53,503 nt of DNA from Cryomorphaceae bacterium (GTDB lineage Bacteria > Bacteroidota > Bacteroidia > Flavobacteriales_D > Cryomorphaceae): contig PXBH01000204.1 of the NCBI GenBank assembly GCA_003565555.1, forward strand, positions 1 to 53,503, in the 5' to 3' direction. Shown one piece after another: positions 1 to 53,503 of the stretch; the stretch's first letter is position 1, and the number at the start of each line of letters is the position of its first letter. The notes beneath the pieces were generated by a model that had not been told where the DNA came from, searched no databases, and saw nothing but the letters and a program-made list of their open reading frames with translations. The position numbers were made by a program, and so were the translations under genes.

Positions 1-43
1 CAAGGCCAGGTTTCTGAACGAGGAGTCGGAGGAAGAGGGTTAA
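1..43 (+). CDS. 3' end of an unidentified gene (partial)
   Basis: The first 43 bases read in one frame as a hydrophilic, acidic tail (…ARFLNEESEEEG) closing with TAA at 41-43. The gene would converge on the peroxiredoxin gene, and a bidirectional hairpin terminator at about 108-137 sits between them, which fits a real gene end. Too little is visible to name a family. The reading frame is inferred only from the acidic tail and the position of the terminator, so this is a weak call. Confidence 0.35.
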   Translation, partial: KARFLNEESEEEG

Positions 44-107
44 ACCCGATCCGAATCGCCTCATCCCTCTTTGTTTACATCCGAAGGCCGCCGGGGCAAT
101 TCTTAAA

Positions 108-138
108 CAAAAAAAGGAGCGCCGGAGCGCTCCTTTTC
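108..138. terminator. Bidirectional intrinsic terminator
   Basis: A perfect 8-bp stem (AGGAGCGC at 115-122, GCGCTCCT at 127-134) with a 4-nt loop is flanked by an A-run on the left and TTTT on the right. It can end the plus-strand gene leaving at position 43 and the minus-strand peroxiredoxin gene, whose stop is at 163. Confidence 0.8.
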
Positions 139-162
139 CAAATGTTCTGATCTTTTCGGAGA

Positions 163-795
163 TCAATTGGCTGCCAGGTACTCAGCTACTCCGCTGTGGG
201 TGGCCTGCATTCCTGATTTTCCTTTTTCCCAATTGGCGGGGCATACCTCTCCTTTTTCTTCGAAGAATTGGAGGGCGTCCACCATGCGAAGGGCTTCTTC
301 CACATTTCTTCCGAGGGGAAGGTCATTTACCACCTGATGACGAACGATGCCCTCCCTGTCGATCAGGAAAAGTCCGCGGTAAGCCACCAGTTCGCTGTCT
401 GCGCGCAGCATGCCGTCTTCATCGTAGTAGTAGTCACCCGTAAGCACATCGAAGTTGTGTGCGATGGTCTTGTTGGTGTCGGCTACCAAGGGGTAAGTAA
501 TTCCTTTGATACCGCCTTCTTCTTTGCTTAATTGGAGCCAGCCCCAGTGTGATTGCTCGGTATCGGTAGATACCGCTACCACCTCTACACCGCGCTCGGC
601 AAATGCGTCGAGTTTGCTCTGGAAAGCGTGAAGTTCCGTGGGGCACACAAAGGTGAAATCTTTGGGGTAAAAGAACAAGAGTACATGTTTCTTGCCTATG
701 AATTGTTCCAATGAAAAATTTTCTTCGATTTCTTCTCCGTTAATCACGGCTGTTGCCTCGAAGTGCGGCGCTTTTTTTCCTACCAGTACTGACAT
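163..795 (-). CDS. 2-Cys peroxiredoxin (AhpC/Prx1 type)
   Basis: This 210-aa thiol peroxidase reduces hydrogen peroxide and organic hydroperoxides in the cytoplasm. The peroxidatic cysteine lies in the family motif FYPKDFTFVCPTE at about residue 51. The resolving cysteine lies in GEVCPANW at about residue 185, which makes it a typical 2-Cys enzyme of the Prx1/AhpC group; the length is normal for that group. It has no signal peptide. A minus-strand -7 box (TATCTTTG, 821-828) lies 25 bp ahead of the ATG, so it is probably transcribed alone, ending at the hairpin at 108-138. No ahpF-like reductase lies beside it, so the electron donor is probably thioredoxin (inference). Confidence 0.96.
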   Translation of the reverse strand: MSVLVGKKAPHFEATAVINGEEIEENFSLEQFIGKKHVLLFFYPKDFTFVCPTELHAFQSKLDAFAERGVEVVAVSTDTEQSHWGWLQLSKEEGGIKGITYPLVADTNKTIAHNFDVLTGDYYYDEDGMLRADSELVAYRGLFLIDREGIVRHQVVNDLPLGRNVEEALRMVDALQFFEEKGEVCPANWEKGKSGMQATHSGVAEYLAAN

Positions 796-820
796 AATTT
801 CTGTTTTTTAAGTTGTGGTA

Positions 821-828
821 CAAAGATA
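821..828 (-). promoter_or_regulatory. -7 promoter element of the peroxiredoxin gene
   Basis: On the minus strand this reads TATCTTTG, an exact match to the Bacteroidota -7 consensus TAnnTTTG, 25 bp before the start codon. I see no convincing -33 TTTG. Confidence 0.6.
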
Positions 829-895
829 GGAGGATCTTGATCCGCAGGCCGCTTTCCCGCATAAGATTATTCTATACAGGCATAGAGCAACCCTT

Positions 896-1660
896 TCAGA
901 AACGGGTGGATACCCACACCAATGCCAAACCGAGGAGGATGGCTACTGCCTTCTTTACATCGAATTTGTGGTGCTCCTCAGCTTCGAATATAATTGTGGT
1001 GCTCACATGGAGAAAAATACCCACCGCCACCGCGAGCAAAATGGCGTAAAGGCGGGCGGCATCTTCTCCCGCTTCGGAAAGAAAAGCGGCTCCTGCCCAC
1101 ATACCCAGGGGTGTGGCCAGCGCGTAAAGTCCTACCATGGCAAGGGTTTTCAGCCTGTTTTCATAATAGTAAAACAGCAAAGCGGCCAGCGCCAACGCTT
1201 CGGGCAGTTTGTGAACGGCGATGCCGATGAGCAGCGCGTGTCCGTGGCTGTGGTCATGCGCGTGTGTGTGGCCGTGATGGCTGTGCAGCGCCGCAGCTTC
1301 CTCACCCGCAAGGGGCAGTCCTTCGATGATTGAGTGAAGCACCAGACTGATGTATATCCCGGTGGGAAAAAGCCCGCGTACCTGATCGCTTTTGTGCACG
1401 TGGCCGTGCTCTACCCCTTTCGAGAAATATTCGAGGACCAACTGGATCAGAAAGCCCGCCAAGATGTAGATGCCCGCATCTTCAGCCAAGTGGTGGTAAA
1501 TCTCGGGCATAAGGTGAAGCACGGCAAGGGCAAAAAGATAGGCGCCGCTGAAAGCCAGTACCACCTTAACGTCTTTCGTCATTCTGCCCTGAAGGGTAAT
1601 GCCCAGTACGCCTCCGGCGAGTGCTGCTGCGATCAAAACAAAAACAGCGGTGAGAGTCAT
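896..1660 (-). CDS. ZIP-family divalent metal transporter
   Basis: This is an inner-membrane carrier of about 254 aa that moves zinc or related divalent metals toward the cytoplasm. The chain is hydrophobic with about eight membrane segments. It carries the ZIP metal-site motifs HSIIEGLPL in one helix and HKLPEAL in the next. Between them is a histidine-rich loop (HSHHGHTHAHDHSHGH), typical of metal-binding loops in the family. The ATG at 1658-1660 is preferred over an upstream in-frame start because it lies 1 bp after the stop of the methyltransferase gene, which suggests translational coupling. No metal-regulator gene is nearby. Direction and metal are inferred from the family. Confidence 0.9.
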   Translation of the reverse strand: MTLTAVFVLIAAALAGGVLGITLQGRMTKDVKVVLAFSGAYLFALAVLHLMPEIYHHLAEDAGIYILAGFLIQLVLEYFSKGVEHGHVHKSDQVRGLFPTGIYISLVLHSIIEGLPLAGEEAAALHSHHGHTHAHDHSHGHALLIGIAVHKLPEALALAALLFYYYENRLKTLAMVGLYALATPLGMWAGAAFLSEAGEDAARLYAILLAVAVGIFLHVSTTIIFEAEEHHKFDVKKAVAILLGLALVWVSTRF

Positions 1661-1661
1661 C

Positions 1662-2396
1662 TTATCTTTTTCGGGCGGTGAGGATAAGACGCGGTGACCT
1701 CTCCCGGGCGAAAGGCCCCAAGGTGTAGTCACCGAATGTATCGACGATGTCGAAGCCTGCCTTTTCGAAAAACGCTTCGAAATCTTCGGGCTCCAATGCT
1801 TTCACCCGCTCTTCAAAGCGGAAGTTGCGGTCGCCGTCTTTCACGTCAATACGTTTTTTGATAATGTCGTTCTCAATGCTGCGTCGAATGTCGAATTCCA
1901 CATCGCTGATGTGAACCGTCTCCTCTTCTACAAGGGTATTTCTGAGCAGCGAAGCATTCAGGTAGTCGATAAGTACCTGTCCGTCCTTTCGCAGGTTGGT
2001 ATGCACGGAGCGGAGTACATTGAGGTTTTCTTCGGCCGCATCGAAATAGCCGAAGCTGGTAAACAAGTTCAGCACCAAATCAAAGCTGTTCGCTCGGAAG
2101 GGCTCGCGCATGTCAGCAATGGCAAATTTCAAGCGTTCGGATTCGAACTTTTTCGCGTAGGCGATATTTTGTTCGGAGATGTCGATCCCGGTCACGCGAA
2201 ACCCCTTTTTTGACATGTAAATGCTGTGGCGGCCCTTACCGCACGCCAAGTCGAGTATCTCAGCCTCTTTCGGCGGGTCAAAATACCGCAGCACGTGATC
2301 GATGAACTGCGCGGCTTCGCCGTGGTCTCTGCGCCTGTACAACATGTGGTAGTACGGTGAATTGAACCAAGAGGTATACCAAGTGCGGGTCGTCAT
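1662..2396 (-). CDS. Class I SAM-dependent methyltransferase
   Basis: A cytoplasmic methyltransferase of about 244 aa with the Rossmann-fold SAM-binding motif I DLACGKGRHS near residue 50, the acidic strand-2 end GIDIS, and an ADMREPF motif II-like segment. The substrate cannot be told from the sequence; related Bacteroidota proteins are annotated only as class I methyltransferases. I place the start at the ATG 2394-2396 (MTTRTWYTSWF…), not at an ATG 66 bp upstream. A -7 box (TAGCTTCG, minus strand, 2427-2434) falls between the two candidates and would exclude the longer one. It ends 1 bp before the ZIP transporter start, so the two genes are probably one transcript. Confidence 0.88.
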   Translation of the reverse strand: MTTRTWYTSWFNSPYYHMLYRRRDHGEAAQFIDHVLRYFDPPKEAEILDLACGKGRHSIYMSKKGFRVTGIDISEQNIAYAKKFESERLKFAIADMREPFRANSFDLVLNLFTSFGYFDAAEENLNVLRSVHTNLRKDGQVLIDYLNASLLRNTLVEEETVHISDVEFDIRRSIENDIIKKRIDVKDGDRNFRFEERVKALEPEDFEAFFEKAGFDIVDTFGDYTLGPFARERSPRLILTARKR

Positions 2397-2426
2397 AATG
2401 CCGGGAAAGTGCCCTGTTTCGGGATG

Positions 2427-2434
2427 CGAAGCTA
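2427..2434 (-). promoter_or_regulatory. -7 promoter element of the methyltransferase-ZIP operon
   Basis: The minus strand reads TAGCTTCG (TAnnTTCG form), 30 bp before the preferred methyltransferase ATG. Its position decides the choice of start codon. Confidence 0.5.
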
Positions 2435-2514
2435 AGGAATCTTTGACCGATTTAATTAACACCCGGGTGATGAAAGTTTAGAAAACACGGAATACCGTCC
2501 CGTTTTCTTATCTC

Positions 2515-2522
2515 TATATTTG
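2515..2522 (+). promoter_or_regulatory. -7 promoter element of the siaB-like/siaC-like operon
   Basis: TATATTTG matches the Bacteroidota -7 consensus exactly. It overlaps the furthest-upstream possible start codon (TTG at 2520), so translation must begin downstream, at the GTG at 2538. Confidence 0.6.
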
Positions 2523-2537
2523 ACCAAACACACTGAT

Positions 2538-3095
2538 GTGACCGAGATACAAGAAGTGTTTGATCTGTACGACTCCATGGAGCGCAAGAATATCATGCTC
2601 TCCTTTAAGGGAGATATGTCTACGGACTTACTCACTTCCATACTCCAATTGATTGAAAATAAACTTGACAGGTTTGGCGAAAGCCCCAAGATAAAGCGGC
2701 GGATGTTCAATATACTGGTGGAATGTTTGCAAAACCTTTACCACCATATCGATGCACCGCCGCGTACCCTTGACGGAAAGCAAAGGGCTTCGGTGATCGT
2801 TATGATTGCCAAAAACCTGAACGGCTACTCCATCATTACGGGCAATTACGTCTTGAACGATAATGCCGAGGCGCTGAAAAAGCGATTGGAAGAAATAAAC
2901 GGCATGACGGCTGAGGAGGTAAAGCAATTGTACAAATCTGTGCTCGCCGACGGAAAGATGTCGGACAAAGGAGGGGGAGGCCTCGGCATGATTGACATCG
3001 CCAGAAAGAGCGGAGGAAAGCTGGATTACGGATTTATCCCCTTCGATGACGGCAGCACTTTCTTCAGTTTAAACGTGAAGGTGAAACAAGATTAG
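2538..3095 (+). CDS. SiaB-family protein kinase (DUF6272)
   Basis: This 185-aa cytoplasmic protein resembles the SiaB/DUF6272 family of GHKL-type serine/threonine kinases. In Pseudomonas, SiaB phosphorylates the small protein SiaC. Visible features are the N-terminal segment NIMLSFKGDM, the helix RRMFNILVECLQNLYHH (an N-box-like ATP-binding helix), and the glycine-rich DKGGGGLGMIDIARKS, which fits an ATP lid. The C-terminal FSLNVKV strand is also typical. I chose GTG 2538 because the promoter box covers the TTG at 2520; no ATG is available before residue 15. The SiaC-like gene starts 14 bp downstream. A SiaA phosphatase is not in the window. Confidence 0.85.
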   Translation: MTEIQEVFDLYDSMERKNIMLSFKGDMSTDLLTSILQLIENKLDRFGESPKIKRRMFNILVECLQNLYHHIDAPPRTLDGKQRASVIVMIAKNLNGYSIITGNYVLNDNAEALKKRLEEINGMTAEEVKQLYKSVLADGKMSDKGGGGLGMIDIARKSGGKLDYGFIPFDDGSTFFSLNVKVKQD

Positions 3096-3109
3096 ATCAA
3101 ACCGCTGAT

Positions 3110-3490
3110 ATGGATAACATCAAAATAGAAGGAACAGCAAAAACACCGAGCGTAAGCTTCGACAGAGAAAAAGGTGAACTCACCATCGGAGGAAGATCCA
3201 TTCCGGAAAATTCGATCGACTTCTATAAGCCTCTCTTGGAGTGGCTCGATCGCTATGCCCTTGAACCGGCCCCGCTCACCGTAGTGAATATGCGCCTTGA
3301 GTACTTTAATACGAGCAGCTCTAAGTGCATTTTGGACGTGTTTAAGAAACTCGAGTCCATTAAGAAATCAGGAAAAGACATTACCGTGAAATGGCACTAT
3401 GAGGAGGATGACGAGGACATGCTGGAAGCGGGAGAAGACTACGATGCCATCATCGACATCGACTTTGTGATGGTAGAATCTCCGGTGTAG
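3110..3490 (+). CDS. SiaC-family regulatory phosphoprotein (DUF1987)
   Basis: This 126-aa protein of the DUF1987/SiaC family is the expected phosphorylation target of the kinase encoded just upstream. The family signature is clear: an N-terminal TPSVSFD segment, a SIPENSIDFYKPLLEWLDRY core, and NMRLEYFNTSSSK, where the phosphorylated threonine/serine of SiaC is found. The acidic C-terminus (EEDDEDMLEAGEDYD) is common in this family. In Pseudomonas, unphosphorylated SiaC binds a diguanylate cyclase; no GGDEF protein is visible here, so the output is unknown. The gene converges on the ABC transporter gene, with a 7-bp inverted repeat at 3537-3558 between and over the two ends. Confidence 0.88.
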   Translation: MDNIKIEGTAKTPSVSFDREKGELTIGGRSIPENSIDFYKPLLEWLDRYALEPAPLTVVNMRLEYFNTSSSKCILDVFKKLESIKKSGKDITVKWHYEEDDEDMLEAGEDYDAIIDIDFVMVESPV

Positions 3491-3536
3491 CTCCTCACTC
3501 CGTCCCAAGGGGTGCCTTTTTACGGTTTCCCGACGG

Positions 3537-3558
3537 CCCTGCGTTTATTTTCGCAGGG
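3537..3558. terminator. Possible terminator hairpin between convergent genes
   Basis: CCCTGCG (3537-3543) and CGCAGGG (3552-3558) form a perfect 7-bp stem around a T/A-rich loop. It lacks a clean T-tract and overlaps the stop codon of the ABC transporter gene, so the terminator role is tentative. Confidence 0.3.
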
Positions 3559-6500
3559 AAAGCATCTCCGTAAAGAAGTATTCGGTGCCCCTGACAGCCT
3601 TGGGAAATACATTGAAGAAAAGGCAGAACGAAAGGAGCATGGTCATGCCCCAAATCACGAGTAAGTTCGCTGCGAAGGTATCGACAAAGCGCCCGTAAAG
3701 ATTCTTGGCAGGCGCATAGAAGTGCGATGAGAAGAACGGAGTATTGTAGGGCAATAAGTAGACGAGGTCCTTTTTCTGTATGAGCTCGCCCTTGTATTCC
3801 GTGATGTAGTTCACATCATTCCTGTTGGTGGCAAAGTTTTCGAGCTGGTCGTTTTTGTGGTTGTTGAAAAGCGTGCGGTAAGCATCGTTTTTTTCTTCGG
3901 TGCGCGTCATAGCGTACACGGCGTTCTCCTTCTCGGCATCCGCTTTCAGATAAACCCGCTTGTAGTGTTCGGTCAGCCTGTTGAGGTGCACTTTAAGCGA
4001 TTCGAGCAACTCGGGCGTCACACGGTCCGGGCTGAGGTCATTTACACCCGTGAAGCGCATCCCCGCGAGCAAGGAATTTTCCTTGCTGATTTCGTTTCGC
4101 AAAACGGTGAGCTCGCGCTCGAGTTCTGCGGCCGCTGATTCATCGTCCAAGATTCTTACCGATTTGGCTGCCTTGTTCTTGAGCTCGGTGAGCCAATAGT
4201 CTTTTTTCCAATTTGAATACTTCTTTCGTCGCTCCAGCTCGAAAAACTCCTTTTCGTAGTCGTTCTTCTTAAACTGTGTTACGGCGATACCCTCATACGC
4301 CCAGCGGCTGGCCATGATATTTCCGATCCACGGAACACCGCTCTGAGAGGCAAAAATAGGATTGAGCCGATCGAACTTGACGATGATACCGCTGAAGAGA
4401 AGCTGGGGGATGATAACAATCGGAATCAGGATATAAATGACCTTGGCAGAGTTGAAGCTCGCTGAAATATTCAGCCCCAATACATTTGCGAAAGCGCAGG
4501 TGGAAAATAGCATCGCCCAGTAGGGCAGGGTCATGCCCTGAATCTCCAGGATGCTGTTGCCGATCACCACGAAAAGCAGCATCTGCACCGCCGAAATGGC
4601 GAACATAATCCCGATTTTGCCGGTGAGGTAGCTGCCGCGGCTTAAGTTGAGAAATGCCTCGCGCTTCCTGATTTTCTTGTCGCGAATGATTTCTTCCGAG
4701 CTAACCGTGAGACCTATAAACAGGGCCACGATCACGGAAATAAAAATGTAGACGGGGATATTTTCGTTTTCGCGAAATATGTATCCCGTTTCGTTGGTGC
4801 CGGGATTGATAAAGCGCATGAAAAAAGCCAAAAGCATGGCCAGAGCCGGCGCTTCAAGCAGGTTGATCAAAACGTACTGTCGGTTGGTCAGCTTAGAGAG
4901 CAAGTCTCGCTTTACGAAAACAGCAAATTGTCTCAACTTTCCCGGGATGTCAAAGCGGCTTTCGGGAATGGCCTCCGGCTGCTCATCGTATGGGTCGAAG
5001 GCTTCCAGGTGCTGTTTGTACATTTTGTTCCACTCCCGGGGCTGAATTTTTCGCGCGTGGGTCAGGTTACCGAATTCGTCCACCACCTTGGCTTCGATGA
5101 TATTGAAGATCTCTTCGGTTTTGATATGTCCGCAGGAATTGCATTCGGCCTCCTCGCTGTTGATGTGGTCCACCATCTGCTTGAAGTACATGATGCTGTC
5201 CACCGGATTGCCGTAATACACAGGGTAACCGCCCTGATCCAACAACATGAGCCGATCAAACATTTTGAAAATATCTGCTGAGGGCTGGTGAATCACCGCA
5301 AAAATCAATTTTCCTTTCAGACTCAACTCTTTGAGCAAGTCCATGATGTTCTCGGAATCACGGCTGGAGAGTCCCGAGGTAGGCTCGTCTACGAAGAGCA
5401 CTGCCGGCTCTCGGATCAATTCCAAGGCAATGTTCAATCGTTTGCGCTGTCCCCCACTGATGGTTTTATCCAGGGGATTTCCCACTTTGAGGTTACGTGT
5501 TTCGGTAAGCCCTAATGTAGAGAGCATTTCGTCGGTCAGCGCGGTAATTTCTTCATCGCTTTTTTTGCCGAAGCAGAGCTTGGCGTTGTAAAATAAGTTC
5601 TGAAAAACGGTGAGTTCGTCGATCAGCAGGTCGTCTTGCGCCACATACCCGATCAGCCCTTGAATGCGGTGCGGCTCGCGGTGTATATCGGCGCCGTTTA
5701 CCGATACCGTCCCCTTGTTGGGGTGCAGGTTGCCGTTGAGTACATTGAGCAGTGTGGACTTACCGCTGCCGCTTCCTCCCATAATGCCGATGAGGCGGCC
5801 CGAAGTTTCCTTGAGGTTGATTTCGCGCAGTCCGATGTTGCCCCGCTTGAATTTGTACTCCACACCCACGGCGCGAAAGGTGATTTTATCGCTGTTTTTG
5901 TCCGTGAGAAATACACCGATGATATCACTGTAGTAGATGGGCTTTATTTTCGGGCCCCGAATGGCTGCACCCTGATTCAGTACATAGAACCGATCGTTAA
6001 CGATAAGCTGTCCGCTGAGGGTATAGGATTTTGCCGCACCCATGTACTTGATGAAGTGCAGATTGACTCCGGGAATGCGAAGCACACGAATATAGCCTTC
6101 CATTCCGCGAGAGAGCAAATGCTTGCCGAATACCGAATCCGAATCCGTGCTGTCGGTAATGTACATCACATTTGGCGAGTCGATGAGTTCCGTCTCATCC
6201 TCTTGGACGAAGTACCGCGCCAATTTGTACTCCTCCATGTCAAAATTGAACGTGGAGGCCACGGTGTTGACAAATTCTTCCTCTTCTTCGTTGACTTCCT
6301 CATGGGTGTACACGAATTCGAGCAGCCGGATCAGTACGATCGTTTTCTGCCGTCGGGTGAGTTCTTCATTGATCTGGGTGCAAATGCGCAGCACCTTCAC
6401 CGAATTGACCGAGGTGCGCTTTTGCTTTCCGTTCTTTCCGTCAGATACCTTTTGATAGGCCTCAAGGTACCGGTCGAATGTGGCCAGATTTTTTTTAACG

Positions 6501-6634
6501 AGATTGGCCGGAAGTCGCTCCCGAAGGAAGGAAGCGACGATTTCTCGTCCGGAGGGGTCTTCTTTGGCAGATGAGTCAACCCGTGCGATAATCGCAAAAA
6601 GTTGAATCAGCGCATTGAGTATTCTTTCGCTCAT
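3545..6634 (-). CDS. ABCG-like ATP-binding/permease fusion with TerB-like N-terminus
   Basis: A 1029-aa half-transporter in which one chain carries both the ATPase and the membrane domain. Residues 1-145 are helical and resemble the TerB tellurite-resistance fold; residues 155-260 form a linker of unknown fold. The ABC ATPase spans about 255-480, with Walker A GGSGSGKS (286-293), signature ISGGQRKRL (392-400) and Walker B AVLFVDEPTSGL (411-422). A CNSCGH motif follows at about 496. An ABC2-type membrane domain occupies about 575-790, then a long charged helical insert, then a last membrane helix near 1000. The order ATPase-permease is that of ABCG/White transporters. The substrate is unknown. 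The gene stands alone between two terminator-like hairpins and is convergent with the siaB/siaC-like pair. Confidence 0.9.
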   Translation of the reverse strand: MSERILNALIQLFAIIARVDSSAKEDPSGREIVASFLRERLPANLVKKNLATFDRYLEAYQKVSDGKNGKQKRTSVNSVKVLRICTQINEELTRRQKTIVLIRLLEFVYTHEEVNEEEEEFVNTVASTFNFDMEEYKLARYFVQEDETELIDSPNVMYITDSTDSDSVFGKHLLSRGMEGYIRVLRIPGVNLHFIKYMGAAKSYTLSGQLIVNDRFYVLNQGAAIRGPKIKPIYYSDIIGVFLTDKNSDKITFRAVGVEYKFKRGNIGLREINLKETSGRLIGIMGGSGSGKSTLLNVLNGNLHPNKGTVSVNGADIHREPHRIQGLIGYVAQDDLLIDELTVFQNLFYNAKLCFGKKSDEEITALTDEMLSTLGLTETRNLKVGNPLDKTISGGQRKRLNIALELIREPAVLFVDEPTSGLSSRDSENIMDLLKELSLKGKLIFAVIHQPSADIFKMFDRLMLLDQGGYPVYYGNPVDSIMYFKQMVDHINSEEAECNSCGHIKTEEIFNIIEAKVVDEFGNLTHARKIQPREWNKMYKQHLEAFDPYDEQPEAIPESRFDIPGKLRQFAVFVKRDLLSKLTNRQYVLINLLEAPALAMLLAFFMRFINPGTNETGYIFRENENIPVYIFISVIVALFIGLTVSSEEIIRDKKIRKREAFLNLSRGSYLTGKIGIMFAISAVQMLLFVVIGNSILEIQGMTLPYWAMLFSTCAFANVLGLNISASFNSAKVIYILIPIVIIPQLLFSGIIVKFDRLNPIFASQSGVPWIGNIMASRWAYEGIAVTQFKKNDYEKEFFELERRKKYSNWKKDYWLTELKNKAAKSVRILDDESAAAELERELTVLRNEISKENSLLAGMRFTGVNDLSPDRVTPELLESLKVHLNRLTEHYKRVYLKADAEKENAVYAMTRTEEKNDAYRTLFNNHKNDQLENFATNRNDVNYITEYKGELIQKKDLVYLLPYNTPFFSSHFYAPAKNLYGRFVDTFAANLLVIWGMTMLLSFCLFFNVFPKAVRGTEYFFTEMLSLRK

Positions 6635-6650
6635 TTCGTTTAAGAGGGGT

Positions 6651-6690
6651 AAAAAAAAAGCGTCTCGACTTGAGACGCTCTACCTTCTTT
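6651..6690. terminator. Bidirectional terminator between the secreted-protein pair and the ABC gene
   Basis: Perfect 8-bp stem AGCGTCTC (6659-6666)/GAGACGCT (6672-6679) with a 5-nt loop. On the minus strand it is followed by a run of eight or nine T (6651-6658), ideal for ending the upstream minus-strand operon at 6702. The plus-strand side has a weaker T-rich tail. Confidence 0.85.
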
Positions 6691-6701
6691 TTTCAGAAAT
6701 G

Positions 6702-7139
6702 TTAACGCTCAAATCCGATTAACAATACGGCGCATCCCGAAGTTTGTTTCATCGGGTCCAGGCGGGCCTCGATCCGGCCGGAGACCGTCGATTTAAACTC
6801 GAAATCCCAATAAGGCGCATTGCGGAATTCCTCATTGGTATAGAGGAGGTTGCCTTCCTGATCGTAAAGCGAAAAGATAAGTTGTTCCTTTTCTAATCCG
6901 CTGAACCCGATGATGCGATACACAGACCCTCCGTAGAAAGTGGTGTAAAATTCTGCAATCTGATCGTCGTAAATCAAGGCCCGGTATGTCTGACCGTCCG
7001 GCACGAATTGATCACTCATATAGCGCTCAGCATAGGTTACCGTGGTGTCACACTGTGCCGCTGCGGTCTGCACCGATGCAAAAGCCCCCGCGATAAAAAG
7101 CGATGCAGTAAAGGTTTTTAAGGATTTCAAGTTCTTCAT
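6702..7139 (-). CDS. Secreted protein of unknown function
   Basis: A 145-aa protein with a clear Sec signal peptide (KNLKSLKTF, then a hydrophobic stretch, ending near AAAQ-CD at about residue 29). The mature part of about 115 aa is predicted to be mostly beta-strand, with two cysteines (start of the mature chain and SGCAV near the end) that could form a disulfide. I do not recognise a named family. It overlaps the upstream lipoprotein gene by 4 bp (ATGA), so the two are translationally coupled and probably act together in the periplasm or outer membrane. A strong terminator follows at 6651-6690. Confidence 0.75.
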   Translation of the reverse strand: MKNLKSLKTFTASLFIAGAFASVQTAAAQCDTTVTYAERYMSDQFVPDGQTYRALIYDDQIAEFYTTFYGGSVYRIIGFSGLEKEQLIFSLYDQEGNLLYTNEEFRNAPYWDFEFKSTVSGRIEARLDPMKQTSGCAVLLIGFER

Positions 7140-8029
7140 GATGCTGCTATTGTTTTTCTCAAGTCCTTGAGGATGCCATATATTTCATCCATCAATTCAT
7201 CGTCCATTTCGTAAACGGAGGTGCTGTTGATCACGGTTCTTTTCATTTCCGGGTCTACTTTTGCCTCATTGAAAGTGTATTGGGTTTTTACCCGGCCGTA
7301 AAGCTCCTCTAAGGCATAAATTCTTGTCATGATTTCGCCGTCAAGAAATGCTTGGTCAGCGGTTTGTTCCACCGCCTCGCGCAGCGTTTTCACCGTCATT
7401 TTTTGTTCGGCCAGGCGGTTTCTTGATACCTCCGTACCGACCGCTGCGGCTGCTGCCGTCAGGTAGGTCGCTTCCACCCATCCGCCCAGCAGCACGTATG
7501 CGGCAATATCTATGCGGTCGTTCTCCTTCAGGTAATTATCGGCCTCACGGTAAAACTTACCGCTCAACATAAGCAGGGAGTCGGGATTGCCCACATTGCC
7601 GCCCAGACGCTTGACCAAGTCGGGATTGATCGCACCGCGCACACCCACCGCGCTCGAAAGCCGATCTACGCCTTTGAAATACTTGAGTGCGGACTGCCCG
7701 TCTTCGTAAAGCGAGGCGTAGGCCATATCGGTGCCGTATACTCCGAGGTTCATGGCTTGCGCAGACTTGGTGCGGTGTTCACTCATTTTGCTCACATCAC
7801 TCAGAATTTCTCGGTTGTAGGGAACACCCGCATCCTGAATGAGCTTTGCCGTCTGCACGGGCGAAGGTATGCTGAAGAGTTTGCCCGATACATTTACCAC
7901 GGCAGTTTTGACACTGTCTGCAGCGCTGTCGGATACTTCATCGCCGCTTCGCAGTCCCTGTTCCTCGCATGAGATAAGGAATGCGCCGGCACAAAGGGCA
8001 GCGAGCAGTGATTTAATTTTTCGGTTCAT
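7136..8029 (-). CDS. Putative lipoprotein of unknown function
   Basis: A 297-aa protein with a type II signal peptide: a positive start (MNRKIK), a hydrophobic stretch and the lipobox-like AFLISC with the lipidation cysteine at about residue 21. The mature chain is alpha-helical, with alanine-rich central helices (…YLTAAAAAVGTE…) and an acidic C-terminal MDDELMDEIYGIL segment. It looks like a conserved Bacteroidota hypothetical, but I cannot name its family. Its stop codon overlaps the start of the next gene by 4 bp, which defines a two-gene operon. Localisation (outer or inner leaflet) is not decided by the sequence. Confidence 0.78.
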   Translation of the reverse strand: MNRKIKSLLAALCAGAFLISCEEQGLRSGDEVSDSAADSVKTAVVNVSGKLFSIPSPVQTAKLIQDAGVPYNREILSDVSKMSEHRTKSAQAMNLGVYGTDMAYASLYEDGQSALKYFKGVDRLSSAVGVRGAINPDLVKRLGGNVGNPDSLLMLSGKFYREADNYLKENDRIDIAAYVLLGGWVEATYLTAAAAAVGTEVSRNRLAEQKMTVKTLREAVEQTADQAFLDGEIMTRIYALEELYGRVKTQYTFNEAKVDPEMKRTVINSTSVYEMDDELMDEIYGILKDLRKTIAAS

Positions 8030-8098
8030 AAGTGGTGGCGTATTGAAGTCGTTTTTAACACAGGGCTGAAAGTATAAAAAATGCCCGTATTTTCGGAG

Positions 8099-9838
8099 TT
8101 ACTTCCATATACTGTTTTGCCCGAGGGCATGTTTCAAAATTATTCCCGCACCGATCACCGCCGAAGCACACCACGCCGCATCGGCCCATTCGGCCAAAAT
8201 GATTTTCCCGGTAAGGAAGAGTATACCATAGGTGAAGACCACGGCAGAAATCCAGCTTACAAAGAGATAGAAGTTCGCACCTGTCGTTACGGAAGGGTCA
8301 TTTTCTGAAAATTTGCCGAATTTGCCGGGCCGTACCCTTCGGTAAAATCGGCTGAGCGTTTCGTCAGATTCCGGCGGCGTGAGGTAAGTGGCTGCCAGCC
8401 AAGCCACCGTGGTGAATGTCACTGTAAAGAAGAAGCTGCCCGGAAACGCTGCTCCGAGCAAATAATGCGCAGCAGCATATCCCACAAAAGGCGCTGCAGT
8501 ACCCGCGATCTCTGACCATGCGTTGATGCGCCACCAGTACCACCGCAATATTAAGACCGCCCCGAGTCCGGCACCGCATTCCAAAATAAATTGCCATACC
8601 CCGCTGATGCTGTTAATCATCAGGGTGATGAGCATGCCGGCGGCCATCAGGAGGAGGGTGACCGTTCGCGATGCGGATACATAGCTGCGTTGACTTCCGG
8701 AGGGCCGAATGAATCTTTTCCAAAAATCGTTGATCAGATACCCGGCTCCCCAGTTCAGCTGCGTGGATATGGTGCTCAGGTAGGCTGCGAGGAAAGCGGC
8801 GAGGAGCATACCCCGCAGACCGACGGGCAAAAAATCTTTCATGGCACGCACATAGCCAGTGCGCAGGGCGTCGCCCTCCAACTCCGGGTAAAGCACAAGT
8901 GCACAGAGGGCGGTGATGATCCAAGGCCACGGCCGCAGGCAGTAATGTGCGGTTTGGAAAAGCAGGGTGGCGTACACTGCACCGCGTTCGGTCTTGGTGC
9001 TCATCATCCGCTGGGCAATGTAGCCGCCTCCGCCGGGCTCCTGACCCGGGTACCAACTGCTCCACCACTGCACACCGATGTAGGCGAAAAAAGCACCGAA
9101 ACTCAGGGCGAGGGTCTCAGCGGCGGAATCCGATGCGCCGATTTCGGGAAAAAAATGAAAGGTGCTTTCGGGCAGGGCAGCTTTGAGGCCGCTCACACCG
9201 CCCACCTGCGGACTGTGAAGTACGATCACCGCCAAAATAGCCGTGCCCGTGACGGCGAGACAAAACTGCACCACGTCCGTTACCGCTACCCCCCAAATAC
9301 CCGACAGTGAGGTGTAAATCGCAGCCAGGAGCATCAGTGCGGCGATGAGTGCGTACGTCGTCAGCGGCTCAAGATCAAAAAATTCATTGAGGATGGTCAC
9401 CATGGCGAGGTTTACCCAGCCGATAATGAGGATATTCATAAAAAAACCCAGGTACACCGCCTTAAATCCGCGGAGAAATGCCGCGGGCCTACCCCCGTAG
9501 CGCAACTCGATAAATTCGATCTCTGTGAGAATGCCCGCGCGACGCCATAACTTGGCAAAGAAAAAAGTGGTGAGCATACCTCCCGCCAAAAAGCTCCACC
9601 AGAGCCAATTGCCGGCAATACCGCTTTCTCCGGTAAGTTCGGTGACGGCAAGCGGTGTATCCGCCGCAAAAGTAGTGGCCACCATGGACAGGCCCGCCAC
9701 CACCCAGGGCATAGACCGGTCACCGAGGAAAAAACTCTCCAAGCTTCCCGAAGCCCGCTTCCTGAAGTACAGGCCGATCAGTAAACTGAAAATCAGAAAA
9801 CCGGCAATAATCAACCAATCGACAAAGTGTAAGCTCAC
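8099..9838 (-). CDS. Sodium:solute symporter (SSS) family transporter
   Basis: A 579-aa inner-membrane protein with about 13-14 hydrophobic helices. The N-terminus VDWLIIAGFLIFSLLIGLYF and the segment GLSMVATTFAADTPLAVTE are typical of the SSS family, which couples uptake of sugars, amino acids or similar solutes to the sodium gradient. The substrate cannot be assigned from the sequence. The start is a GTG (9836-9838); the only nearby ATG, at 9841-9843, is out of frame and runs straight into a stop. The gene is transcribed away from priA. No catabolic genes lie beside it, so context gives no substrate hint. Confidence 0.9.
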   Translation of the reverse strand: MSLHFVDWLIIAGFLIFSLLIGLYFRKRASGSLESFFLGDRSMPWVVAGLSMVATTFAADTPLAVTELTGESGIAGNWLWWSFLAGGMLTTFFFAKLWRRAGILTEIEFIELRYGGRPAAFLRGFKAVYLGFFMNILIIGWVNLAMVTILNEFFDLEPLTTYALIAALMLLAAIYTSLSGIWGVAVTDVVQFCLAVTGTAILAVIVLHSPQVGGVSGLKAALPESTFHFFPEIGASDSAAETLALSFGAFFAYIGVQWWSSWYPGQEPGGGGYIAQRMMSTKTERGAVYATLLFQTAHYCLRPWPWIITALCALVLYPELEGDALRTGYVRAMKDFLPVGLRGMLLAAFLAAYLSTISTQLNWGAGYLINDFWKRFIRPSGSQRSYVSASRTVTLLLMAAGMLITLMINSISGVWQFILECGAGLGAVLILRWYWWRINAWSEIAGTAAPFVGYAAAHYLLGAAFPGSFFFTVTFTTVAWLAATYLTPPESDETLSRFYRRVRPGKFGKFSENDPSVTTGANFYLFVSWISAVVFTYGILFLTGKIILAEWADAAWCASAVIGAGIILKHALGQNSIWK

Positions 9839-9987
9839 GGCATAAAACAGGTCAGGGCATCAGCAAAGAAAGTACTTTGGAAACGCCCCTCGGACCACAC
9901 CGCTTAAATCTTGTCACGCTCCCCTGTGGGAAAGTCAATCTCCCGAGCGAACCGAAAATTCTGCCGTGTTTTTCGCTGCGCTTGCCT

Positions 9988-9995
9988 TACCTTCG
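9988..9995 (+). promoter_or_regulatory. -7 promoter element of priA
   Basis: TACCTTCG, the TAnnTTCG variant of the Bacteroidota -7 box, lies 9 bp before GTG 10005. It supports that GTG over the GTG at 9966. Confidence 0.5.
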
Positions 9996-10004
9996 TCGGT
10001 ATCC

Positions 10005-12488
10005 GTGAAGACTTTTTTTGCCGAAATCATCTTGCCGCTGGCGCTGCCCAACACCTTTACTTACAGGCTCCCGAGAAATATGGAGGCCTTTGCCGAACCG
10101 GGTATGCGCGTGGTAGTTCCGTTCGGAAAAAAGACGAAGCTGCTCACGGGGATCGTATATGAAATCCATGAGCGCGCACCCCGTGAGCGGTCCGTGAAGT
10201 ACATTGATGCCCTGCTCGACAACTTTCCCGTGGTCACTGAACGTCAACTGCGTTTCTGGGATTGGCTCGCTGCGTATTACATGTGTACGCGGGGAGAGGT
10301 ACTCGCGGCGGCACTTCCCGCGGGCCTCAGGTTGAGCAGCGAGAGCAGATACATTATCAATCCGGCATTCGACGGAGATTTGGATGAATTTTCCGAGCGG
10401 GAGATCGGCCTTATTGAGGCGCTTTCCGCGCGTGAGGTGATGACAGCCGATGAGGTTTCCGATTTTTTGGAAATAAAAACGGTACAGCCCATATTGAAAA
10501 AGTTGCTGGAATCCGGTGCTGTCCTGATTTTTGAAGACCTCAGGGAAAAGTACAAGCCGAAGAAGGAGACTTTTGTGCGCCTCGCCCCCGGATGTTCGGA
10601 TGAGGACGGACTTCGGGCGGCTTTTGACAGCCTCGAGCGGGCTCCCAAGCAGCTGGAGGTGCTCATGACTTTCGTGCAGCTCACGGGTGCTTACCGCGGC
10701 GGTGAGGCGGAGCTGAAGGCGGGTGTGCTGCGCAAGCATGCGGGATGCTCAGGCGCGGTGATCAAAGCAATTTCCCGAAAGGGTATTTTTGAAACAGAGG
10801 AGCGCCAAACGGACCGTATTCGCCCGGACGCCGCCGATCCCGATGCCCGATTGGTCCTCAGCCCCGCCCAGCAAGCCGCGGATGCCGGGATCGAAGCCGC
10901 ATTTTCCGAAAGGAGAAAAACAGGCAAAAATCCCGTAGTGCTGCTGGAAGGAGTGACCGGAAGCGGCAAAACCGAGATTTATATCAAGCGCATCAAGGAT
11001 GAACTGGACGCGGGGCGACAGGTGCTCTACCTGCTTCCCGAAATCGCACTGACCACCCAAATCATTTTAAGGCTGCAGCGCTATTTCGGTGAGAAAACAG
11101 TGGTGTACCATTCCCGCTTCAATCAGAACGAACGCGTGGAAGTATGGCAAAAGGTCAGAAAAAACAATGCCGGACAGGGCTGCGTGGTGCTGGGAGCGCG
11201 AAGTGCTGTATTTCTTCCCTTCAACAGTCTCGGACTGGTCATTGTGGATGAAGAGCATGAAACATCCTTTAAGCAATTCGACCCGGCTCCGCGCTACAAC
11301 GCGAGAGATGCGGCCATTCTGCTGGGTAGTCTCTTTGACATTCCGATACTGCTCGGCTCGGCTACGCCCTCCGTGGAGTCGCTCTACAATGCAGAGAAGG
11401 GTAAGTACGCGCGGGTCTCGCTCTCGGAGCGCTACGGCGGAATCGCCCTTCCGGAAATAGTGCCTGCCCTGCTCAACCGGCAAACGGCGCCTTCGGGGTA
11501 TTTCACAACGGCCCTGATCGAACACATGGAAAGGGCCCTTCAGCGGAAGGAGCAGGTGATTCTCTTTCAGAACAGACGCGGGTATGCCCCTGTGCTGGTC
11601 TGTGAAAGTTGCGGATGGAGCCCCGAATGTGTGCGGTGTGATGTCTCCGCTACCTACCACAAAGCGGCCGATCGGCTGGTTTGTCACTACTGCGGAAACA
11701 AGTACAACCTGCCTCCGGTATGTCCGTCTTGCGGCAGCCATAAGCTGAAGCTCGCGGGATTCGGCACGGAGCGCATTGAGGAGGAGTTGCCCGTCTTTTT
11801 TCCCGACGCGAAAACAGCACGACTCGACTATGACAGCACCCGATCGAAGTACGCTTACCTGCGGATATTGTCAGATTTTGAGGACCGAAATACCGATATC
11901 CTCATCGGTACTCAGATGGTCACAAAAGGACTTGACTTTGACGGGGTGAGCACCGTGGGTATTCTCAACGCGGATTTACTTTTGAAATATCCCGACTTCA
12001 GGGCCACCGAGCGCGCCTTTCAGCTCATCACCCAAGTGGCGGGCCGCGCAGGTCGACGCGGGAAGCGGGGCAAGGTATTCGTCCAAACCCGAGAACCTGA
12101 CAGTTTGGTTATGCAGCGCATCATCGCGGGTGACTATGCCTCCGTATACCGCGACGAAATTGCCGAACGCCGTCAATACGGATACCCACCCTTTACCCGC
12201 CTTATCCTGCTCACCCTCAAGCACCTCGAAGTCGAATTGATCGATTTATCTGCTGCCGGCCTGGCGGCGGAGCTGCGTACTTTTTTGCCTGAGTCGTCCG
12301 TGCTCGGCCCCGAATATCCGCACGTAGCGCGGATCAAAAACCGCTACCACAAGCAGATCATGTTGAAGATTACTCCCGATATGGCTTTGTCGGAAACCAA
12401 ACGCCGCATCCGCGACCTCACGGGAGCCTTCTTCGCACGAAAGGAATTCAGGGCGGTGCGACTGAGCATCGACGTTGATCCTTATTGA
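10005..12488 (+). CDS. priA: Primosomal replication restart helicase PriA
   Basis: PriA (about 827 aa from the chosen start) is a 3'-to-5' DNA helicase that reloads the replisome on stalled or recombination forks. The N-terminal 3'-DNA-end-binding domain begins FFAEIILPLALPNTFTYRLP. The helicase core has Walker A GVTGSGKTE and the DEEH box (VIVDEEHE). A zinc-binding insert follows with paired cysteines (CESCGW…CVRC…CHYC…CPSC), eight in total as in the family. Motif VI QVAGRAGRRGK is present. GTG 10005 is preferred to GTG 9966 because a -7 box lies at 9988-9995 and because family members begin just before the FAEI segment. The acyltransferase gene follows after 67 bp with its own box. Confidence 0.96.
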   Translation: MKTFFAEIILPLALPNTFTYRLPRNMEAFAEPGMRVVVPFGKKTKLLTGIVYEIHERAPRERSVKYIDALLDNFPVVTERQLRFWDWLAAYYMCTRGEVLAAALPAGLRLSSESRYIINPAFDGDLDEFSEREIGLIEALSAREVMTADEVSDFLEIKTVQPILKKLLESGAVLIFEDLREKYKPKKETFVRLAPGCSDEDGLRAAFDSLERAPKQLEVLMTFVQLTGAYRGGEAELKAGVLRKHAGCSGAVIKAISRKGIFETEERQTDRIRPDAADPDARLVLSPAQQAADAGIEAAFSERRKTGKNPVVLLEGVTGSGKTEIYIKRIKDELDAGRQVLYLLPEIALTTQIILRLQRYFGEKTVVYHSRFNQNERVEVWQKVRKNNAGQGCVVLGARSAVFLPFNSLGLVIVDEEHETSFKQFDPAPRYNARDAAILLGSLFDIPILLGSATPSVESLYNAEKGKYARVSLSERYGGIALPEIVPALLNRQTAPSGYFTTALIEHMERALQRKEQVILFQNRRGYAPVLVCESCGWSPECVRCDVSATYHKAADRLVCHYCGNKYNLPPVCPSCGSHKLKLAGFGTERIEEELPVFFPDAKTARLDYDSTRSKYAYLRILSDFEDRNTDILIGTQMVTKGLDFDGVSTVGILNADLLLKYPDFRATERAFQLITQVAGRAGRRGKRGKVFVQTREPDSLVMQRIIAGDYASVYRDEIAERRQYGYPPFTRLILLTLKHLEVELIDLSAAGLAAELRTFLPESSVLGPEYPHVARIKNRYHKQIMLKITPDMALSETKRRIRDLTGAFFARKEFRAVRLSIDVDPY

Positions 12489-12529
12489 CGTTGGTTTACT
12501 GAGCAGTCCATGCAGAGCACATTTCTGCG

Positions 12530-12537
12530 TATCTTCG
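12530..12537 (+). promoter_or_regulatory. -7 promoter element of the acyltransferase gene
   Basis: TATCTTCG (TAnnTTCG form) lies 18 bp before the GTG start at 12556, after the priA stop. Confidence 0.45.
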
Positions 12538-12555
12538 CAGGGCTAATTTTTTCGG

Positions 12556-13314
12556 GTGAAAAATATTTTCGGTCAGTGGATATTCTTGAAATATCTCATC
12601 ATTTCGGTGGCGGGGTTTTTCACTTGGCCGCGTTTTACCTGGACCAATAAGTCCGTGATTGCCGGCATGGATGTGCTGCGAAGGCTGCCGGAAAAAAAGG
12701 TGCTCTTCGTGTCAAATCACCAAACTTATTTTGCGGATGTGGCATTGATGTACCACGCATTCAGCGCTGCAAAATGGAACATGAGGCGAGGTATTCGCAA
12801 TCCGCTTTACCTCTTCGCGCCGAGGTTGAATGTGTATTATGTGGCCGCGCGAGAGACCATGCAGAGCGGCATCATCCCAAAGCTCTTTGCTTATGCCGGT
12901 GCCATTACCGTGCAACGCACCTGGCGCGAAGCCGGCAAGGAGATATCCAGAGATGTGAACCTCACCGATACGGAGCGTATCGGTCAGGCCATCGGCTCGG
13001 GCTGGGTGGTGACTTTTCCGCAAGGTACCACCAAGGCTTTTGAACGGGGCCGCAAGGGCACGGCGCACATCATTAAGCAGTACCGTCCTTTGGTGGTTCC
13101 TGTAAATATCGACGGGTTTCGCAGGGCCTTTGACAAGAAAGGCCTCAACATTAAGGTACGTGACTCATTACTCACCATGAAAATATATCCGCCGCTCGAT
13201 ATCGACTATGAGGCGGAACCCGAGGTAATTCTGTCTCAAGTGATGCGTGCCATCAAGCAGAGTACGGAGTTTATCAATGTACCTCCGCCCAAATCTTACG
13301 AGGGAGAAAAATAG
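12556..13314 (+). CDS. PlsC-like 1-acyl-glycerol-3-phosphate acyltransferase
   Basis: A 252-aa membrane-associated acyltransferase of the PlsC/LPLAT family, expected to add a second acyl chain to lysophosphatidic acid in phospholipid synthesis. Block I reads SNHQTYFAD, in which five rather than the canonical four residues separate His and Asp. Block III reads VTFPQGTT in place of the usual FPEGTR, and the basic patch KAFERGRKG follows. One N-terminal hydrophobic helix could anchor it. The start is a GTG at 12556. The gene ends before a bidirectional terminator at 13347-13374. The altered blocks may mean a different acyl acceptor; the assignment to phosphatidic acid synthesis is by family. Confidence 0.87.
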   Translation: MKNIFGQWIFLKYLIISVAGFFTWPRFTWTNKSVIAGMDVLRRLPEKKVLFVSNHQTYFADVALMYHAFSAAKWNMRRGIRNPLYLFAPRLNVYYVAARETMQSGIIPKLFAYAGAITVQRTWREAGKEISRDVNLTDTERIGQAIGSGWVVTFPQGTTKAFERGRKGTAHIIKQYRPLVVPVNIDGFRRAFDKKGLNIKVRDSLLTMKIYPPLDIDYEAEPEVILSQVMRAIKQSTEFINVPPPKSYEGEK

Positions 13315-13346
13315 CGGGATCGAATCCGGGAAACCGGTCTGCCGCG

Positions 13347-13374
13347 AAAAAGCCCCGCAGAGCGGGGCCTTTTT
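13347..13374. terminator. Bidirectional terminator between the acyltransferase and GAPDH genes
   Basis: Perfect 7-bp GC stem GCCCCGC (13352-13358)/GCGGGGC (13362-13368) with a 3-nt loop. It is flanked by an A-run on the left and CTTTTT on the right, so it serves both converging genes. Confidence 0.88.
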
Positions 13375-13417
13375 ACAGAACCAAAACGAAAGGGTCTTGT
13401 CGCGACCCGAAAAAAAA

Positions 13418-14890
13418 TCAGTAGTAGTGCAGACGCCGCACTTTCGCGACGTATTTACCGAGACGGATCACCTGCTTGGTATAGCCGTACTCATTGTCGT
13501 ACCACACGTAGAGCACCACGTTTTTCTTGTCGGGATGGATCAGCGTAGCGGGACTGTCAAATACGGAGCAACAAGTGTCACCTACAATATCACTCGAAAC
13601 AAGTTCGGGCTCAATGCTGTACTTGATTTGGTTGACCAAATCACCACTCAATGCCGCGTCTTTCACCACTTCGTTGATCTCTTCAACGGAGGTTTCTCTT
13701 TTAAGCGTAAGGCTCATGATGGCCAGTGATCCGTTGGGCACGGGTACGCGCACCGCATTGGCGGTGAGTTTATCGGCGAGACTCGGGATCACTTTCACAA
13801 TGGCTTTGCCCGCCCCCGTTTCCGTGATGACCATATTCACTGCGGCCGATCTTCCGCGACGTTCCTTTTTGTGGAAATTATCCAGTAGGTTTTGATCGTT
13901 GGTATAGGCGTGTACTGTTTCGATATGTCCCTTTTCCACACCGAATTTATTTTCGATCACGTGGAGCACGGTGCTGATGGCATTGGTAGTGCAGGAAGCA
14001 GCCGAGTAGATGTCCTCATCCTCGATATTGAGCCCGAGGTGGTTCACTCCGTATACTACATTCGGAATTTCTTTTCCCGGAGCTGTCAGAATTACCTTGC
14101 TGATTCCCTTTGACTTCAGGTGGAGGCTGAGGGCATCGCGGTCGCGGAAGGCACCGGTGTTGTCAATCAGCAAAGCCTTGCTGATACCGTAGTCTTCATA
14201 ATTGATTTGATCGGGGCTCGGTGCCTCGATCATTTTCACGATTTGACCGTTGATGATCAATGCTTTGCGATCCAGGTCAGGAACCACCGTTCCGGGGAAT
14301 GAGCCGTGCACCGAGTCCATGCGAAGCAGATTCGCCCGCTTGATGATTTCCTCGTCGTTCACGCGGCGCGTTACGATGGCCTTCAGCCGCAGCTGCTGAC
14401 CTTTTCCGAACTGCTGAATCAGCTCACGTGCCGCGAGCCTGCCGATTCGGCCGAATCCGTAAAGCACGACATCCCGAGGTTCCGAATCGCGGGCGTCTTC
14501 AGCGCCTTCCATATGCCCGATTTTGCTGTGGATAAATGCAGTCATGGAAGAGTGGTTGTTTTTCTCCTCCAGCCATTCGGCGGAAAGACGGCCCACATCA
14601 ATTTTTGCGGGGGGCAAATCGAAGGTCAAAAGCTTTTTGGCAATCGCACTTGTGGCAAAAATGTCGATGGGTTTCTTCACCACATCGGCGGCGTATTTGT
14701 GCAATTTCAGCACCTCACTCACGCTGGTGTCGAGGAGGTGGTTTCTAAACAAAACAAGCTCTACCGATTTGTGGTAGAGCAAGTTTCCTACTGCAGAGAT
14801 CAGGTCGACCGCTGCCATCTCTTTGCTGATCCAGGTCTCGAGCTCCTTATTGTAGGTAGCCCTGCCTGCACTCAAGAGGTCAGTTGACAT
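13418..14890 (-). CDS. gap: Glyceraldehyde-3-phosphate dehydrogenase, long form
   Basis: A 490-aa enzyme that oxidises glyceraldehyde-3-phosphate to 1,3-bisphosphoglycerate with NAD(P) in glycolysis/gluconeogenesis. The NAD-binding motif VLYGFGRIGR is at about residues 143-150, the catalytic cysteine sits in SAASCTTNA at about 300, and the partner histidine is in ETVHAYTNDQ. About 125 helical residues precede the Rossmann fold; ordinary GAPDHs of about 335 aa lack them. Such long forms occur in Bacteroidota, but the role of the extension is not known to me. The gene ends at the shared terminator at 13347-13374. Confidence 0.94.
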   Translation of the reverse strand: MSTDLLSAGRATYNKELETWISKEMAAVDLISAVGNLLYHKSVELVLFRNHLLDTSVSEVLKLHKYAADVVKKPIDIFATSAIAKKLLTFDLPPAKIDVGRLSAEWLEEKNNHSSMTAFIHSKIGHMEGAEDARDSEPRDVVLYGFGRIGRLAARELIQQFGKGQQLRLKAIVTRRVNDEEIIKRANLLRMDSVHGSFPGTVVPDLDRKALIINGQIVKMIEAPSPDQINYEDYGISKALLIDNTGAFRDRDALSLHLKSKGISKVILTAPGKEIPNVVYGVNHLGLNIEDEDIYSAASCTTNAISTVLHVIENKFGVEKGHIETVHAYTNDQNLLDNFHKKERRGRSAAVNMVITETGAGKAIVKVIPSLADKLTANAVRVPVPNGSLAIMSLTLKRETSVEEINEVVKDAALSGDLVNQIKYSIEPELVSSDIVGDTCCSVFDSPATLIHPDKKNVVLYVWYDNEYGYTKQVIRLGKYVAKVRRLHYY

Positions 14891-14967
14891 GTGTGTTGGA
14901 TGGTTTGATGGTGGTTGAAAAATAGGTGAGCGTAGGGAAGGGCGGTAAAAAAGGGCAAACCCCGGAA

Positions 14968-15831
14968 TTAACCGAGGTATGCCTTGAGGTGTTTGCTGCG
15001 CGATGAGTGGCGCAGGCGTCGAATAGCTTTTTCCTTGATTTGGCGAACGCGTTCACGTGTGAGTCCGAAACGATCTCCGATCTCTTCCAAAGTGAGGCCG
15101 TGCTTCATCCCGATTCCGTAAAACAGGCGAATGACCTCGCGCTCTTTTTCCGTCAGGGTGGAAAGTGAGCGCTCAATCTCTTGTACCAAACTTTCGTTGA
15201 GCAGGAAAGTGTCGGCATTGGGAGAGTCATCGTTCACCATCACATCCAAGAGGGAGGAACTGTCATCTTCGGTAAAAGGGGCATCCACGGACACGTGACG
15301 GCCCGAAACCTTGAGGGAATCAGCCACTTTCTCGGCGGGAATGTCCAATGCATTGGCAATTTCCTCAATGGTGGGCGGACGGTCGTACTCCTGTTCGAGC
15401 TTCGCGAACATCTTGTTGATCTTATTCAGTGAGCCGACTTGGTTCAGCGGCAGGCGCACAATACGGGACTGCTCGGCCAAAGCCTGAAGAATACTTTGCC
15501 GGATCCACCATACGGCGTAAGAGATGAATTTGAAACCCCGCGTCTCGTCAAAGCGTTGAGCGGCTTTGATAAGGCCCAAGTTTCCTTCATTAATAAGGTC
15601 GGGAAGGGACAGTCCTTGGTTTTGATATTGTTTGGAAACGGAAACCACAAACCTCAAATTGGCTCTGGTGAGTTTTTCCAGAGCGGCTTGGTCGCCTTTC
15701 TTGATCCTCTGAGCCAGCTCTACTTCTTCCTCCGCCGTGATCAGGTCCTCCCTGCCTATCTCCTGAAGGTATTTGTCAAGGGATTGACTTTCACGATTCG
15801 TTATGCTCTTGGTGATCTTTAGTTGTCTCAT
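14968..15831 (-). CDS. rpoD: Primary RNA polymerase sigma factor (RpoD/SigA)
   Basis: A 287-aa sigma-70 factor with the compact layout of Bacteroidota housekeeping sigmas. Region 1.1 is absent, region 1.2 begins [12 protein letters not shown], regions 2.1-2.4 include [17 protein letters not shown] and the -10 recognition helix [13 protein letters not shown], region 3 follows, and region 4.2 ends [20 protein letters not shown]. It directs transcription from the TTTG/TAnnTTTG promoters seen across this window. Its own promoter is a good match (15881-15912). It lies 77 bp downstream of GAPDH on the same strand, with no clear terminator between. Confidence 0.96.
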
Positions 15832-15880
15832 GTTCTTTTTTAACGTTACGGTTTTTGACCTTCAGGCGAAAAAATTTCCG

Positions 15881-15912
15881 CAAAGGTACTTCAATGGGCG
15901 TCAAAAGCCAAA
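15881..15912 (-). promoter_or_regulatory. Promoter of rpoD, both boxes visible
   Basis: On the minus strand TTTG (15912-15909), a 20-bp spacer and TACCTTTG (15888-15881) match both Bacteroidota promoter elements. The -7 box ends 49 bp before the rpoD start. This is the best two-box promoter in the window. Confidence 0.7.
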
Positions 15913-15956
15913 TGCGCAGCATTTCTGCCCGGATATTCAGCGGTCATTCAAATAAA

Positions 15957-15991
15957 GAAAGCGAGACGGCTCGTTTGCCGTCATCGCTTTC
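15957..15991 (-). terminator. Large hairpin terminator downstream of the HtrA gene
   Basis: A 14-bp stem with one bulged base (15957-15970 with 15977-15991) and a 6-nt loop. On the minus strand it is followed by a T-rich stretch (TTTATTTG). It lies 100 bp after the HtrA stop and just before the rpoD promoter, so it probably insulates rpoD from HtrA transcription. Confidence 0.65.
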
Positions 15992-16090
15992 AGAATTCAA
16001 AATATTGTACGAGAAGTTGTTGGATTGGGATGAATCGATGTTTACGGTTTCGATTTGGATCTCGCAGGTTTATTTTGAATTTAAAGCAGT

Positions 16091-17539
16091 TTACAATCCG
16101 AGGCCAAAATAGTCGGGGGTGCCGTCGGCATGAACCCCTTCTATCAGTACGCCTCCCTCTTTTGAGCGCAGTGTTAAGTATACATCCTCCGGAGAGTCTA
16201 CGGGTTGCTTATCAATGTGCGTGATGACGAATCCTATTTTCAACCCGGCTTTCCTGAGTTTGCCGTCGGTAAGTTCGCTTATTTTTACGCCATTTCCAAT
16301 CTTCAGACGCTCTTTTTCTTTCTCCCCGATGAAGTCAAAAGTGCCTCCGAAAACGGTATTTTTTTCAAATTCAGCCTTTTTCCCGATGTCTGTATTGCCG
16401 TATCTGTCGCGCAAAACAATATCAAATTTTTCCGACTTGCTTCCGCGCAATACTTTTACCTCAATGCGGTCTCCCGGACGGTGCTTTCCGATCTGCTCCT
16501 GCAGTTCTGTTACGTTGCGGATTTTCCGACCTTCCACCGCCGTGATGATGTCGCCGGCTTTCATACCGCGCTCTTCAGCGGCACCACCCTCGATCAATCC
16601 GTTTACCAATACGCCTTCTGTAACGCTGAGCTTGTTTTCCAGCACTGTGGCCGCGTCGAGGTTTGCTATGTTCACCCCGATGTAGGCACGTTGTACCTTA
16701 CCGTATTCCAGAAGGTCGGCGGTTACTTTCTGCACGATGCTCACAGGTATGGCAAAGCTGTACCCGCTGTAAGATCCTGTACGTGATGCGATGGCCGTAT
16801 TAATTCCTACAAGTTCTCCGCGGCTGTTTACCAAAGCACCGCCGCTGTTTCCCGGATTTACGGCCGCATCTGTTTGAATAAAGGACTCCAGCGGAAAGGC
16901 ATCCTGACTCGGATCATAGCCCAAAATATTGATGTTCCTGGCTTTGGCACTTACAATTCCGGCGGTTACCGTGCTCGTCAAATTGAAAGGATTTCCGACG
17001 GCCAATACCCACTCGCCTACCTGAAGAAAGTCACTGTCGCCTAAAATGATAGAGGGCAACCCTTGATCTTCTATTTTGAGCACGGCCAAATCGGTAGAGG
17101 GATCAGCTCCGATCAATCGCGCTTGATAGGTGCGGTTGTCATTGGTGGTTACCTCAATTTCGGCGGCATTGTCGATGACGTGGTTGTTTGTCACGATGTA
17201 GCCGTCACCGCTGATGATCACCCCTGATCCTGCAGCGCGCTGCTGCTGTGAATAATAGCGTTCTCCACCGAAGAATTGGCTCCAGGGGTTATAATATTGT
17301 TTGGGTTGAGATTTGGTCTTCACATGCACCACGGCGTCCAAGGACACCCGTGCCGCTTCCACAAAATCAGGCGCCTCGGCGGCCCCGTAAACGGCCGGAC
17401 TGCCGGCGAGCTGAATCACCGGGGCGTGGCGCTCCCCGACCGGTCCGCTCGCGGGCTCAGGCGAGAAGCTGCCTGTGACAAACAGGGTAGTCATTCCTCC
17501 CAGAAAAGCCACAGCGAAAAGTTTTGCAATCTGCTTCAT
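16091..17539 (-). CDS. HtrA/Deg-family periplasmic serine protease
   Basis: A 482-aa envelope protease and chaperone that degrades misfolded periplasmic proteins. An N-terminal hydrophobic segment (about 5-22) exports or anchors it. The trypsin-like domain carries His120 (TNNHVIDN), Asp150 (STDLAVLKI) and Ser232 (NPGNSGGAL). Two PDZ domains follow: the first holds GVLVNGLIEGGAAEERGMKAGD, the second is shorter and C-terminal. The ATG at 17537-17539 is chosen. The frame stays open for about 650 bp further upstream, but that stretch runs over a plausible plus-strand lipoprotein gene and holds no signal peptide. An inverted repeat at 17570-17593 lies in the divergent intergenic region. Confidence 0.95.
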   Translation of the reverse strand: MKQIAKLFAVAFLGGMTTLFVTGSFSPEPASGPVGERHAPVIQLAGSPAVYGAAEAPDFVEAARVSLDAVVHVKTKSQPKQYYNPWSQFFGGERYYSQQQRAAGSGVIISGDGYIVTNNHVIDNAAEIEVTTNDNRTYQARLIGADPSTDLAVLKIEDQGLPSIILGDSDFLQVGEWVLAVGNPFNLTSTVTAGIVSAKARNINILGYDPSQDAFPLESFIQTDAAVNPGNSGGALVNSRGELVGINTAIASRTGSYSGYSFAIPVSIVQKVTADLLEYGKVQRAYIGVNIANLDAATVLENKLSVTEGVLVNGLIEGGAAEERGMKAGDIITAVEGRKIRNVTELQEQIGKHRPGDRIEVKVLRGSKSEKFDIVLRDRYGNTDIGKKAEFEKNTVFGGTFDFIGEKEKERLKIGNGVKISELTDGKLRKAGLKIGFVITHIDKQPVDSPEDVYLTLRSKEGGVLIEGVHADGTPDYFGLGL

Positions 17540-17569
17540 GATGTTTCTGATGTTTTGTAATTCTCGATC

Positions 17570-17593
17570 ATTCAACAGCACCTGCCGTTGAAT
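17570..17593. promoter_or_regulatory. Inverted repeat between divergent HtrA and lipoprotein genes
   Basis: ATTCAAC (17570-17576) and GTTGAAT (17587-17593) form a perfect 7-bp inverted repeat with a 10-bp centre. It lies 30 bp from the HtrA start and just ahead of the plus-strand -7 box at 17597-17604, where a regulator could act on both genes. The operator role is inference. Confidence 0.35.
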
Positions 17594-17596
17594 TCT

Positions 17597-17604
17597 TACT
17601 TTTG
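17597..17604 (+). promoter_or_regulatory. -7 promoter element of the lipoprotein-dapF operon
   Basis: TACTTTTG is an exact TAnnTTTG match. It ends 2 bp before a possible TTG start at 17607, so translation probably starts at the GTG at 17631 or 17646. Confidence 0.5.
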
Positions 17605-17630
17605 TCTTGTTAATTCCTGTTAAGCACTCT

Positions 17631-18401
17631 GTGTCTGTCTTTACGGTGTCTGAAAAAGCAAAATTCGTACCACGTCTTTTCCCGGGTGGACCGGGCAGAA
17701 CTTTTGTCATCATCTCCGGCATTCTCGTCGCGGCGGGGCTGTGGTCTTCCTGCGGAAATATCCCGAGACAGGAACCAAATTCGGAGTCCGAACAGGTGAG
17801 CGAATCCTCCCCGCAAGTACCTGTGAGCCCCTCCGTCACATTCGTCGGGGAGGATACTTCCGCAGTTTCTGTACCGCTCAGCCCGGAGCCGGAAGAGAAG
17901 GATCGAAATCGTCCCGTGCAAGTATCGGAGCCCGCTGCGCTCACTGCGGATTTTGACGATATTCCCGAGCCCGACTTTTCCGGTTGGTTCGCCGAACTTG
18001 AGGAAATTTCCACGGCAGATCGGGACGAAATTGCCCACAGCCGCCTCATTTCCTCCGTGTCCCTTCCTGTGATCAGTCCCGATGCGGGTGATGATGTTGA
18101 TTCATTGACGGTCGCTTTGGAGAAACGCCTTTCCGTTCGACCCGATCGCTTTCCGTCCACTGTGGTATTGGAGCGTTGGCAATCTCCTGTCAATTACAGA
18201 GGTTATAAATTCAATCGGCGGAAATTGGTACTCTTCGGCGCAGCGCCGCATCTGCCGGTGCGCATCTATCGCCTCACCGACGACTACTATTTTTCCGTGG
18301 CCGAGACACTTTATGAACTGGGTGTTCGCCCGGAATTTTCTTCGTTTATCGCCGTGCGGGATACCGCACTTTCCCGATATTTGCTGCACTTTGCAGATTA
18401 A
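17631..18401 (+). CDS. Putative membrane-anchored or lipoprotein, unknown function
   Basis: A protein of about 256 aa that I cannot assign to a family. A basic stretch precedes a hydrophobic segment (FVIISGILVAAGL) ending WSSC, which resembles a lipobox although Trp at -3 is unusual. A Ser/Pro/Glu-rich, disordered-looking linker follows, then a folded C-terminal half ending in ALSRYLLHFAD. The segment LPVRIYRLTDDYYFSVAETLYELG is the most structured part. No ATG lies near the start. GTG 17631 fits the -7 box at 17597-17604; GTG 17646 or TTG 17607 are alternatives. Its last 11 bases overlap the proposed dapF start, so it probably heads the dapF-GNAT-mltG operon. Confidence 0.7.
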   Translation: MSVFTVSEKAKFVPRLFPGGPGRTFVIISGILVAAGLWSSCGNIPRQEPNSESEQVSESSPQVPVSPSVTFVGEDTSAVSVPLSPEPEEKDRNRPVQVSEPAALTADFDDIPEPDFSGWFAELEEISTADRDEIAHSRLISSVSLPVISPDAGDDVDSLTVALEKRLSVRPDRFPSTVVLERWQSPVNYRGYKFNRRKLVLFGAAPHLPVRIYRLTDDYYFSVAETLYELGVRPEFSSFIAVRDTALSRYLLHFAD

Positions 18402-19170
18402 ATTCGAAAAATATCAGGGGACAGGCAACGATTTTATCGTCATTGATAACAGATTCGGCATCGCGGACGGACTCAGCAGCCGGCAAATCTCGCAGCTCTG
18501 CCACCGTAAATTCGGCATCGGCTCCGACGGGCTTATGCTGATTTCCTCAGCGGAGCAAGCCGATTTTACCATGAAATTTTTCAACCCTGACGGCTCGCAG
18601 TCCCTCTGCGGCAACGGGAGCCGATGTGCAGTTGTTTTCGCCCGGAGTGCAGGCATTGCCGGCGATGCGGGCACCTTCGTGACCACAGACGGACGGCACG
18701 ATTACCGTTTTTCCGAAAAGGAAGGCCCCGCAGTAAGCCTGCTTCCTGCGGACCGACCTGTCGGCGCGGCCGGCCACCTCTTCATCAATACGGGATCGCC
18801 TCACCTGATCGTGCAGGTGGCAGACGTGGATGCCGTGGATGTAGACCGCGACGGAAAACATCTGCGTCACTTGCCCGAATTCGAACCTATGGGCGGAACA
18901 AATGTGAACTTCGCAGCCCCTATGGGCGGAGGTACCCTCGGTGTGCGCACTTTCGAGCGCGGCGTGGAGCGCGAAACCCTCTCTTGCGGAACGGGGGTAA
19001 CCGCTGCGGCATTGGCCTGCGCTCCGGAGGGAGCGGGCCCTCACTGCACGGAGGTACACACCCACGGCGGGGTGCTCCGTGTCCGTTTTCGAAAAACAGA
19101 GCAAGGCTTTGACGACATTTGGCTAAGCGGCCCGGCGGAAAAAGTATTTGAAGGAGTAATCGATGCTTGA
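18391..19170 (+). CDS. dapF: Diaminopimelate epimerase DapF
   Basis: A PLP-independent epimerase of about 259 aa that converts LL- to meso-diaminopimelate for peptidoglycan and lysine. Family landmarks are FEKYQGTGNDFIVIDN at the N-terminus, the first catalytic cysteine in LCGNGSRC, and the second in LSCGTGVTAAALA. The start is taken as TTG 18391 because family members begin two or three residues before FxKYxGxGNDF. This overlaps the upstream gene by 11 bp; the ATG at 18313 would add 26 residues with no family match. The downstream GNAT gene overlaps by 8 bp. LysA, which uses the product, is encoded separately at 36280-37533. Confidence 0.94.
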   Translation: MQIKFEKYQGTGNDFIVIDNRFGIADGLSSRQISQLCHRKFGIGSDGLMLISSAEQADFTMKFFNPDGSQSLCGNGSRCAVVFARSAGIAGDAGTFVTTDGRHDYRFSEKEGPAVSLLPADRPVGAAGHLFINTGSPHLIVQVADVDAVDVDRDGKHLRHLPEFEPMGGTNVNFAAPMGGGTLGVRTFERGVERETLSCGTGVTAAALACAPEGAGPHCTEVHTHGGVLRVRFRKTEQGFDDIWLSGPAEKVFEGVIDA

Positions 19171-19699
19171 AGACGATCGAATAAAGTTGCGCGCACTGGA
19201 ACCCGCAGATGCGGATCAACTCTTTCTTTGGGAGAATGACCCGGAAAATTGGAAAGTATCGAATACAATAACACCGTTTTCCAGACAGGTCCTTACAGCC
19301 TATATCGATTCGGTGAACGATGTGTATTCCGATAAACAGCTGCGGCTTGTGATTGAACATAAAATCTCCGGGGAGGCTCTGGGAGCGGTGGATATCTTCG
19401 AATGCGACTTTAAAAACCGACGCGCAGGGATCGGAATTCTCATCGCCGATCCGGCAAATCGTGGGGAAGGAACGGGCAGGAGGGTGCTCTCGCTGGTGCT
19501 GCCCTACTCTTTTGATATCTTGGGCCTTCACCAGATGTATTGCAATATCCTGTCAGACAACGAGCGGAGCCTGCGACTCTTCGAAGCATTCGGGTTTGAG
19601 CGCTGCGGCCTGAAAAAAGACTGGGTGCTGTACAACGGAAAATTCTTTGACGAGTGGACTTTGCAAAAAATAAACCACCGTCCTGACGATGGGAACTAA
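19163..19699 (+). CDS. GNAT-family N-acetyltransferase (RimJ/RimL type)
   Basis: A 178-aa cytoplasmic acyl-CoA-dependent acetyltransferase. It begins with the RimJ/RimL-like IKLRALEPADADQLFLWEND. The acetyl-CoA-binding loop reads IADPANRGEGTGRRVLS (the R/Q-x-x-G-x-G/A motif), and the end DNERSLRLFEAFGFERCG is typical. The substrate may be a protein N-terminus or a small amine; the sequence does not decide. It overlaps dapF by 8 bp and mltG by 11 bp, so it is translated as part of a tightly packed operon. Confidence 0.9.
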   Translation: MLEDDRIKLRALEPADADQLFLWENDPENWKVSNTITPFSRQVLTAYIDSVNDVYSDKQLRLVIEHKISGEALGAVDIFECDFKNRRAGIGILIADPANRGEGTGRRVLSLVLPYSFDILGLHQMYCNILSDNERSLRLFEAFGFERCGLKKDWVLYNGKFFDEWTLQKINHRPDDGN

Positions 19700-20744
19700 G
19701 CGCAAAAAACGGAGCCTCATTGCGGTTTTCGCAGCCGTAATCCTTGTCGCCGTTGCCTCGGCCGGGTATTACTTTTACAAACAGTATTTCGATGCAGCGG
19801 TCACGGCTGAGATGGCCCGAGCGCCGCTCTTCATTCCTACCGGCAGTACGACAGAGGATGTGATCGGGATTCTCGTCGAGCGTGGGGTGGTAAAAAATCC
19901 CGAAGCCGCACTAAATCTTGCCGAGCGAAAAAACTATACCCGAGGTAAAGTAGTTCCGGGGAAGTACACCCTTCGCGAGGGGTTGTCGCTCAATGCGGTA
20001 ATCAATCTTTTGCGGGGCGGCTACGGAGCGGAGGAAGTGAAGGTGACGTTTCAAAGTGCGCGAACCCTTGAGGAGCTCGGCGGTAAGGTGGCCCGCAACA
20101 TTGAAGCGGACAGTGCGGCGATCGTCAATTATCTCTCCGATCCTGCTGTGGCCGCGAAATACGGATTCAAGAGGGAAACTTTTTTGTCCATGTTTTTGCC
20201 GGACACCTATTTCGTGCTATGGAACACTGATCCAAGTGAATTTACAGCGCGCATGGCAGAGGAATACAAGAAGTTTTGGGACGAAACACGCCTTCAAAAA
20301 GCGAGAAATCTGGGCCTGAGTCAAAGTGAAATCAGCACGCTGGCCTCGCTGGTTCAGGCGGAGCAGCAATTGCACCCCGAGGAACGGCCGGTGATTGCAG
20401 GCTTATACCTCAACAGGCTGAAACGGGGGATGAAACTGCAAAGCGACCCCACCGTGGTGTATGCCGTGGGTGATTTTGCCATCAACCGCGTGCTGAATAT
20501 ACATTTGGGATATGACAGTCCGTACAATACCTACAAGTACGCAGGGCTTCCTCCCGGCCCGATCAATGTGCCGCAAAAATCGTCCTTGGACGCGGTGCTG
20601 AACGCGGAAGAGAATGATTATCTCTTCATGTGCGCGAAGCCTGATTTCTCCGGCTACCACGCCTTTGCCGTCACCCTGACCGAACACAACCGGAATGCTG
20701 CGGCCTATCGGAGGGCGCTGAACGAACGAAAAATTTATCGCTGA
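19689..20744 (+). CDS. mltG: Endolytic transglycosylase MltG
   Basis: A 351-aa inner-membrane lytic transglycosylase that cuts nascent peptidoglycan strands and so sets glycan length. It has a short basic cytoplasmic start (GTKRKKRS), one membrane helix (about 9-28), a LysM-like segment (IPTGSTTEDVIGILVERGVV), and the YceG catalytic domain with ASLVQAEQQ…ERPVIAGLYLNRL and LQSDPTVVYAVG. The usual EKE around the catalytic glutamate reads QAE here; the second glutamate is kept. It ends PDFSGYHAFAVTLTEHNRN, a family C-terminal signature. Its last 10 bp overlap the 3' end of the convergent desaturase gene. Confidence 0.94.
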   Translation: MGTKRKKRSLIAVFAAVILVAVASAGYYFYKQYFDAAVTAEMARAPLFIPTGSTTEDVIGILVERGVVKNPEAALNLAERKNYTRGKVVPGKYTLREGLSLNAVINLLRGGYGAEEVKVTFQSARTLEELGGKVARNIEADSAAIVNYLSDPAVAAKYGFKRETFLSMFLPDTYFVLWNTDPSEFTARMAEEYKKFWDETRLQKARNLGLSQSEISTLASLVQAEQQLHPEERPVIAGLYLNRLKRGMKLQSDPTVVYAVGDFAINRVLNIHLGYDSPYNTYKYAGLPPGPINVPQKSSLDAVLNAEENDYLFMCAKPDFSGYHAFAVTLTEHNRNAAAYRRALNERKIYR

Positions 20745-21733
20745 GCCAAGCGTTCATGCACCCACTTGAAGCGGTGATCACTGCGCGGCTTTCTCCCTCT
20801 ATCGGCGATGCGCTTGATCAGTTGAGGGCGTTTCATGACCTGATCCCTGGCTTTTTCGGCCTCGTCATCCAAACCTGTCATCCCTTCTATATTCCACTCT
20901 TTGAGTAAACGGTTGTAGATATCCACATAGTCATGTGCCGTGTACACGCCCAGATCTTGAGCGCAATCGGCAAAGTGAATAAACGCTTCACCCTGCGGAG
21001 CGCCTCCCGATTCGCGCATAAAATGGGCCGGCATGGTAATTCCTCTGCGCATCATGTCGTTAAAGGCTGACATCACACCGCTGGGGTCGATTTCGAACAT
21101 CAACTTGATGAAGGAAATATACACGGTAGCGTGGCGCATCTCATCCGAGGCGATCACGCCGCAAATTTTCGCCAATGCGTTGTTTCCCGCTTTCTTTGAT
21201 AAAGTGGCCGTGCGGCGGTGCGATACGTTGGTGGCGATTTCTTGAAAACTGGTGTAAATAAAGTTTTTGTAGGGGTCGTGATCGATACCCGGATCGAAAC
21301 CGTCGTTGATGAGGTGCTGTGTGGTCACTTCCATTTCACGCATGTCTACAGCACCACTGAGAAAAAGATACTTGTGGAGCAGGTCCCCGTGGCGGTTTTC
21401 TTCCGCGGTCCAGCTCCGAAGCCACTTGCTCCAGTTATTGGCTTCTATCTGGTCTATGCCGTCCGCGTTGATCACCCACGCTTCGTAGGTAGGAAGCGCC
21501 TCTTCCGTAATGGTGTCTCCGATCAGGGTCACCCAAAGGTCATATGACATTTCTGCGGCGTGGCCGCGAATTTCCCGCACTTGCTCTTCCCAGCCCTCTG
21601 CTCCGAAATCGGGCAAAAAATCACTCGGCTGCCAGTTGGCCTCGATATCGGCCGTGTACTTGTCAAGAATGGGTAGGATTTTCCCGTCGAGGGCTCGCAT
21701 TACTTCAGCGCGGGGTATCTCTCTTCTGCTCAT
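20735..21733 (-). CDS. Ferritin-like acyl-ACP desaturase
   Basis: A soluble di-iron desaturase of about 332 aa that introduces a double bond into acyl-ACP, in the plant stearoyl-ACP desaturase (FA_desaturase_2) family. The two iron-binding motifs are present: EENRHGD and, some 90 residues later, DEMRHATVY. The substrate chain length and double-bond position cannot be read from the sequence. ATG 21731-21733 (MSRREIPRAEV…) is preferred to an ATG 66 bp upstream because family similarity starts there. Its stop codon lies inside the end of mltG (10-bp convergent overlap). No ferredoxin gene lies beside it. Confidence 0.93.
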   Translation of the reverse strand: MSRREIPRAEVMRALDGKILPILDKYTADIEANWQPSDFLPDFGAEGWEEQVREIRGHAAEMSYDLWVTLIGDTITEEALPTYEAWVINADGIDQIEANNWSKWLRSWTAEENRHGDLLHKYLFLSGAVDMREMEVTTQHLINDGFDPGIDHDPYKNFIYTSFQEIATNVSHRRTATLSKKAGNNALAKICGVIASDEMRHATVYISFIKLMFEIDPSGVMSAFNDMMRRGITMPAHFMRESGGAPQGEAFIHFADCAQDLGVYTAHDYVDIYNRLLKEWNIEGMTGLDDEAEKARDQVMKRPQLIKRIADRGRKPRSDHRFKWVHERLAQR

Positions 21734-21861
21734 GGGACAAATATCCGTAATTATCCCATAGGGACCGTTTATCGTTCTTTTTTTGTGAAAATCCGGCACA
21801 GCATTGGTGTCGCTGTTTTTTCAGAAAAAGCCCTCAAAAACAGCAATAGGGCAATTTCAAC

Positions 21862-21869
21862 TAAATTCG
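21862..21869 (+). promoter_or_regulatory. -7 promoter element of the M28 peptidase gene
   Basis: TAAATTCG (TAnnTTCG form) lies 19 bp before the ATG at 21889. Confidence 0.45.
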
Positions 21870-21888
21870 CAGTCTCAAAAAAATCCCG

Positions 21889-23436
21889 ATGCCGTATATC
21901 TCTTGCTTCAACAAGCATTTTTTCCTGTTGACCTTTGTGTTCACGTTTTCATTAATTACCACAGGAGGCCTGTATGCCCAGCGCTCAGATGCCGACGCGG
22001 TGCGAAATGAAGTTACGCAAGCCTCTGTGGAGGCTCACGTAGGTTTTCTGGCCTCCGATTTGCTTCGCGGACGCGATACGCCTTCCGAGGGGCTGCAGAT
22101 TGCCGCCGATTATATTGCATCTCATTTTAAGCGTCACGGAGTATTACCGGCTTTTCCCGCTCTGCAAGGCAGCGGAGCGGAAGTGCAGCCGTGGGAGGGG
22201 TACAAGCAGCCGGTAGATCTGGTCAATGTCCTTCCTGCAGATGAGGGCGAAATGCGCATCGGAAAACGCGAATACGCGGCGCCCGAGCAGTTTTTGCAAA
22301 CCTCGGGCGGGGATGTGTCTCTCAGCGGAAATGCCGTATTTCTCGGATACGGAACATCCGAGGATTTTAAAAAGGCCAAAGTGAAAGGAAAAATCGTTGT
22401 AACGAGGGGCGGAGTGGAAGGCAGCGCTGATGTGAGGCAAATGTTTATCGAGGGCAGGCGAAAGAAGGCTATGGCTCGGGAGGCAGGCGCTGCCGGCCTG
22501 GTGGAATTGTACAATTCGCCCCAAACCCGGTGGACGGTGATTCAATTCTATCTCAATACACCGAGAATGGCTGTGGATGAAGGCGCAGAGGACGGGGGAG
22601 ATTTTCCCGTGTTCTGGCTTGAAGATACCGGGAATGAGCAGCTCAAATTCCTCAGCGATTTCAAGGGGAAGATTGAAATTTCCGTACAAGGGGCAGTCCG
22701 CGAAACCTTGCAGTCCGAGAATGTGATAGGCCTAGTACCCGGGACTGATCCCGATCTCAAAAATGAATACATCGTGTACAGCGCCCACTACGATCATGTG
22801 GGTATCGGGGTGCCCGACGCCGAAGGAGACTCCATTTATAACGGTACCCGCGACAATGCCATCGGAACGGCCACGGTGCTTGAGGCGGCGGCGAGCATTG
22901 CCAAACGCCCGCTGAAACGAAGTGCACTGTTCGTACTCTTTACGGGTGAAGAAAAAGGCCTCCTCGGAAGCGAGTGGTTTGTGAAGCACTCGCCGGTGCC
23001 GCTCAAGAACATTGTCTTTAATTTCAACAGCGATAATGCCGGATACAACAATACAGACATCGCAATGGTCATCGGACTGGAGCGCACCTCGGCGGGTCCT
23101 GTGATTTCTGAGGCATGTGCCGAATTCGGACTGGAGGCCATACGCGATCCCATGCCGCGCCAGAATTTATTTGACCGCTCTGATCAGGTCAATTTCGCAA
23201 AAGCGGGAATTCCCGCTCTGATGTACAGCTTGGGTGCCACAGCATTTGACGATGAAATCATCAAGTATTACCACCGTCCGGCAGACAATCCCGACAGCGT
23301 GGATTACGAATACCTTCACCGCTTTACCAAAGCATACGTCCTCGCCGGACGAAGACTGGGGAATGCGCCGGAGAGGCCCTATTGGACGGAAGGCGATAAA
23401 TACTTTTCGGCGGGTGAAGAGCTTTACGGGCCGTGA
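21889..23436 (+). CDS. Secreted M28-family zinc peptidase with PA domain
   Basis: A 515-aa exported metallopeptidase, probably an aminopeptidase. A Sec signal peptide ends around GGLYAQR at residue 32. Residues of about 120-260 form a protease-associated (PA) insert. The M28 catalytic domain carries the two-zinc ligands: YSAHYDHVG (His, Asp), TRDNAIGTATVLE (bridging Asp), TGEEKGLLGS (catalytic Glu-Glu), FNSDNAGYN, and a final His in YYHRPADNPDSVDY. It lacks a T9SS C-terminal sorting domain, so it probably stays in the periplasm or reaches the outer membrane by another route. It is monocistronic, with its own -7 box. Confidence 0.93.
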   Translation: MPYISCFNKHFFLLTFVFTFSLITTGGLYAQRSDADAVRNEVTQASVEAHVGFLASDLLRGRDTPSEGLQIAADYIASHFKRHGVLPAFPALQGSGAEVQPWEGYKQPVDLVNVLPADEGEMRIGKREYAAPEQFLQTSGGDVSLSGNAVFLGYGTSEDFKKAKVKGKIVVTRGGVEGSADVRQMFIEGRRKKAMAREAGAAGLVELYNSPQTRWTVIQFYLNTPRMAVDEGAEDGGDFPVFWLEDTGNEQLKFLSDFKGKIEISVQGAVRETLQSENVIGLVPGTDPDLKNEYIVYSAHYDHVGIGVPDAEGDSIYNGTRDNAIGTATVLEAAASIAKRPLKRSALFVLFTGEEKGLLGSEWFVKHSPVPLKNIVFNFNSDNAGYNNTDIAMVIGLERTSAGPVISEACAEFGLEAIRDPMPRQNLFDRSDQVNFAKAGIPALMYSLGATAFDDEIIKYYHRPADNPDSVDYEYLHRFTKAYVLAGRRLGNAPERPYWTEGDKYFSAGEELYGP

Positions 23437-23485
23437 CAAGAGAAGTGCGGATCGTTCGGAATGCGGGTTCATTCTCGCTGCAGCC

Positions 23486-24247
23486 TTACTTTGAGCGAGA
23501 GGGCAGGCTATCTTTTTTATCAGGTGAACGGTCGCTTGGCGACTCCGTCATTTTTTCGCTGAGAAGGTTCACGAGCTCTGAGGACGTGAGATGCCGGTCG
23601 GTGAGATATACCACCCTGCCGTCTTTCGTTTCGATCCTGACATACGGGGCGAGGATTTCATTCACAATGAATTTTACCTTGGTGCCGTTCGTGAGCCTGA
23701 ATTCACCCTTGAGGATGTCCGCTGTCATGTAGCCGTGAATTTTTTTTCGGTAGGAGGGAAGCGTATCTGTGAGTGCCACCGAGAGGATCTCATCGTAATC
23801 CAAGTTCATGCCGTAAGCCCCTGTAATGCGGAGTCCCTGTTCGTGAAATTTTACGGTATTCGGCGTTAGGCTGCGGTACCATATCCCGCCTGCTAAGATC
23901 AGCGTCACCGCCAGCCCCCCCAAAGCCACTTTCGGGTAGGTCATGTAGGAGGCAGGGCGATCTTCGCGAAGTGCGATGATGAGCCACACGTATCCCAATA
24001 CGGGATAGGCCACCATAAATACACCCGCCGCATTTTCATCAATAAAATAATATATCCCGCTGCCGAAGAGAAAATAGCTTAGGGCCAGTCCAATTTGAAA
24101 ATTTCTGAATCGATGTACGTATCGACGCAGGTAGGCCATTGAGAGACGGTTCTTCGGCTCGTTCAGGATGTAAGCTGCATTTCCCTCCGTGAGTACAAAT
24201 CCGACGATGAGCAAAACGATCGATATGCCGACGATGAGATAAATCAT
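23486..24247 (-). CDS. DUF3784-like membrane protein with PH-like domain
   Basis: A 253-aa inner-membrane protein. Four hydrophobic helices (about 3-20, 52-70, 78-93, 105-122) follow the DUF3784 pattern: a short helix, a loop with ILNEPKNRLSMAYLRRYVHR, then a helix pair. The C-terminal cytoplasmic part (about 130-235) is beta-rich and resembles a bacterial PH-like domain (VKFHEQGLRITGAYGMNLDYDEILSVAL). The function is not known. It stands alone between convergent and divergent neighbours, and upstream on its strand is a near-consensus box (TACCTTTA). The family call is by pattern only. Confidence 0.75.
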   Translation of the reverse strand: MIYLIVGISIVLLIVGFVLTEGNAAYILNEPKNRLSMAYLRRYVHRFRNFQIGLALSYFLFGSGIYYFIDENAAGVFMVAYPVLGYVWLIIALREDRPASYMTYPKVALGGLAVTLILAGGIWYRSLTPNTVKFHEQGLRITGAYGMNLDYDEILSVALTDTLPSYRKKIHGYMTADILKGEFRLTNGTKVKFIVNEILAPYVRIETKDGRVVYLTDRHLTSSELVNLLSEKMTESPSDRSPDKKDSLPSRSK

Positions 24248-24379
24248 TTTCAGAGGGTCTCAGCCATAAAGGTATGAATACGAAACGTTAGTTAAAAGGG
24301 CGCCCGAATTTTTGCGCACGGCGGGCTCTTTTGCGGAGATTCAAAGGCGCCCTCCGCGTCTTCTTTTAAGCGGGGTGCG

Positions 24380-24387
24380 TATATTCG
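24380..24387 (+). promoter_or_regulatory. -7 promoter element directly before the rhodanese start
   Basis: TATATTCG (TAnnTTCG form) ends only 4 bp before the ATG at 24392, so the transcript would have almost no leader. Confidence 0.45.
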
Positions 24388-24391
24388 CCCT

Positions 24392-24907
24392 ATGCCGATG
24401 TACGCGCGAATATTTTTTCAGCTTTCGGCCGTTATGGCGGCACTGCATTGCTATTCGCAAAACAGGACGGGATATGAAAGCATGCTTCACATCCTCCTTA
24501 GGGGGGATGTAGATACCGTGGGGGTGAAGACCCTTTCGGAAATGACGGAGGGAGGTGATGTGATTCTGCTCGACGCCCGCGAGGAAGCGGAATACGCCGT
24601 GAGCCACCTTCGCAATGCTCAGTGGATAGGTTATGAAGCGGCTGATTTTTCTGTTGTCCGAAACTTCTCCCGCGACCGGGAAATTGTGGTTTACTGCTCT
24701 GTGGGAAAGCGAAGCGAGGACATCGCCCGAAAGTTGAAAGCCGAAGGATTCTCTCGTGTGTATAACTTGTACGGGGGGATCTTCTCTTGGGCGAACCGCG
24801 GGTATCCCTTAGTGAATGCGGCGGAAGAGCGCGTATTTAAATTGCACCCCTACAACGCAGCTTGGGGTTTTTGGATTACCAAATCTGAGAAGACCTATGA
24901 ACCATGA
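24392..24907 (+). CDS. Rhodanese-like sulfurtransferase domain protein, exported
   Basis: A 171-aa single-domain rhodanese. A hydrophobic start (IFFQLSAVMAALHCYSQ) looks like a signal peptide, so it probably acts in the periplasm. The active-site loop is VVYCSVGKRSEDIARKL, with the catalytic cysteine in CSVGKRS, and the preceding strand VILLDAREEAEYAVSHLRNA is the family's CH2A-like motif. The function could be sulfur transfer or simply protein binding. ATG 24392 and ATG 24398 are both possible. The gene overlaps the next one by 11 bp, so the two are co-translated. Confidence 0.88.
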   Translation: MPMYARIFFQLSAVMAALHCYSQNRTGYESMLHILLRGDVDTVGVKTLSEMTEGGDVILLDAREEAEYAVSHLRNAQWIGYEAADFSVVRNFSRDREIVVYCSVGKRSEDIARKLKAEGFSRVYNLYGGIFSWANRGYPLVNAAEERVFKLHPYNAAWGFWITKSEKTYEP

Positions 24908-25499
24908 CAGCCTTTTGATGATTTTCGCCAAGAATCCCGAGATCGGCAAAGTAAAAACCCGCCTGGCCAAAACCATCGGGGAGGAGAAGGCGCTGATGAT
25001 CTACCTCAAACTTCTCGAGCACACCCACGCGGTGGCTGATCGGGTTTTTGCCGATAAGGCCATCTTTTACTCCTCCAAAGTGCAGGAATTCGACATTCTG
25101 GATTATTATAAATTTCCGAAATTTCTCCAAAAAGGCGACGACCTCGGAGAGCGCATGGAGCGGGCATTCGGTCAAGCTTTTGCACAGCATTACGAGAAGG
25201 TAATCATCATCGGGTCGGACTGTTACGAACTTACTGCCGACATCATAGAAGATGCATTTGCCGCCCTTGACGAGTCAAATGTAGTACTCGGGCCGGCCCG
25301 AGACGGAGGCTACTACCTCCTGGGTGCTGACAGACACTATCCGCACCTCTTCAAAAATAAAAAGTGGTCCACTTCTGACGTACTTTTAGATACCATACTC
25401 GATCTGAAAAAACTCAAGTTGAGCTACCGCCTCCTGCCCACCCTCAGCGATGTAGACGAAGAGAAAGACTTGGGTGAACTGCGAAAACTGCTGGTCTGA
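24897..25499 (+). CDS. TIGR04282/DUF2064-type glycosyltransferase
   Basis: A 200-aa GT-A-fold protein of the TIGR04282 (DUF2064) family, named for a proposed part in arsenosugar synthesis. The signature FAKNPEIGKVKTRLAKTIG opens the protein. IIGSDCYELTADIIEDAFAAL carries the nucleotide-sugar acid motif, and VLGPARDGGYYLLG is the strongly conserved core. ATG 24897 overlaps the rhodanese stop and fits the family N-terminus. The radical-SAM enzyme ArsS, often found with it, is not in the window, so the arsenic link is uncertain here. Confidence 0.9.
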   Translation: MNHDSLLMIFAKNPEIGKVKTRLAKTIGEEKALMIYLKLLEHTHAVADRVFADKAIFYSSKVQEFDILDYYKFPKFLQKGDDLGERMERAFGQAFAQHYEKVIIIGSDCYELTADIIEDAFAALDESNVVLGPARDGGYYLLGADRHYPHLFKNKKWSTSDVLLDTILDLKKLKLSYRLLPTLSDVDEEKDLGELRKLLV

Positions 25500-25583
25500 A
25501 CCCCTGCGGCTTTCACGGGAAACAAGCGCCCCGTCAAAACGTTAATAATTGCGAGAATCCTCCTGAAAAACGGGGTGTTCCCT

Positions 25584-25591
25584 TAATTTTG
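25584..25591 (+). promoter_or_regulatory. -7 promoter element of the NADH dehydrogenase gene
   Basis: TAATTTTG, an exact TAnnTTTG match, lies 16 bp before the ATG at 25608. Confidence 0.6.
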
Positions 25592-25607
25592 TGATAATTC
25601 AATCGCC

Positions 25608-26924
25608 ATGAATATACCGGAGTCAAATTTACAACGCGTGGTTATTGTCGGAGGCGGGTTCGGGGGACTGCAGGTCGCCAAAAACCTTCCGGCGGGAAAA
25701 TACCAGGTAGTGATGGTGGACAGGCACAACTACCATTGCTTTCAACCTTTGCTATACCAAGTAGCCACGGCGGGTCTGGAAGCGGGAAATATCGCCTTTC
25801 CGCTGCGTAAAATATTCCAGACCAAAGATGAATTTTACTTCCGTATGGCCGATGTATTGGAAGTGGACTCCGAAAATAACCGTATCATCACCAACATCGG
25901 TGCACTGCGCTATGATATGCTGATTTTGGCCACAGGCTCCGCCACTAACTTTTTCGGCAATAAATCCCTTGAAGGGCATTCTATGGCCATGAAGACCATA
26001 CCGGAAGCATTGGACATCCGCTCCCTGCTGCTGCAAAACTTCGAGAAAGCCATCGATACCGACGACCTCAATGAGCGACGCAGGCTGATGAATATTGTCA
26101 TCGTGGGCGGCGGGCCCACCGGCGTAGAGCTGGCGGGCGCAGTATCTGAGCTCAAGATGCACATCTTGCCCAGAGACTACCCGGATTTAGACTTCAGGTG
26201 GATGGAAGTCAAACTACTCGAAGGCAGTGACCGAATACTCCCCGGTATGGCAGAGGTATCCTCGCGAAAAGCGGAGGGGTTTCTGAAAAAGTTGGGCGTT
26301 AAAGTCATGGTGAATACCATGGTCACCGATTTTGACGGGAATGTGATCACCACAAAAGATGATGAGATCCCCGCGGAAACTTTAATCTGGGCCGCCGGCG
26401 TTCACTGCAAGCCGCCGGAAGGATTGGAGCCTTCGGTCCTCGTGAAAGGAAACCGAATTGAAACGGATGTCTACAACCGTGTAAAGGGCGAAGAACATAT
26501 TTATGCCATCGGAGATGCGGCATTCATGCCCACAGAGAAATATCCCGACGGACACCCTATGGTAGCGCAACCCGCCATTCAGCAGGGCCGCAACCTCGCC
26601 AAAAACCTCCTGCGGGAACTGAAAGGCAAGCCTTGGCGTCCTTTTCGCTATGTTGATCTGGGAAGTATGGCTACCATAGGCCGCACCAAAGCCGTGTCTG
26701 AACTTCCGGGTTGGAAGAGTCAGGGAGCGATCGCCTGGCTTATTTGGATTTTTGTGCACCTGATGGCACTGGTAGGCTTCAGAAATCGTTTGGTGGTATT
26801 CATCACCTGGCTGTATAATTTCGTCAATTATAACAGAGATATACGGCTTATCATCAGGCCTTTTCAGACCAAAAAGGAGCGCTTGGCATCCTTAAATGTG
26901 GCCTCTGATGTACCCTCGGAGTAA
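25608..26924 (+). CDS. ndh: Type II NADH dehydrogenase (NDH-2)
   Basis: A 438-aa membrane-bound flavoenzyme that passes electrons from NADH to quinone without pumping protons. The FAD-binding VIVGGGFGGLQVAKNL is at the N-terminus, the NADH-binding IVIVGGGPTGVELAGAVSEL is at about 163, and the second FAD contact IYAIGDAAFMP is near 300. HPMVAQPAIQQGRNLAKN is the quinone-side motif of NDH-2. The C-terminus (IAWLIWIFVHLMALVGF) is an amphipathic or hydrophobic membrane anchor. Length and layout are normal. It is transcribed from its own -7 box and ends 99 bp before the ECF sigma gene. Confidence 0.94.
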   Translation: MNIPESNLQRVVIVGGGFGGLQVAKNLPAGKYQVVMVDRHNYHCFQPLLYQVATAGLEAGNIAFPLRKIFQTKDEFYFRMADVLEVDSENNRIITNIGALRYDMLILATGSATNFFGNKSLEGHSMAMKTIPEALDIRSLLLQNFEKAIDTDDLNERRRLMNIVIVGGGPTGVELAGAVSELKMHILPRDYPDLDFRWMEVKLLEGSDRILPGMAEVSSRKAEGFLKKLGVKVMVNTMVTDFDGNVITTKDDEIPAETLIWAAGVHCKPPEGLEPSVLVKGNRIETDVYNRVKGEEHIYAIGDAAFMPTEKYPDGHPMVAQPAIQQGRNLAKNLLRELKGKPWRPFRYVDLGSMATIGRTKAVSELPGWKSQGAIAWLIWIFVHLMALVGFRNRLVVFITWLYNFVNYNRDIRLIIRPFQTKKERLASLNVASDVPSE

Positions 26925-26941
26925 TACTTTTCGCTTTTTTT

Positions 26942-27018
26942 GACGTCATGATGTCGGTTATTTTACCGCATCAGGGACATTTTTGCTTCTGCCGTACAAC
27001 TATTTCTGCTTTCGGCAG
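26942..27018 (+). promoter_or_regulatory. Candidate regulatory region of the ECF sigma gene
   Basis: A near-perfect 14-bp palindrome centred on TCATGA (26942-26955, one mismatched pair) and an inverted repeat CTGCCG-N18-CGGCAG (26989-27018) lie in the 99 bp before the ECF sigma start. TTTG at 26982-26985 and TATTTCTG at 27001-27008 (7 of 8 matches to the -7 box) could form a promoter inside the second repeat. All functions here are inference. Confidence 0.3.
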
Positions 27019-27023
27019 TCATC

Positions 27024-27611
27024 ATGGGAAAGGATAAATCGCATAAATCTGAAGAATTACAGCTGGCAGAAGCGTGCAGCAAAGGTGACAGGCGCGCTCA
27101 GGCCATGTTGTATGAGACCTACGCCAAGCAAATGATGTCCGTCTGTTTACGCTATGCAAGAGACCCGGATGAAGCCAATGATTTTTTTCAAGACGGTTTT
27201 ATCAAAGTCTTTCGAAAGATCGGGATGTTCGACGGCAAAGGTCCGCTCGGCGCGTGGATCAGGCGCACCATGGCCAACAATGCACTGGATCGGCTGCGCC
27301 GAATTCAGCGTGAAAACAAGCAGGTCGCTTTCTACCGAGAAGAGTACATACATGAGCAGGATGATGTGATAAATCCTTTTGATGAGGAAGATAAGCTCCC
27401 CGATCGCGACAAATTGATGGAACTGGTGGGGAAAATGCCGCACGGATACAGAACCGTATTCAGTATGTATGCCGTAGAAGAATACAGCCACAAAGAAATT
27501 GCCGAGGCACTCGGGATCGCCGAGAGTACCTCCAAAACGCAATACAGAAAGGCCAAAGCCTACATGAGGAGCTTGATTGAAAATGAATTAAAGCAAGAAA
27601 CAGGTGAGTAG
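27024..27611 (+). CDS. ECF-type RNA polymerase sigma-70 factor
   Basis: A 195-aa extracytoplasmic-function sigma factor. Region 2 includes CLRYARDPDEANDFFQDGFIKVFRKI, and region 4 includes MPHGYRTVFSMYAVEEYSHKEIAEALGIAESTSKTQYRKAKAYMR with the helix-turn-helix. The linker holds a short acidic patch (DEQDDVINPFDEEDKL-like). It should direct polymerase to a small regulon in answer to an envelope or surface signal. Its stop lies within the downstream PKD/gliding-CTD gene (8-bp overlap), which marks that protein as its likely partner. Palindromes upstream suggest it is itself regulated. Confidence 0.93.
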   Translation: MGKDKSHKSEELQLAEACSKGDRRAQAMLYETYAKQMMSVCLRYARDPDEANDFFQDGFIKVFRKIGMFDGKGPLGAWIRRTMANNALDRLRRIQRENKQVAFYREEYIHEQDDVINPFDEEDKLPDRDKLMELVGKMPHGYRTVFSMYAVEEYSHKEIAEALGIAESTSKTQYRKAKAYMRSLIENELKQETGE

Positions 27612-28731
27612 AGACGCATTTGATAAGAAGATCGGAGAGGTGCTCAGGGAGGCCGAGACACCCGTACCCGAAGGGGTCCGGGAGGCTATCTTGAAAGCGT
27701 CGCGCCCTTCCGCACCGAAGACCGGCCTCGGCGCGGCCGCCGGTGCGGTTGCAGCCGTTGTACTGCTCGGTGCTTTGGCTTTTTACAGCCAATCTCGCCA
27801 AGGCGAAGATTTTACTCCGGCCGCCGAAAAATCCGCAAAGCACACTGCCGAACAGGTGACGCTCAGCCCCGAGCCTACTGCCGCTGAAACCGTGGATCCC
27901 GAAGAGGAACAGCGCAGTGAGACCTCAGCAGATGCAGGATCCGCTCCCTTTGCCGAAGAGGCTGTCGAGGAATACCCCGACAGGAATGAAGATATGGCCG
28001 CCGCTCACGGAGCGGGATCGGAGCCCCTTGAACCTGAAACGGCCCCAAATTCAGAAACTTCCCAAATGCCGGAATCTGAGCCTAAGGCTGAGAACACCCG
28101 CAATGCTGCGGAGGAGATCCTTCTGCCCGAGAGCATTCCCGCATCGGCCGCTCCGCCGAGCACCTCGGAACGCGCATCCCTCGCGCTCAGCACCGCCGAC
28201 GAAGGCGGGGAAGAACAAGTGCTCCGCGCAGCAATTCGTGCAGAAAATCTGAAAGGTTTTGCACCCTTCGAAATCGACTTTGAAGCGCTCGGAACTTTCA
28301 GCGAGGTGGAATGGGATTTCGGCAGGTTCGGTACCTCAAATGAGGTGAATACCCGTCGCACTTTCGATCGTCCCGGCACTTACACGGTGATGCTCACCGC
28401 TTTTGACAGCGAAGGAAAGTACGTGACGGATATGGTGACCGTAGATGTACGCGAAGGCTCTAACCTCGTAGTGCCCGACAGTTTCACACCGAACGGTGAC
28501 GGGATCAACGATACCTTCAAAGCTGAAGGGGTAAACTTGGTATCGTACCGCCTCACCGTGGTAGATTCTCGCGGCAATACCGTATTCGAAACCCGAAACA
28601 TCGATCAGCCCTGGGTGTACGACGGACCGCAGGTAAGCAGTGAATTGGATGCCTATTTCGCTATCATTCAGGCGGAAGGTATTGACGGTAAAACGTACAA
28701 CATCCGCCGGCGAATCAATATCATTTTTTAA
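27604..28731 (+). CDS. Single-pass membrane protein with PKD and gliding-motility C-terminal domain; putative ECF sigma partner
   Basis: A 375-aa protein. Residues of about 1-35 are a short cytoplasmic helix (AFDKKIGEVLREAETPVPEGVREAILKA), like the N-terminus of anti-sigma-like proteins encoded after ECF sigma genes in Bacteroidota. One membrane helix follows (about 43-60), then a 150-residue linker rich in Glu, Pro, Ser and Ala, a PKD-like domain (about 215-285), and a gliding-motility C-terminal domain starting VPDSFTPNGDGINDTF. The start is GTG 27604, overlapping the sigma gene by 8 bp. There is no cleavable signal peptide, so the PKD part would sit in the periplasm. Anti-sigma function is inferred from layout only. 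It overlaps DUF3810 tail to tail by 11 bp. Confidence 0.85.
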   Translation: MSRDAFDKKIGEVLREAETPVPEGVREAILKASRPSAPKTGLGAAAGAVAAVVLLGALAFYSQSRQGEDFTPAAEKSAKHTAEQVTLSPEPTAAETVDPEEEQRSETSADAGSAPFAEEAVEEYPDRNEDMAAAHGAGSEPLEPETAPNSETSQMPESEPKAENTRNAAEEILLPESIPASAAPPSTSERASLALSTADEGGEEQVLRAAIRAENLKGFAPFEIDFEALGTFSEVEWDFGRFGTSNEVNTRRTFDRPGTYTVMLTAFDSEGKYVTDMVTVDVREGSNLVVPDSFTPNGDGINDTFKAEGVNLVSYRLTVVDSRGNTVFETRNIDQPWVYDGPQVSSELDAYFAIIQAEGIDGKTYNIRRRINIIF

Positions 28732-29818
28732 GGTGGCTCTCTCGGCGCTGCCAGGAAAAGTAGAGGGCCGCAAAGTCGTTGTAATCATCTGTGCCCGCCG
28801 TGACGCCCTGTGACTTCAGGTAGGCGTCGTTAAGGCGGTCACTCACTTCGGGAAAATAGGCCTTGTGACGCGCGGCCTTTTCCCAAATGGCCTGCCGGTC
28901 GGCGCGGAGCTCCTCAGGTATGCGCGCCGCGAGTACCTCCCTGACCTCCTCGGGAAAACTGCGGTTGATTTCACTGCCTATCGTTCGCCAAAGTCCGTAT
29001 TCCCCCGCGTACCGCACCACAGGGTCAGTTGCGGAGCGGCAGGCCAGCCAAGCCGAAAAATTGGCTTCTGCCTCGCCCGTTACCCCATAAGCGTGGGCAA
29101 CCTCATGGGCTGCGGTGAAAATACGCGGTAGGGAAGAAAGGGCATTGTCGATATTGGCTTCACCTGTCCACGGATTGTAAATACCCGAAATGCTGAGCCG
29201 TTTCAATATTCCGTCCGGCCGCAAAGCACGGAGGTGTACGGGAGTTTCTGTATGGTATCCGAAGTCGGTCAGTATTCCGGCGGTCAGCAAGGCCACATCG
29301 GCGTTGAAGGCTTCGGGCGGCAAGTCTTCGATGGTCATTCCCTCCCTGAGTGCGGTTATTTCTTTTCGGCAGGCCAAGGCCCGCGCCATCACCTCCTCGT
29401 AGGCAGCGGCGAAGTCTTCTTCACGGGTCGATTTTTCGATACCGATCCTGCTTGCCAGCCCGCGGTCCGTGTATCCAAAGCCCCAAAGCAAAAGAAAAGT
29501 TGCTGCGAGTCCCCCGAGTAAATTGGCCGTTCTCCGGGCGAACAAGCCCCATCCTCGCCGTTTTTTTTCGCGTAAGCTGAGTCCGTAGGAAAAGGGCAGC
29601 CGCCAAAACAACCACGCCGCCAAAAGAAACGCAGCGATGTACCAGCCGGGAAGCGGTACAACGGAAAATACGGCGTATTGAATTTTTCGTACTGTCGGGA
29701 ACACGCCGTTGAACCAGACCGCTTCAAAGAAGTCGGGGAGGAGGGTGAACACCCACCGCAGCAATAGGGCGGCAACTCCGAAGGTGATGCCGAGGTTGCG
29801 AAGTATTCGAACTTTCAC
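28721..29818 (-). CDS. DUF3810 family membrane metallopeptidase-like protein
   Basis: A 365-aa protein with three N-terminal hydrophobic helices (about 10-28, 55-72, 95-112) and a large C-terminal domain. The domain carries AAHEVAHAYG, a zinc-protease HExxH motif, followed about 10 residues later by EAEANFSAWLAC, whose glutamate could be the third zinc ligand. This is the DUF3810 pattern, a Bacteroidota family with no known substrate. The gene starts 1 bp after the POP stop on the same strand, so it is very likely co-transcribed. Its end overlaps the ECF partner gene. Confidence 0.86.
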   Translation of the reverse strand: MKVRILRNLGITFGVAALLLRWVFTLLPDFFEAVWFNGVFPTVRKIQYAVFSVVPLPGWYIAAFLLAAWLFWRLPFSYGLSLREKKRRGWGLFARRTANLLGGLAATFLLLWGFGYTDRGLASRIGIEKSTREEDFAAAYEEVMARALACRKEITALREGMTIEDLPPEAFNADVALLTAGILTDFGYHTETPVHLRALRPDGILKRLSISGIYNPWTGEANIDNALSSLPRIFTAAHEVAHAYGVTGEAEANFSAWLACRSATDPVVRYAGEYGLWRTIGSEINRSFPEEVREVLAARIPEELRADRQAIWEKAARHKAYFPEVSDRLNDAYLKSQGVTAGTDDYNDFAALYFSWQRRESHLKK

Positions 29819-29819
29819 C

Positions 29820-31976
29820 TTACCGTGAGGCGGACGCCGAAACCGCTTCAGACTTCAGCGATTTCACCCCTGTTTCGTGCAGTAAGAAGGACCAGATGTC
29901 CGCCTGCTCATCGATGATTTTGCTGATGGGTTTGCCCGCCCCGTGGCCCGCGTCGGTTTCGATGCGGATCAAGACAGGGTTTTCGCCCGCGTGGGCCTCT
30001 TGAAGCCTTGCGGCAAACTTGAAGGAGTGCGCCGGGACTACCCGATCATCATGGTCGCCCGTGGTGATCAGGGTAGATGGGTACTTCGTACCGTCCTGCA
30101 GGTTGTGCAAGGGCGAATAGGCGAACAATGCATCGAATTCTGCCCGGCTGCTGTCAGCACAACCGTATTCGGGAATCCAGCCCTTGCCGACGGTGAATTT
30201 GTGAAAACGCAGCATGTCAAGCACACCGACCGCAGGGAGGGCCACCCGAAAGAGTTCGGGCCGTTGGGTCATCACGGCGCCCACCAAGAGACCGCCGTTA
30301 GATCCGCCGCGGATTCCGAGCTTTTCCGAACTTGTATAGCCTTCTTCGATGAGGTATTCCGCCGCGGCAATAAAGTCGTCGAACACGTTCTGCTTCTTCA
30401 ACTTCATGCCCTGCTCGTGCCAAGCTTCGCCGAATTCTCCTCCGCCCCGAAGGTTGGCCAAGGCATAAACCCCTCCGTTCTCAAGAAACAAGATGTTCGC
30501 CGTGCTGAAGCTCGGAGTCAGGCTGATGTTGAATCCGCCGTAAGCATAGAGCAGTGTCGGGTTTTTACCGTCTTGCTTCAGGCCCTTTTTGTGAACGATA
30601 AACATCGGCACCTCGGTACCGTCCTTGCTCTTGTACCACACCTGCTTCGATTCATAGCCCTCGGGGTCAAATTTGAGTTCGGGGCGGTTGAACAACTCGG
30701 ATTCTCCGGTCTCAATGTCGTACTCGAATATCGTGGGCGGGTAGGTGAAGGATGTGAAGGTGTAGAACACCGTCCTGTCATCTTTTTTACCGTTGAATCC
30801 GCCCGCGCTTCCCGGTGCGGGAAACTCCACCTCGCGGCGGTTCGAACCGTCCGTATCGAAACGGTACACTGCCGAAACGGCATTCTTGAGATAGGAGGCA
30901 AAGAGATAGCCCCCGGCCGTGTTTACACCGGTCAGGGTTTCTTCCGTCTCCGGAATTACGTCCTCCCAGGCGGTGGTATCGTAATTCGCGGGATCTATGG
31001 CTACCAAGCGGTAATTCGGCGCTCCGATGTCGGTGCGGGCGATGAATTTTCCGTCAATGTGGTCCACGATGCTCGTTTTATTCTTGTACCCGCGGCACAT
31101 TCTTACGAGTGGGCCGTCCTTCTCGAGATTTTTGAAATAAGTCTCGTAGCCGTCGGTGCCGCTCGCCGCGTACATGAAGAGGTATTTCTCGTCTTCGGAG
31201 ATATCACAGTAGTGATAGAGGTTGGGATTATCCTCGTTGCGGTAGAAGAGCTCATCGTCCTCCTGCGGTGTACCGAGCTTGTGGTAATAAATGCTGTGGT
31301 CTTTGTTGTCACCGGAGAGTTCTTTTCCCGGTTCGGGCTCCGGATAGCGGCTGTAGAAGAAACCGTCGCCGTACCAGTCTGCACCCGAAAACTTAACCCA
31401 CTCCAGTTTGTCATCGAGTATTTTGTTGCCTTCGATTTCGCGCACGCGGATGGTGGTCCAGTCGGAACCCGCTTCCGATTGGCTGTAGGCGATGTACTTG
31501 TTGTCTTTCGAAGCGCCGAGCAAATTGATCGAAACGGTGCCGTCTTCAGAAATTTCATTGGGGTCTATAAATACCCGGGCATCACCGTCACGTCCTTTTC
31601 GATAGTAGATCACAGCCTGATTTTGCAGGCCGTCGTTTTTGTAGAAGAAGTAGTACTCACCCACACGGCGGGGGGAGGAGAGCCGCGGATAGTTGAAAAG
31701 CTCCGTAAGCCTTTCGCGCACTTCCTCGCGGTAGGGGATTCCCGCCAGGTAGCCCTCTGTTACCTTATTTTGCTCTTTTACCCACGCCTCGGTATCCTCG
31801 GCATTGTCATCTTCGAGCCACCTGAAAGGGTCGGGTACTTCCGTACCGAAATAGGTGTCGACGGTATCGACTTTTTTCGTCTCGGGATAGGTGATTTTCG
31901 CAAGTGACTCTTCCATACTTTTTGAATTACAGGCAACTATTGTGGTTGCGAGCAGGATAAAGGGAATTTTTTTCAT
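29820..31976 (-). CDS. Prolyl oligopeptidase (S9A), lipoprotein-type signal
   Basis: A 718-aa serine peptidase that cuts short peptides after proline. The N-terminus MKKIPFILLATTIVAC is a type II signal peptide with the lipidated cysteine at about residue 16, so it is a membrane-attached periplasmic enzyme. The beta-propeller starts after YFGTEVPDPFRWLEDDNAED, a family signature. The catalytic triad lies in GIRGGSNGGLLVGA (Ser), DHDDRVVP (Asp) and DAGHGAGKP (His). ATG 31974-31976 is chosen because of the signal peptide and a -7 box at 32026-32033; the frame remains open upstream but covers the next gene. DUF3810 follows directly. Confidence 0.95.
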   Translation of the reverse strand: MKKIPFILLATTIVACNSKSMEESLAKITYPETKKVDTVDTYFGTEVPDPFRWLEDDNAEDTEAWVKEQNKVTEGYLAGIPYREEVRERLTELFNYPRLSSPRRVGEYYFFYKNDGLQNQAVIYYRKGRDGDARVFIDPNEISEDGTVSINLLGASKDNKYIAYSQSEAGSDWTTIRVREIEGNKILDDKLEWVKFSGADWYGDGFFYSRYPEPEPGKELSGDNKDHSIYYHKLGTPQEDDELFYRNEDNPNLYHYCDISEDEKYLFMYAASGTDGYETYFKNLEKDGPLVRMCRGYKNKTSIVDHIDGKFIARTDIGAPNYRLVAIDPANYDTTAWEDVIPETEETLTGVNTAGGYLFASYLKNAVSAVYRFDTDGSNRREVEFPAPGSAGGFNGKKDDRTVFYTFTSFTYPPTIFEYDIETGESELFNRPELKFDPEGYESKQVWYKSKDGTEVPMFIVHKKGLKQDGKNPTLLYAYGGFNISLTPSFSTANILFLENGGVYALANLRGGGEFGEAWHEQGMKLKKQNVFDDFIAAAEYLIEEGYTSSEKLGIRGGSNGGLLVGAVMTQRPELFRVALPAVGVLDMLRFHKFTVGKGWIPEYGCADSSRAEFDALFAYSPLHNLQDGTKYPSTLITTGDHDDRVVPAHSFKFAARLQEAHAGENPVLIRIETDAGHGAGKPISKIIDEQADIWSFLLHETGVKSLKSEAVSASASR

Positions 31977-32025
31977 GGTTTGGGTCTTTGGTCTCGGGTC
32001 TCGATCCTTATTGCGATCGGTGCAG

Positions 32026-32033
32026 CGAAGATA
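32026..32033 (-). promoter_or_regulatory. -7 promoter element of the POP-DUF3810 operon
   Basis: The minus strand reads TATCTTCG (TAnnTTCG form), 49 bp before the POP start codon and inside the gap after the small membrane protein gene. Confidence 0.45.
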
Positions 32034-32089
32034 AGGTCCTTTCGGAAAATACAGCCCTGCCGGCCTGTGCTCAGCTTGCGCCGGAGGAA

Positions 32090-32536
32090 TCACTTGTCCC
32101 GTACCCCGGGATGAACGCGGCGTTTTTCGGTGCTGACGAGAACAGCCAAGACGATAAAGGGAGCCGCAAAAATCAACCACCCTGCGGTGATTACCGCAGC
32201 TGATACCGCTGAAACTGCTTCGAATACATCCATGAGGGGAAATACCGAGAGTGCCGGAGCAGCGGTACACCCGGCAATGAGCAAATAGCGGCCGGCCTTC
32301 AATTTTTTGGCGAAAGCCGCTGCCCCCGAAACGATGACAGTACCGATGATGAAAACGGTGGCCGCCGCCCTTTTCAGATAGATGTCCGGGCGGAGCCCCC
32401 GGTCGGCATCTTCCCCGCCGAAGTAATCGGTGCTTTCTGCAAACCACCACATCAGCAGGGCTGCGGGAATCATGAGCGCTCCCGCCAGCGCCACACTGTA
32501 GAAAAGCGGTTTGAAAAGAAAGGGTTTAGCAGCCAT
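32090..32536 (-). CDS. Small integral membrane protein, unknown function
   Basis: A 148-aa protein with about four hydrophobic helices (about 10-31, 55-73, 80-100, 105-130) and basic ends. It begins MAAKPFLFKPLFYSVALAGALMIP and ends with a charged tail (STEKRRVHPGVRDK). The acidic loop between helices one and two (DYFGGEDADRG) lies outside the core. I do not recognise a family. It stands between the TPR protein gene and POP on the same strand; whether it is co-transcribed is unclear, since POP has its own -7 box. Confidence 0.65.
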   Translation of the reverse strand: MAAKPFLFKPLFYSVALAGALMIPAALLMWWFAESTDYFGGEDADRGLRPDIYLKRAAATVFIIGTVIVSGAAAFAKKLKAGRYLLIAGCTAAPALSVFPLMDVFEAVSAVSAAVITAGWLIFAAPFIVLAVLVSTEKRRVHPGVRDK

Positions 32537-32614
32537 CGGAGCTTGGCAAAAGGTGTAATGGGCAGAACTTATGCTTCAGACAGTGTTCCTTCATTCGGAG
32601 ACGGCCCGCGGCGC

Positions 32615-32962
32615 TCACCACATTTTATCGCCTTCCTCATCGCCCAGAATCAGCAAGGCCTCAGAGAGTTCTCCCATGGCTTTCACATCTTTCTTTTCTC
32701 TGGCGAGTTTGTGTCCTTTGCGGTATATTTTGATCGCCTCTTCCGTCTTTCCGGCGTCTTCCAGCAGTTTGCCCAACTGGTAGTAAGTGGCCAGATAATC
32801 GGGGTCCATGTCGATAATCTTCTTGAAAATGGAAATGGCCTTTTTGGGCGCATTGTCTTTCTTGTATTCGAGAGCCGCGGCGTAGTTCAAAAAAGTATCG
32901 TCCGGATTTTTTTCGAGCATCTCGGAAATCAGTTCCAGGCGGTTGGTGGTCATGTTGTTCAT
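32615..32962 (-). CDS. Tetratricopeptide repeat protein
   Basis: A 115-aa cytoplasmic protein made almost entirely of two to three TPR units. The helices NPDDTFLNYAAALEYKK, KKAISIFKKIIDMDPDYLATYYQLGKLLE and AIKIYRKGHKLAREKKD follow the TPR pattern (A8, A20, P32-like positions). Such small TPR proteins usually act as protein-binding scaffolds; the partner is not known. A -7 box (TAATTTTG, minus strand, 33004-33011) lies upstream. ATG 32960-32962 or ATG 32951-32953 could be the start. Confidence 0.82.
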   Translation of the reverse strand: MNNMTTNRLELISEMLEKNPDDTFLNYAAALEYKKDNAPKKAISIFKKIIDMDPDYLATYYQLGKLLEDAGKTEEAIKIYRKGHKLAREKKDVKAMGELSEALLILGDEEGDKMW

Positions 32963-33003
32963 AATTCGCGCAATCAGGCGGGAGTTTTACATACCTCGCA
33001 GGT

Positions 33004-33011
33004 CAAAATTA
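33004..33011 (-). promoter_or_regulatory. -7 promoter element of the TPR gene
   Basis: The minus strand reads TAATTTTG, an exact TAnnTTTG match, 41 bp before the start codon. Confidence 0.5.
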
Positions 33012-33108
33012 ACGCATATTGTCGGACTCTCATAGTTTGTTCACGCCTTATCGGTGATAAGTTTTCAACGCTTTCCGTGCGGGTTTTGATAAATTGATCT
33101 TCAATTTT

Positions 33109-33984
33109 TTACCCGATCAGCGTTCTCAGCAATTTTTCGTTTTCGGGGTGTATCCATTTGATCTCGGGGTCGCGCCGCAGCCATGTGAGTTGGCGCTTGG
33201 CGTACCGTCGGGTGTTTTGCTTGATCTTTTCGATGGCTGTTTCGCGGGTGTATTTGCCGTCGAAGCAATCGAAGAGTTCTCGGTATCCCACCGTTTGCAG
33301 GGCTTGCTTGTCGCGGTGCACCGTCAGGTTGCGGGCCTCTTCCGTCAGTCCTTCTGCCATCATGCGGTCTGTGCGTGCATTGATCCGATCGTAGAGTTCG
33401 GTTCTGGGGAGATCCAATCCGATTTTAACCGGGATGTAGGGGAGTTGCTTATCTGCCCCTCGGTGCAGTCGGTCCATCGTTTTTCCCGTGAGCCTGATGA
33501 GCTCCAAGGCGCGAATTACCCGCACGGGATTCTCCGTATCGGCTTTTTCGGCATAGCCGGGGTCCAGATTGCGGAGCTCTGCAGCGAGCGGCGGCAGGCC
33601 CTTTTCGGAAAAAAGTTTTTGCAGACGGTTGCGCAAATCCTGATCGCTCGGCAGATCATCGAGTCCTTCGAGCAGGGCTTTTACGTACAGACCGGATCCG
33701 CCCGCGATGATCGGTGTTTTTCCGCGTTTCAGAATGTCCCGGATTTTGGCGTCTGCATCGGTCTCGAACTGTGCGGCTGAGTAATTTTCGGTCACGGAGA
33801 GAAACCCGATGAAGTGGTGGGGTATTCCGCACATTTCTTCGGCAGTAGGCTTGGCCGTGCCAATGGTCATTTCGCGGTAAAACTGCCTTGAATCGGCGGA
33901 AATCACTTCCCCGTCAAGGATTTTCGCCAGCCGAACGGCCACCGCAGTTTTCCCCGAACAGGTAGGCCCCTGAATCACCGGCAC
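33109..33984 (-). CDS. miaA: tRNA dimethylallyltransferase MiaA
   Basis: An enzyme of about 291 aa that adds the dimethylallyl group to N6 of A37 in tRNAs reading codons that begin with U. The P-loop GPTCSGKTAVAVRLA is at the N-terminus. ISADSRQFYREMTIGTAKP is the family's DSRQxYxxxxIGTAKP motif, and IIAGGSGLYVKALLEGLD follows. The C-terminal KQNTRRYAKRQLTWLRRDPEIKW is the tRNA-binding signature. The start is taken as GTG 33984, 16 bp after the stop of the upstream gene. An upstream in-frame ATG would add about 50 residues lying wholly over that gene. Confidence 0.95.
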   Translation of the reverse strand: MPVIQGPTCSGKTAVAVRLAKILDGEVISADSRQFYREMTIGTAKPTAEEMCGIPHHFIGFLSVTENYSAAQFETDADAKIRDILKRGKTPIIAGGSGLYVKALLEGLDDLPSDQDLRNRLQKLFSEKGLPPLAAELRNLDPGYAEKADTENPVRVIRALELIRLTGKTMDRLHRGADKQLPYIPVKIGLDLPRTELYDRINARTDRMMAEGLTEEARNLTVHRDKQALQTVGYRELFDCFDGKYTRETAIEKIKQNTRRYAKRQLTWLRRDPEIKWIHPENEKLLRTLIG

Positions 33985-34000
33985 CCGCGGCAGGGCAGGG

Positions 34001-34525
34001 TCAGTGGAACTGCTCCCCGTCGTAGTTGTCGAAGTCACTTTCGTCAAATCCGTCTTCGAAATCACCGAAAGGGTCTTCGCCGCCTTCGCTTTCGAAAGAA
34101 TCAACCATACCCTTGTCGCTTTCATGCGGAGCATCACCTACCGAAAGCACGGTGCGGGGATAGGAAACTCCCTCAACCGGACGCCCGATCTCAATGAGCT
34201 CTACATACCAAATCCACATGCGCATGAAGTCGTAGAGGTAAAGGAGCCGATCGCCGACCTCCCCGGCGACCTCGATCACCTTGGTCTCCGCCATGACGCG
34301 GACAGTATCCATCCCCGGTTCAGAGAAGTCCATAAGCGCTATTTCCTCACCTTTATCCCACTCCTCATTCGAGCGGAAGAATGAAGCGACTTCTTTGCCC
34401 GAAAACCCGAAAGCTTCGATAATCGCTTCGTGCAGATCACTGACCGGAGCCTCACTGCTCACCTCAATATCGCGGAAGATATTGTCTGCATTGTCCAAAA
34501 GCACACGAAACCGAAATATATCCAT
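34001..34525 (-). CDS. Plasmid pRiA4b ORF-3-like domain protein
   Basis: A protein of about 174 aa of the pRiA4b ORF-3-like family (also annotated as IS1096 passenger TnpR-like). Visible features are the opening MDIFRFRVLLDNADNIFRDIEV, the segment DLHEAIIEAFGF, and YLYDFMRMWIWYVELIEI, the aromatic core of the fold. The last 45 residues are very acidic (DPFGDFEDGFDESDFDNYDGEQ-like) and probably disordered. The function of the family is unknown. ATG 34523-34525 is preferred because a -7 box (34532-34539) would overlap the alternative ATG 9 bp upstream. miaA follows after 16 bp, so the two probably share a transcript. Confidence 0.85.
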   Translation of the reverse strand: MDIFRFRVLLDNADNIFRDIEVSSEAPVSDLHEAIIEAFGFSGKEVASFFRSNEEWDKGEEIALMDFSEPGMDTVRVMAETKVIEVAGEVGDRLLYLYDFMRMWIWYVELIEIGRPVEGVSYPRTVLSVGDAPHESDKGMVDSFESEGGEDPFGDFEDGFDESDFDNYDGEQFH

Positions 34526-34531
34526 AGGTTG

Positions 34532-34539
34532 CAAAGCTA
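34532..34539 (-). promoter_or_regulatory. -7 promoter element of the pRiA4b ORF-3-like/miaA operon
   Basis: The minus strand reads TAGCTTTG, an exact TAnnTTTG match, only 6 bp before the preferred ATG. Confidence 0.55.
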
Positions 34540-34620
34540 ATCAACCGCAGAGAAACGGCGGGTTGGCGGAACGCATTGAACGGTGCACCGAAAACATGGC
34601 ACACCTCGGGGTCAGTGGGA

Positions 34621-35520
34621 TTACTCCCCCGTGATGACCGTTTCGTTGATGAGTTCCATCGGAACCGTCATGCCGTCCGGTACCATTTCATTGGGCTCAA
34701 CGGTAACAGAACCCGCGATATCATCCTCAAATTTACCCGAGATTACCCATCCCGTTTTTGCTTCTACGGTCATGGAGCCGCTGCGCGTGCCGTCAAAAAA
34801 GAAGGTCGCGTCCATGCCCTGAAGTTCGCCTTCCGCATTCTCTTCGTCTGTGCTGAAGATACCATCCAGTTCAATGACGGCACGGTCACCGCTTAACTCT
34901 TTCAAGGTGTATGTGGTTTCGACTTTGATCGGCATACCTGTGCTGGTGTAATGTTGACGTTTCCAGCTGTCTCCCGGTTTTACTTTACCTTCCGGAAAGA
35001 TGCCGAGAGAAAATTCGAGATTTCGTTTCAAACCCAAGTCTCCCATGCTTTCAGACATTTGCTGCGCTACCTGACGGCTGTCGCCTTCGCTTTCGTCGGC
35101 CACCCGCTGCACGAGCTCTTCCAATCCGCTTACGGTTTCAATTTCTCCGCGCGGCGATATCACCGCGGTAAATTTCTCATTGGTCATTTTACCCAGAAAT
35201 TTTCCCAATCCCTCAGAGGTATCCGTGCTGCTGAATTTATTGGACTGCCCCATTCCCGTGAATTCCATGGTCATATCTCCGTACCACAATTCGTAGGTGT
35301 TTGCATCGCTACTCCCTTCGCTCTTTTTGAAGTAGGTTGCAGACTCCGTGGCGCTTGAGAATTCCATCTCTCGGCCCATGGCGGTCTGCTTGGTGATGTT
35401 TGATATCCTCACAGTTTGTTTATAGGTTTTGCCCGCCTCCAGATCGAAGGTGAGGGCGATCTTGGATGCCGGCACAAAAGCAAGTGCACCGGCAGCGGCA
35501 AACATCAAAATTTTTTTCAT
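34621..35520 (-). CDS. DUF6263 family secreted protein
   Basis: A protein of about 299 aa with an N-terminal hydrophobic signal (KKILMFAAAGALAFVPASK). The mature chain opens ALTFDLEAGKTYKQTVRISN, and repeated beta-strands follow, including FTAVISPRGEIETVSGLEELV and PEGKVKPGDSWKRQ, the DUF6263 hallmarks. The end GWVISGKFEDDIAGSVTVE resembles the last strand pair of the family. Its role is unknown; the fold is likely a periplasmic or lipid-binding beta-structure (inference). ATG 35518-35520 is used, as it starts the signal peptide. It stands alone on the minus strand. Confidence 0.82.
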   Translation of the reverse strand: MKKILMFAAAGALAFVPASKIALTFDLEAGKTYKQTVRISNITKQTAMGREMEFSSATESATYFKKSEGSSDANTYELWYGDMTMEFTGMGQSNKFSSTDTSEGLGKFLGKMTNEKFTAVISPRGEIETVSGLEELVQRVADESEGDSRQVAQQMSESMGDLGLKRNLEFSLGIFPEGKVKPGDSWKRQHYTSTGMPIKVETTYTLKELSGDRAVIELDGIFSTDEENAEGELQGMDATFFFDGTRSGSMTVEAKTGWVISGKFEDDIAGSVTVEPNEMVPDGMTVPMELINETVITGE

Positions 35521-35609
35521 GTCAGATTTCATTTCAGCGTCAAATTAAGTTTTTTCTGTCGGGATTCATCTCGGAATTATTTTTTGCGGCGGATGCCCGT
35601 TATAAACGG

Positions 35610-36212
35610 TCAACGCGCCAAGGTAAGCCGCACACCGAGGTTGATCATAAAGGTATTGCTTCTGAAATCCGAGAAGCCCGAACCGCTTTTCGGGGTAGCT
35701 GCGTTGGTAAGGCCCCATTCGTAGGCGGCTTCTACAAAGAAGATGGCGATATCGATGCCCACTCCGCCCATGGCTCCCCACTGAGAATCCTGCCAGTCAA
35801 CCGTTTCATTTAAAGCACCGTCAGAAAATTCGGTTTTGGTGAGAAACATGACTGCCGGGCCTGCAAAAACGCGAAAGTTGAACAAAGGGCTCGTGGTAGG
35901 ATCCACAAAACGGTAACCCACGGGCACCGGGATGATTACTCCGTTCACGGTTTGGTCAAAATTTGTGGCGCCCGCTTGTGAAAACTCCGTACTCCTGCTG
36001 AACCAAGCGATACCGGGCTGCACATACAGGTTATTACCGATCATTACGCTTCCGCCTACCTGTGCACCGAGTTTGGCCTGAGAGCCGGTGCCGTCGGGTG
36101 TGCGGGTCACGTCGCTGAAGTTGATTCCCGTAAAGGGCCTGATCTCGATTTGGGCATGTGCACAGAGTACGGTGATCAAGGCAACGAGTGCGGTAAGGAT
36201 GAGTTTTTTCAC
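35610..36212 (-). CDS. Outer-membrane beta-barrel protein (PorT-like)
   Basis: A 200-aa protein with a Sec signal peptide (KKLILTALVALITVLCAHAQ) and an eight-stranded barrel pattern: alternating hydrophobic strands such as KLGAQVGGSVMIGNNLYVQPGIAWFSR, GYRFVDPTTSPLFNFRVFAGPAVMF and FFVEAAYEWGLTN, ending MINLGVRLTLAR with the aliphatic/aromatic C-terminus usual for barrels. It starts at GTG 36210-36212; no ATG lies nearby. A near-consensus box (TATCTTTC on the minus strand, 36232-36239) precedes it. The substrate or partner is not known. Confidence 0.86.
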   Translation of the reverse strand: MKKLILTALVALITVLCAHAQIEIRPFTGINFSDVTRTPDGTGSQAKLGAQVGGSVMIGNNLYVQPGIAWFSRSTEFSQAGATNFDQTVNGVIIPVPVGYRFVDPTTSPLFNFRVFAGPAVMFLTKTEFSDGALNETVDWQDSQWGAMGGVGIDIAIFFVEAAYEWGLTNAATPKSGSGFSDFRSNTFMINLGVRLTLAR

Positions 36213-36279
36213 GTGTGGGAAATTTGGCTTTGAAAGATAAGGAATTGAATCGGTTTGCCTGCTTCGAAAGAAAGTTTAT

Positions 36280-37533
36280 TTAAGTACGGATCTTTTCTTC
36301 AAAGATGGGCAAGTCAACTTGGTTGCGCAGCAAGTCTTCCTGCGTCTCCCGTTTGGTGATGAGGTGGTGCTCACCTTTGTGCACAAGCACTTCTGCGGGA
36401 CGGGTGCGGCTGTTATAATTATTGCTCATGGTGAAGCAATAGGCCCCGGCATTGTGGAAGGCGAGAATGTCGCCTTCGCGAATTTCGGCGATCAGGCGGT
36501 CACTCGCGAAGGTATCCGTTTCGCAGATGTAGCCCACCACGGTGTACACGCGGGGTTTTCCCTCCGGGTTGCTCACGTTGGTGATGTGGTGGTAGGCATC
36601 GTAAAACATAGGGCGGATCAAGTGGTTCAGTCCGCTGTTGACTTGCGCAAATACAGTGGCCGTGGTAGTCTTGGTGGCGTTGACTTCGCAGAGAAAAAAA
36701 CCGGATTCGCTCACGAGAAACTTGCCCGGCTCAAACTCAAGCCGCAATTCCCGACCGTATTCCTTACAAAACTGCGAGAACATGGCCGTCATTTTGGTGC
36801 CCAGCTCTTCAACGTCGGTGCTGATGTCGCCCGGTTTATAGCCTACCTTGAATCCGCTTCCGAAGTCGAGGTACTTCAGGTCGGGAAAGTCGCGGGCCAC
36901 ATCCAGAAGCAGTTCTGCTCCGCGCAGGAATACTTCTACATCGAGAATGTCGCTTCCCGTGTGCATGTGCACGCCTTCCACCTTCACGCCGAGGCTTTCT
37001 ACCAACCGCTCGAGGTGGCGGGTCTGATGAATGCTGATACCGAACTTGGAGTCGATGTGACCTACGGAAATCTTGGAGTTTCCGCCGGCGTTGATATGTG
37101 GGTTCAGTCGGATGCACACCGGATAGTCACCCCCGAAGCGGGCGGCAAACTGCTCCAGAATACCGAGGTTGTCAATATTGATCCGCACGCCGAGTTCCGC
37201 GGCCTCGATGATCTCAGCGATCGAGACACCGTTCGGCGTGAAAATGATGTCTTCGGGCATAAATCCCGCTTTCAGGCCTATCCGTACTTCTTCGATGCTC
37301 ACGGTGTCGAGTCCGCTGCCCAGGTTTTTGAAAAACTTGAGCACGTTGATGTTGGTCAGGGCCTTACAGGCGTAATTGAATTTCACGTCAGCTCCGCTGA
37401 AGGCTTTTGACAAGCGTTTGTACTGCCGCTCCATTACTGCGGTGTCATACACATAAAGCGGTGCTCCGTAAGTGCGTACCAACTCCTCCGGGGCAATTCC
37501 GCCGATGTCGGGTCCTCCTTTCTTTCTGCTCAT
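36280..37533 (-). CDS. lysA: Diaminopimelate decarboxylase LysA
   Basis: A 417-aa PLP enzyme of the alanine-racemase fold that decarboxylates meso-DAP to L-lysine, the last step of lysine synthesis. The PLP lysine lies in FNYACKALTN at about residue 57, and HIDSKFGI follows the RLNPHINAGG segment. The glycine-rich phosphate-binding part is LDFGSGFKVGY, and the C-terminal active-site motif is GDILAFHNAGAYCF. Length is normal. A -7 box (TACCTTTG, minus strand, 37553-37560) lies 19 bp upstream, so it is monocistronic. It completes the pathway with DapF, encoded 18 kb away. Confidence 0.95.
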   Translation of the reverse strand: MSRKKGGPDIGGIAPEELVRTYGAPLYVYDTAVMERQYKRLSKAFSGADVKFNYACKALTNINVLKFFKNLGSGLDTVSIEEVRIGLKAGFMPEDIIFTPNGVSIAEIIEAAELGVRINIDNLGILEQFAARFGGDYPVCIRLNPHINAGGNSKISVGHIDSKFGISIHQTRHLERLVESLGVKVEGVHMHTGSDILDVEVFLRGAELLLDVARDFPDLKYLDFGSGFKVGYKPGDISTDVEELGTKMTAMFSQFCKEYGRELRLEFEPGKFLVSESGFFLCEVNATKTTTATVFAQVNSGLNHLIRPMFYDAYHHITNVSNPEGKPRVYTVVGYICETDTFASDRLIAEIREGDILAFHNAGAYCFTMSNNYNSRTRPAEVLVHKGEHHLITKRETQEDLLRNQVDLPIFEEKIRT

Positions 37534-37552
37534 TTTGATAATTTTCGGGCGT

Positions 37553-37560
37553 CAAAGGTA
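37553..37560 (-). promoter_or_regulatory. -7 promoter element of lysA
   Basis: The minus strand reads TACCTTTG, an exact TAnnTTTG match, 19 bp before the ATG. Confidence 0.6.
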
Positions 37561-37652
37561 ATCCTATTCGGGAAATGCAGACGTGTGAAGCTCCGGGCTC
37601 CTGCCCGGCACGGTTCTATTTTCCGACAAAAAAAGCGCCCCCGACGGAAAGC

Positions 37653-40442
37653 TTACCGCAAAAGGGTCACATGCCCCTGCTTTACCACACTGCCCGCACT
37701 GCTGCGGGGATTCATTTCCACCCGCCAGGTGTAAATTCCCGTTCCGACGTAATGGGTGCCTCCGTTCAGCGATCCGTTCCATTTTTTCTCGGGATTGTCC
37801 GTACTGAAAACGAGGCTTCCGTTCCGGTCATAAATGCGAAAATCGAAGGTGTAGTCTTCGTATCCCCGCATCAAGGGAAAGAAGAGGTCGTTGATGCCGT
37901 CGCCGTCCGGGGAGAAGGCATTGGGCATAAAAAAGTACTGCTCCGGAATCAACTCAAAGTCCGCGCAGGTCGTTGAGGTGCAGCCTTCCGCTGAGATCAC
38001 TTCGAGGCATCCCCGAAAGAGCCCGCCGTTTCTGCCCCGCAAGGCCAACTGTACTTCCGGCCCTTCGGCCTCTGCGAACCGCATGGGGCCGCCGTCGTTG
38101 CCGATGTCGAAGAATTCCCAAAGGTACATTCGGTCGGGAAGGGGATTAAACACTGAAAACCCGAAGACATCACTCCCGCGTACATTTCCGATGAAAAAGC
38201 GCTCAAATTCGGCAACGGGCGCCGGGAGAAGCTCGACCTCGGCTGTCCCTGTGCCTTGGGATGCGCAAGTGCCTTCATCCGCACCGGTGAGCGTGTAGGT
38301 GCCGGCCGCGGCGGCTATGATGGCAGCATCGCTTTGGTTGATAACCAACGGCGGTTGGGGTGCCCCGTTGAAGGTATAGGTGAGGGTGGCAGGGAGGCTT
38401 CCCGTGTAGGAAACCGGAATCGGGACGGTTCCGGTCGGGCACAGTCCGTAAGTATCGTCGATCACCGCTGCGGGCGCTTCAGCGATAAAGAGGTTGAGAA
38501 AGGCATTGTCCGTTCCGCAAATGCCCGCGTCGGCAGTGTAAATGTAGAGGCCCTGCGGAGCCTCGGCGGGAAAAACGGTTTCCCCGGAAAGGGTATCGGA
38601 AAATTGGTACACCCAAAGTCCGCCCGGATCGGGGGTGCCGCCGAGAAGGTCGGTCAGGACCGCAGCGGGCTGGTTGTCGCATACGGTGGCTTCTGTGTCT
38701 GCGCCCGCATCGGGCAGGGGAAGCACGGTGATCTCCGCCGTGCCGCTTGCGTTTCCGGTGCACACCTCGTCGGTGATTTGCGTGGCGGTATAGGTCACGG
38801 TCGAGTCCGGGCTGAGCGGTATCTGGAGCGTGTTGCTTTCCGCCACTTCCGTAAAAAGGTCCGTCCCGTCGGTGTATTCAAGGAGGAAGGGACCGGTGCC
38901 TTCGAAAGTCGCAAGAAGCTCGGCGGTCTCGCCTTTACAGATTGCGGTATCGCCGGTGAGTACGGCGACCGCGGGGCAAATGCATGCTTCAAACCCGGAG
39001 ATGACCAAAGAATCACACCCGTTGGCATCGCTCACGGTCAGGCTGTATTCAGAACCCGCCGCAATGGGAACGCTCGTAAAAACAGGGCCCGCGAAACCTC
39101 CTTCCGCACCGGACGCAGTCAGACTGCCCGGGTCACCGCCGTCGATGGTGACGGTAAGTACAAAGGTTTCCTCCTCATAATCACAGCTCACCTCCTCCGA
39201 AGCGATCGAAAGGGGCGCGACGGGGGCTACCTCGACGGTGTAGAGTGTGTCGCAGTCCGCTTCTGTCTCGATGAGTACTTCGTAGATTCCGGCGCTGTCG
39301 GCAAGGCTTCCGTCGGGGAGGATGATGCTTTCGCCGGGGCAAATTTGGGCAGTGAGGCTGACGGAAATGACATCGCCGGGAACAATGACGATTTCAGCCG
39401 CATCGGTGCCGCATTCATTGGTCACCTCGACACTGTAGGTTCCGGGGGAGTCAATAAAAATGTCTTCCGCATCTTCTCCTGTGCTCCAGAGGTATTCCGT
39501 ACCCCCGAATGCCGTAAGTTGTCCGATTTGGCCGGGGCAGATTTCATCGCCGAGGCTGCTGATGATGCTCGCTTCCGGAATGCTTCCCGTTACCAAAATT
39601 TCTGTCTGGCTTTCTATCGTGAACCCACACGCCGTAATCGCGGTGAGGGTGAGTACCACGGTGCCTTCTTCGGCTTCTCCGGCCGTGTACACGGCGGTCG
39701 GGGAGGTGGGGTCTGAAAAGCTGCCCGCACCTCCGGTCCAAAGTACGTTTCCGAGGTCACCTTCAGCCGTCCCGGTCAGGGTGATTTCATTTCCGGGGCA
39801 TACCTGTCCGTCGGGTCCTGCATCCAAAAAGACGGGTTCGGGATTACCGGCCGCGGTGAGGCTTACATCGTCCAGGAAGAGTAGCTCGTCTCTGCGGTTG
39901 AGGTTGATCTGAAGTTTGAATCCGAAGCTCAGGGCGCATTCGGGCACTTCGTAAATGTAGTTGTGGTCTGCGATGGCCAGCGAGAGATCGCCCCCGCCGT
40001 TTTCGAGTACAATGGGGTCGGCTTCGGTTCCGTCTATGATGGGGGTGAAAATGAGGTCTTCGCCTACATCCCAGCCTGCTCCGTTGCAATAAGGTATTCG
40101 GTTTCCGTACCAGAATTCCAGGGTCTTCGGTACTGCGGGGTAGGTGCTGAGGTCGATATCCTCGAAGGTGAAGATATTGTCGATGGCGGCTCCGTTGCCC
40201 GCACCCCCGCCGAAACAGCTTCCGCCGGACGGATCCGTGCCGCCTACTACGAGCGAGAAACTGCCCGACTTCACATTCGGCGGACTCTGAGATTCTTCAA
40301 AAGCTTCGGCCCCTGCACCTGTGGAGGTATATGCCCAGGTATCGGAGGGGTTGCTCTCTCCTCCCTGAAATGCGAGCAGAAGCTGCGCATTCGCCGACAC
40401 GGACGAAACCAAAAAGAGGAGGATAAGAATCGGAAGGCGCAT
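37653..40442 (-). CDS. T9SS type B-sorted surface protein (paralog 1)
   Basis: A 929-aa exported protein. After a Sec signal peptide (about 1-19) come about 180 residues shared with the upstream paralog, from LAFQGGE to DELLFLDDV, with a conserved SCFGGG…YCNG…CA cysteine set. The middle consists of several Ig-like/adhesin-type beta-repeats rich in Asp, Gly and Thr. The end (FFMPNAFSPDGDGINDLFFP … VTLLR) is the gliding-motility-associated/type B sorting domain that takes proteins through the type IX system to the cell surface. The ligand is unknown; adhesion or polymer binding is likely for the class. A TACCTTTG box lies 33 bp upstream. It arose by tandem duplication with the next gene. Confidence 0.9.
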   Translation of the reverse strand: MRLPILILLFLVSSVSANAQLLLAFQGGESNPSDTWAYTSTGAGAEAFEESQSPPNVKSGSFSLVVGGTDPSGGSCFGGGAGNGAAIDNIFTFEDIDLSTYPAVPKTLEFWYGNRIPYCNGAGWDVGEDLIFTPIIDGTEADPIVLENGGGDLSLAIADHNYIYEVPECALSFGFKLQINLNRRDELLFLDDVSLTAAGNPEPVFLDAGPDGQVCPGNEITLTGTAEGDLGNVLWTGGAGSFSDPTSPTAVYTAGEAEEGTVVLTLTAITACGFTIESQTEILVTGSIPEASIISSLGDEICPGQIGQLTAFGGTEYLWSTGEDAEDIFIDSPGTYSVEVTNECGTDAAEIVIVPGDVISVSLTAQICPGESIILPDGSLADSAGIYEVLIETEADCDTLYTVEVAPVAPLSIASEEVSCDYEEETFVLTVTIDGGDPGSLTASGAEGGFAGPVFTSVPIAAGSEYSLTVSDANGCDSLVISGFEACICPAVAVLTGDTAICKGETAELLATFEGTGPFLLEYTDGTDLFTEVAESNTLQIPLSPDSTVTYTATQITDEVCTGNASGTAEITVLPLPDAGADTEATVCDNQPAAVLTDLLGGTPDPGGLWVYQFSDTLSGETVFPAEAPQGLYIYTADAGICGTDNAFLNLFIAEAPAAVIDDTYGLCPTGTVPIPVSYTGSLPATLTYTFNGAPQPPLVINQSDAAIIAAAAGTYTLTGADEGTCASQGTGTAEVELLPAPVAEFERFFIGNVRGSDVFGFSVFNPLPDRMYLWEFFDIGNDGGPMRFAEAEGPEVQLALRGRNGGLFRGCLEVISAEGCTSTTCADFELIPEQYFFMPNAFSPDGDGINDLFFPLMRGYEDYTFDFRIYDRNGSLVFSTDNPEKKWNGSLNGGTHYVGTGIYTWRVEMNPRSSAGSVVKQGHVTLLR

Positions 40443-40474
40443 ATCAGCTTCGGGACTCTTCCCCGAAATCTCCG

Positions 40475-40482
40475 CAAAGGTA
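40475..40482 (-). promoter_or_regulatory. -7 promoter element of T9SS cargo gene 1
   Basis: The minus strand reads TACCTTTG followed by CG, the same box that precedes the paralog at 42951-42958. Both copies kept it after duplication. Confidence 0.6.
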
Positions 40483-40520
40483 CGGAAGTCGGCGGCAGTG
40501 CACCACAGGAGGGTTGGGAT

Positions 40521-40549
40521 TTAAACCAAATCTAATGTTTCGGTAACAG
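40521..40549 (-). pseudogene. Relic of the FAD-oxidoreductase 3' end
   Basis: These 29 bases match the last 29 bases of the FAD-oxidoreductase gene (42985-43013) except at two positions. They still read VTETLDLV-stop on the minus strand. Beyond 40549 the similarity ends abruptly, and the 3' end of the paralogous cargo gene lies about 90 bp on. This is best explained as the left-over edge of a tandem duplication that carried the gene tail, the promoter and the cargo gene together. Confidence 0.75.
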
Positions 40550-40635
40550 AACACGGAATCACTGTGGGCTTCTGCCGAATCCCGGAACGGGTGCGCCGGG
40601 GTTTGACTGCCGAGTTTTCGAGCTGCATCCTTTTA

Positions 40636-42909
40636 CTACCTCGCGAGGGTAAGCGGCCCGGCAAATTCTTCCCCGTTCGGCAACTTGAGAATGTAGAAGT
40701 AGGTGCCCGCGGGGAGGTTGTCGCCGTCCCAATCGTTGTTGTACCAAGTGGTCTCAAAGACCACGCTGCCCCATCTGTTGAAGATTTGCAAGGTGGAGTT
40801 GGGGAAAGCCTCGAGTCCGCGGATCAGAAATATGTCGTTGATGCCGTCTCCGTTGGGAGAGAATCCTTCGGGGATGCGCAGGTCGAAAGTCACGTTTACG
40901 GCGACCTCGGCTGTTGAGGAACACCCGTTTTCATCGGTAACGGTGAGTGTCACGGTGTACACGCCCGAACTTTCGTAGCTGTGTTGGGGATTGGCGGCGG
41001 CACTCGTTCCCCCGTCGCCGAAATCCCAAGAGCGGGAGGCAATGGCGGCCTGACCGATTTCGGATTGGTCGGTGAAGGATACCGGCACGCCGGGCTCGAC
41101 CGTCGCGGTCGGTGTGAAGCTGAATGCGGCTGCGGGCCCGCTCTCGGTAACGGTGATGAGGTTGCTGCCCGTGCAGCCGGCCTCATCGGTCACGGTGAGT
41201 TCGTAGGTGCCTTCCCCGACGATGATGAGGGACTCCTCCTCGCCGGTGCTCCAACTGTAAGATGCAAACCCGTCCTGCGCTGCGATGACGATCTCCTCGC
41301 CCTCGCAAATCAGGGTGTCGCCGGGTAGAATGACGACGGGGTTTTCGGAGATTTCCACGGTGAATTCAACGGTTTCCGAAAGGCAGTTTTCAGCCTCGGC
41401 CTGCACGGAGTAGAGGCCGGAGAGCTGCGTATTGAGGTCTGTGAGCACGAGGACGGCATCGGTGCCGATGACGTTGCCCTGCGGGTCGCTCCAGGTGTAG
41501 GTGACGCCGTCTTGATCTTGCGACTCCAAGGTGAGGTTGTCGCCTTCGCATGCATTGTCGTTACCCGAAAAGGCGGGATTTTCCGGAAGGGGATTGAAGA
41601 GGAGAAAGATGGTATCTGAAGCGGAGCATTCAAATTCATTGGTCACATCGGCGAAGTAGGTGCCGGTTTCCGTGGCGGTGAATTCGGGCCCCTCGGAGCC
41701 GTCTTGCCAGGTGAAGGAGAGCCCGTCGGGGTCAAGCCCCGTGCTGATGAGGAAGGATTCGCCCTGACAGAGCACATCGTCTTCGGGAAAATTGAAGAGG
41801 GGAGCGGGGATGACCGACACATCGATGCTGTCGCGGAAGCTTTCGCACCCTTCCACGGAGATGAACCCGAAGTAGGTGCCGGCCTCCGCTTGCGTCATGC
41901 TGTCGATGACGAGATTTTGCGTGAAAGCGAGGGAGTTGTCGGGTCTGACGAAGCGGTAGAGGGCGCTGTCGGTATCGGAGAGCATGAGGTCGAGGGTCTC
42001 ACCTTCGCAGTAGATGCTGTCGCCGCTGATGACGTGCGTTTCGGGGCGGGGGCTCAGCGTCAAGATCATGGTGTCGGAAAGCAAGGTGCCGCAAACGGTG
42101 AGTGCCGAAAGAACCAGCGGAATGCTTTCCGTTTCATCCGCTGCGGGCGTGTAGATTACCTGGGGATCGAATGGGGGGTGGAAATTTCCCGAAGCGGCCG
42201 TCCATTGAAAAGTCTCAATGAATCCTCCCGTAAGTGAACCGAGAAGCAATACGGGCTCATTTGTGCAGCCCTGTATATCATCTCCCGCATCTGCGGAAAC
42301 GGGTACGTCACTGCCCGCAACGAAAATGGCGACATCGTCGAGGAAAAGCAGTTCATCTCTTCGGTTAAGGTTGATCATAAGCTCAAAGCCGAAACTTTCC
42401 GCGCATTCGGGGATGTCGTAGGTGTAGGAAGTTTCCTGAATGGAAAGCGATAGCTCGCCTCCGCCCGTTTCAAGCACAATCGGTGCGCCGGCCTCTCCGT
42501 CGATGACGGGGGTGAAAATCAGATTTTCGCCCATGTCCCAGCCCGTTCCGTTGCAATACGGCTGCCTGCTCCCGTACCAAAACTCCAATTGTTTGGGTGA
42601 ACCGGGGTAGCCGCTGAGGTCTACACTTTCGAAAAAGAAAGTATTGTCAATGGCCGCCCCGTTGCCCGTGCCGCCTCCGAAGCAACTTCCCCCGCCGGGG
42701 TCTGTTCCGCCGACCACCAGCGAGAAATCACCCGATTTGATGTTGGGCGGACTCTCCGCTTCTTCCAATGCTTCGGGGCCGGCCCCGGTTGAGGTGAAAG
42801 GCCAGTTGTCTTCGGGGGTGTTTTCACCGCCCTGAAAAGCGAGAACAAATTGGGCTTGAACCGCTGCGGCCGAAAAACAGAAAAAAGTGAGGAAAAATAA
42901 TAAACGCAT
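40636..42909 (-). CDS. T9SS type B-sorted surface protein (paralog 2)
   Basis: A 757-aa exported protein with a Sec signal peptide (ending near AVQAQ at residue 20). Residues of about 20-210 are highly similar to the downstream paralog (LAFQGGE … SCFGGGTGNGAAIDN … DELLFLDDV). Ig-like repeats follow, then a clear PKD domain (SFTPTATVEPGVPVSFTDQS … SRSWDFGDGG … GVYTVTLTVTDENG) at about 585-665. The gliding-motility/type B sorting domain begins IPEGFSPNGDGINDIF and ends LTLAR. The paralog lacks an equally clear PKD domain, so the C-terminal parts diverged more than the N-terminal module. Its -7 box is at 42951-42958. Confidence 0.91.
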   Translation of the reverse strand: MRLLFFLTFFCFSAAAVQAQFVLAFQGGENTPEDNWPFTSTGAGPEALEEAESPPNIKSGDFSLVVGGTDPGGGSCFGGGTGNGAAIDNTFFFESVDLSGYPGSPKQLEFWYGSRQPYCNGTGWDMGENLIFTPVIDGEAGAPIVLETGGGELSLSIQETSYTYDIPECAESFGFELMINLNRRDELLFLDDVAIFVAGSDVPVSADAGDDIQGCTNEPVLLLGSLTGGFIETFQWTAASGNFHPPFDPQVIYTPAADETESIPLVLSALTVCGTLLSDTMILTLSPRPETHVISGDSIYCEGETLDLMLSDTDSALYRFVRPDNSLAFTQNLVIDSMTQAEAGTYFGFISVEGCESFRDSIDVSVIPAPLFNFPEDDVLCQGESFLISTGLDPDGLSFTWQDGSEGPEFTATETGTYFADVTNEFECSASDTIFLLFNPLPENPAFSGNDNACEGDNLTLESQDQDGVTYTWSDPQGNVIGTDAVLVLTDLNTQLSGLYSVQAEAENCLSETVEFTVEISENPVVILPGDTLICEGEEIVIAAQDGFASYSWSTGEEESLIIVGEGTYELTVTDEAGCTGSNLITVTESGPAAAFSFTPTATVEPGVPVSFTDQSEIGQAAIASRSWDFGDGGTSAAANPQHSYESSGVYTVTLTVTDENGCSSTAEVAVNVTFDLRIPEGFSPNGDGINDIFLIRGLEAFPNSTLQIFNRWGSVVFETTWYNNDWDGDNLPAGTYFYILKLPNGEEFAGPLTLAR

Positions 42910-42950
42910 ACAGCACTAAGCATCCGCTTGCGGACATCCGAAAATACACG

Positions 42951-42958
42951 CAAAGGTA
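42951..42958 (-). promoter_or_regulatory. -7 promoter element of T9SS cargo gene 2
   Basis: The minus strand reads TACCTTTG followed by CG, 41 bp before the ATG, between the FAD-oxidoreductase stop and the cargo gene. Confidence 0.6.
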
Positions 42959-42984
42959 AGAAAGACGGGCAGGACAGGGGAGAA

Positions 42985-44244
42985 TTAAACCAAATCTAAA
43001 GTTTCCGTAACAGCTTCCGCCGCCCGAATTCCCGACCGAAGTGCTGCATCGATAGATCCGTTGAGCAGATAATCTCCTGCCAGATAAATATGTGAGCCGA
43101 TTTGTGTCTGCTCCGCGGGCAGATCATTCTTCGGGCTTTCTACTGCGGGAAGGGCTTTCGGAATGCGGAAAGTTTTGATGTGGGTTAATTCGCCGGGTTT
43201 GGCGCCGACGAGCTTACCGAGGACTTCCGCCACCTGCAGGTGGGTGGCATCGGAACCGTCGCGTACGGTCACGCTCCACAAAGATTTGCCGGAAGGGGCG
43301 CATCCGGGCTGTACCTCGTCGTGGCGGCAGTAGTTGTTGATCGGACTTTTACTGCGGGCGTCGAGCCCGATGGTGCGGCGCATGTTTTTCAACTTGTCGC
43401 TTCCGCCGAAAAACATGGTCACGGTACTGCGGTATTTCTGCGCTTCGTCCATTTGCGGGAGGATGCGCTTGGGGTCGCAGGCGATGATGACCTTTTTTGC
43501 CGAAAGGCGCTCACCCGACTTGAGGGTCACCAATCCCTCTTGGGTCACGCTCTCCACAGGCGATTTCACGCGGAGGTCAGTGCGCGACAGACGGGCAGCC
43601 AATTGGTCGGGCAATGCGCCCATTCCTTTTGCCGGAAGGCCCGCGGCGCCGATCGAGAAATACCTGAACACATAGCGAAACATGGATGCCGGGGTGTCCA
43701 GCTTGCGCTCCAGAAAGATGCCGCCGAAGAAAGGGACGAAAAAATTGCCGATGATCTTCGGCGAAAAACCGAATTTGCGGAGGTATTCCATGGTGGTGAG
43801 GCCGTCGTCGGCAAAAACTTCGTCGGAGGTTTGTGCTTGGAGTTTGCGCGTGAGCCGCCACATATTGTACTTGTCGCCGAGGGTGCCCACGCGCGAGAAG
43901 GCCATCTCGAGAAGCTTTCCGCTGTCGCGGAGTGGGTCGCTGATGCGAAAACTGCCTTGGTCGTCGGTGATGAGGGCGCCGGAAGCAAAGGTGCCGAGAT
44001 CGAGGGCCTCCATATCAAAAACTTCGTTTGACTTTTCGTAAGCGGTGAGCAGCACCTGAAATCCGCGGTCGAGGAGGTAGCCGTTTACAGCATCGGTCTT
44101 GACGCGGCCGCCCGGGCGGTCTGTGGCTTCGAGGAGTACGGGATTGTGGCCCGCTTTCTCGCATTCGAGCGCCGCTGTGAGCCCTGAAAGGCCCGCACCG
44201 ATGATTACAATTTCAACTTCTTCCCGCTTATTTTCCTCAGCCAT
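42985..44244 (-). CDS. FAD-dependent amine-oxidase/phytoene-desaturase-like oxidoreductase
   Basis: A flavoprotein of about 419 aa. It opens EVEIVIIGAGLSGLTAALECEKAG, the dinucleotide-binding motif, followed by LLEATDRPGGRVKTD, the second FAD motif of the amine-oxidase/protoporphyrinogen-oxidase superfamily. The C-terminal FAD-binding part reads IYLAGDYLLNGSIDAALRSGIRAAEAV. The substrate is not evident: members of this group act on amines, carotenoids or porphyrinogens, and no carotenoid genes are adjacent. ATG 44242-44244 is chosen; a -7 box (44267-44274) rules out the longer frame. A copy of its last nine codons occurs at 40521-40549. Confidence 0.9.
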   Translation of the reverse strand: MAEENKREEVEIVIIGAGLSGLTAALECEKAGHNPVLLEATDRPGGRVKTDAVNGYLLDRGFQVLLTAYEKSNEVFDMEALDLGTFASGALITDDQGSFRISDPLRDSGKLLEMAFSRVGTLGDKYNMWRLTRKLQAQTSDEVFADDGLTTMEYLRKFGFSPKIIGNFFVPFFGGIFLERKLDTPASMFRYVFRYFSIGAAGLPAKGMGALPDQLAARLSRTDLRVKSPVESVTQEGLVTLKSGERLSAKKVIIACDPKRILPQMDEAQKYRSTVTMFFGGSDKLKNMRRTIGLDARSKSPINNYCRHDEVQPGCAPSGKSLWSVTVRDGSDATHLQVAEVLGKLVGAKPGELTHIKTFRIPKALPAVESPKNDLPAEQTQIGSHIYLAGDYLLNGSIDAALRSGIRAAEAVTETLDLV

Positions 44245-44266
44245 GTTTTTGCGTTTTAAGCTTTCG

Positions 44267-44274
44267 CAAAAGTA
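44267..44274 (-). promoter_or_regulatory. -7 promoter element of the FAD-oxidoreductase gene
   Basis: The minus strand reads TACTTTTG, an exact TAnnTTTG match, 22 bp before the chosen ATG. Confidence 0.6.
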
Positions 44275-44480
44275 AGAAAAGCAACCCTTCACGGTTTTTG
44301 TTCTGTGATCGCTGAATTGCCCTCCTGCGGGACAGACCCCGGGAATACGCTGTTCGATCGACACAAAGCTTTCTGAGCATCCTGTTCCGAATCGAAAGTT
44401 ACCTTGCGTCAGTTGCAATATGCTCGATTAAAGGGATTACGGATAAGGAGGTGAATTTTTTCGATAGGCAAGCACGAAGA

Positions 44481-44696
44481 TCAACGGTCGAGGTAACCGT
44501 ATTCTTGTTCGCTTTCCAATTCGGGTCCGTTGTATTCTCCGTGTTTGAGCACGGTCCACACCATCCAAATGATGAAGACAGGCGACAGACCGACAAGCAG
44601 GAACACCAATCCGAGATACAGCTCCAGCGAAGCCAGAACGGTGTACACCAAAAGCAGGCCTGAGACAATGGATATGGCGACCATGTCGTGTTTCAT
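44481..44696 (-). CDS. Small two-helix membrane protein
   Basis: A 71-aa protein with two hydrophobic helices (about 5-25 and 28-50), then a short charged tail (HGEYNGPELESEQEYGYLDR). The segment SPVFIIWMVWTVLKHGEYNG looks like a conserved end seen in small Bacteroidota membrane proteins, but I cannot name the family. Two other frames over the same bases are open but lack sensible membrane topology. It is transcribed toward the FAD-oxidoreductase gene, with a 236-bp gap that holds the latter's promoter. Confidence 0.7.
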   Translation of the reverse strand: MKHDMVAISIVSGLLLVYTVLASLELYLGLVFLLVGLSPVFIIWMVWTVLKHGEYNGPELESEQEYGYLDR

Positions 44697-44881
44697 ATCT
44701 TTTAAACAAGTGCGGGGCCTAAAAGTTGAAAAACGACCTGAAGAGGCGTGCGAATCGGTAACCGCATTGGGCCCCTCTCAGCAGGGCATCCGGGCGGCGG
44801 TGCTGTCGGAGGTTTCGAGGTACGCTTCACAGATGTGAAGGAGCACGCAGAACCGGAATTTAAAGGGTCTTTTGAATGACT

Positions 44882-45026
44882 TTCCGCAGCATTGCAAATG
44901 CAGCGGAGCATTTCGATACATATCACAATCATGTGATTAAATTCAGTTCGTTCATCAAACGGTAATTCTTTGGATCTAATGTCAATCACAGTATGTGAGC
45001 TCCGCTGCATTTGCAATGCCGCGGAA
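44882..45026. repeat. 28-bp inverted repeat with 89-bp centre
   Basis: The left arm (44882-44909) and right arm (44999-45026) are reverse complements with one mismatch in 28. Each arm also contains a small internal palindrome (GCATT-GCA-AATGC). The 89-bp centre is AT-rich and holds ATCACA-N4-TGTGAT. No transposase is present. A miniature inverted-repeat element, a structured RNA or a decayed insertion would each fit. I did not find the arm sequence elsewhere in the window. Confidence 0.75.
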
Positions 45027-45258
45027 CTATTTTCAATATCTTGATTTTTAACAAGTACATTGAATAAACCTTCCGAAGCGTTGCGGTTTATCGAAGCACT
45101 ATTTGATAGATGTAATTGACTTACAGTAAAAATACTCCGACGACGGGAGGAAGTCCGTCCGGACGGGCATGCGCCCTTCGAAATTATTCTTAGCACATAC
45201 GATCATCGGGAGTTTGCTCCTTTTTTCACTTTGCCGACAGGCAAAAGCCGCGAACCCC

Positions 45259-45266
45259 TACCTTCG
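45259..45266 (+). promoter_or_regulatory. -7-like element directly before the DUF1853 start
   Basis: TACCTTCG (TAnnTTCG form) ends 4 bp before ATG 45271. If used, the mRNA would be nearly leaderless and the longer frame from 45169 would not be translated. Confidence 0.4.
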
Positions 45267-45270
45267 CCGA

Positions 45271-46092
45271 ATGTCCGCAGACTTGCACAAGTCCTTCTCG
45301 CACGCGCTTCGCATGCGAGGATTTCTCGATTCGCCTTCGCTTTTTGAGGAGGCCCTGCCCGACGGCACACGGGTTTTTCACGCTGAAGGAGTCGGGGCCG
45401 TTCCCGATGATTTCTCGGTCGGAGAGGACGGTGCGATGCGCCTCGGGCATATGGCGGAGCACTACTTCGCAGCTTGGCTGGAGGCACATCCCCGCTACGA
45501 GCGAAGGGTTCAAAACCTGCAAGTCATCTCCGACGGGGATACCTTGGGAGAAATCGACTTCATTGTAGACGATCTTAGGGCCGGAGAGACTTTGCACATT
45601 GAATTGGCTTACAAAATTTATGTGCTCCGTGAAACCGATGAGGGTCCGGAGTGGACCGGTCCCAACGGCAAGGATTCCCTTCACGGCAAATTGCAAAAGC
45701 TCCGATCGCGGCAATTCCCGCTTGCGTCCCATCCTGTTTGCCGAAAGGCTCTTTCCGCCTTAGGTATAGCGCCGGAAGCCCTGCAGTCCGCGGCCTGTAT
45801 CAAGGGGCAACTATACGTCCCGCGCGGATACCGGGGCCCGCTGCCCGACGGCCTCAATCCGGAGGCCGTGGCGGGAGCAATGATGACCCGTGCGGAATTT
45901 GATGACCGGGATTTCGGCGGTGCTGCTTTTTTCGTGCCGTCGGGTGCAGACCGCATGGTGCATCCCCGCGGCGCAAATGCAGATTGGACGGATAAAGCCG
46001 CTGCGGTCCGCACCCTGTCGAAATCAGACCGTGCCGCGATGGTATGGGTGCGTGATGCCGACGGCGGCTTTGAGCGGTTGATTGTTATTTGA
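45271..46092 (+). CDS. DUF1853 family protein
   Basis: A protein of about 273 aa whose central part follows the DUF1853 pattern: LGHMAEHYFAAWLEAHPRY, then GEIDFIVDD, then LHIELAYKIYVL, then WTGPNGKDSLHGKLQKLRSRQFPL. The GEIDF…ELAYK arrangement resembles a PD-(D/E)xK nuclease core (Asp, Glu, Lys), and the family is thought to share that fold; activity is not established. ATG 45271 is preferred; an upstream ATG at 45169 adds a signal-like segment but would lie ahead of the -7-like box. The gene stands alone, next to the inverted repeat, and ends at a bidirectional terminator. Confidence 0.82.
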   Translation: MSADLHKSFSHALRMRGFLDSPSLFEEALPDGTRVFHAEGVGAVPDDFSVGEDGAMRLGHMAEHYFAAWLEAHPRYERRVQNLQVISDGDTLGEIDFIVDDLRAGETLHIELAYKIYVLRETDEGPEWTGPNGKDSLHGKLQKLRSRQFPLASHPVCRKALSALGIAPEALQSAACIKGQLYVPRGYRGPLPDGLNPEAVAGAMMTRAEFDDRDFGGAAFFVPSGADRMVHPRGANADWTDKAAAVRTLSKSDRAAMVWVRDADGGFERLIVI

Positions 46093-46108
46093 CAGGCATT
46101 TTGCCCCA

Positions 46109-46144
46109 CAAAAAAATGCCGCACCTTGCAGCGCGGCATTTTCC
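46109..46144. terminator. Bidirectional terminator after the DUF1853 gene
   Basis: Perfect 8-bp stem AATGCCGC (46115-46122)/GCGGCATT (46133-46140) with a 10-nt loop, an A-run on the left and TT on the right. It lies between the converging DUF1853 gene and the PepSY-like gene. Confidence 0.8.
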
Positions 46145-46160
46145 GTTTTTTCCGTTTCGA

Positions 46161-46487
46161 TCAGCTGTCCATTTCTTTCATGGGCTTGCCGTCTTTGGTG
46201 AATTTCACTTTTCGGGTTTCTTCCCCTTTTTTCAGTTTCACCTTGTACACCCATCCGTCGTCGGTTTTCATTTTCCAAGCCTTCTCGGGCAACCATCCGG
46301 CGTATTCGGGGCCTTTGAGTGCTGCGGAAACTTCATTGGGAAGCTTGTTCAGATCCACTTCTTTCTTTTCCTTGTCCTGCTCATTGAGGATGATTACGGT
46401 TTCTGAAGGGGCGTCTTGCGCAGCGAAACTGATGGCCGGTGCGGCCATAAATGCAGCTGCCAAAAATGCTGTTGCTAACTTTTTCAT
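46161..46487 (-). CDS. Small secreted PepSY-like protein
   Basis: A 108-aa exported protein with a Sec signal peptide (KKLATAFLAAAFMAAPAISFAAQ). The mature part contains VDLNKLPNEVSAALKGPEYAGWLPEKAWKM and WVYKVKLKKGEETRKVKFTKDGKPM, the helix-then-beta-hairpin pattern of PepSY-like domains common in secreted Bacteroidota proteins. Their role is thought to be inhibition or binding in the periplasm, but it is not settled. ATG 46485-46487 starts the signal peptide; a longer frame upstream is not protein-like. It ends at the terminator at 46109-46144. Confidence 0.8.
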   Translation of the reverse strand: MKKLATAFLAAAFMAAPAISFAAQDAPSETVIILNEQDKEKKEVDLNKLPNEVSAALKGPEYAGWLPEKAWKMKTDDGWVYKVKLKKGEETRKVKFTKDGKPMKEMDS

Positions 46488-46903
46488 GATGTGTAGTTTT
46501 TGGGATTCACACGTTAGAGTGCAAGGATGGTTCCCGAAACGGCATGTAAGCGGCAATTTGAGTTAAGTTGCAGTTATTCAAATTTGTGATGGCTGAATGC
46601 GGAGTGTTCAGCCCGAAGCGCACAGCGCGGAATGTGAGGAGAAATGCCGCGTTATGCCTCTGAAATTCTACGCTTGTGAAAGCGGTGCCTGACTGTGAAG
46701 ATCGGAGAGACTGCGGGAGTTTTGATTGATTTTTCTATCGTATCAAAGTGATTTGAACGTTCTGTCAGCAAATGCGTTGAGTCCGATTTTGTACTTTGGC
46801 CTTCAAGCTTTTCTTTTTCCTCTGCGGAAAGTTTTTCGCGTATGGCGCATTCTCCTTTCTCAGACACTTCAGTTTAATAACTTTGGGCTCTTAAAATAAG
46901 CGG
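46488..46903. other. 416-bp non-coding gap
   Basis: I find no convincing gene in this stretch. A 71-codon frame on the minus strand (46652-46867, GTG start, charged) lacks family features. A 7-bp inverted repeat GGCTGAA (46591-46597)/TTCAGCC (46607-46613) without a T-tract and the promoter box at 46878-46885 are the only structures seen. Confidence 0.5.
46878..46885 (+). promoter_or_regulatory. -7 promoter element of the 46.9-50.6 kb envelope operon
   Basis: TAACTTTG, an exact TAnnTTTG match, lies 18 bp before the ATG at 46904. Confidence 0.6.
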
Positions 46904-48874
46904 ATGAGCCGAGCGGGAGCTGCAATATTCTTATTCTTCATTCTCAATTTCGACGTGGACTGTTGTTTTTCACAGGTTACGGAGAAGTATTCGGGAGAAG
47001 CAACCTTTGGCGGCGAAGGCTTCGATGCCGAGTTTGAGTTCTACGAGGAGGGCGGCGATACGGTCTATCACGGTTCCTTTTTCCTGAACCGTCCGTTGGC
47101 AGACCACAAAATTGAGGATCCTTTTAATTTTTTAACAGTGGAGGGATCCTTCCATCGGGGGACTCCGGACAAAATGTGGAAGGTAAGTACCGGAGAGTTT
47201 TCGGTGAACGGGAAAGCGGAATACCGCAATTATGCCTACATCAAACAGGTTGAGGGTATCGAAATGCATACCACCGCCTATTTTGACCGTGGTCAGAGAA
47301 CAGGAACGTGGAAAATGTTTGAGTGGGAAATCGAAGCTTCTGAGGTGAAAGATACCTTGCTCACGGCTGAAATCGCTTTTGAAAAAGATCTGCTCTACGG
47401 GCCGCTCAAATTTCAAGATCCTGTCCACCTCCTGAACGGGATGATCGGGCCTGAGGAACAGGCATCCGGAACCTGGGAATTCTCCAAAAAGGGCGATGGG
47501 TCATCCGAAAAGAGTATGGTCCAGCGGTGGAGATTTTCTGACGCGCGCCTTACGGAAAAGATTGTCGAGCAAGAAGGCGCCGAGATCAATTACAGGATTT
47601 TCAGAGATACCCTGACCGATGGCGAGCCTGAATTCATGGAGATATCGCCTAAATTTTTTGAAATCGTCCGCCTCACCGCATCTATTACGAATGAAGGAAT
47701 TTTTGATCAATCACATTTTGAGCACGGGTTTGAGGAGTTTTATGCAGAGACGGTTGATTTGATATTGTCTTCTGACAGCCTTCTTTTCATTGCGGCGGGC
47801 AAGGAAGTGGCATTTCCCGTGATGACGGAGGTGTTCAAATTTCCGCTCAGCAGACAAGAGCGCAGAGATTTAGAGAAAGCAAGGGAAGCGGCAGTCTCCG
47901 TTCGTCAGTTGATTGATCTTCTGGAGCGGGATCCGCAAATCAATTTAGCTCGAATTTCTACGCCGGAAGTGTCATGGTACATGGGCGTTGTACATTTGAT
48001 CGACGATCAGTATTTAGCACCTATTGACGAAGTGCTTCACTTGTTGGACGAGGGTGTTTTGGAATTCATCGATCGAGACAGGTACATAACCACCAGAATG
48101 AATTTCTCACCTGAAATCAAGGGCGAAACTGCAGTAGAGGACTCCGTCGTACAGGTGGAATATCAGTTTCAAGCGTATGAATTTGAAGCAGAAGAGGCCC
48201 CCGTAAAGCGCGTGCGAAATCTCGCCGAAGGATTGGTCAGCGAGATTGAGCTGATCAATGACAGTTTGGAGCTTTTCATTTTTGAGATTCGAAAGGAAGA
48301 AGAGCTCACGGGGAAAGAAGGAGAACTTTTCGAGCGTTTCGAAGAGCTGCAGGCGTTGGCTGATTCGGTGTTGACCGAAGAGTTGGATGAACTGGCGGGA
48401 TTTAAGCTCAACGAAGAGATAAATGATTTCTTGAAATCTAAAATTGCTGATTATGCATCCATTGAGTCCTCCACAGAGCGGATGCAGGTGGTGGAAGGAA
48501 TTTTGGCTTGTCTGGATAAGACAGAGAACTTGATTCTGGTTTTAGAAAGCTCTCTTCAAAATTACTATGCTACCCGTGATGCCTACAAGCGGCAGGTGTT
48601 TAACCCATACACGTACACCTACATGGAGGAAACCATTAAGCCGACCATCTTCAAGTCGTTTGAGAGAGTCATTCTTCCCGGTGTATACAATAATGTAAAA
48701 CGGTTAAATTGTGAGAATGTCGAAGATATTAAGTCAAATTTCACCGGGCTCTTCGATGGAATGAATGATGTTCTGAATAAGGATACCAAGCGAGAACAGC
48801 GTCAAATAAAAAGGGTAGATGATCCGGCTGAGGCTGCGGAAATATTGGGCTTTCGTTTAATTTTCAAAGATTGA
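46904..48874 (+). CDS. Large secreted protein with MORN/YwqK-like N-terminus and helical C-terminus
   Basis: A 656-aa protein with a signal peptide (AAIFLFFILNFDVDCCFSQ). Residues of about 25-200 are beta-rich with repeated units ending G-T-W-K/G-P-L-K (for example RGQRTGTWKMFEWE and LLYGPLKFQ), resembling MORN/YwqK-type repeats. Residues of about 320-650 are acidic and strongly helical with coiled-coil character (ELINDSLELFIFEIRKEEEL…). I recognise no named family. It is the first gene of a three-gene operon: its stop overlaps the start of the DUF2490 gene (TGATG). Base composition looks less GC-rich than the neighbouring core genes. Localisation is periplasmic or outer-membrane-associated by inference. 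Confidence 0.82.
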   Translation: MSRAGAAIFLFFILNFDVDCCFSQVTEKYSGEATFGGEGFDAEFEFYEEGGDTVYHGSFFLNRPLADHKIEDPFNFLTVEGSFHRGTPDKMWKVSTGEFSVNGKAEYRNYAYIKQVEGIEMHTTAYFDRGQRTGTWKMFEWEIEASEVKDTLLTAEIAFEKDLLYGPLKFQDPVHLLNGMIGPEEQASGTWEFSKKGDGSSEKSMVQRWRFSDARLTEKIVEQEGAEINYRIFRDTLTDGEPEFMEISPKFFEIVRLTASITNEGIFDQSHFEHGFEEFYAETVDLILSSDSLLFIAAGKEVAFPVMTEVFKFPLSRQERRDLEKAREAAVSVRQLIDLLERDPQINLARISTPEVSWYMGVVHLIDDQYLAPIDEVLHLLDEGVLEFIDRDRYITTRMNFSPEIKGETAVEDSVVQVEYQFQAYEFEAEEAPVKRVRNLAEGLVSEIELINDSLELFIFEIRKEEELTGKEGELFERFEELQALADSVLTEELDELAGFKLNEEINDFLKSKIADYASIESSTERMQVVEGILACLDKTENLILVLESSLQNYYATRDAYKRQVFNPYTYTYMEETIKPTIFKSFERVILPGVYNNVKRLNCENVEDIKSNFTGLFDGMNDVLNKDTKREQRQIKRVDDPAEAAEILGFRLIFKD

Positions 48875-49692
48875 TGCTGAGGATGAGGGCGAAAGTACCG
48901 GTTTTTATTGTTTTGCTCCTGATCATTGCATCGGCTTCTCATGCACAGGATGCCCCGCGTCAGCGTGAGTTTCAGGATTTGCGCTCGCTTTTGTGGTTGG
49001 GATCCTATAATCAGTTTCGCCTGGGTGACAAATGGTTTTGGCGGGCTGAGTTTCACTACCGCAGGGGTGACCACGACGGGGTGCCTTTCGTCGGAAGGAT
49101 GAACCAAATTTACAACAGACACGCCATTAATTACCTGGTATCTCCTACCTTCAATATTTCGGCAGGGGTGGTTTTGCGTTTGGATTTTACACCCAACCCC
49201 GGCGACGATAATCTCGAGTATGTCGTTCCCGAACCCCGGTTTTGGCACGAATACCTCTGGGTAGTGCCCTGGCCGCGCTTTCAGATGTACCACCGGATCC
49301 GTATTGAGCACCGCTGGAGCAGGAACAATGATATAGACAGCGATTGGATCTACCGCGACCGTTGGCGCTACAAGTTTTTTATGAAAATTCCCCTGAACAG
49401 TATGCGTCTCGAGCCGGGAACCATCTTCTTCAACCCGGATGTTGAAATCCTGATGCATAGCGGTAAGCCCGTGATCGACAGCCCTTTTGAGGATTTGAGG
49501 TTGTATCCCTCTTTCGGCTACATCCAAAGCCCGCGGGTGACTTACACTGCGGGAATCATGTATACCACGGGCCAAGCCCTTCATGACGGAAGCATATACC
49601 GTCAGCGCTGGGTGGTGCGGATCAATGCGTACATTAACCTCGATTTCAGGAGTGAAGCCAAGAAGGTGCCTTCGATCAGATTGTCGGATTAA
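48874..49692 (+). CDS. DUF2490 family outer-membrane beta-barrel
   Basis: A protein of about 272 aa of the DUF2490 family. A signal peptide (MRAKVPVFIVLLLIIASASHAQ-like) precedes barrel strands typical of the family: FRLGDKWFWRAEFHYRR, IYNRHAINYLVSPTFNISAGVV, EPRFWHEYLWVVPWPRFQMYHR and RIEHRWSR, ending in paired strands up to INLDFR. The family is thought to form outer-membrane barrels of unknown role. ATG 48874 overlaps the preceding stop codon, so translation is coupled. The MORN protein gene follows after 14 bp. It may supply the outer-membrane part of an envelope module with its two neighbours. Confidence 0.88.
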   Translation: MLRMRAKVPVFIVLLLIIASASHAQDAPRQREFQDLRSLLWLGSYNQFRLGDKWFWRAEFHYRRGDHDGVPFVGRMNQIYNRHAINYLVSPTFNISAGVVLRLDFTPNPGDDNLEYVVPEPRFWHEYLWVVPWPRFQMYHRIRIEHRWSRNNDIDSDWIYRDRWRYKFFMKIPLNSMRLEPGTIFFNPDVEILMHSGKPVIDSPFEDLRLYPSFGYIQSPRVTYTAGIMYTTGQALHDGSIYRQRWVVRINAYINLDFRSEAKKVPSIRLSD

Positions 49693-49706
49693 CAACGCGA
49701 AGTGAA

Positions 49707-50591
49707 ATGAAAAGAAAATTGTCATTGGTTATCTCTGCAGGACTCACAATAGCTGTGGTGCTGCTTTCCGCATATGCCTGGCACCAAGAGGGAGAAGCTG
49801 AAAACCTCCGCAATGAAGTCCGGGCAATGGGGGAGCTTCTCGCCATGAAAGACGTTGAGCATGCGGAAATGGAGAAGCGGATTAAAGCTGATGAGCTCTT
49901 TATCTCCGGAGATTACGACGCGGCGATGGCGCTCTATGAGGAAATTATCAAAGATGCAGAAGAAAAAAGTATCATTCTGCATCGGACAGAGGCGAGAAGC
50001 AGGACAGACAGCTTGCGCATGACGCTTACCGCAAAAGAGCGCGAGCAGCGTGACCGCATGAACACGCTTCAAACTTCCCTCGAGAAGGAAATTGAAACGG
50101 CTGACAGCTTGTATGCCCTCAGGACAGACTCCGTAAAGCGTATACTTTCCGATGAGATTTCTCGGCTCAAGGCTGAGTTGATCGATACAAGAGAAAAGTT
50201 GGAGGCCATTCCTGACTTCCGCAAGCTTGAATTTTACAGCAAGGCAGGCAATAAGACCACCTATTTCGGTGCCGTGGCAAACGGAAGGGCAAACGGCAAA
50301 GGTATGGGGTACTATACCACCGGAAACGTCTACGTCGGTCAGTGGAAAGACAACTTAAAACACGGTGAGGACGGTGTGTTCAGGTGGATCAGCGGAGAGC
50401 GGTATGAGGGAAGCTACGTGAAGGATAAGCGTGCCGGGTACGGAGTGTACTATTGGGCGAACGGCGAAAAGTACGAAGGAGAATGGGAAGACGATCAGAG
50501 AAGCGGTATCGGAACCCTGTTTGACAGAGACAACAATATCAAGCTGAAAGGCGAGTGGAAAAAAGGAGAACTTGTCAACGCGATTGAATAA
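49707..50591 (+). CDS. Membrane-anchored coiled-coil protein with MORN repeats
   Basis: A 294-aa protein with one N-terminal membrane helix (SLVISAGLTIAVVLLSAYA), a TPR-like unit (ADELFISGDYDAAMALYEEII), a long coiled coil (about 85-165, rich in Glu, Arg and Lys), then four or five MORN repeats from about 175 on: NGKGMGYYTTGNVYVGQWKDN, HGEDGVFRWISGERYEGSYV, AGYGVYYWANGEKYEGEWED and SGIGTLFDRDN. MORN repeats bind lipids or proteins. Topology would place the repeats in the periplasm. It is the last gene of the operon and ends 18 bp from the convergent PorT-like gene. Confidence 0.85.
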   Translation: MKRKLSLVISAGLTIAVVLLSAYAWHQEGEAENLRNEVRAMGELLAMKDVEHAEMEKRIKADELFISGDYDAAMALYEEIIKDAEEKSIILHRTEARSRTDSLRMTLTAKEREQRDRMNTLQTSLEKEIETADSLYALRTDSVKRILSDEISRLKAELIDTREKLEAIPDFRKLEFYSKAGNKTTYFGAVANGRANGKGMGYYTTGNVYVGQWKDNLKHGEDGVFRWISGERYEGSYVKDKRAGYGVYYWANGEKYEGEWEDDQRSGIGTLFDRDNNIKLKGEWKKGELVNAIE

Positions 50592-50609
50592 GCCCCCGTT
50601 AACCACTTC

Positions 50610-51227
50610 TTACTTCAACCGGTAGCCGAAGTACACTTGGATGGTCATATTGGTCGGGTTTCTTCCGCCGAAGGGCAAAGTGCCTTCACGACCCTGAAGC
50701 GGGACAAATCCGTGGTTGTACCGCACCCCGATAAATCGATTCTTATCCAGAAAATACTCAAGCCCCATGAGGGTGGAATAGTCCATCGTAGTCAAACTTC
50801 CGGTCACAGACCCCTCATTGCTTCCCCCTTCAACCCCTGAGAAGTCCGCGTGGCCGAAGAGCAAAAGGCTCGGTTGAAAACCCAAATTTAAAGTAAGGTT
50901 CTGTACCAGATCAATACCGAACATCACGTTGATATCGGCATAGTAGAGGCCTACATTGTTCGGAGCAGCGGTATTCCAGGCAAGGGTGCCCTTATGGGAT
51001 AAAAGCAACTCTGTTTTTACATAGAGTACCTGATCTCCGCCCCACATGGCAAAACCGCCGATTTGCGCTCCCGGCCGGATGTTTTGATTCCTTTGACCCA
51101 TGATATTGTTCATGGTCAGGCCGCCTTTTACCCCGTAACTTTGCGCTGATAATCTGAAGGGGATGGCAGAAAGGCCGGAAAGCAATGCTATGAATAAAAC
51201 TTGCCTGTGGATGCGTTTTTTAAACAT
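50610..51227 (-). CDS. Outer-membrane beta-barrel protein (PorT-like)
   Basis: A protein of about 205 aa with a signal peptide (KKRIHRQVLFIALLSGLSAIPFRLSAQ) and an eight-strand barrel pattern. It opens SYGVKGGLTMNNIMGQ, the family start, continues through PGAQIGGFAMWGG and LTLNLGFQPSLLLFGHADFSG, and ends MTIQVYFGYRLK with an aromatic-containing last strand. The start is ATG 51225-51227 since a -7 box (TACTTTCG, 51232-51239) lies only 4 bp upstream; the longer frame is excluded. The specific role is unknown. It converges on the MORN operon with 18 bp between. Confidence 0.85.
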   Translation of the reverse strand: MFKKRIHRQVLFIALLSGLSAIPFRLSAQSYGVKGGLTMNNIMGQRNQNIRPGAQIGGFAMWGGDQVLYVKTELLLSHKGTLAWNTAAPNNVGLYYADINVMFGIDLVQNLTLNLGFQPSLLLFGHADFSGVEGGSNEGSVTGSLTTMDYSTLMGLEYFLDKNRFIGVRYNHGFVPLQGREGTLPFGGRNPTNMTIQVYFGYRLK

Positions 51228-51231
51228 TGCG

Positions 51232-51239
51232 CGAAAGTA
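51232..51239 (-). promoter_or_regulatory. -7 promoter element directly before the PorT-like start
   Basis: The minus strand reads TACTTTCG (TAnnTTCG form), ending 4 bp before the ATG. A transcript from it would be leaderless. Confidence 0.5.
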
Positions 51240-51395
51240 AGGGTTCCCATTCACATTTACGGCATTCGTTTCATCCTGTTTTCTGCGAAGTATTTGCCTT
51301 TGCGGCACAAAGCAAGGACGTTCCGATCATTCAAAAAGGAGCTTAAGAACTCCCAAAAAACGTCAATTCAACCGCCCCGTGAAAGTGGTATGGAC

Positions 51396-51403
51396 TAATT
51401 TCG
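51396..51403 (+). promoter_or_regulatory. -7 promoter element of the TauE/SafE gene
   Basis: TAATTTCG (TAnnTTCG form) lies 22 bp before the TTG start at 51426. Confidence 0.45.
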
Positions 51404-51425
51404 ACGATCTGACATAGCTTTCTGA

Positions 51426-52196
51426 TTGAATTTCATCATCCTCATCCTCGGCTGTATCGCCACCTTCATCCTCAGCACCCTCAGCGGGGGCGGGGCGAGC
51501 CTGCTTCTTATGCCGTTGATTACTTTTACCATAGGTGCCCGCGCCGTAGCGCCCATCATGACCATCGGCATCACCTTCAGCAGTTCTTCCAAGGTGTTTT
51601 ACTTCTGGCGCAGCATCGATTGGAATTTATTCAAATGGCTTTTTCCCTCAACCATCGTGGGGTCGATCATCGGGGCACGCATGCTCGCCGAGGTGCCTAC
51701 CGAGATGCTGCAAATCATTATCGGCCTATTTCTGGTGCTGACCGTCGTACAGTTTAAGCCTCCGAGCAAAGACCCCGACCGCCGTAAGCTCCTCCCCACC
51801 ATCAAAACCTGGCACTTTGCACCCCTCGGCCTCGGAGTGGCCTTTCTGTCAGGTTTAATAGGCGGAGTAGGCCCCCTGATGAATTCCGCCTACCTCAATT
51901 ACGGCATATCCAAAGAGGCCCTGCTCGGAACCCGCTCCGCCAATGCCATCCTGCTCCACGTCACCAAGATCATCAGCTACGCCATTCTCGGCCTGATCGA
52001 TTTGGAAATTATAAAGTACGGCGTGCTCGTCGGCGTATTCGCCATGCTCGGCACCTATATCGGTAAGGTGCTGCTCGGACGAATCTCTGAGATGCTCTTT
52101 CGCAAAATTGTCGTGGCCACCATGGTGGTCAGCGGTGTGCTGATGTTGGTCAAAAACCGAGACGCTATCTTTGAACTCATTCATGAATACCTGTAA
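51426..52196 (+). CDS. TauE/SafE-family membrane permease
   Basis: A 256-aa inner-membrane protein with about eight helices in two similar halves, the TauE/SafE arrangement. The first half includes ATFILSTLSGGGASLLLMP and the second GVAFLSGLIGGVGPLMNSAYLNYGIS, each with the family's glycine-rich G-G-G/S motif. Family members export sulfite, sulfoacetate or other organic anions; the substrate here is not known. The start is TTG 51426, with no ATG before residue 30; the -7 box at 51396-51403 supports it. The ATP-grasp-like gene follows after 11 bp and is probably co-transcribed. Confidence 0.87.
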   Translation: MNFIILILGCIATFILSTLSGGGASLLLMPLITFTIGARAVAPIMTIGITFSSSSKVFYFWRSIDWNLFKWLFPSTIVGSIIGARMLAEVPTEMLQIIIGLFLVLTVVQFKPPSKDPDRRKLLPTIKTWHFAPLGLGVAFLSGLIGGVGPLMNSAYLNYGISKEALLGTRSANAILLHVTKIISYAILGLIDLEIIKYGVLVGVFAMLGTYIGKVLLGRISEMLFRKIVVATMVVSGVLMLVKNRDAIFELIHEYL

Positions 52197-52207
52197 ATAA
52201 TCGAAAT

Positions 52208-53503
52208 ATGAAATTATCCGTTGCAAAAGGTGTACACATAGTAGAACCCGGTGATTTTGAGCCGGCAGACCATTGGTATCCCCGTGCACTCAACTCAAAT
52301 CTTCACCCCCTGGTGTCCTTCTTTTTGGCGCTGAGCAATGCACAAATCATCGAGCGCTACAAGCGCCTCCACCCCTCGGTGGATGCCGAGCAGCTGCACG
52401 GCGTGCTTCACTACAAACCATCTTACTTTCGCTGGGCGGGCACCGACCTCATGCATGTGATCAACCGCGAGGGCAAGCGCAAGCTCACGGTTATTGAAAC
52501 CAACAGCTGCCCTTCCGGGCAAAAATCCATGCCCCTGCCGGAGTACAAGATCGAAAGCGGCGGCTACTTCAAGCTCATGGAGCAGACCTTTAAGCCCGCC
52601 GTCGATGCCCACAAGGAAGAGGGCGCCTTGGCCCTGATCTATGACAAAAATCCCATGGAAAATGTGGGCTATGCATCCGCCATGGCCGATGTATTCGATG
52701 AACCCGTATTTCTTGCAGAGTACCACAATGCCGACAATACTTCCGTAAAATTCATCGACGACAAGCTGCATATCAAGGATGAAGGCGGAAAGATGATTCC
52801 CGTAAGGGCTGCTTTCCGCTATGTCACACAGCATCCGTGGGACAGGATTCCCGAAAAATCCAAAACACTTCTTCTCAACCCGATCGAGGCCTGCCTGGCG
52901 GGCGGCAGAAACAAGTCGCAAGCCTTTCAAGCCTACAGCGATTTCAACAAGGCCTACAAAAAAGACCACCTGAACATCATCACCCCTGCGACATTCCTCG
53001 ACGTTGAGCTCGGCGAATTCGAAAAGTATTTTAAGCAGCTCGACGGAAAAATGGTGGTCAAAGTTCCCGACAGCAATGCAGGCCAGGGAGTCTACACAGT
53101 CACGAGCCCCAACGAGTTAAAAAAGGTGCTCTCGGCGCTCTCAAAATATCCCGATGACCGCTACCTTTTGCAAGAGCTGATACTGAGCAATTACGATCCC
53201 GAAAGTCCCGAAGCGTATTACCATGTCGGCACCCTGCCCGACCTCAAAGGGCGCAGCTATGCCTTTGACGCCCGCATGATGATCCACTCCACTGTGGATG
53301 GTATGCGGCCCTTGGCTATTTACTCCCGCCGCTCGCGGTATCCGCTCAACGAACCCCTCGCCGAGGGCGTAGATTCGTGGGAGGTCTACGGCACCAACCT
53401 TTCGGTAAAAAGCACGGAAGGATGGACCTATGACGATGTGCGCCTCCTGCTCTTTGATGTGAAAAATTTCGGTACTTTGGGCTTGGGCCTCGACGAACTT
53501 GTG
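52208..53503 (+). CDS. ATP-grasp-like protein, 3' end beyond the window
   Basis: At least 432 residues of an intact frame from ATG 52208, cut by the window end. It begins MKLSVAKGVHIVEPGDFEP. The N-terminal part includes VIETNSCPSGQKSMP, and the later part KMVVKVPDSNAGQGVYTV followed by DRYLLQELI, which resembles the ATP-binding lysine and glycine loop plus the next strand of an ATP-grasp enzyme. ARMMIHSTVDGMRPLAIYSRRSR may be a metal- or substrate-binding strand. No family can be named; carboxylate-amine ligase activity is inferred from the fold pattern only. It lies 11 bp after the TauE/SafE gene. Confidence 0.7.
   Translation, partial: MKLSVAKGVHIVEPGDFEPADHWYPRALNSNLHPLVSFFLALSNAQIIERYKRLHPSVDAEQLHGVLHYKPSYFRWAGTDLMHVINREGKRKLTVIETNSCPSGQKSMPLPEYKIESGGYFKLMEQTFKPAVDAHKEEGALALIYDKNPMENVGYASAMADVFDEPVFLAEYHNADNTSVKFIDDKLHIKDEGGKMIPVRAAFRYVTQHPWDRIPEKSKTLLLNPIEACLAGGRNKSQAFQAYSDFNKAYKKDHLNIITPATFLDVELGEFEKYFKQLDGKMVVKVPDSNAGQGVYTVTSPNELKKVLSALSKYPDDRYLLQELILSNYDPESPEAYYHVGTLPDLKGRSYAFDARMMIHSTVDGMRPLAIYSRRSRYPLNEPLAEGVDSWEVYGTNLSVKSTEGWTYDDVRLLLFDVKNFGTLGLGLDELV

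Follow-up and report, generated by a model that had tools for sequence, protein, structure and literature searches.

The window (the whole stretch of DNA that was analysed, 53,503 nucleotides of contig PXBH01000204.1 from a Cryomorphaceae bacterium) carries on its forward strand an overlapping gene pair, in which an ECF sigma factor gene with a predicted promoter of its own is followed by a gene for a candidate anti-sigma factor whose outer end resembles the C-terminal domains (CTDs) of type B cargo of the T9SS. The parts of the locus are given below, with the basis of each assignment in brackets.

26996..27021, + strand: predicted ECF-type autoregulatory promoter, ACAACT (-35), 15 nt, AGTCA (-10 side) (conserved spacing)
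27024..27611, + strand: ECF sigma factor, 195 aa (Pfam Sigma70_r2 and r4_2; TIGR02937)
27604..28731, + strand: single-pass anti-sigma candidate, 375 aa, GTG start (conserved pairing)
27604..27726, + strand: cytosolic segment, residues 1-41, proposed sigma-binding domain (two predicted helices, shared family)
27727..27783, + strand: membrane helix, residues 42-60 (hydropathy only)
27787..28218, + strand: disordered tether, residues 62-205, rich in E/A/S/P/T (composition, pLDDT)
28222..28452, + strand: PKD domain, approximately residues 207-283 (PKD_4, predicted strands)
28453..28728, + strand: type B CTD-like domain (CHU_C), residues 284-375 (PF13585)
28564..28575, + strand: DSRG, residues 321-324, where cargo CTDs read N/D-R-W-G (CTD comparison)

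The first gene encodes an ordinary ECF sigma factor, which holds sigma regions 2 and 4 only and matches the Pfam models of region 2 (PF04542, 60.8 bits, cutoff 24, 1e-16) and region 4_2 (PF08281, 51.9 bits, cutoff 25.7, 6e-14) as well as NCBIfam TIGR02937 (98.3 bits, cutoff 42.9), all above their curated cutoffs. The GTG start of the partner lies, as the initial annotation had described, inside the end of the sigma gene, where it overlaps the sigma stop by 8 nt, and the architecture that it had read from the letters (a cytosolic helix, one membrane helix, an E/P/S-rich linker, a PKD domain, and a CTD) was borne out by hydropathy, Pfam, and an AlphaFold2 model built from an alignment with 54 relatives. 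In this model, N-terminal helices span residues 4-16 and 23-32, and a low-confidence helix spans 52-61; the best 19-residue hydropathy window is 42-60 (value 2.31), which sets the start of the hydrophobic helix at residue 42, behind the conserved cytosolic segment, and it is from hydropathy that we infer the membrane topology of the protein. The following tether (144 residues, 62-205) consists to 87.5% of the residues EDPSTAQNKRG, with ten-residue pLDDT means of 43-61 up to residue 200 and one short helix at 187-195, while the PKD-CTD block from residue 211 has means of 91-98, except for 72 at 341-350. Strands are predicted at 208-283, with PKD_4 matching at 230-280 (33.2 bits, cutoff 27), and CHU_C (PF13585) matches at 290-358 (41.1 bits, cutoff 27); we assign this CTD, which keeps FTPNGDGIND and W337, to type B on the PF13585 match, that to the NCBI type B model TIGR04131 being sub-cutoff (24.7 bits, cutoff 35). 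The closest solved structures are, for the CTD part of the profile, the GhpA grappling-hook protein of Aureispira and, for the PKD part, collagenase PKD domains, and when the whole window model was searched with Foldseek, general Ig/PKD folds came back, which told nothing further about function. Kinship with FecR was considered and rejected, the partner having no FecR domain in Pfam; another sigma factor of the same genome (C65) has a neighbour that, judged by eye, we take to be FecR-like.

The pairing proved to be conserved across Bacteroidota. From 40 related genomes, including the window's own, we examined 31 loci (the 30 best-scoring and one further), and a full CTD-type partner lay directly behind the sigma gene in 28 of them; since this gene order recurs, the adjacency is not due to chance. 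Throughout the window's family (eight genomes, G000-G007), the two genes overlap by exactly 8 nt. The three remaining loci held a broken frame (G001), a different long partner (G017), and, in a short stretch, no downstream ORF (G029). The G001 partner (L034/L006, G001:C32) is broken between the PKD domain and the CTD, either by an assembly error or by a real mutation, and the G017 partner (L047 2033-3229), which belongs to a close sigma relative, has a membrane helix, a long C-terminal region, and no CTD, and is possibly of the barrel type.

On a broader scale, 132 distinct pairs from across Bacteroidota (the related loci, named GTDB loci, further loci, and two paralogues of the window's genome) comprised, among the matches listed, 56 of CTD type, 35 with long partners lacking a CTD, and 41 with short partners; this CTD-type share is inflated and is no natural frequency, because the profile behind the larger set (A1) drew solely on sigma factors whose partners are of CTD type (the broken G001 copy among them), and because the best 80 and best 30 matches of longer lists were taken. 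G014, which lies outside the 31 loci, enters this set as L161. Left out were sigma factors of the window's genome judged unrelated (L065-L071), duplicates (L152, L153), partner-search loci already present as sigma loci, and loci, several at contig ends, in which the first pass gave no downstream ORF (L052, L078, L116, L121, L124, L129, L149, L155, L176). Among 55 full-length CTD-type partners, PF13585 was found at E<=0.01 in 51, TIGR04131 in 46, and PKD_4 in 30, and all 55 have the CTD no further than 30 residues from the C terminus. Their best 19-residue hydropathy window starts at residues 39-82 (median hydropathy 1.99, with two weak cases at 1.22 and 1.29), and the 108-281 residues between the end of the membrane helix and the start of the CTD would in principle be long enough to cross the periplasm.

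The cytosolic segment proved to be a domain that stands behind related sigma factors whatever the outer end of the partner, which upholds the earlier description of it as anti-sigma-like. When the segments ahead of the membrane helix in CTD-type partners were made into a profile, which the helix itself cannot drive since it is not included, this profile matched 62/76 partners of other types at E<=1e-3 (23/35 long, 39/41 short), compared with 3/1117 control ORFs; the 62 include two partners of CTD descent, the broken copy L034 and the degenerate CTD of L063, and the three matching controls lie in L149, L155, and L176, loci without a partner in the first pass. At E<=0.01, 15 of 29 full-length long partners matched OMP_b-brl_2 and 15, not necessarily the same, matched OMP_b-brl. 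The short class of 41 includes L034 and three partners cut by contig ends, and in its 38 full-length members no outer module was recognised, which indicates that the family can do without an outer-membrane end. On the sigma tree (a quick tree with a single support measure), partner types were strongly clustered, with 15 changes vs 60 in shuffles, and by parsimony CTD and other types swapped at least six times, two of these swaps being forced by well-supported branches (L034 and L063 were relabelled as CTD; the original labels gave eight). The two kinds of partner behave, as far as such a tree tells, as if they carried exchangeable outer modules. For example, the sigma factor of the barrel-type pair L079 groups with that of the CTD-type pair L085 (support 89, not starred), and the L079 partner is modelled with helices at 2-17 and 25-35, a membrane helix at 42-64, low confidence to approximately residue 280, and then a barrel that resembles OprF most closely (Z 17.8, rmsd 2.3 over 132 residues), OmpA ranking high as well. 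A third pair in the window's genome (L321 1095-2600, G000:C157) consists of a sigma factor and a 501-aa partner with a membrane helix, whose C terminus looks barrel-like by eye, with nothing found by Pfam.

This arrangement has a published counterpart in Dma, the dual membrane-spanning anti-sigma factors studied in B. thetaiotaomicron (PMC13088901), which are the best precedent for the pair and which the initial annotation had not named. Dma and the window pair are alike in the adjacent sigma gene, an N-terminal sigma-binding segment (proposed in our case), one membrane helix, a long disordered tether, and an outer domain, and the barrel-type L079 has the layout published for Dma2 (PMC13088901); they are unlike at the outer end, which is a beta-barrel in Dma and a PKD domain plus a type B CTD-like domain, i.e., two Ig-like domains, in the window protein. 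By this analogy, the window pair is very probably a trans-envelope sigma/anti-sigma system of Dma layout in which the barrel has been exchanged for PKD and CTD. We suggest that it works like Dma but do not class it as Dma, because the defining barrel is absent and the comparison is one of layout, not of ECF21 membership or of sequence with the B. thetaiotaomicron Dma proteins. The cytosolic family is common to the window partner and long-type partners, including those of two Tannerella MAGs (L100, L117), whose outer ends may be barrels.

What distinguishes the CTDs of these partners from those of secreted proteins emerged from a comparison of 60 anti-sigma CTDs (the 55 above and five from a paralogous system, S2, described below) with 58 cargo CTDs, of which the window's genome supplied 36, other genomes 20, and giant proteins two. 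Cargo fragments L222 and L223, the G000 giant (counted with the cargo as it was), and the S2 partners of G000, G001, and G002, with degenerate CTDs, were left out. The 20 cargo CTDs from other genomes had been picked from among those closest to the window partner, a choice that makes any difference harder to see. The W of N/D-R-W-G was present in 0/60 anti-sigma CTDs vs 47/58 cargo CTDs, and [NDS][RK]WG occurred anywhere in 0/60 vs 44/58, the two giant cargo CTDs retaining R and G without the W. The end of the last strand is often lost as well, with G369 in 31/60 vs 57/58 and R or K as the last residue in 29/60 vs 53/58. Structural positions (F294, P296, W337, and Y351) stay in anti-sigma CTDs, e.g., W337 in 60/60 vs 57/58, P296 in 58/60 vs 57/58, and Y351 in 57/60 vs 51/58 (F in the rest), and the FTPNGDGxND loop is kept in most full-length CTD-type partners. 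The window partner thus shares with type B cargo the PF13585/TIGR04131 family, the FTPNGDGxND loop, and the conserved W and Y (PMC9143113, PMC12618676), and differs from it in being membrane anchored and in having lost N/D-R-W-G, while its relatives have often lost the C-terminal R. In F. johnsoniae, each of five conserved type B CTD motifs is needed for secretion (PMC12618676), and N/D-R-W-G would appear to equal one of these five. The loss weakens the candidate reading of the window CTD as a plain cargo signal and supports, in spirit, the remark of the initial annotation that a CTD protein held in the inner membrane cannot be normal T9SS cargo. Judged from these residues, anti-sigma CTDs are probably derived docking or sensing domains and no longer secretion signals.

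Upstream of the sigma gene, RCAACT and AGTC at a constant spacing of 15 nt are kept in 10/10 genomes of two families, and the sigma factor is predicted to read this conserved promoter of its own gene, i.e., to be autoregulatory. The -10-like GTC ends 3 nt before the annotated ATG in the window and likewise in G001, G002, and G004, so that the transcript would be leaderless or the true start lies further downstream. A looser form of the pattern preceded 16/56 CTD-type sigma genes vs 0.38 expected from shuffles (nine of the 16 genomes had supplied the pattern, the other seven being among the remaining 47), compared with 2/41 short-type genes, one of them L034 (also a pattern source), and 2/35 long-type genes. 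Searches in the window's genome and in the eight family genomes yielded, apart from its own gene, no target of the window sigma that we find convincing. The strict pattern CAACTW-N14-AGTCA matched, in the window's genome, the sigma gene and one other site, 257 nt before a lipoprotein-like ORF, and we rejected these matches as a regulon, the reversed control pattern having given four matches. Across the eight family genomes, RCAACTWTT-N13-GTC gave 21 sites (six at the sigma gene) vs 33 for the reversed pattern, which is no excess; 8/15 of the sites away from the sigma gene lay less than 100 nt from a signal-peptide-like gene start vs 5/30 controls (p 0.016), with the criterion picked after the matches were seen and the controls being the 30 fetched of 33.

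A paralogous pair, S2 (L311 = G000:C44; L314-L320), is present in all eight genomes of the window's family and is arguably a clearer system than the window pair. It comprises a sigma gene, a TM-PKD-CTD anti-sigma gene, and then a gene for a giant secreted protein. GCAACC and CGTC lie upstream of the S2 sigma gene in 8/8 genomes, and RCAACTT and CGTCA precede the next long gene, that of the giant, in 7/7, the eighth contig ending too soon; the promoters were thus found in 15/15 regions vs 0.018 matches expected from shuffles. By our own profile, the giant has a type B CTD in the four loci readable far enough, and in the other three it leaves the stretch. The CGTC promoter type also stands before the best lamin-tail/CotH match in 8/8 genomes (seven by pattern, G004 by eye), that match being partial in G001 and the CHU_C end of the protein having been looked at in G000 only. 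The window's genome has three CGTCA matches, each of which begins 46-119 nt ahead of a CHU_C cargo gene, and here position rather than number is the evidence, because one of the three had served to design the pattern and the reversed control gave nine. We assign these promoters to the S2 sigma and not to the window sigma, since the S2 sigma's own promoter reads CGTC in 8/8 genomes and the window promoter AGTC; they are probably read by the S2 sigma, whose predicted targets, on this promoter evidence, are T9SS type B cargo genes. The S2 anti-sigma CTD is weaker, with our own profile finding it in 5/8 genomes, Pfam missing it in G000, and the G007 copy scoring 19.6 bits, below the Pfam cutoff. 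In Flavobacterium psychrophilum, SM6 (CGT-box) promoters serve T9SS genes and an ECF/anti-sigma operon (PMC9723704), and their -10 CGT box, tied to both, resembles the CGTC promoters of S2; the T9SS genes named for SM6 are machinery (GldN, PorU) whereas the predicted S2 targets are cargo, and the window sigma promoter carries AGTC, not CGTC (PMC9723704). That study lends independent support to a link between such ECF promoters and the T9SS (PMC9723704).

Together, these observations suggest a scheme in which residues 1-41 would retain the sigma factor at the inner membrane and the disordered arm would carry the PKD domain and the modified type B CTD across the periplasm. The CTD would then dock at the outer membrane, its partner there being most likely a shuttle barrel of the PorP/SprF type or some other surface component of the T9SS, and a change in docking (through cargo load, shuttle occupancy, or envelope state) would free the sigma factor, which would transcribe its own operon and probably also surface-protein genes. 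Taken as a whole, from trans-envelope anti-sigma factor through docking to sigma release, we regard this scheme as evenly poised between right and wrong. It takes up the suggestion of the initial annotation that the CTD may sense the secretion machinery or the cell surface and control sigma release, which the conserved pair and the shared cytosolic domain support in part. T9SS shuttles are the first docking candidate because the window's genome encodes the T9SS (SprA, 2497 bits) with 14 PorP/SprF-like barrels, beside 39 CHU_C matches, because type B CTDs bind such barrels, as in SprB-SprF and PG1035-PorP (PMC9143113), and because the sister system S2 controls type B cargo, on promoter evidence. 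Docking to cargo shuttles is rendered doubtful by the loss of the R, the W, and the last-strand end, given the motif mutants of F. johnsoniae (PMC12618676). A more specific version, which we put forward tentatively and would not expect to hold in full, makes the secretion-dead type B CTD a decoy for shuttles or the translocon, such that occupancy or cargo flux would set sigma release for more surface cargo, with CTD and beta-barrel as exchangeable outer-membrane contacts. A literature search that covered few subscription papers showed, among the papers listed, no anti-sigma factor with a T9SS CTD, and the closest system among them was that of Porphyromonas gingivalis, in which PorA, a CTD protein, is proposed to signal via PorXY to the ECF sigma factor SigP (PMC7712824). 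There too a CTD protein influences an ECF sigma that controls T9SS genes, but PorA, itself secreted to the cell surface, works by way of a two-component system and is not a sigma-adjacent inner-membrane anti-sigma factor (PMC7712824).

Three other explanations bear on separate parts of this scheme. That the partner is no anti-sigma factor at all, and is a co-transcribed membrane or surface protein merely travelling with the sigma gene, could draw on the finding that neither Pfam nor NCBIfam places a curated anti-sigma domain in the window partner, and that the NCBIfam 'antisigma' model is reached by 1/55 relatives, weakly (0.0071); we consider it very improbable in view of the translational overlap and the pairing across families, and a cytosolic segment common to partners with quite different outer ends would be difficult to account for if it had no role with the sigma factor. 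If the anti-sigma role is granted, the CTD might still be a working signal on which the T9SS pulls while the membrane helix holds, so that the pull itself, or cleavage behind the helix, frees the sigma factor and the protein senses force or secretion competence. A conserved CTD does sit at the far end of a long tether that is anchored in the inner membrane, the PorL-PorM motor energises both secretion and motility (PMC9143113), and the proposed route from PorA through PorXY to an ECF sigma (PMC7712824) offers a precedent, but the lost N/D-R-W-G and the weakened last strand, evident at G369, make this improbable.

The third explanation dispenses with the T9SS contact. The PKD-CTD block would be a periplasmic or surface ligand sensor only (e.g., for polysaccharide), its Ig-like fold being structural, and the signal would pass by regulated proteolysis, as it does in RsgI-type sensors. 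The cargo-specific N/D-R-W-G is indeed lost while the structural positions are kept, the best solved relatives of the PKD part are the collagenase domains, and PKD_4 is found in just over half of the CTD partners (30/55), i.e., the sensor part varies. Nevertheless, the domain retained is specifically of the T9SS type B family and close to the C terminus in 55/55 partners, most of them keep the FTPNGDGxND loop, and S2 precedes T9SS type B cargo, which leaves a pure ligand sensor unlikely, though a serious contender. Were the docking scheme to hold, it would give Bacteroidota a direct route for adjusting how much T9SS surface protein is made to the condition of the secretion machine, and would extend the Dma layout by a new kind of outer end. 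The anti-sigma CTDs, as natural type B variants with one segment lost and the fold kept, are useful for separating secretion from docking.

Elsewhere in the window, an HtrA/Deg-type protease with PDZ domains is encoded at 16091-18193 (- strand), a possible site-1 protease that nothing ties to the pair. Two adjacent type B CTD proteins at 37653-40442 and 40636-42909 (- strand) have closely similar N-terminal regions and probably represent a tandem duplication of T9SS surface proteins.
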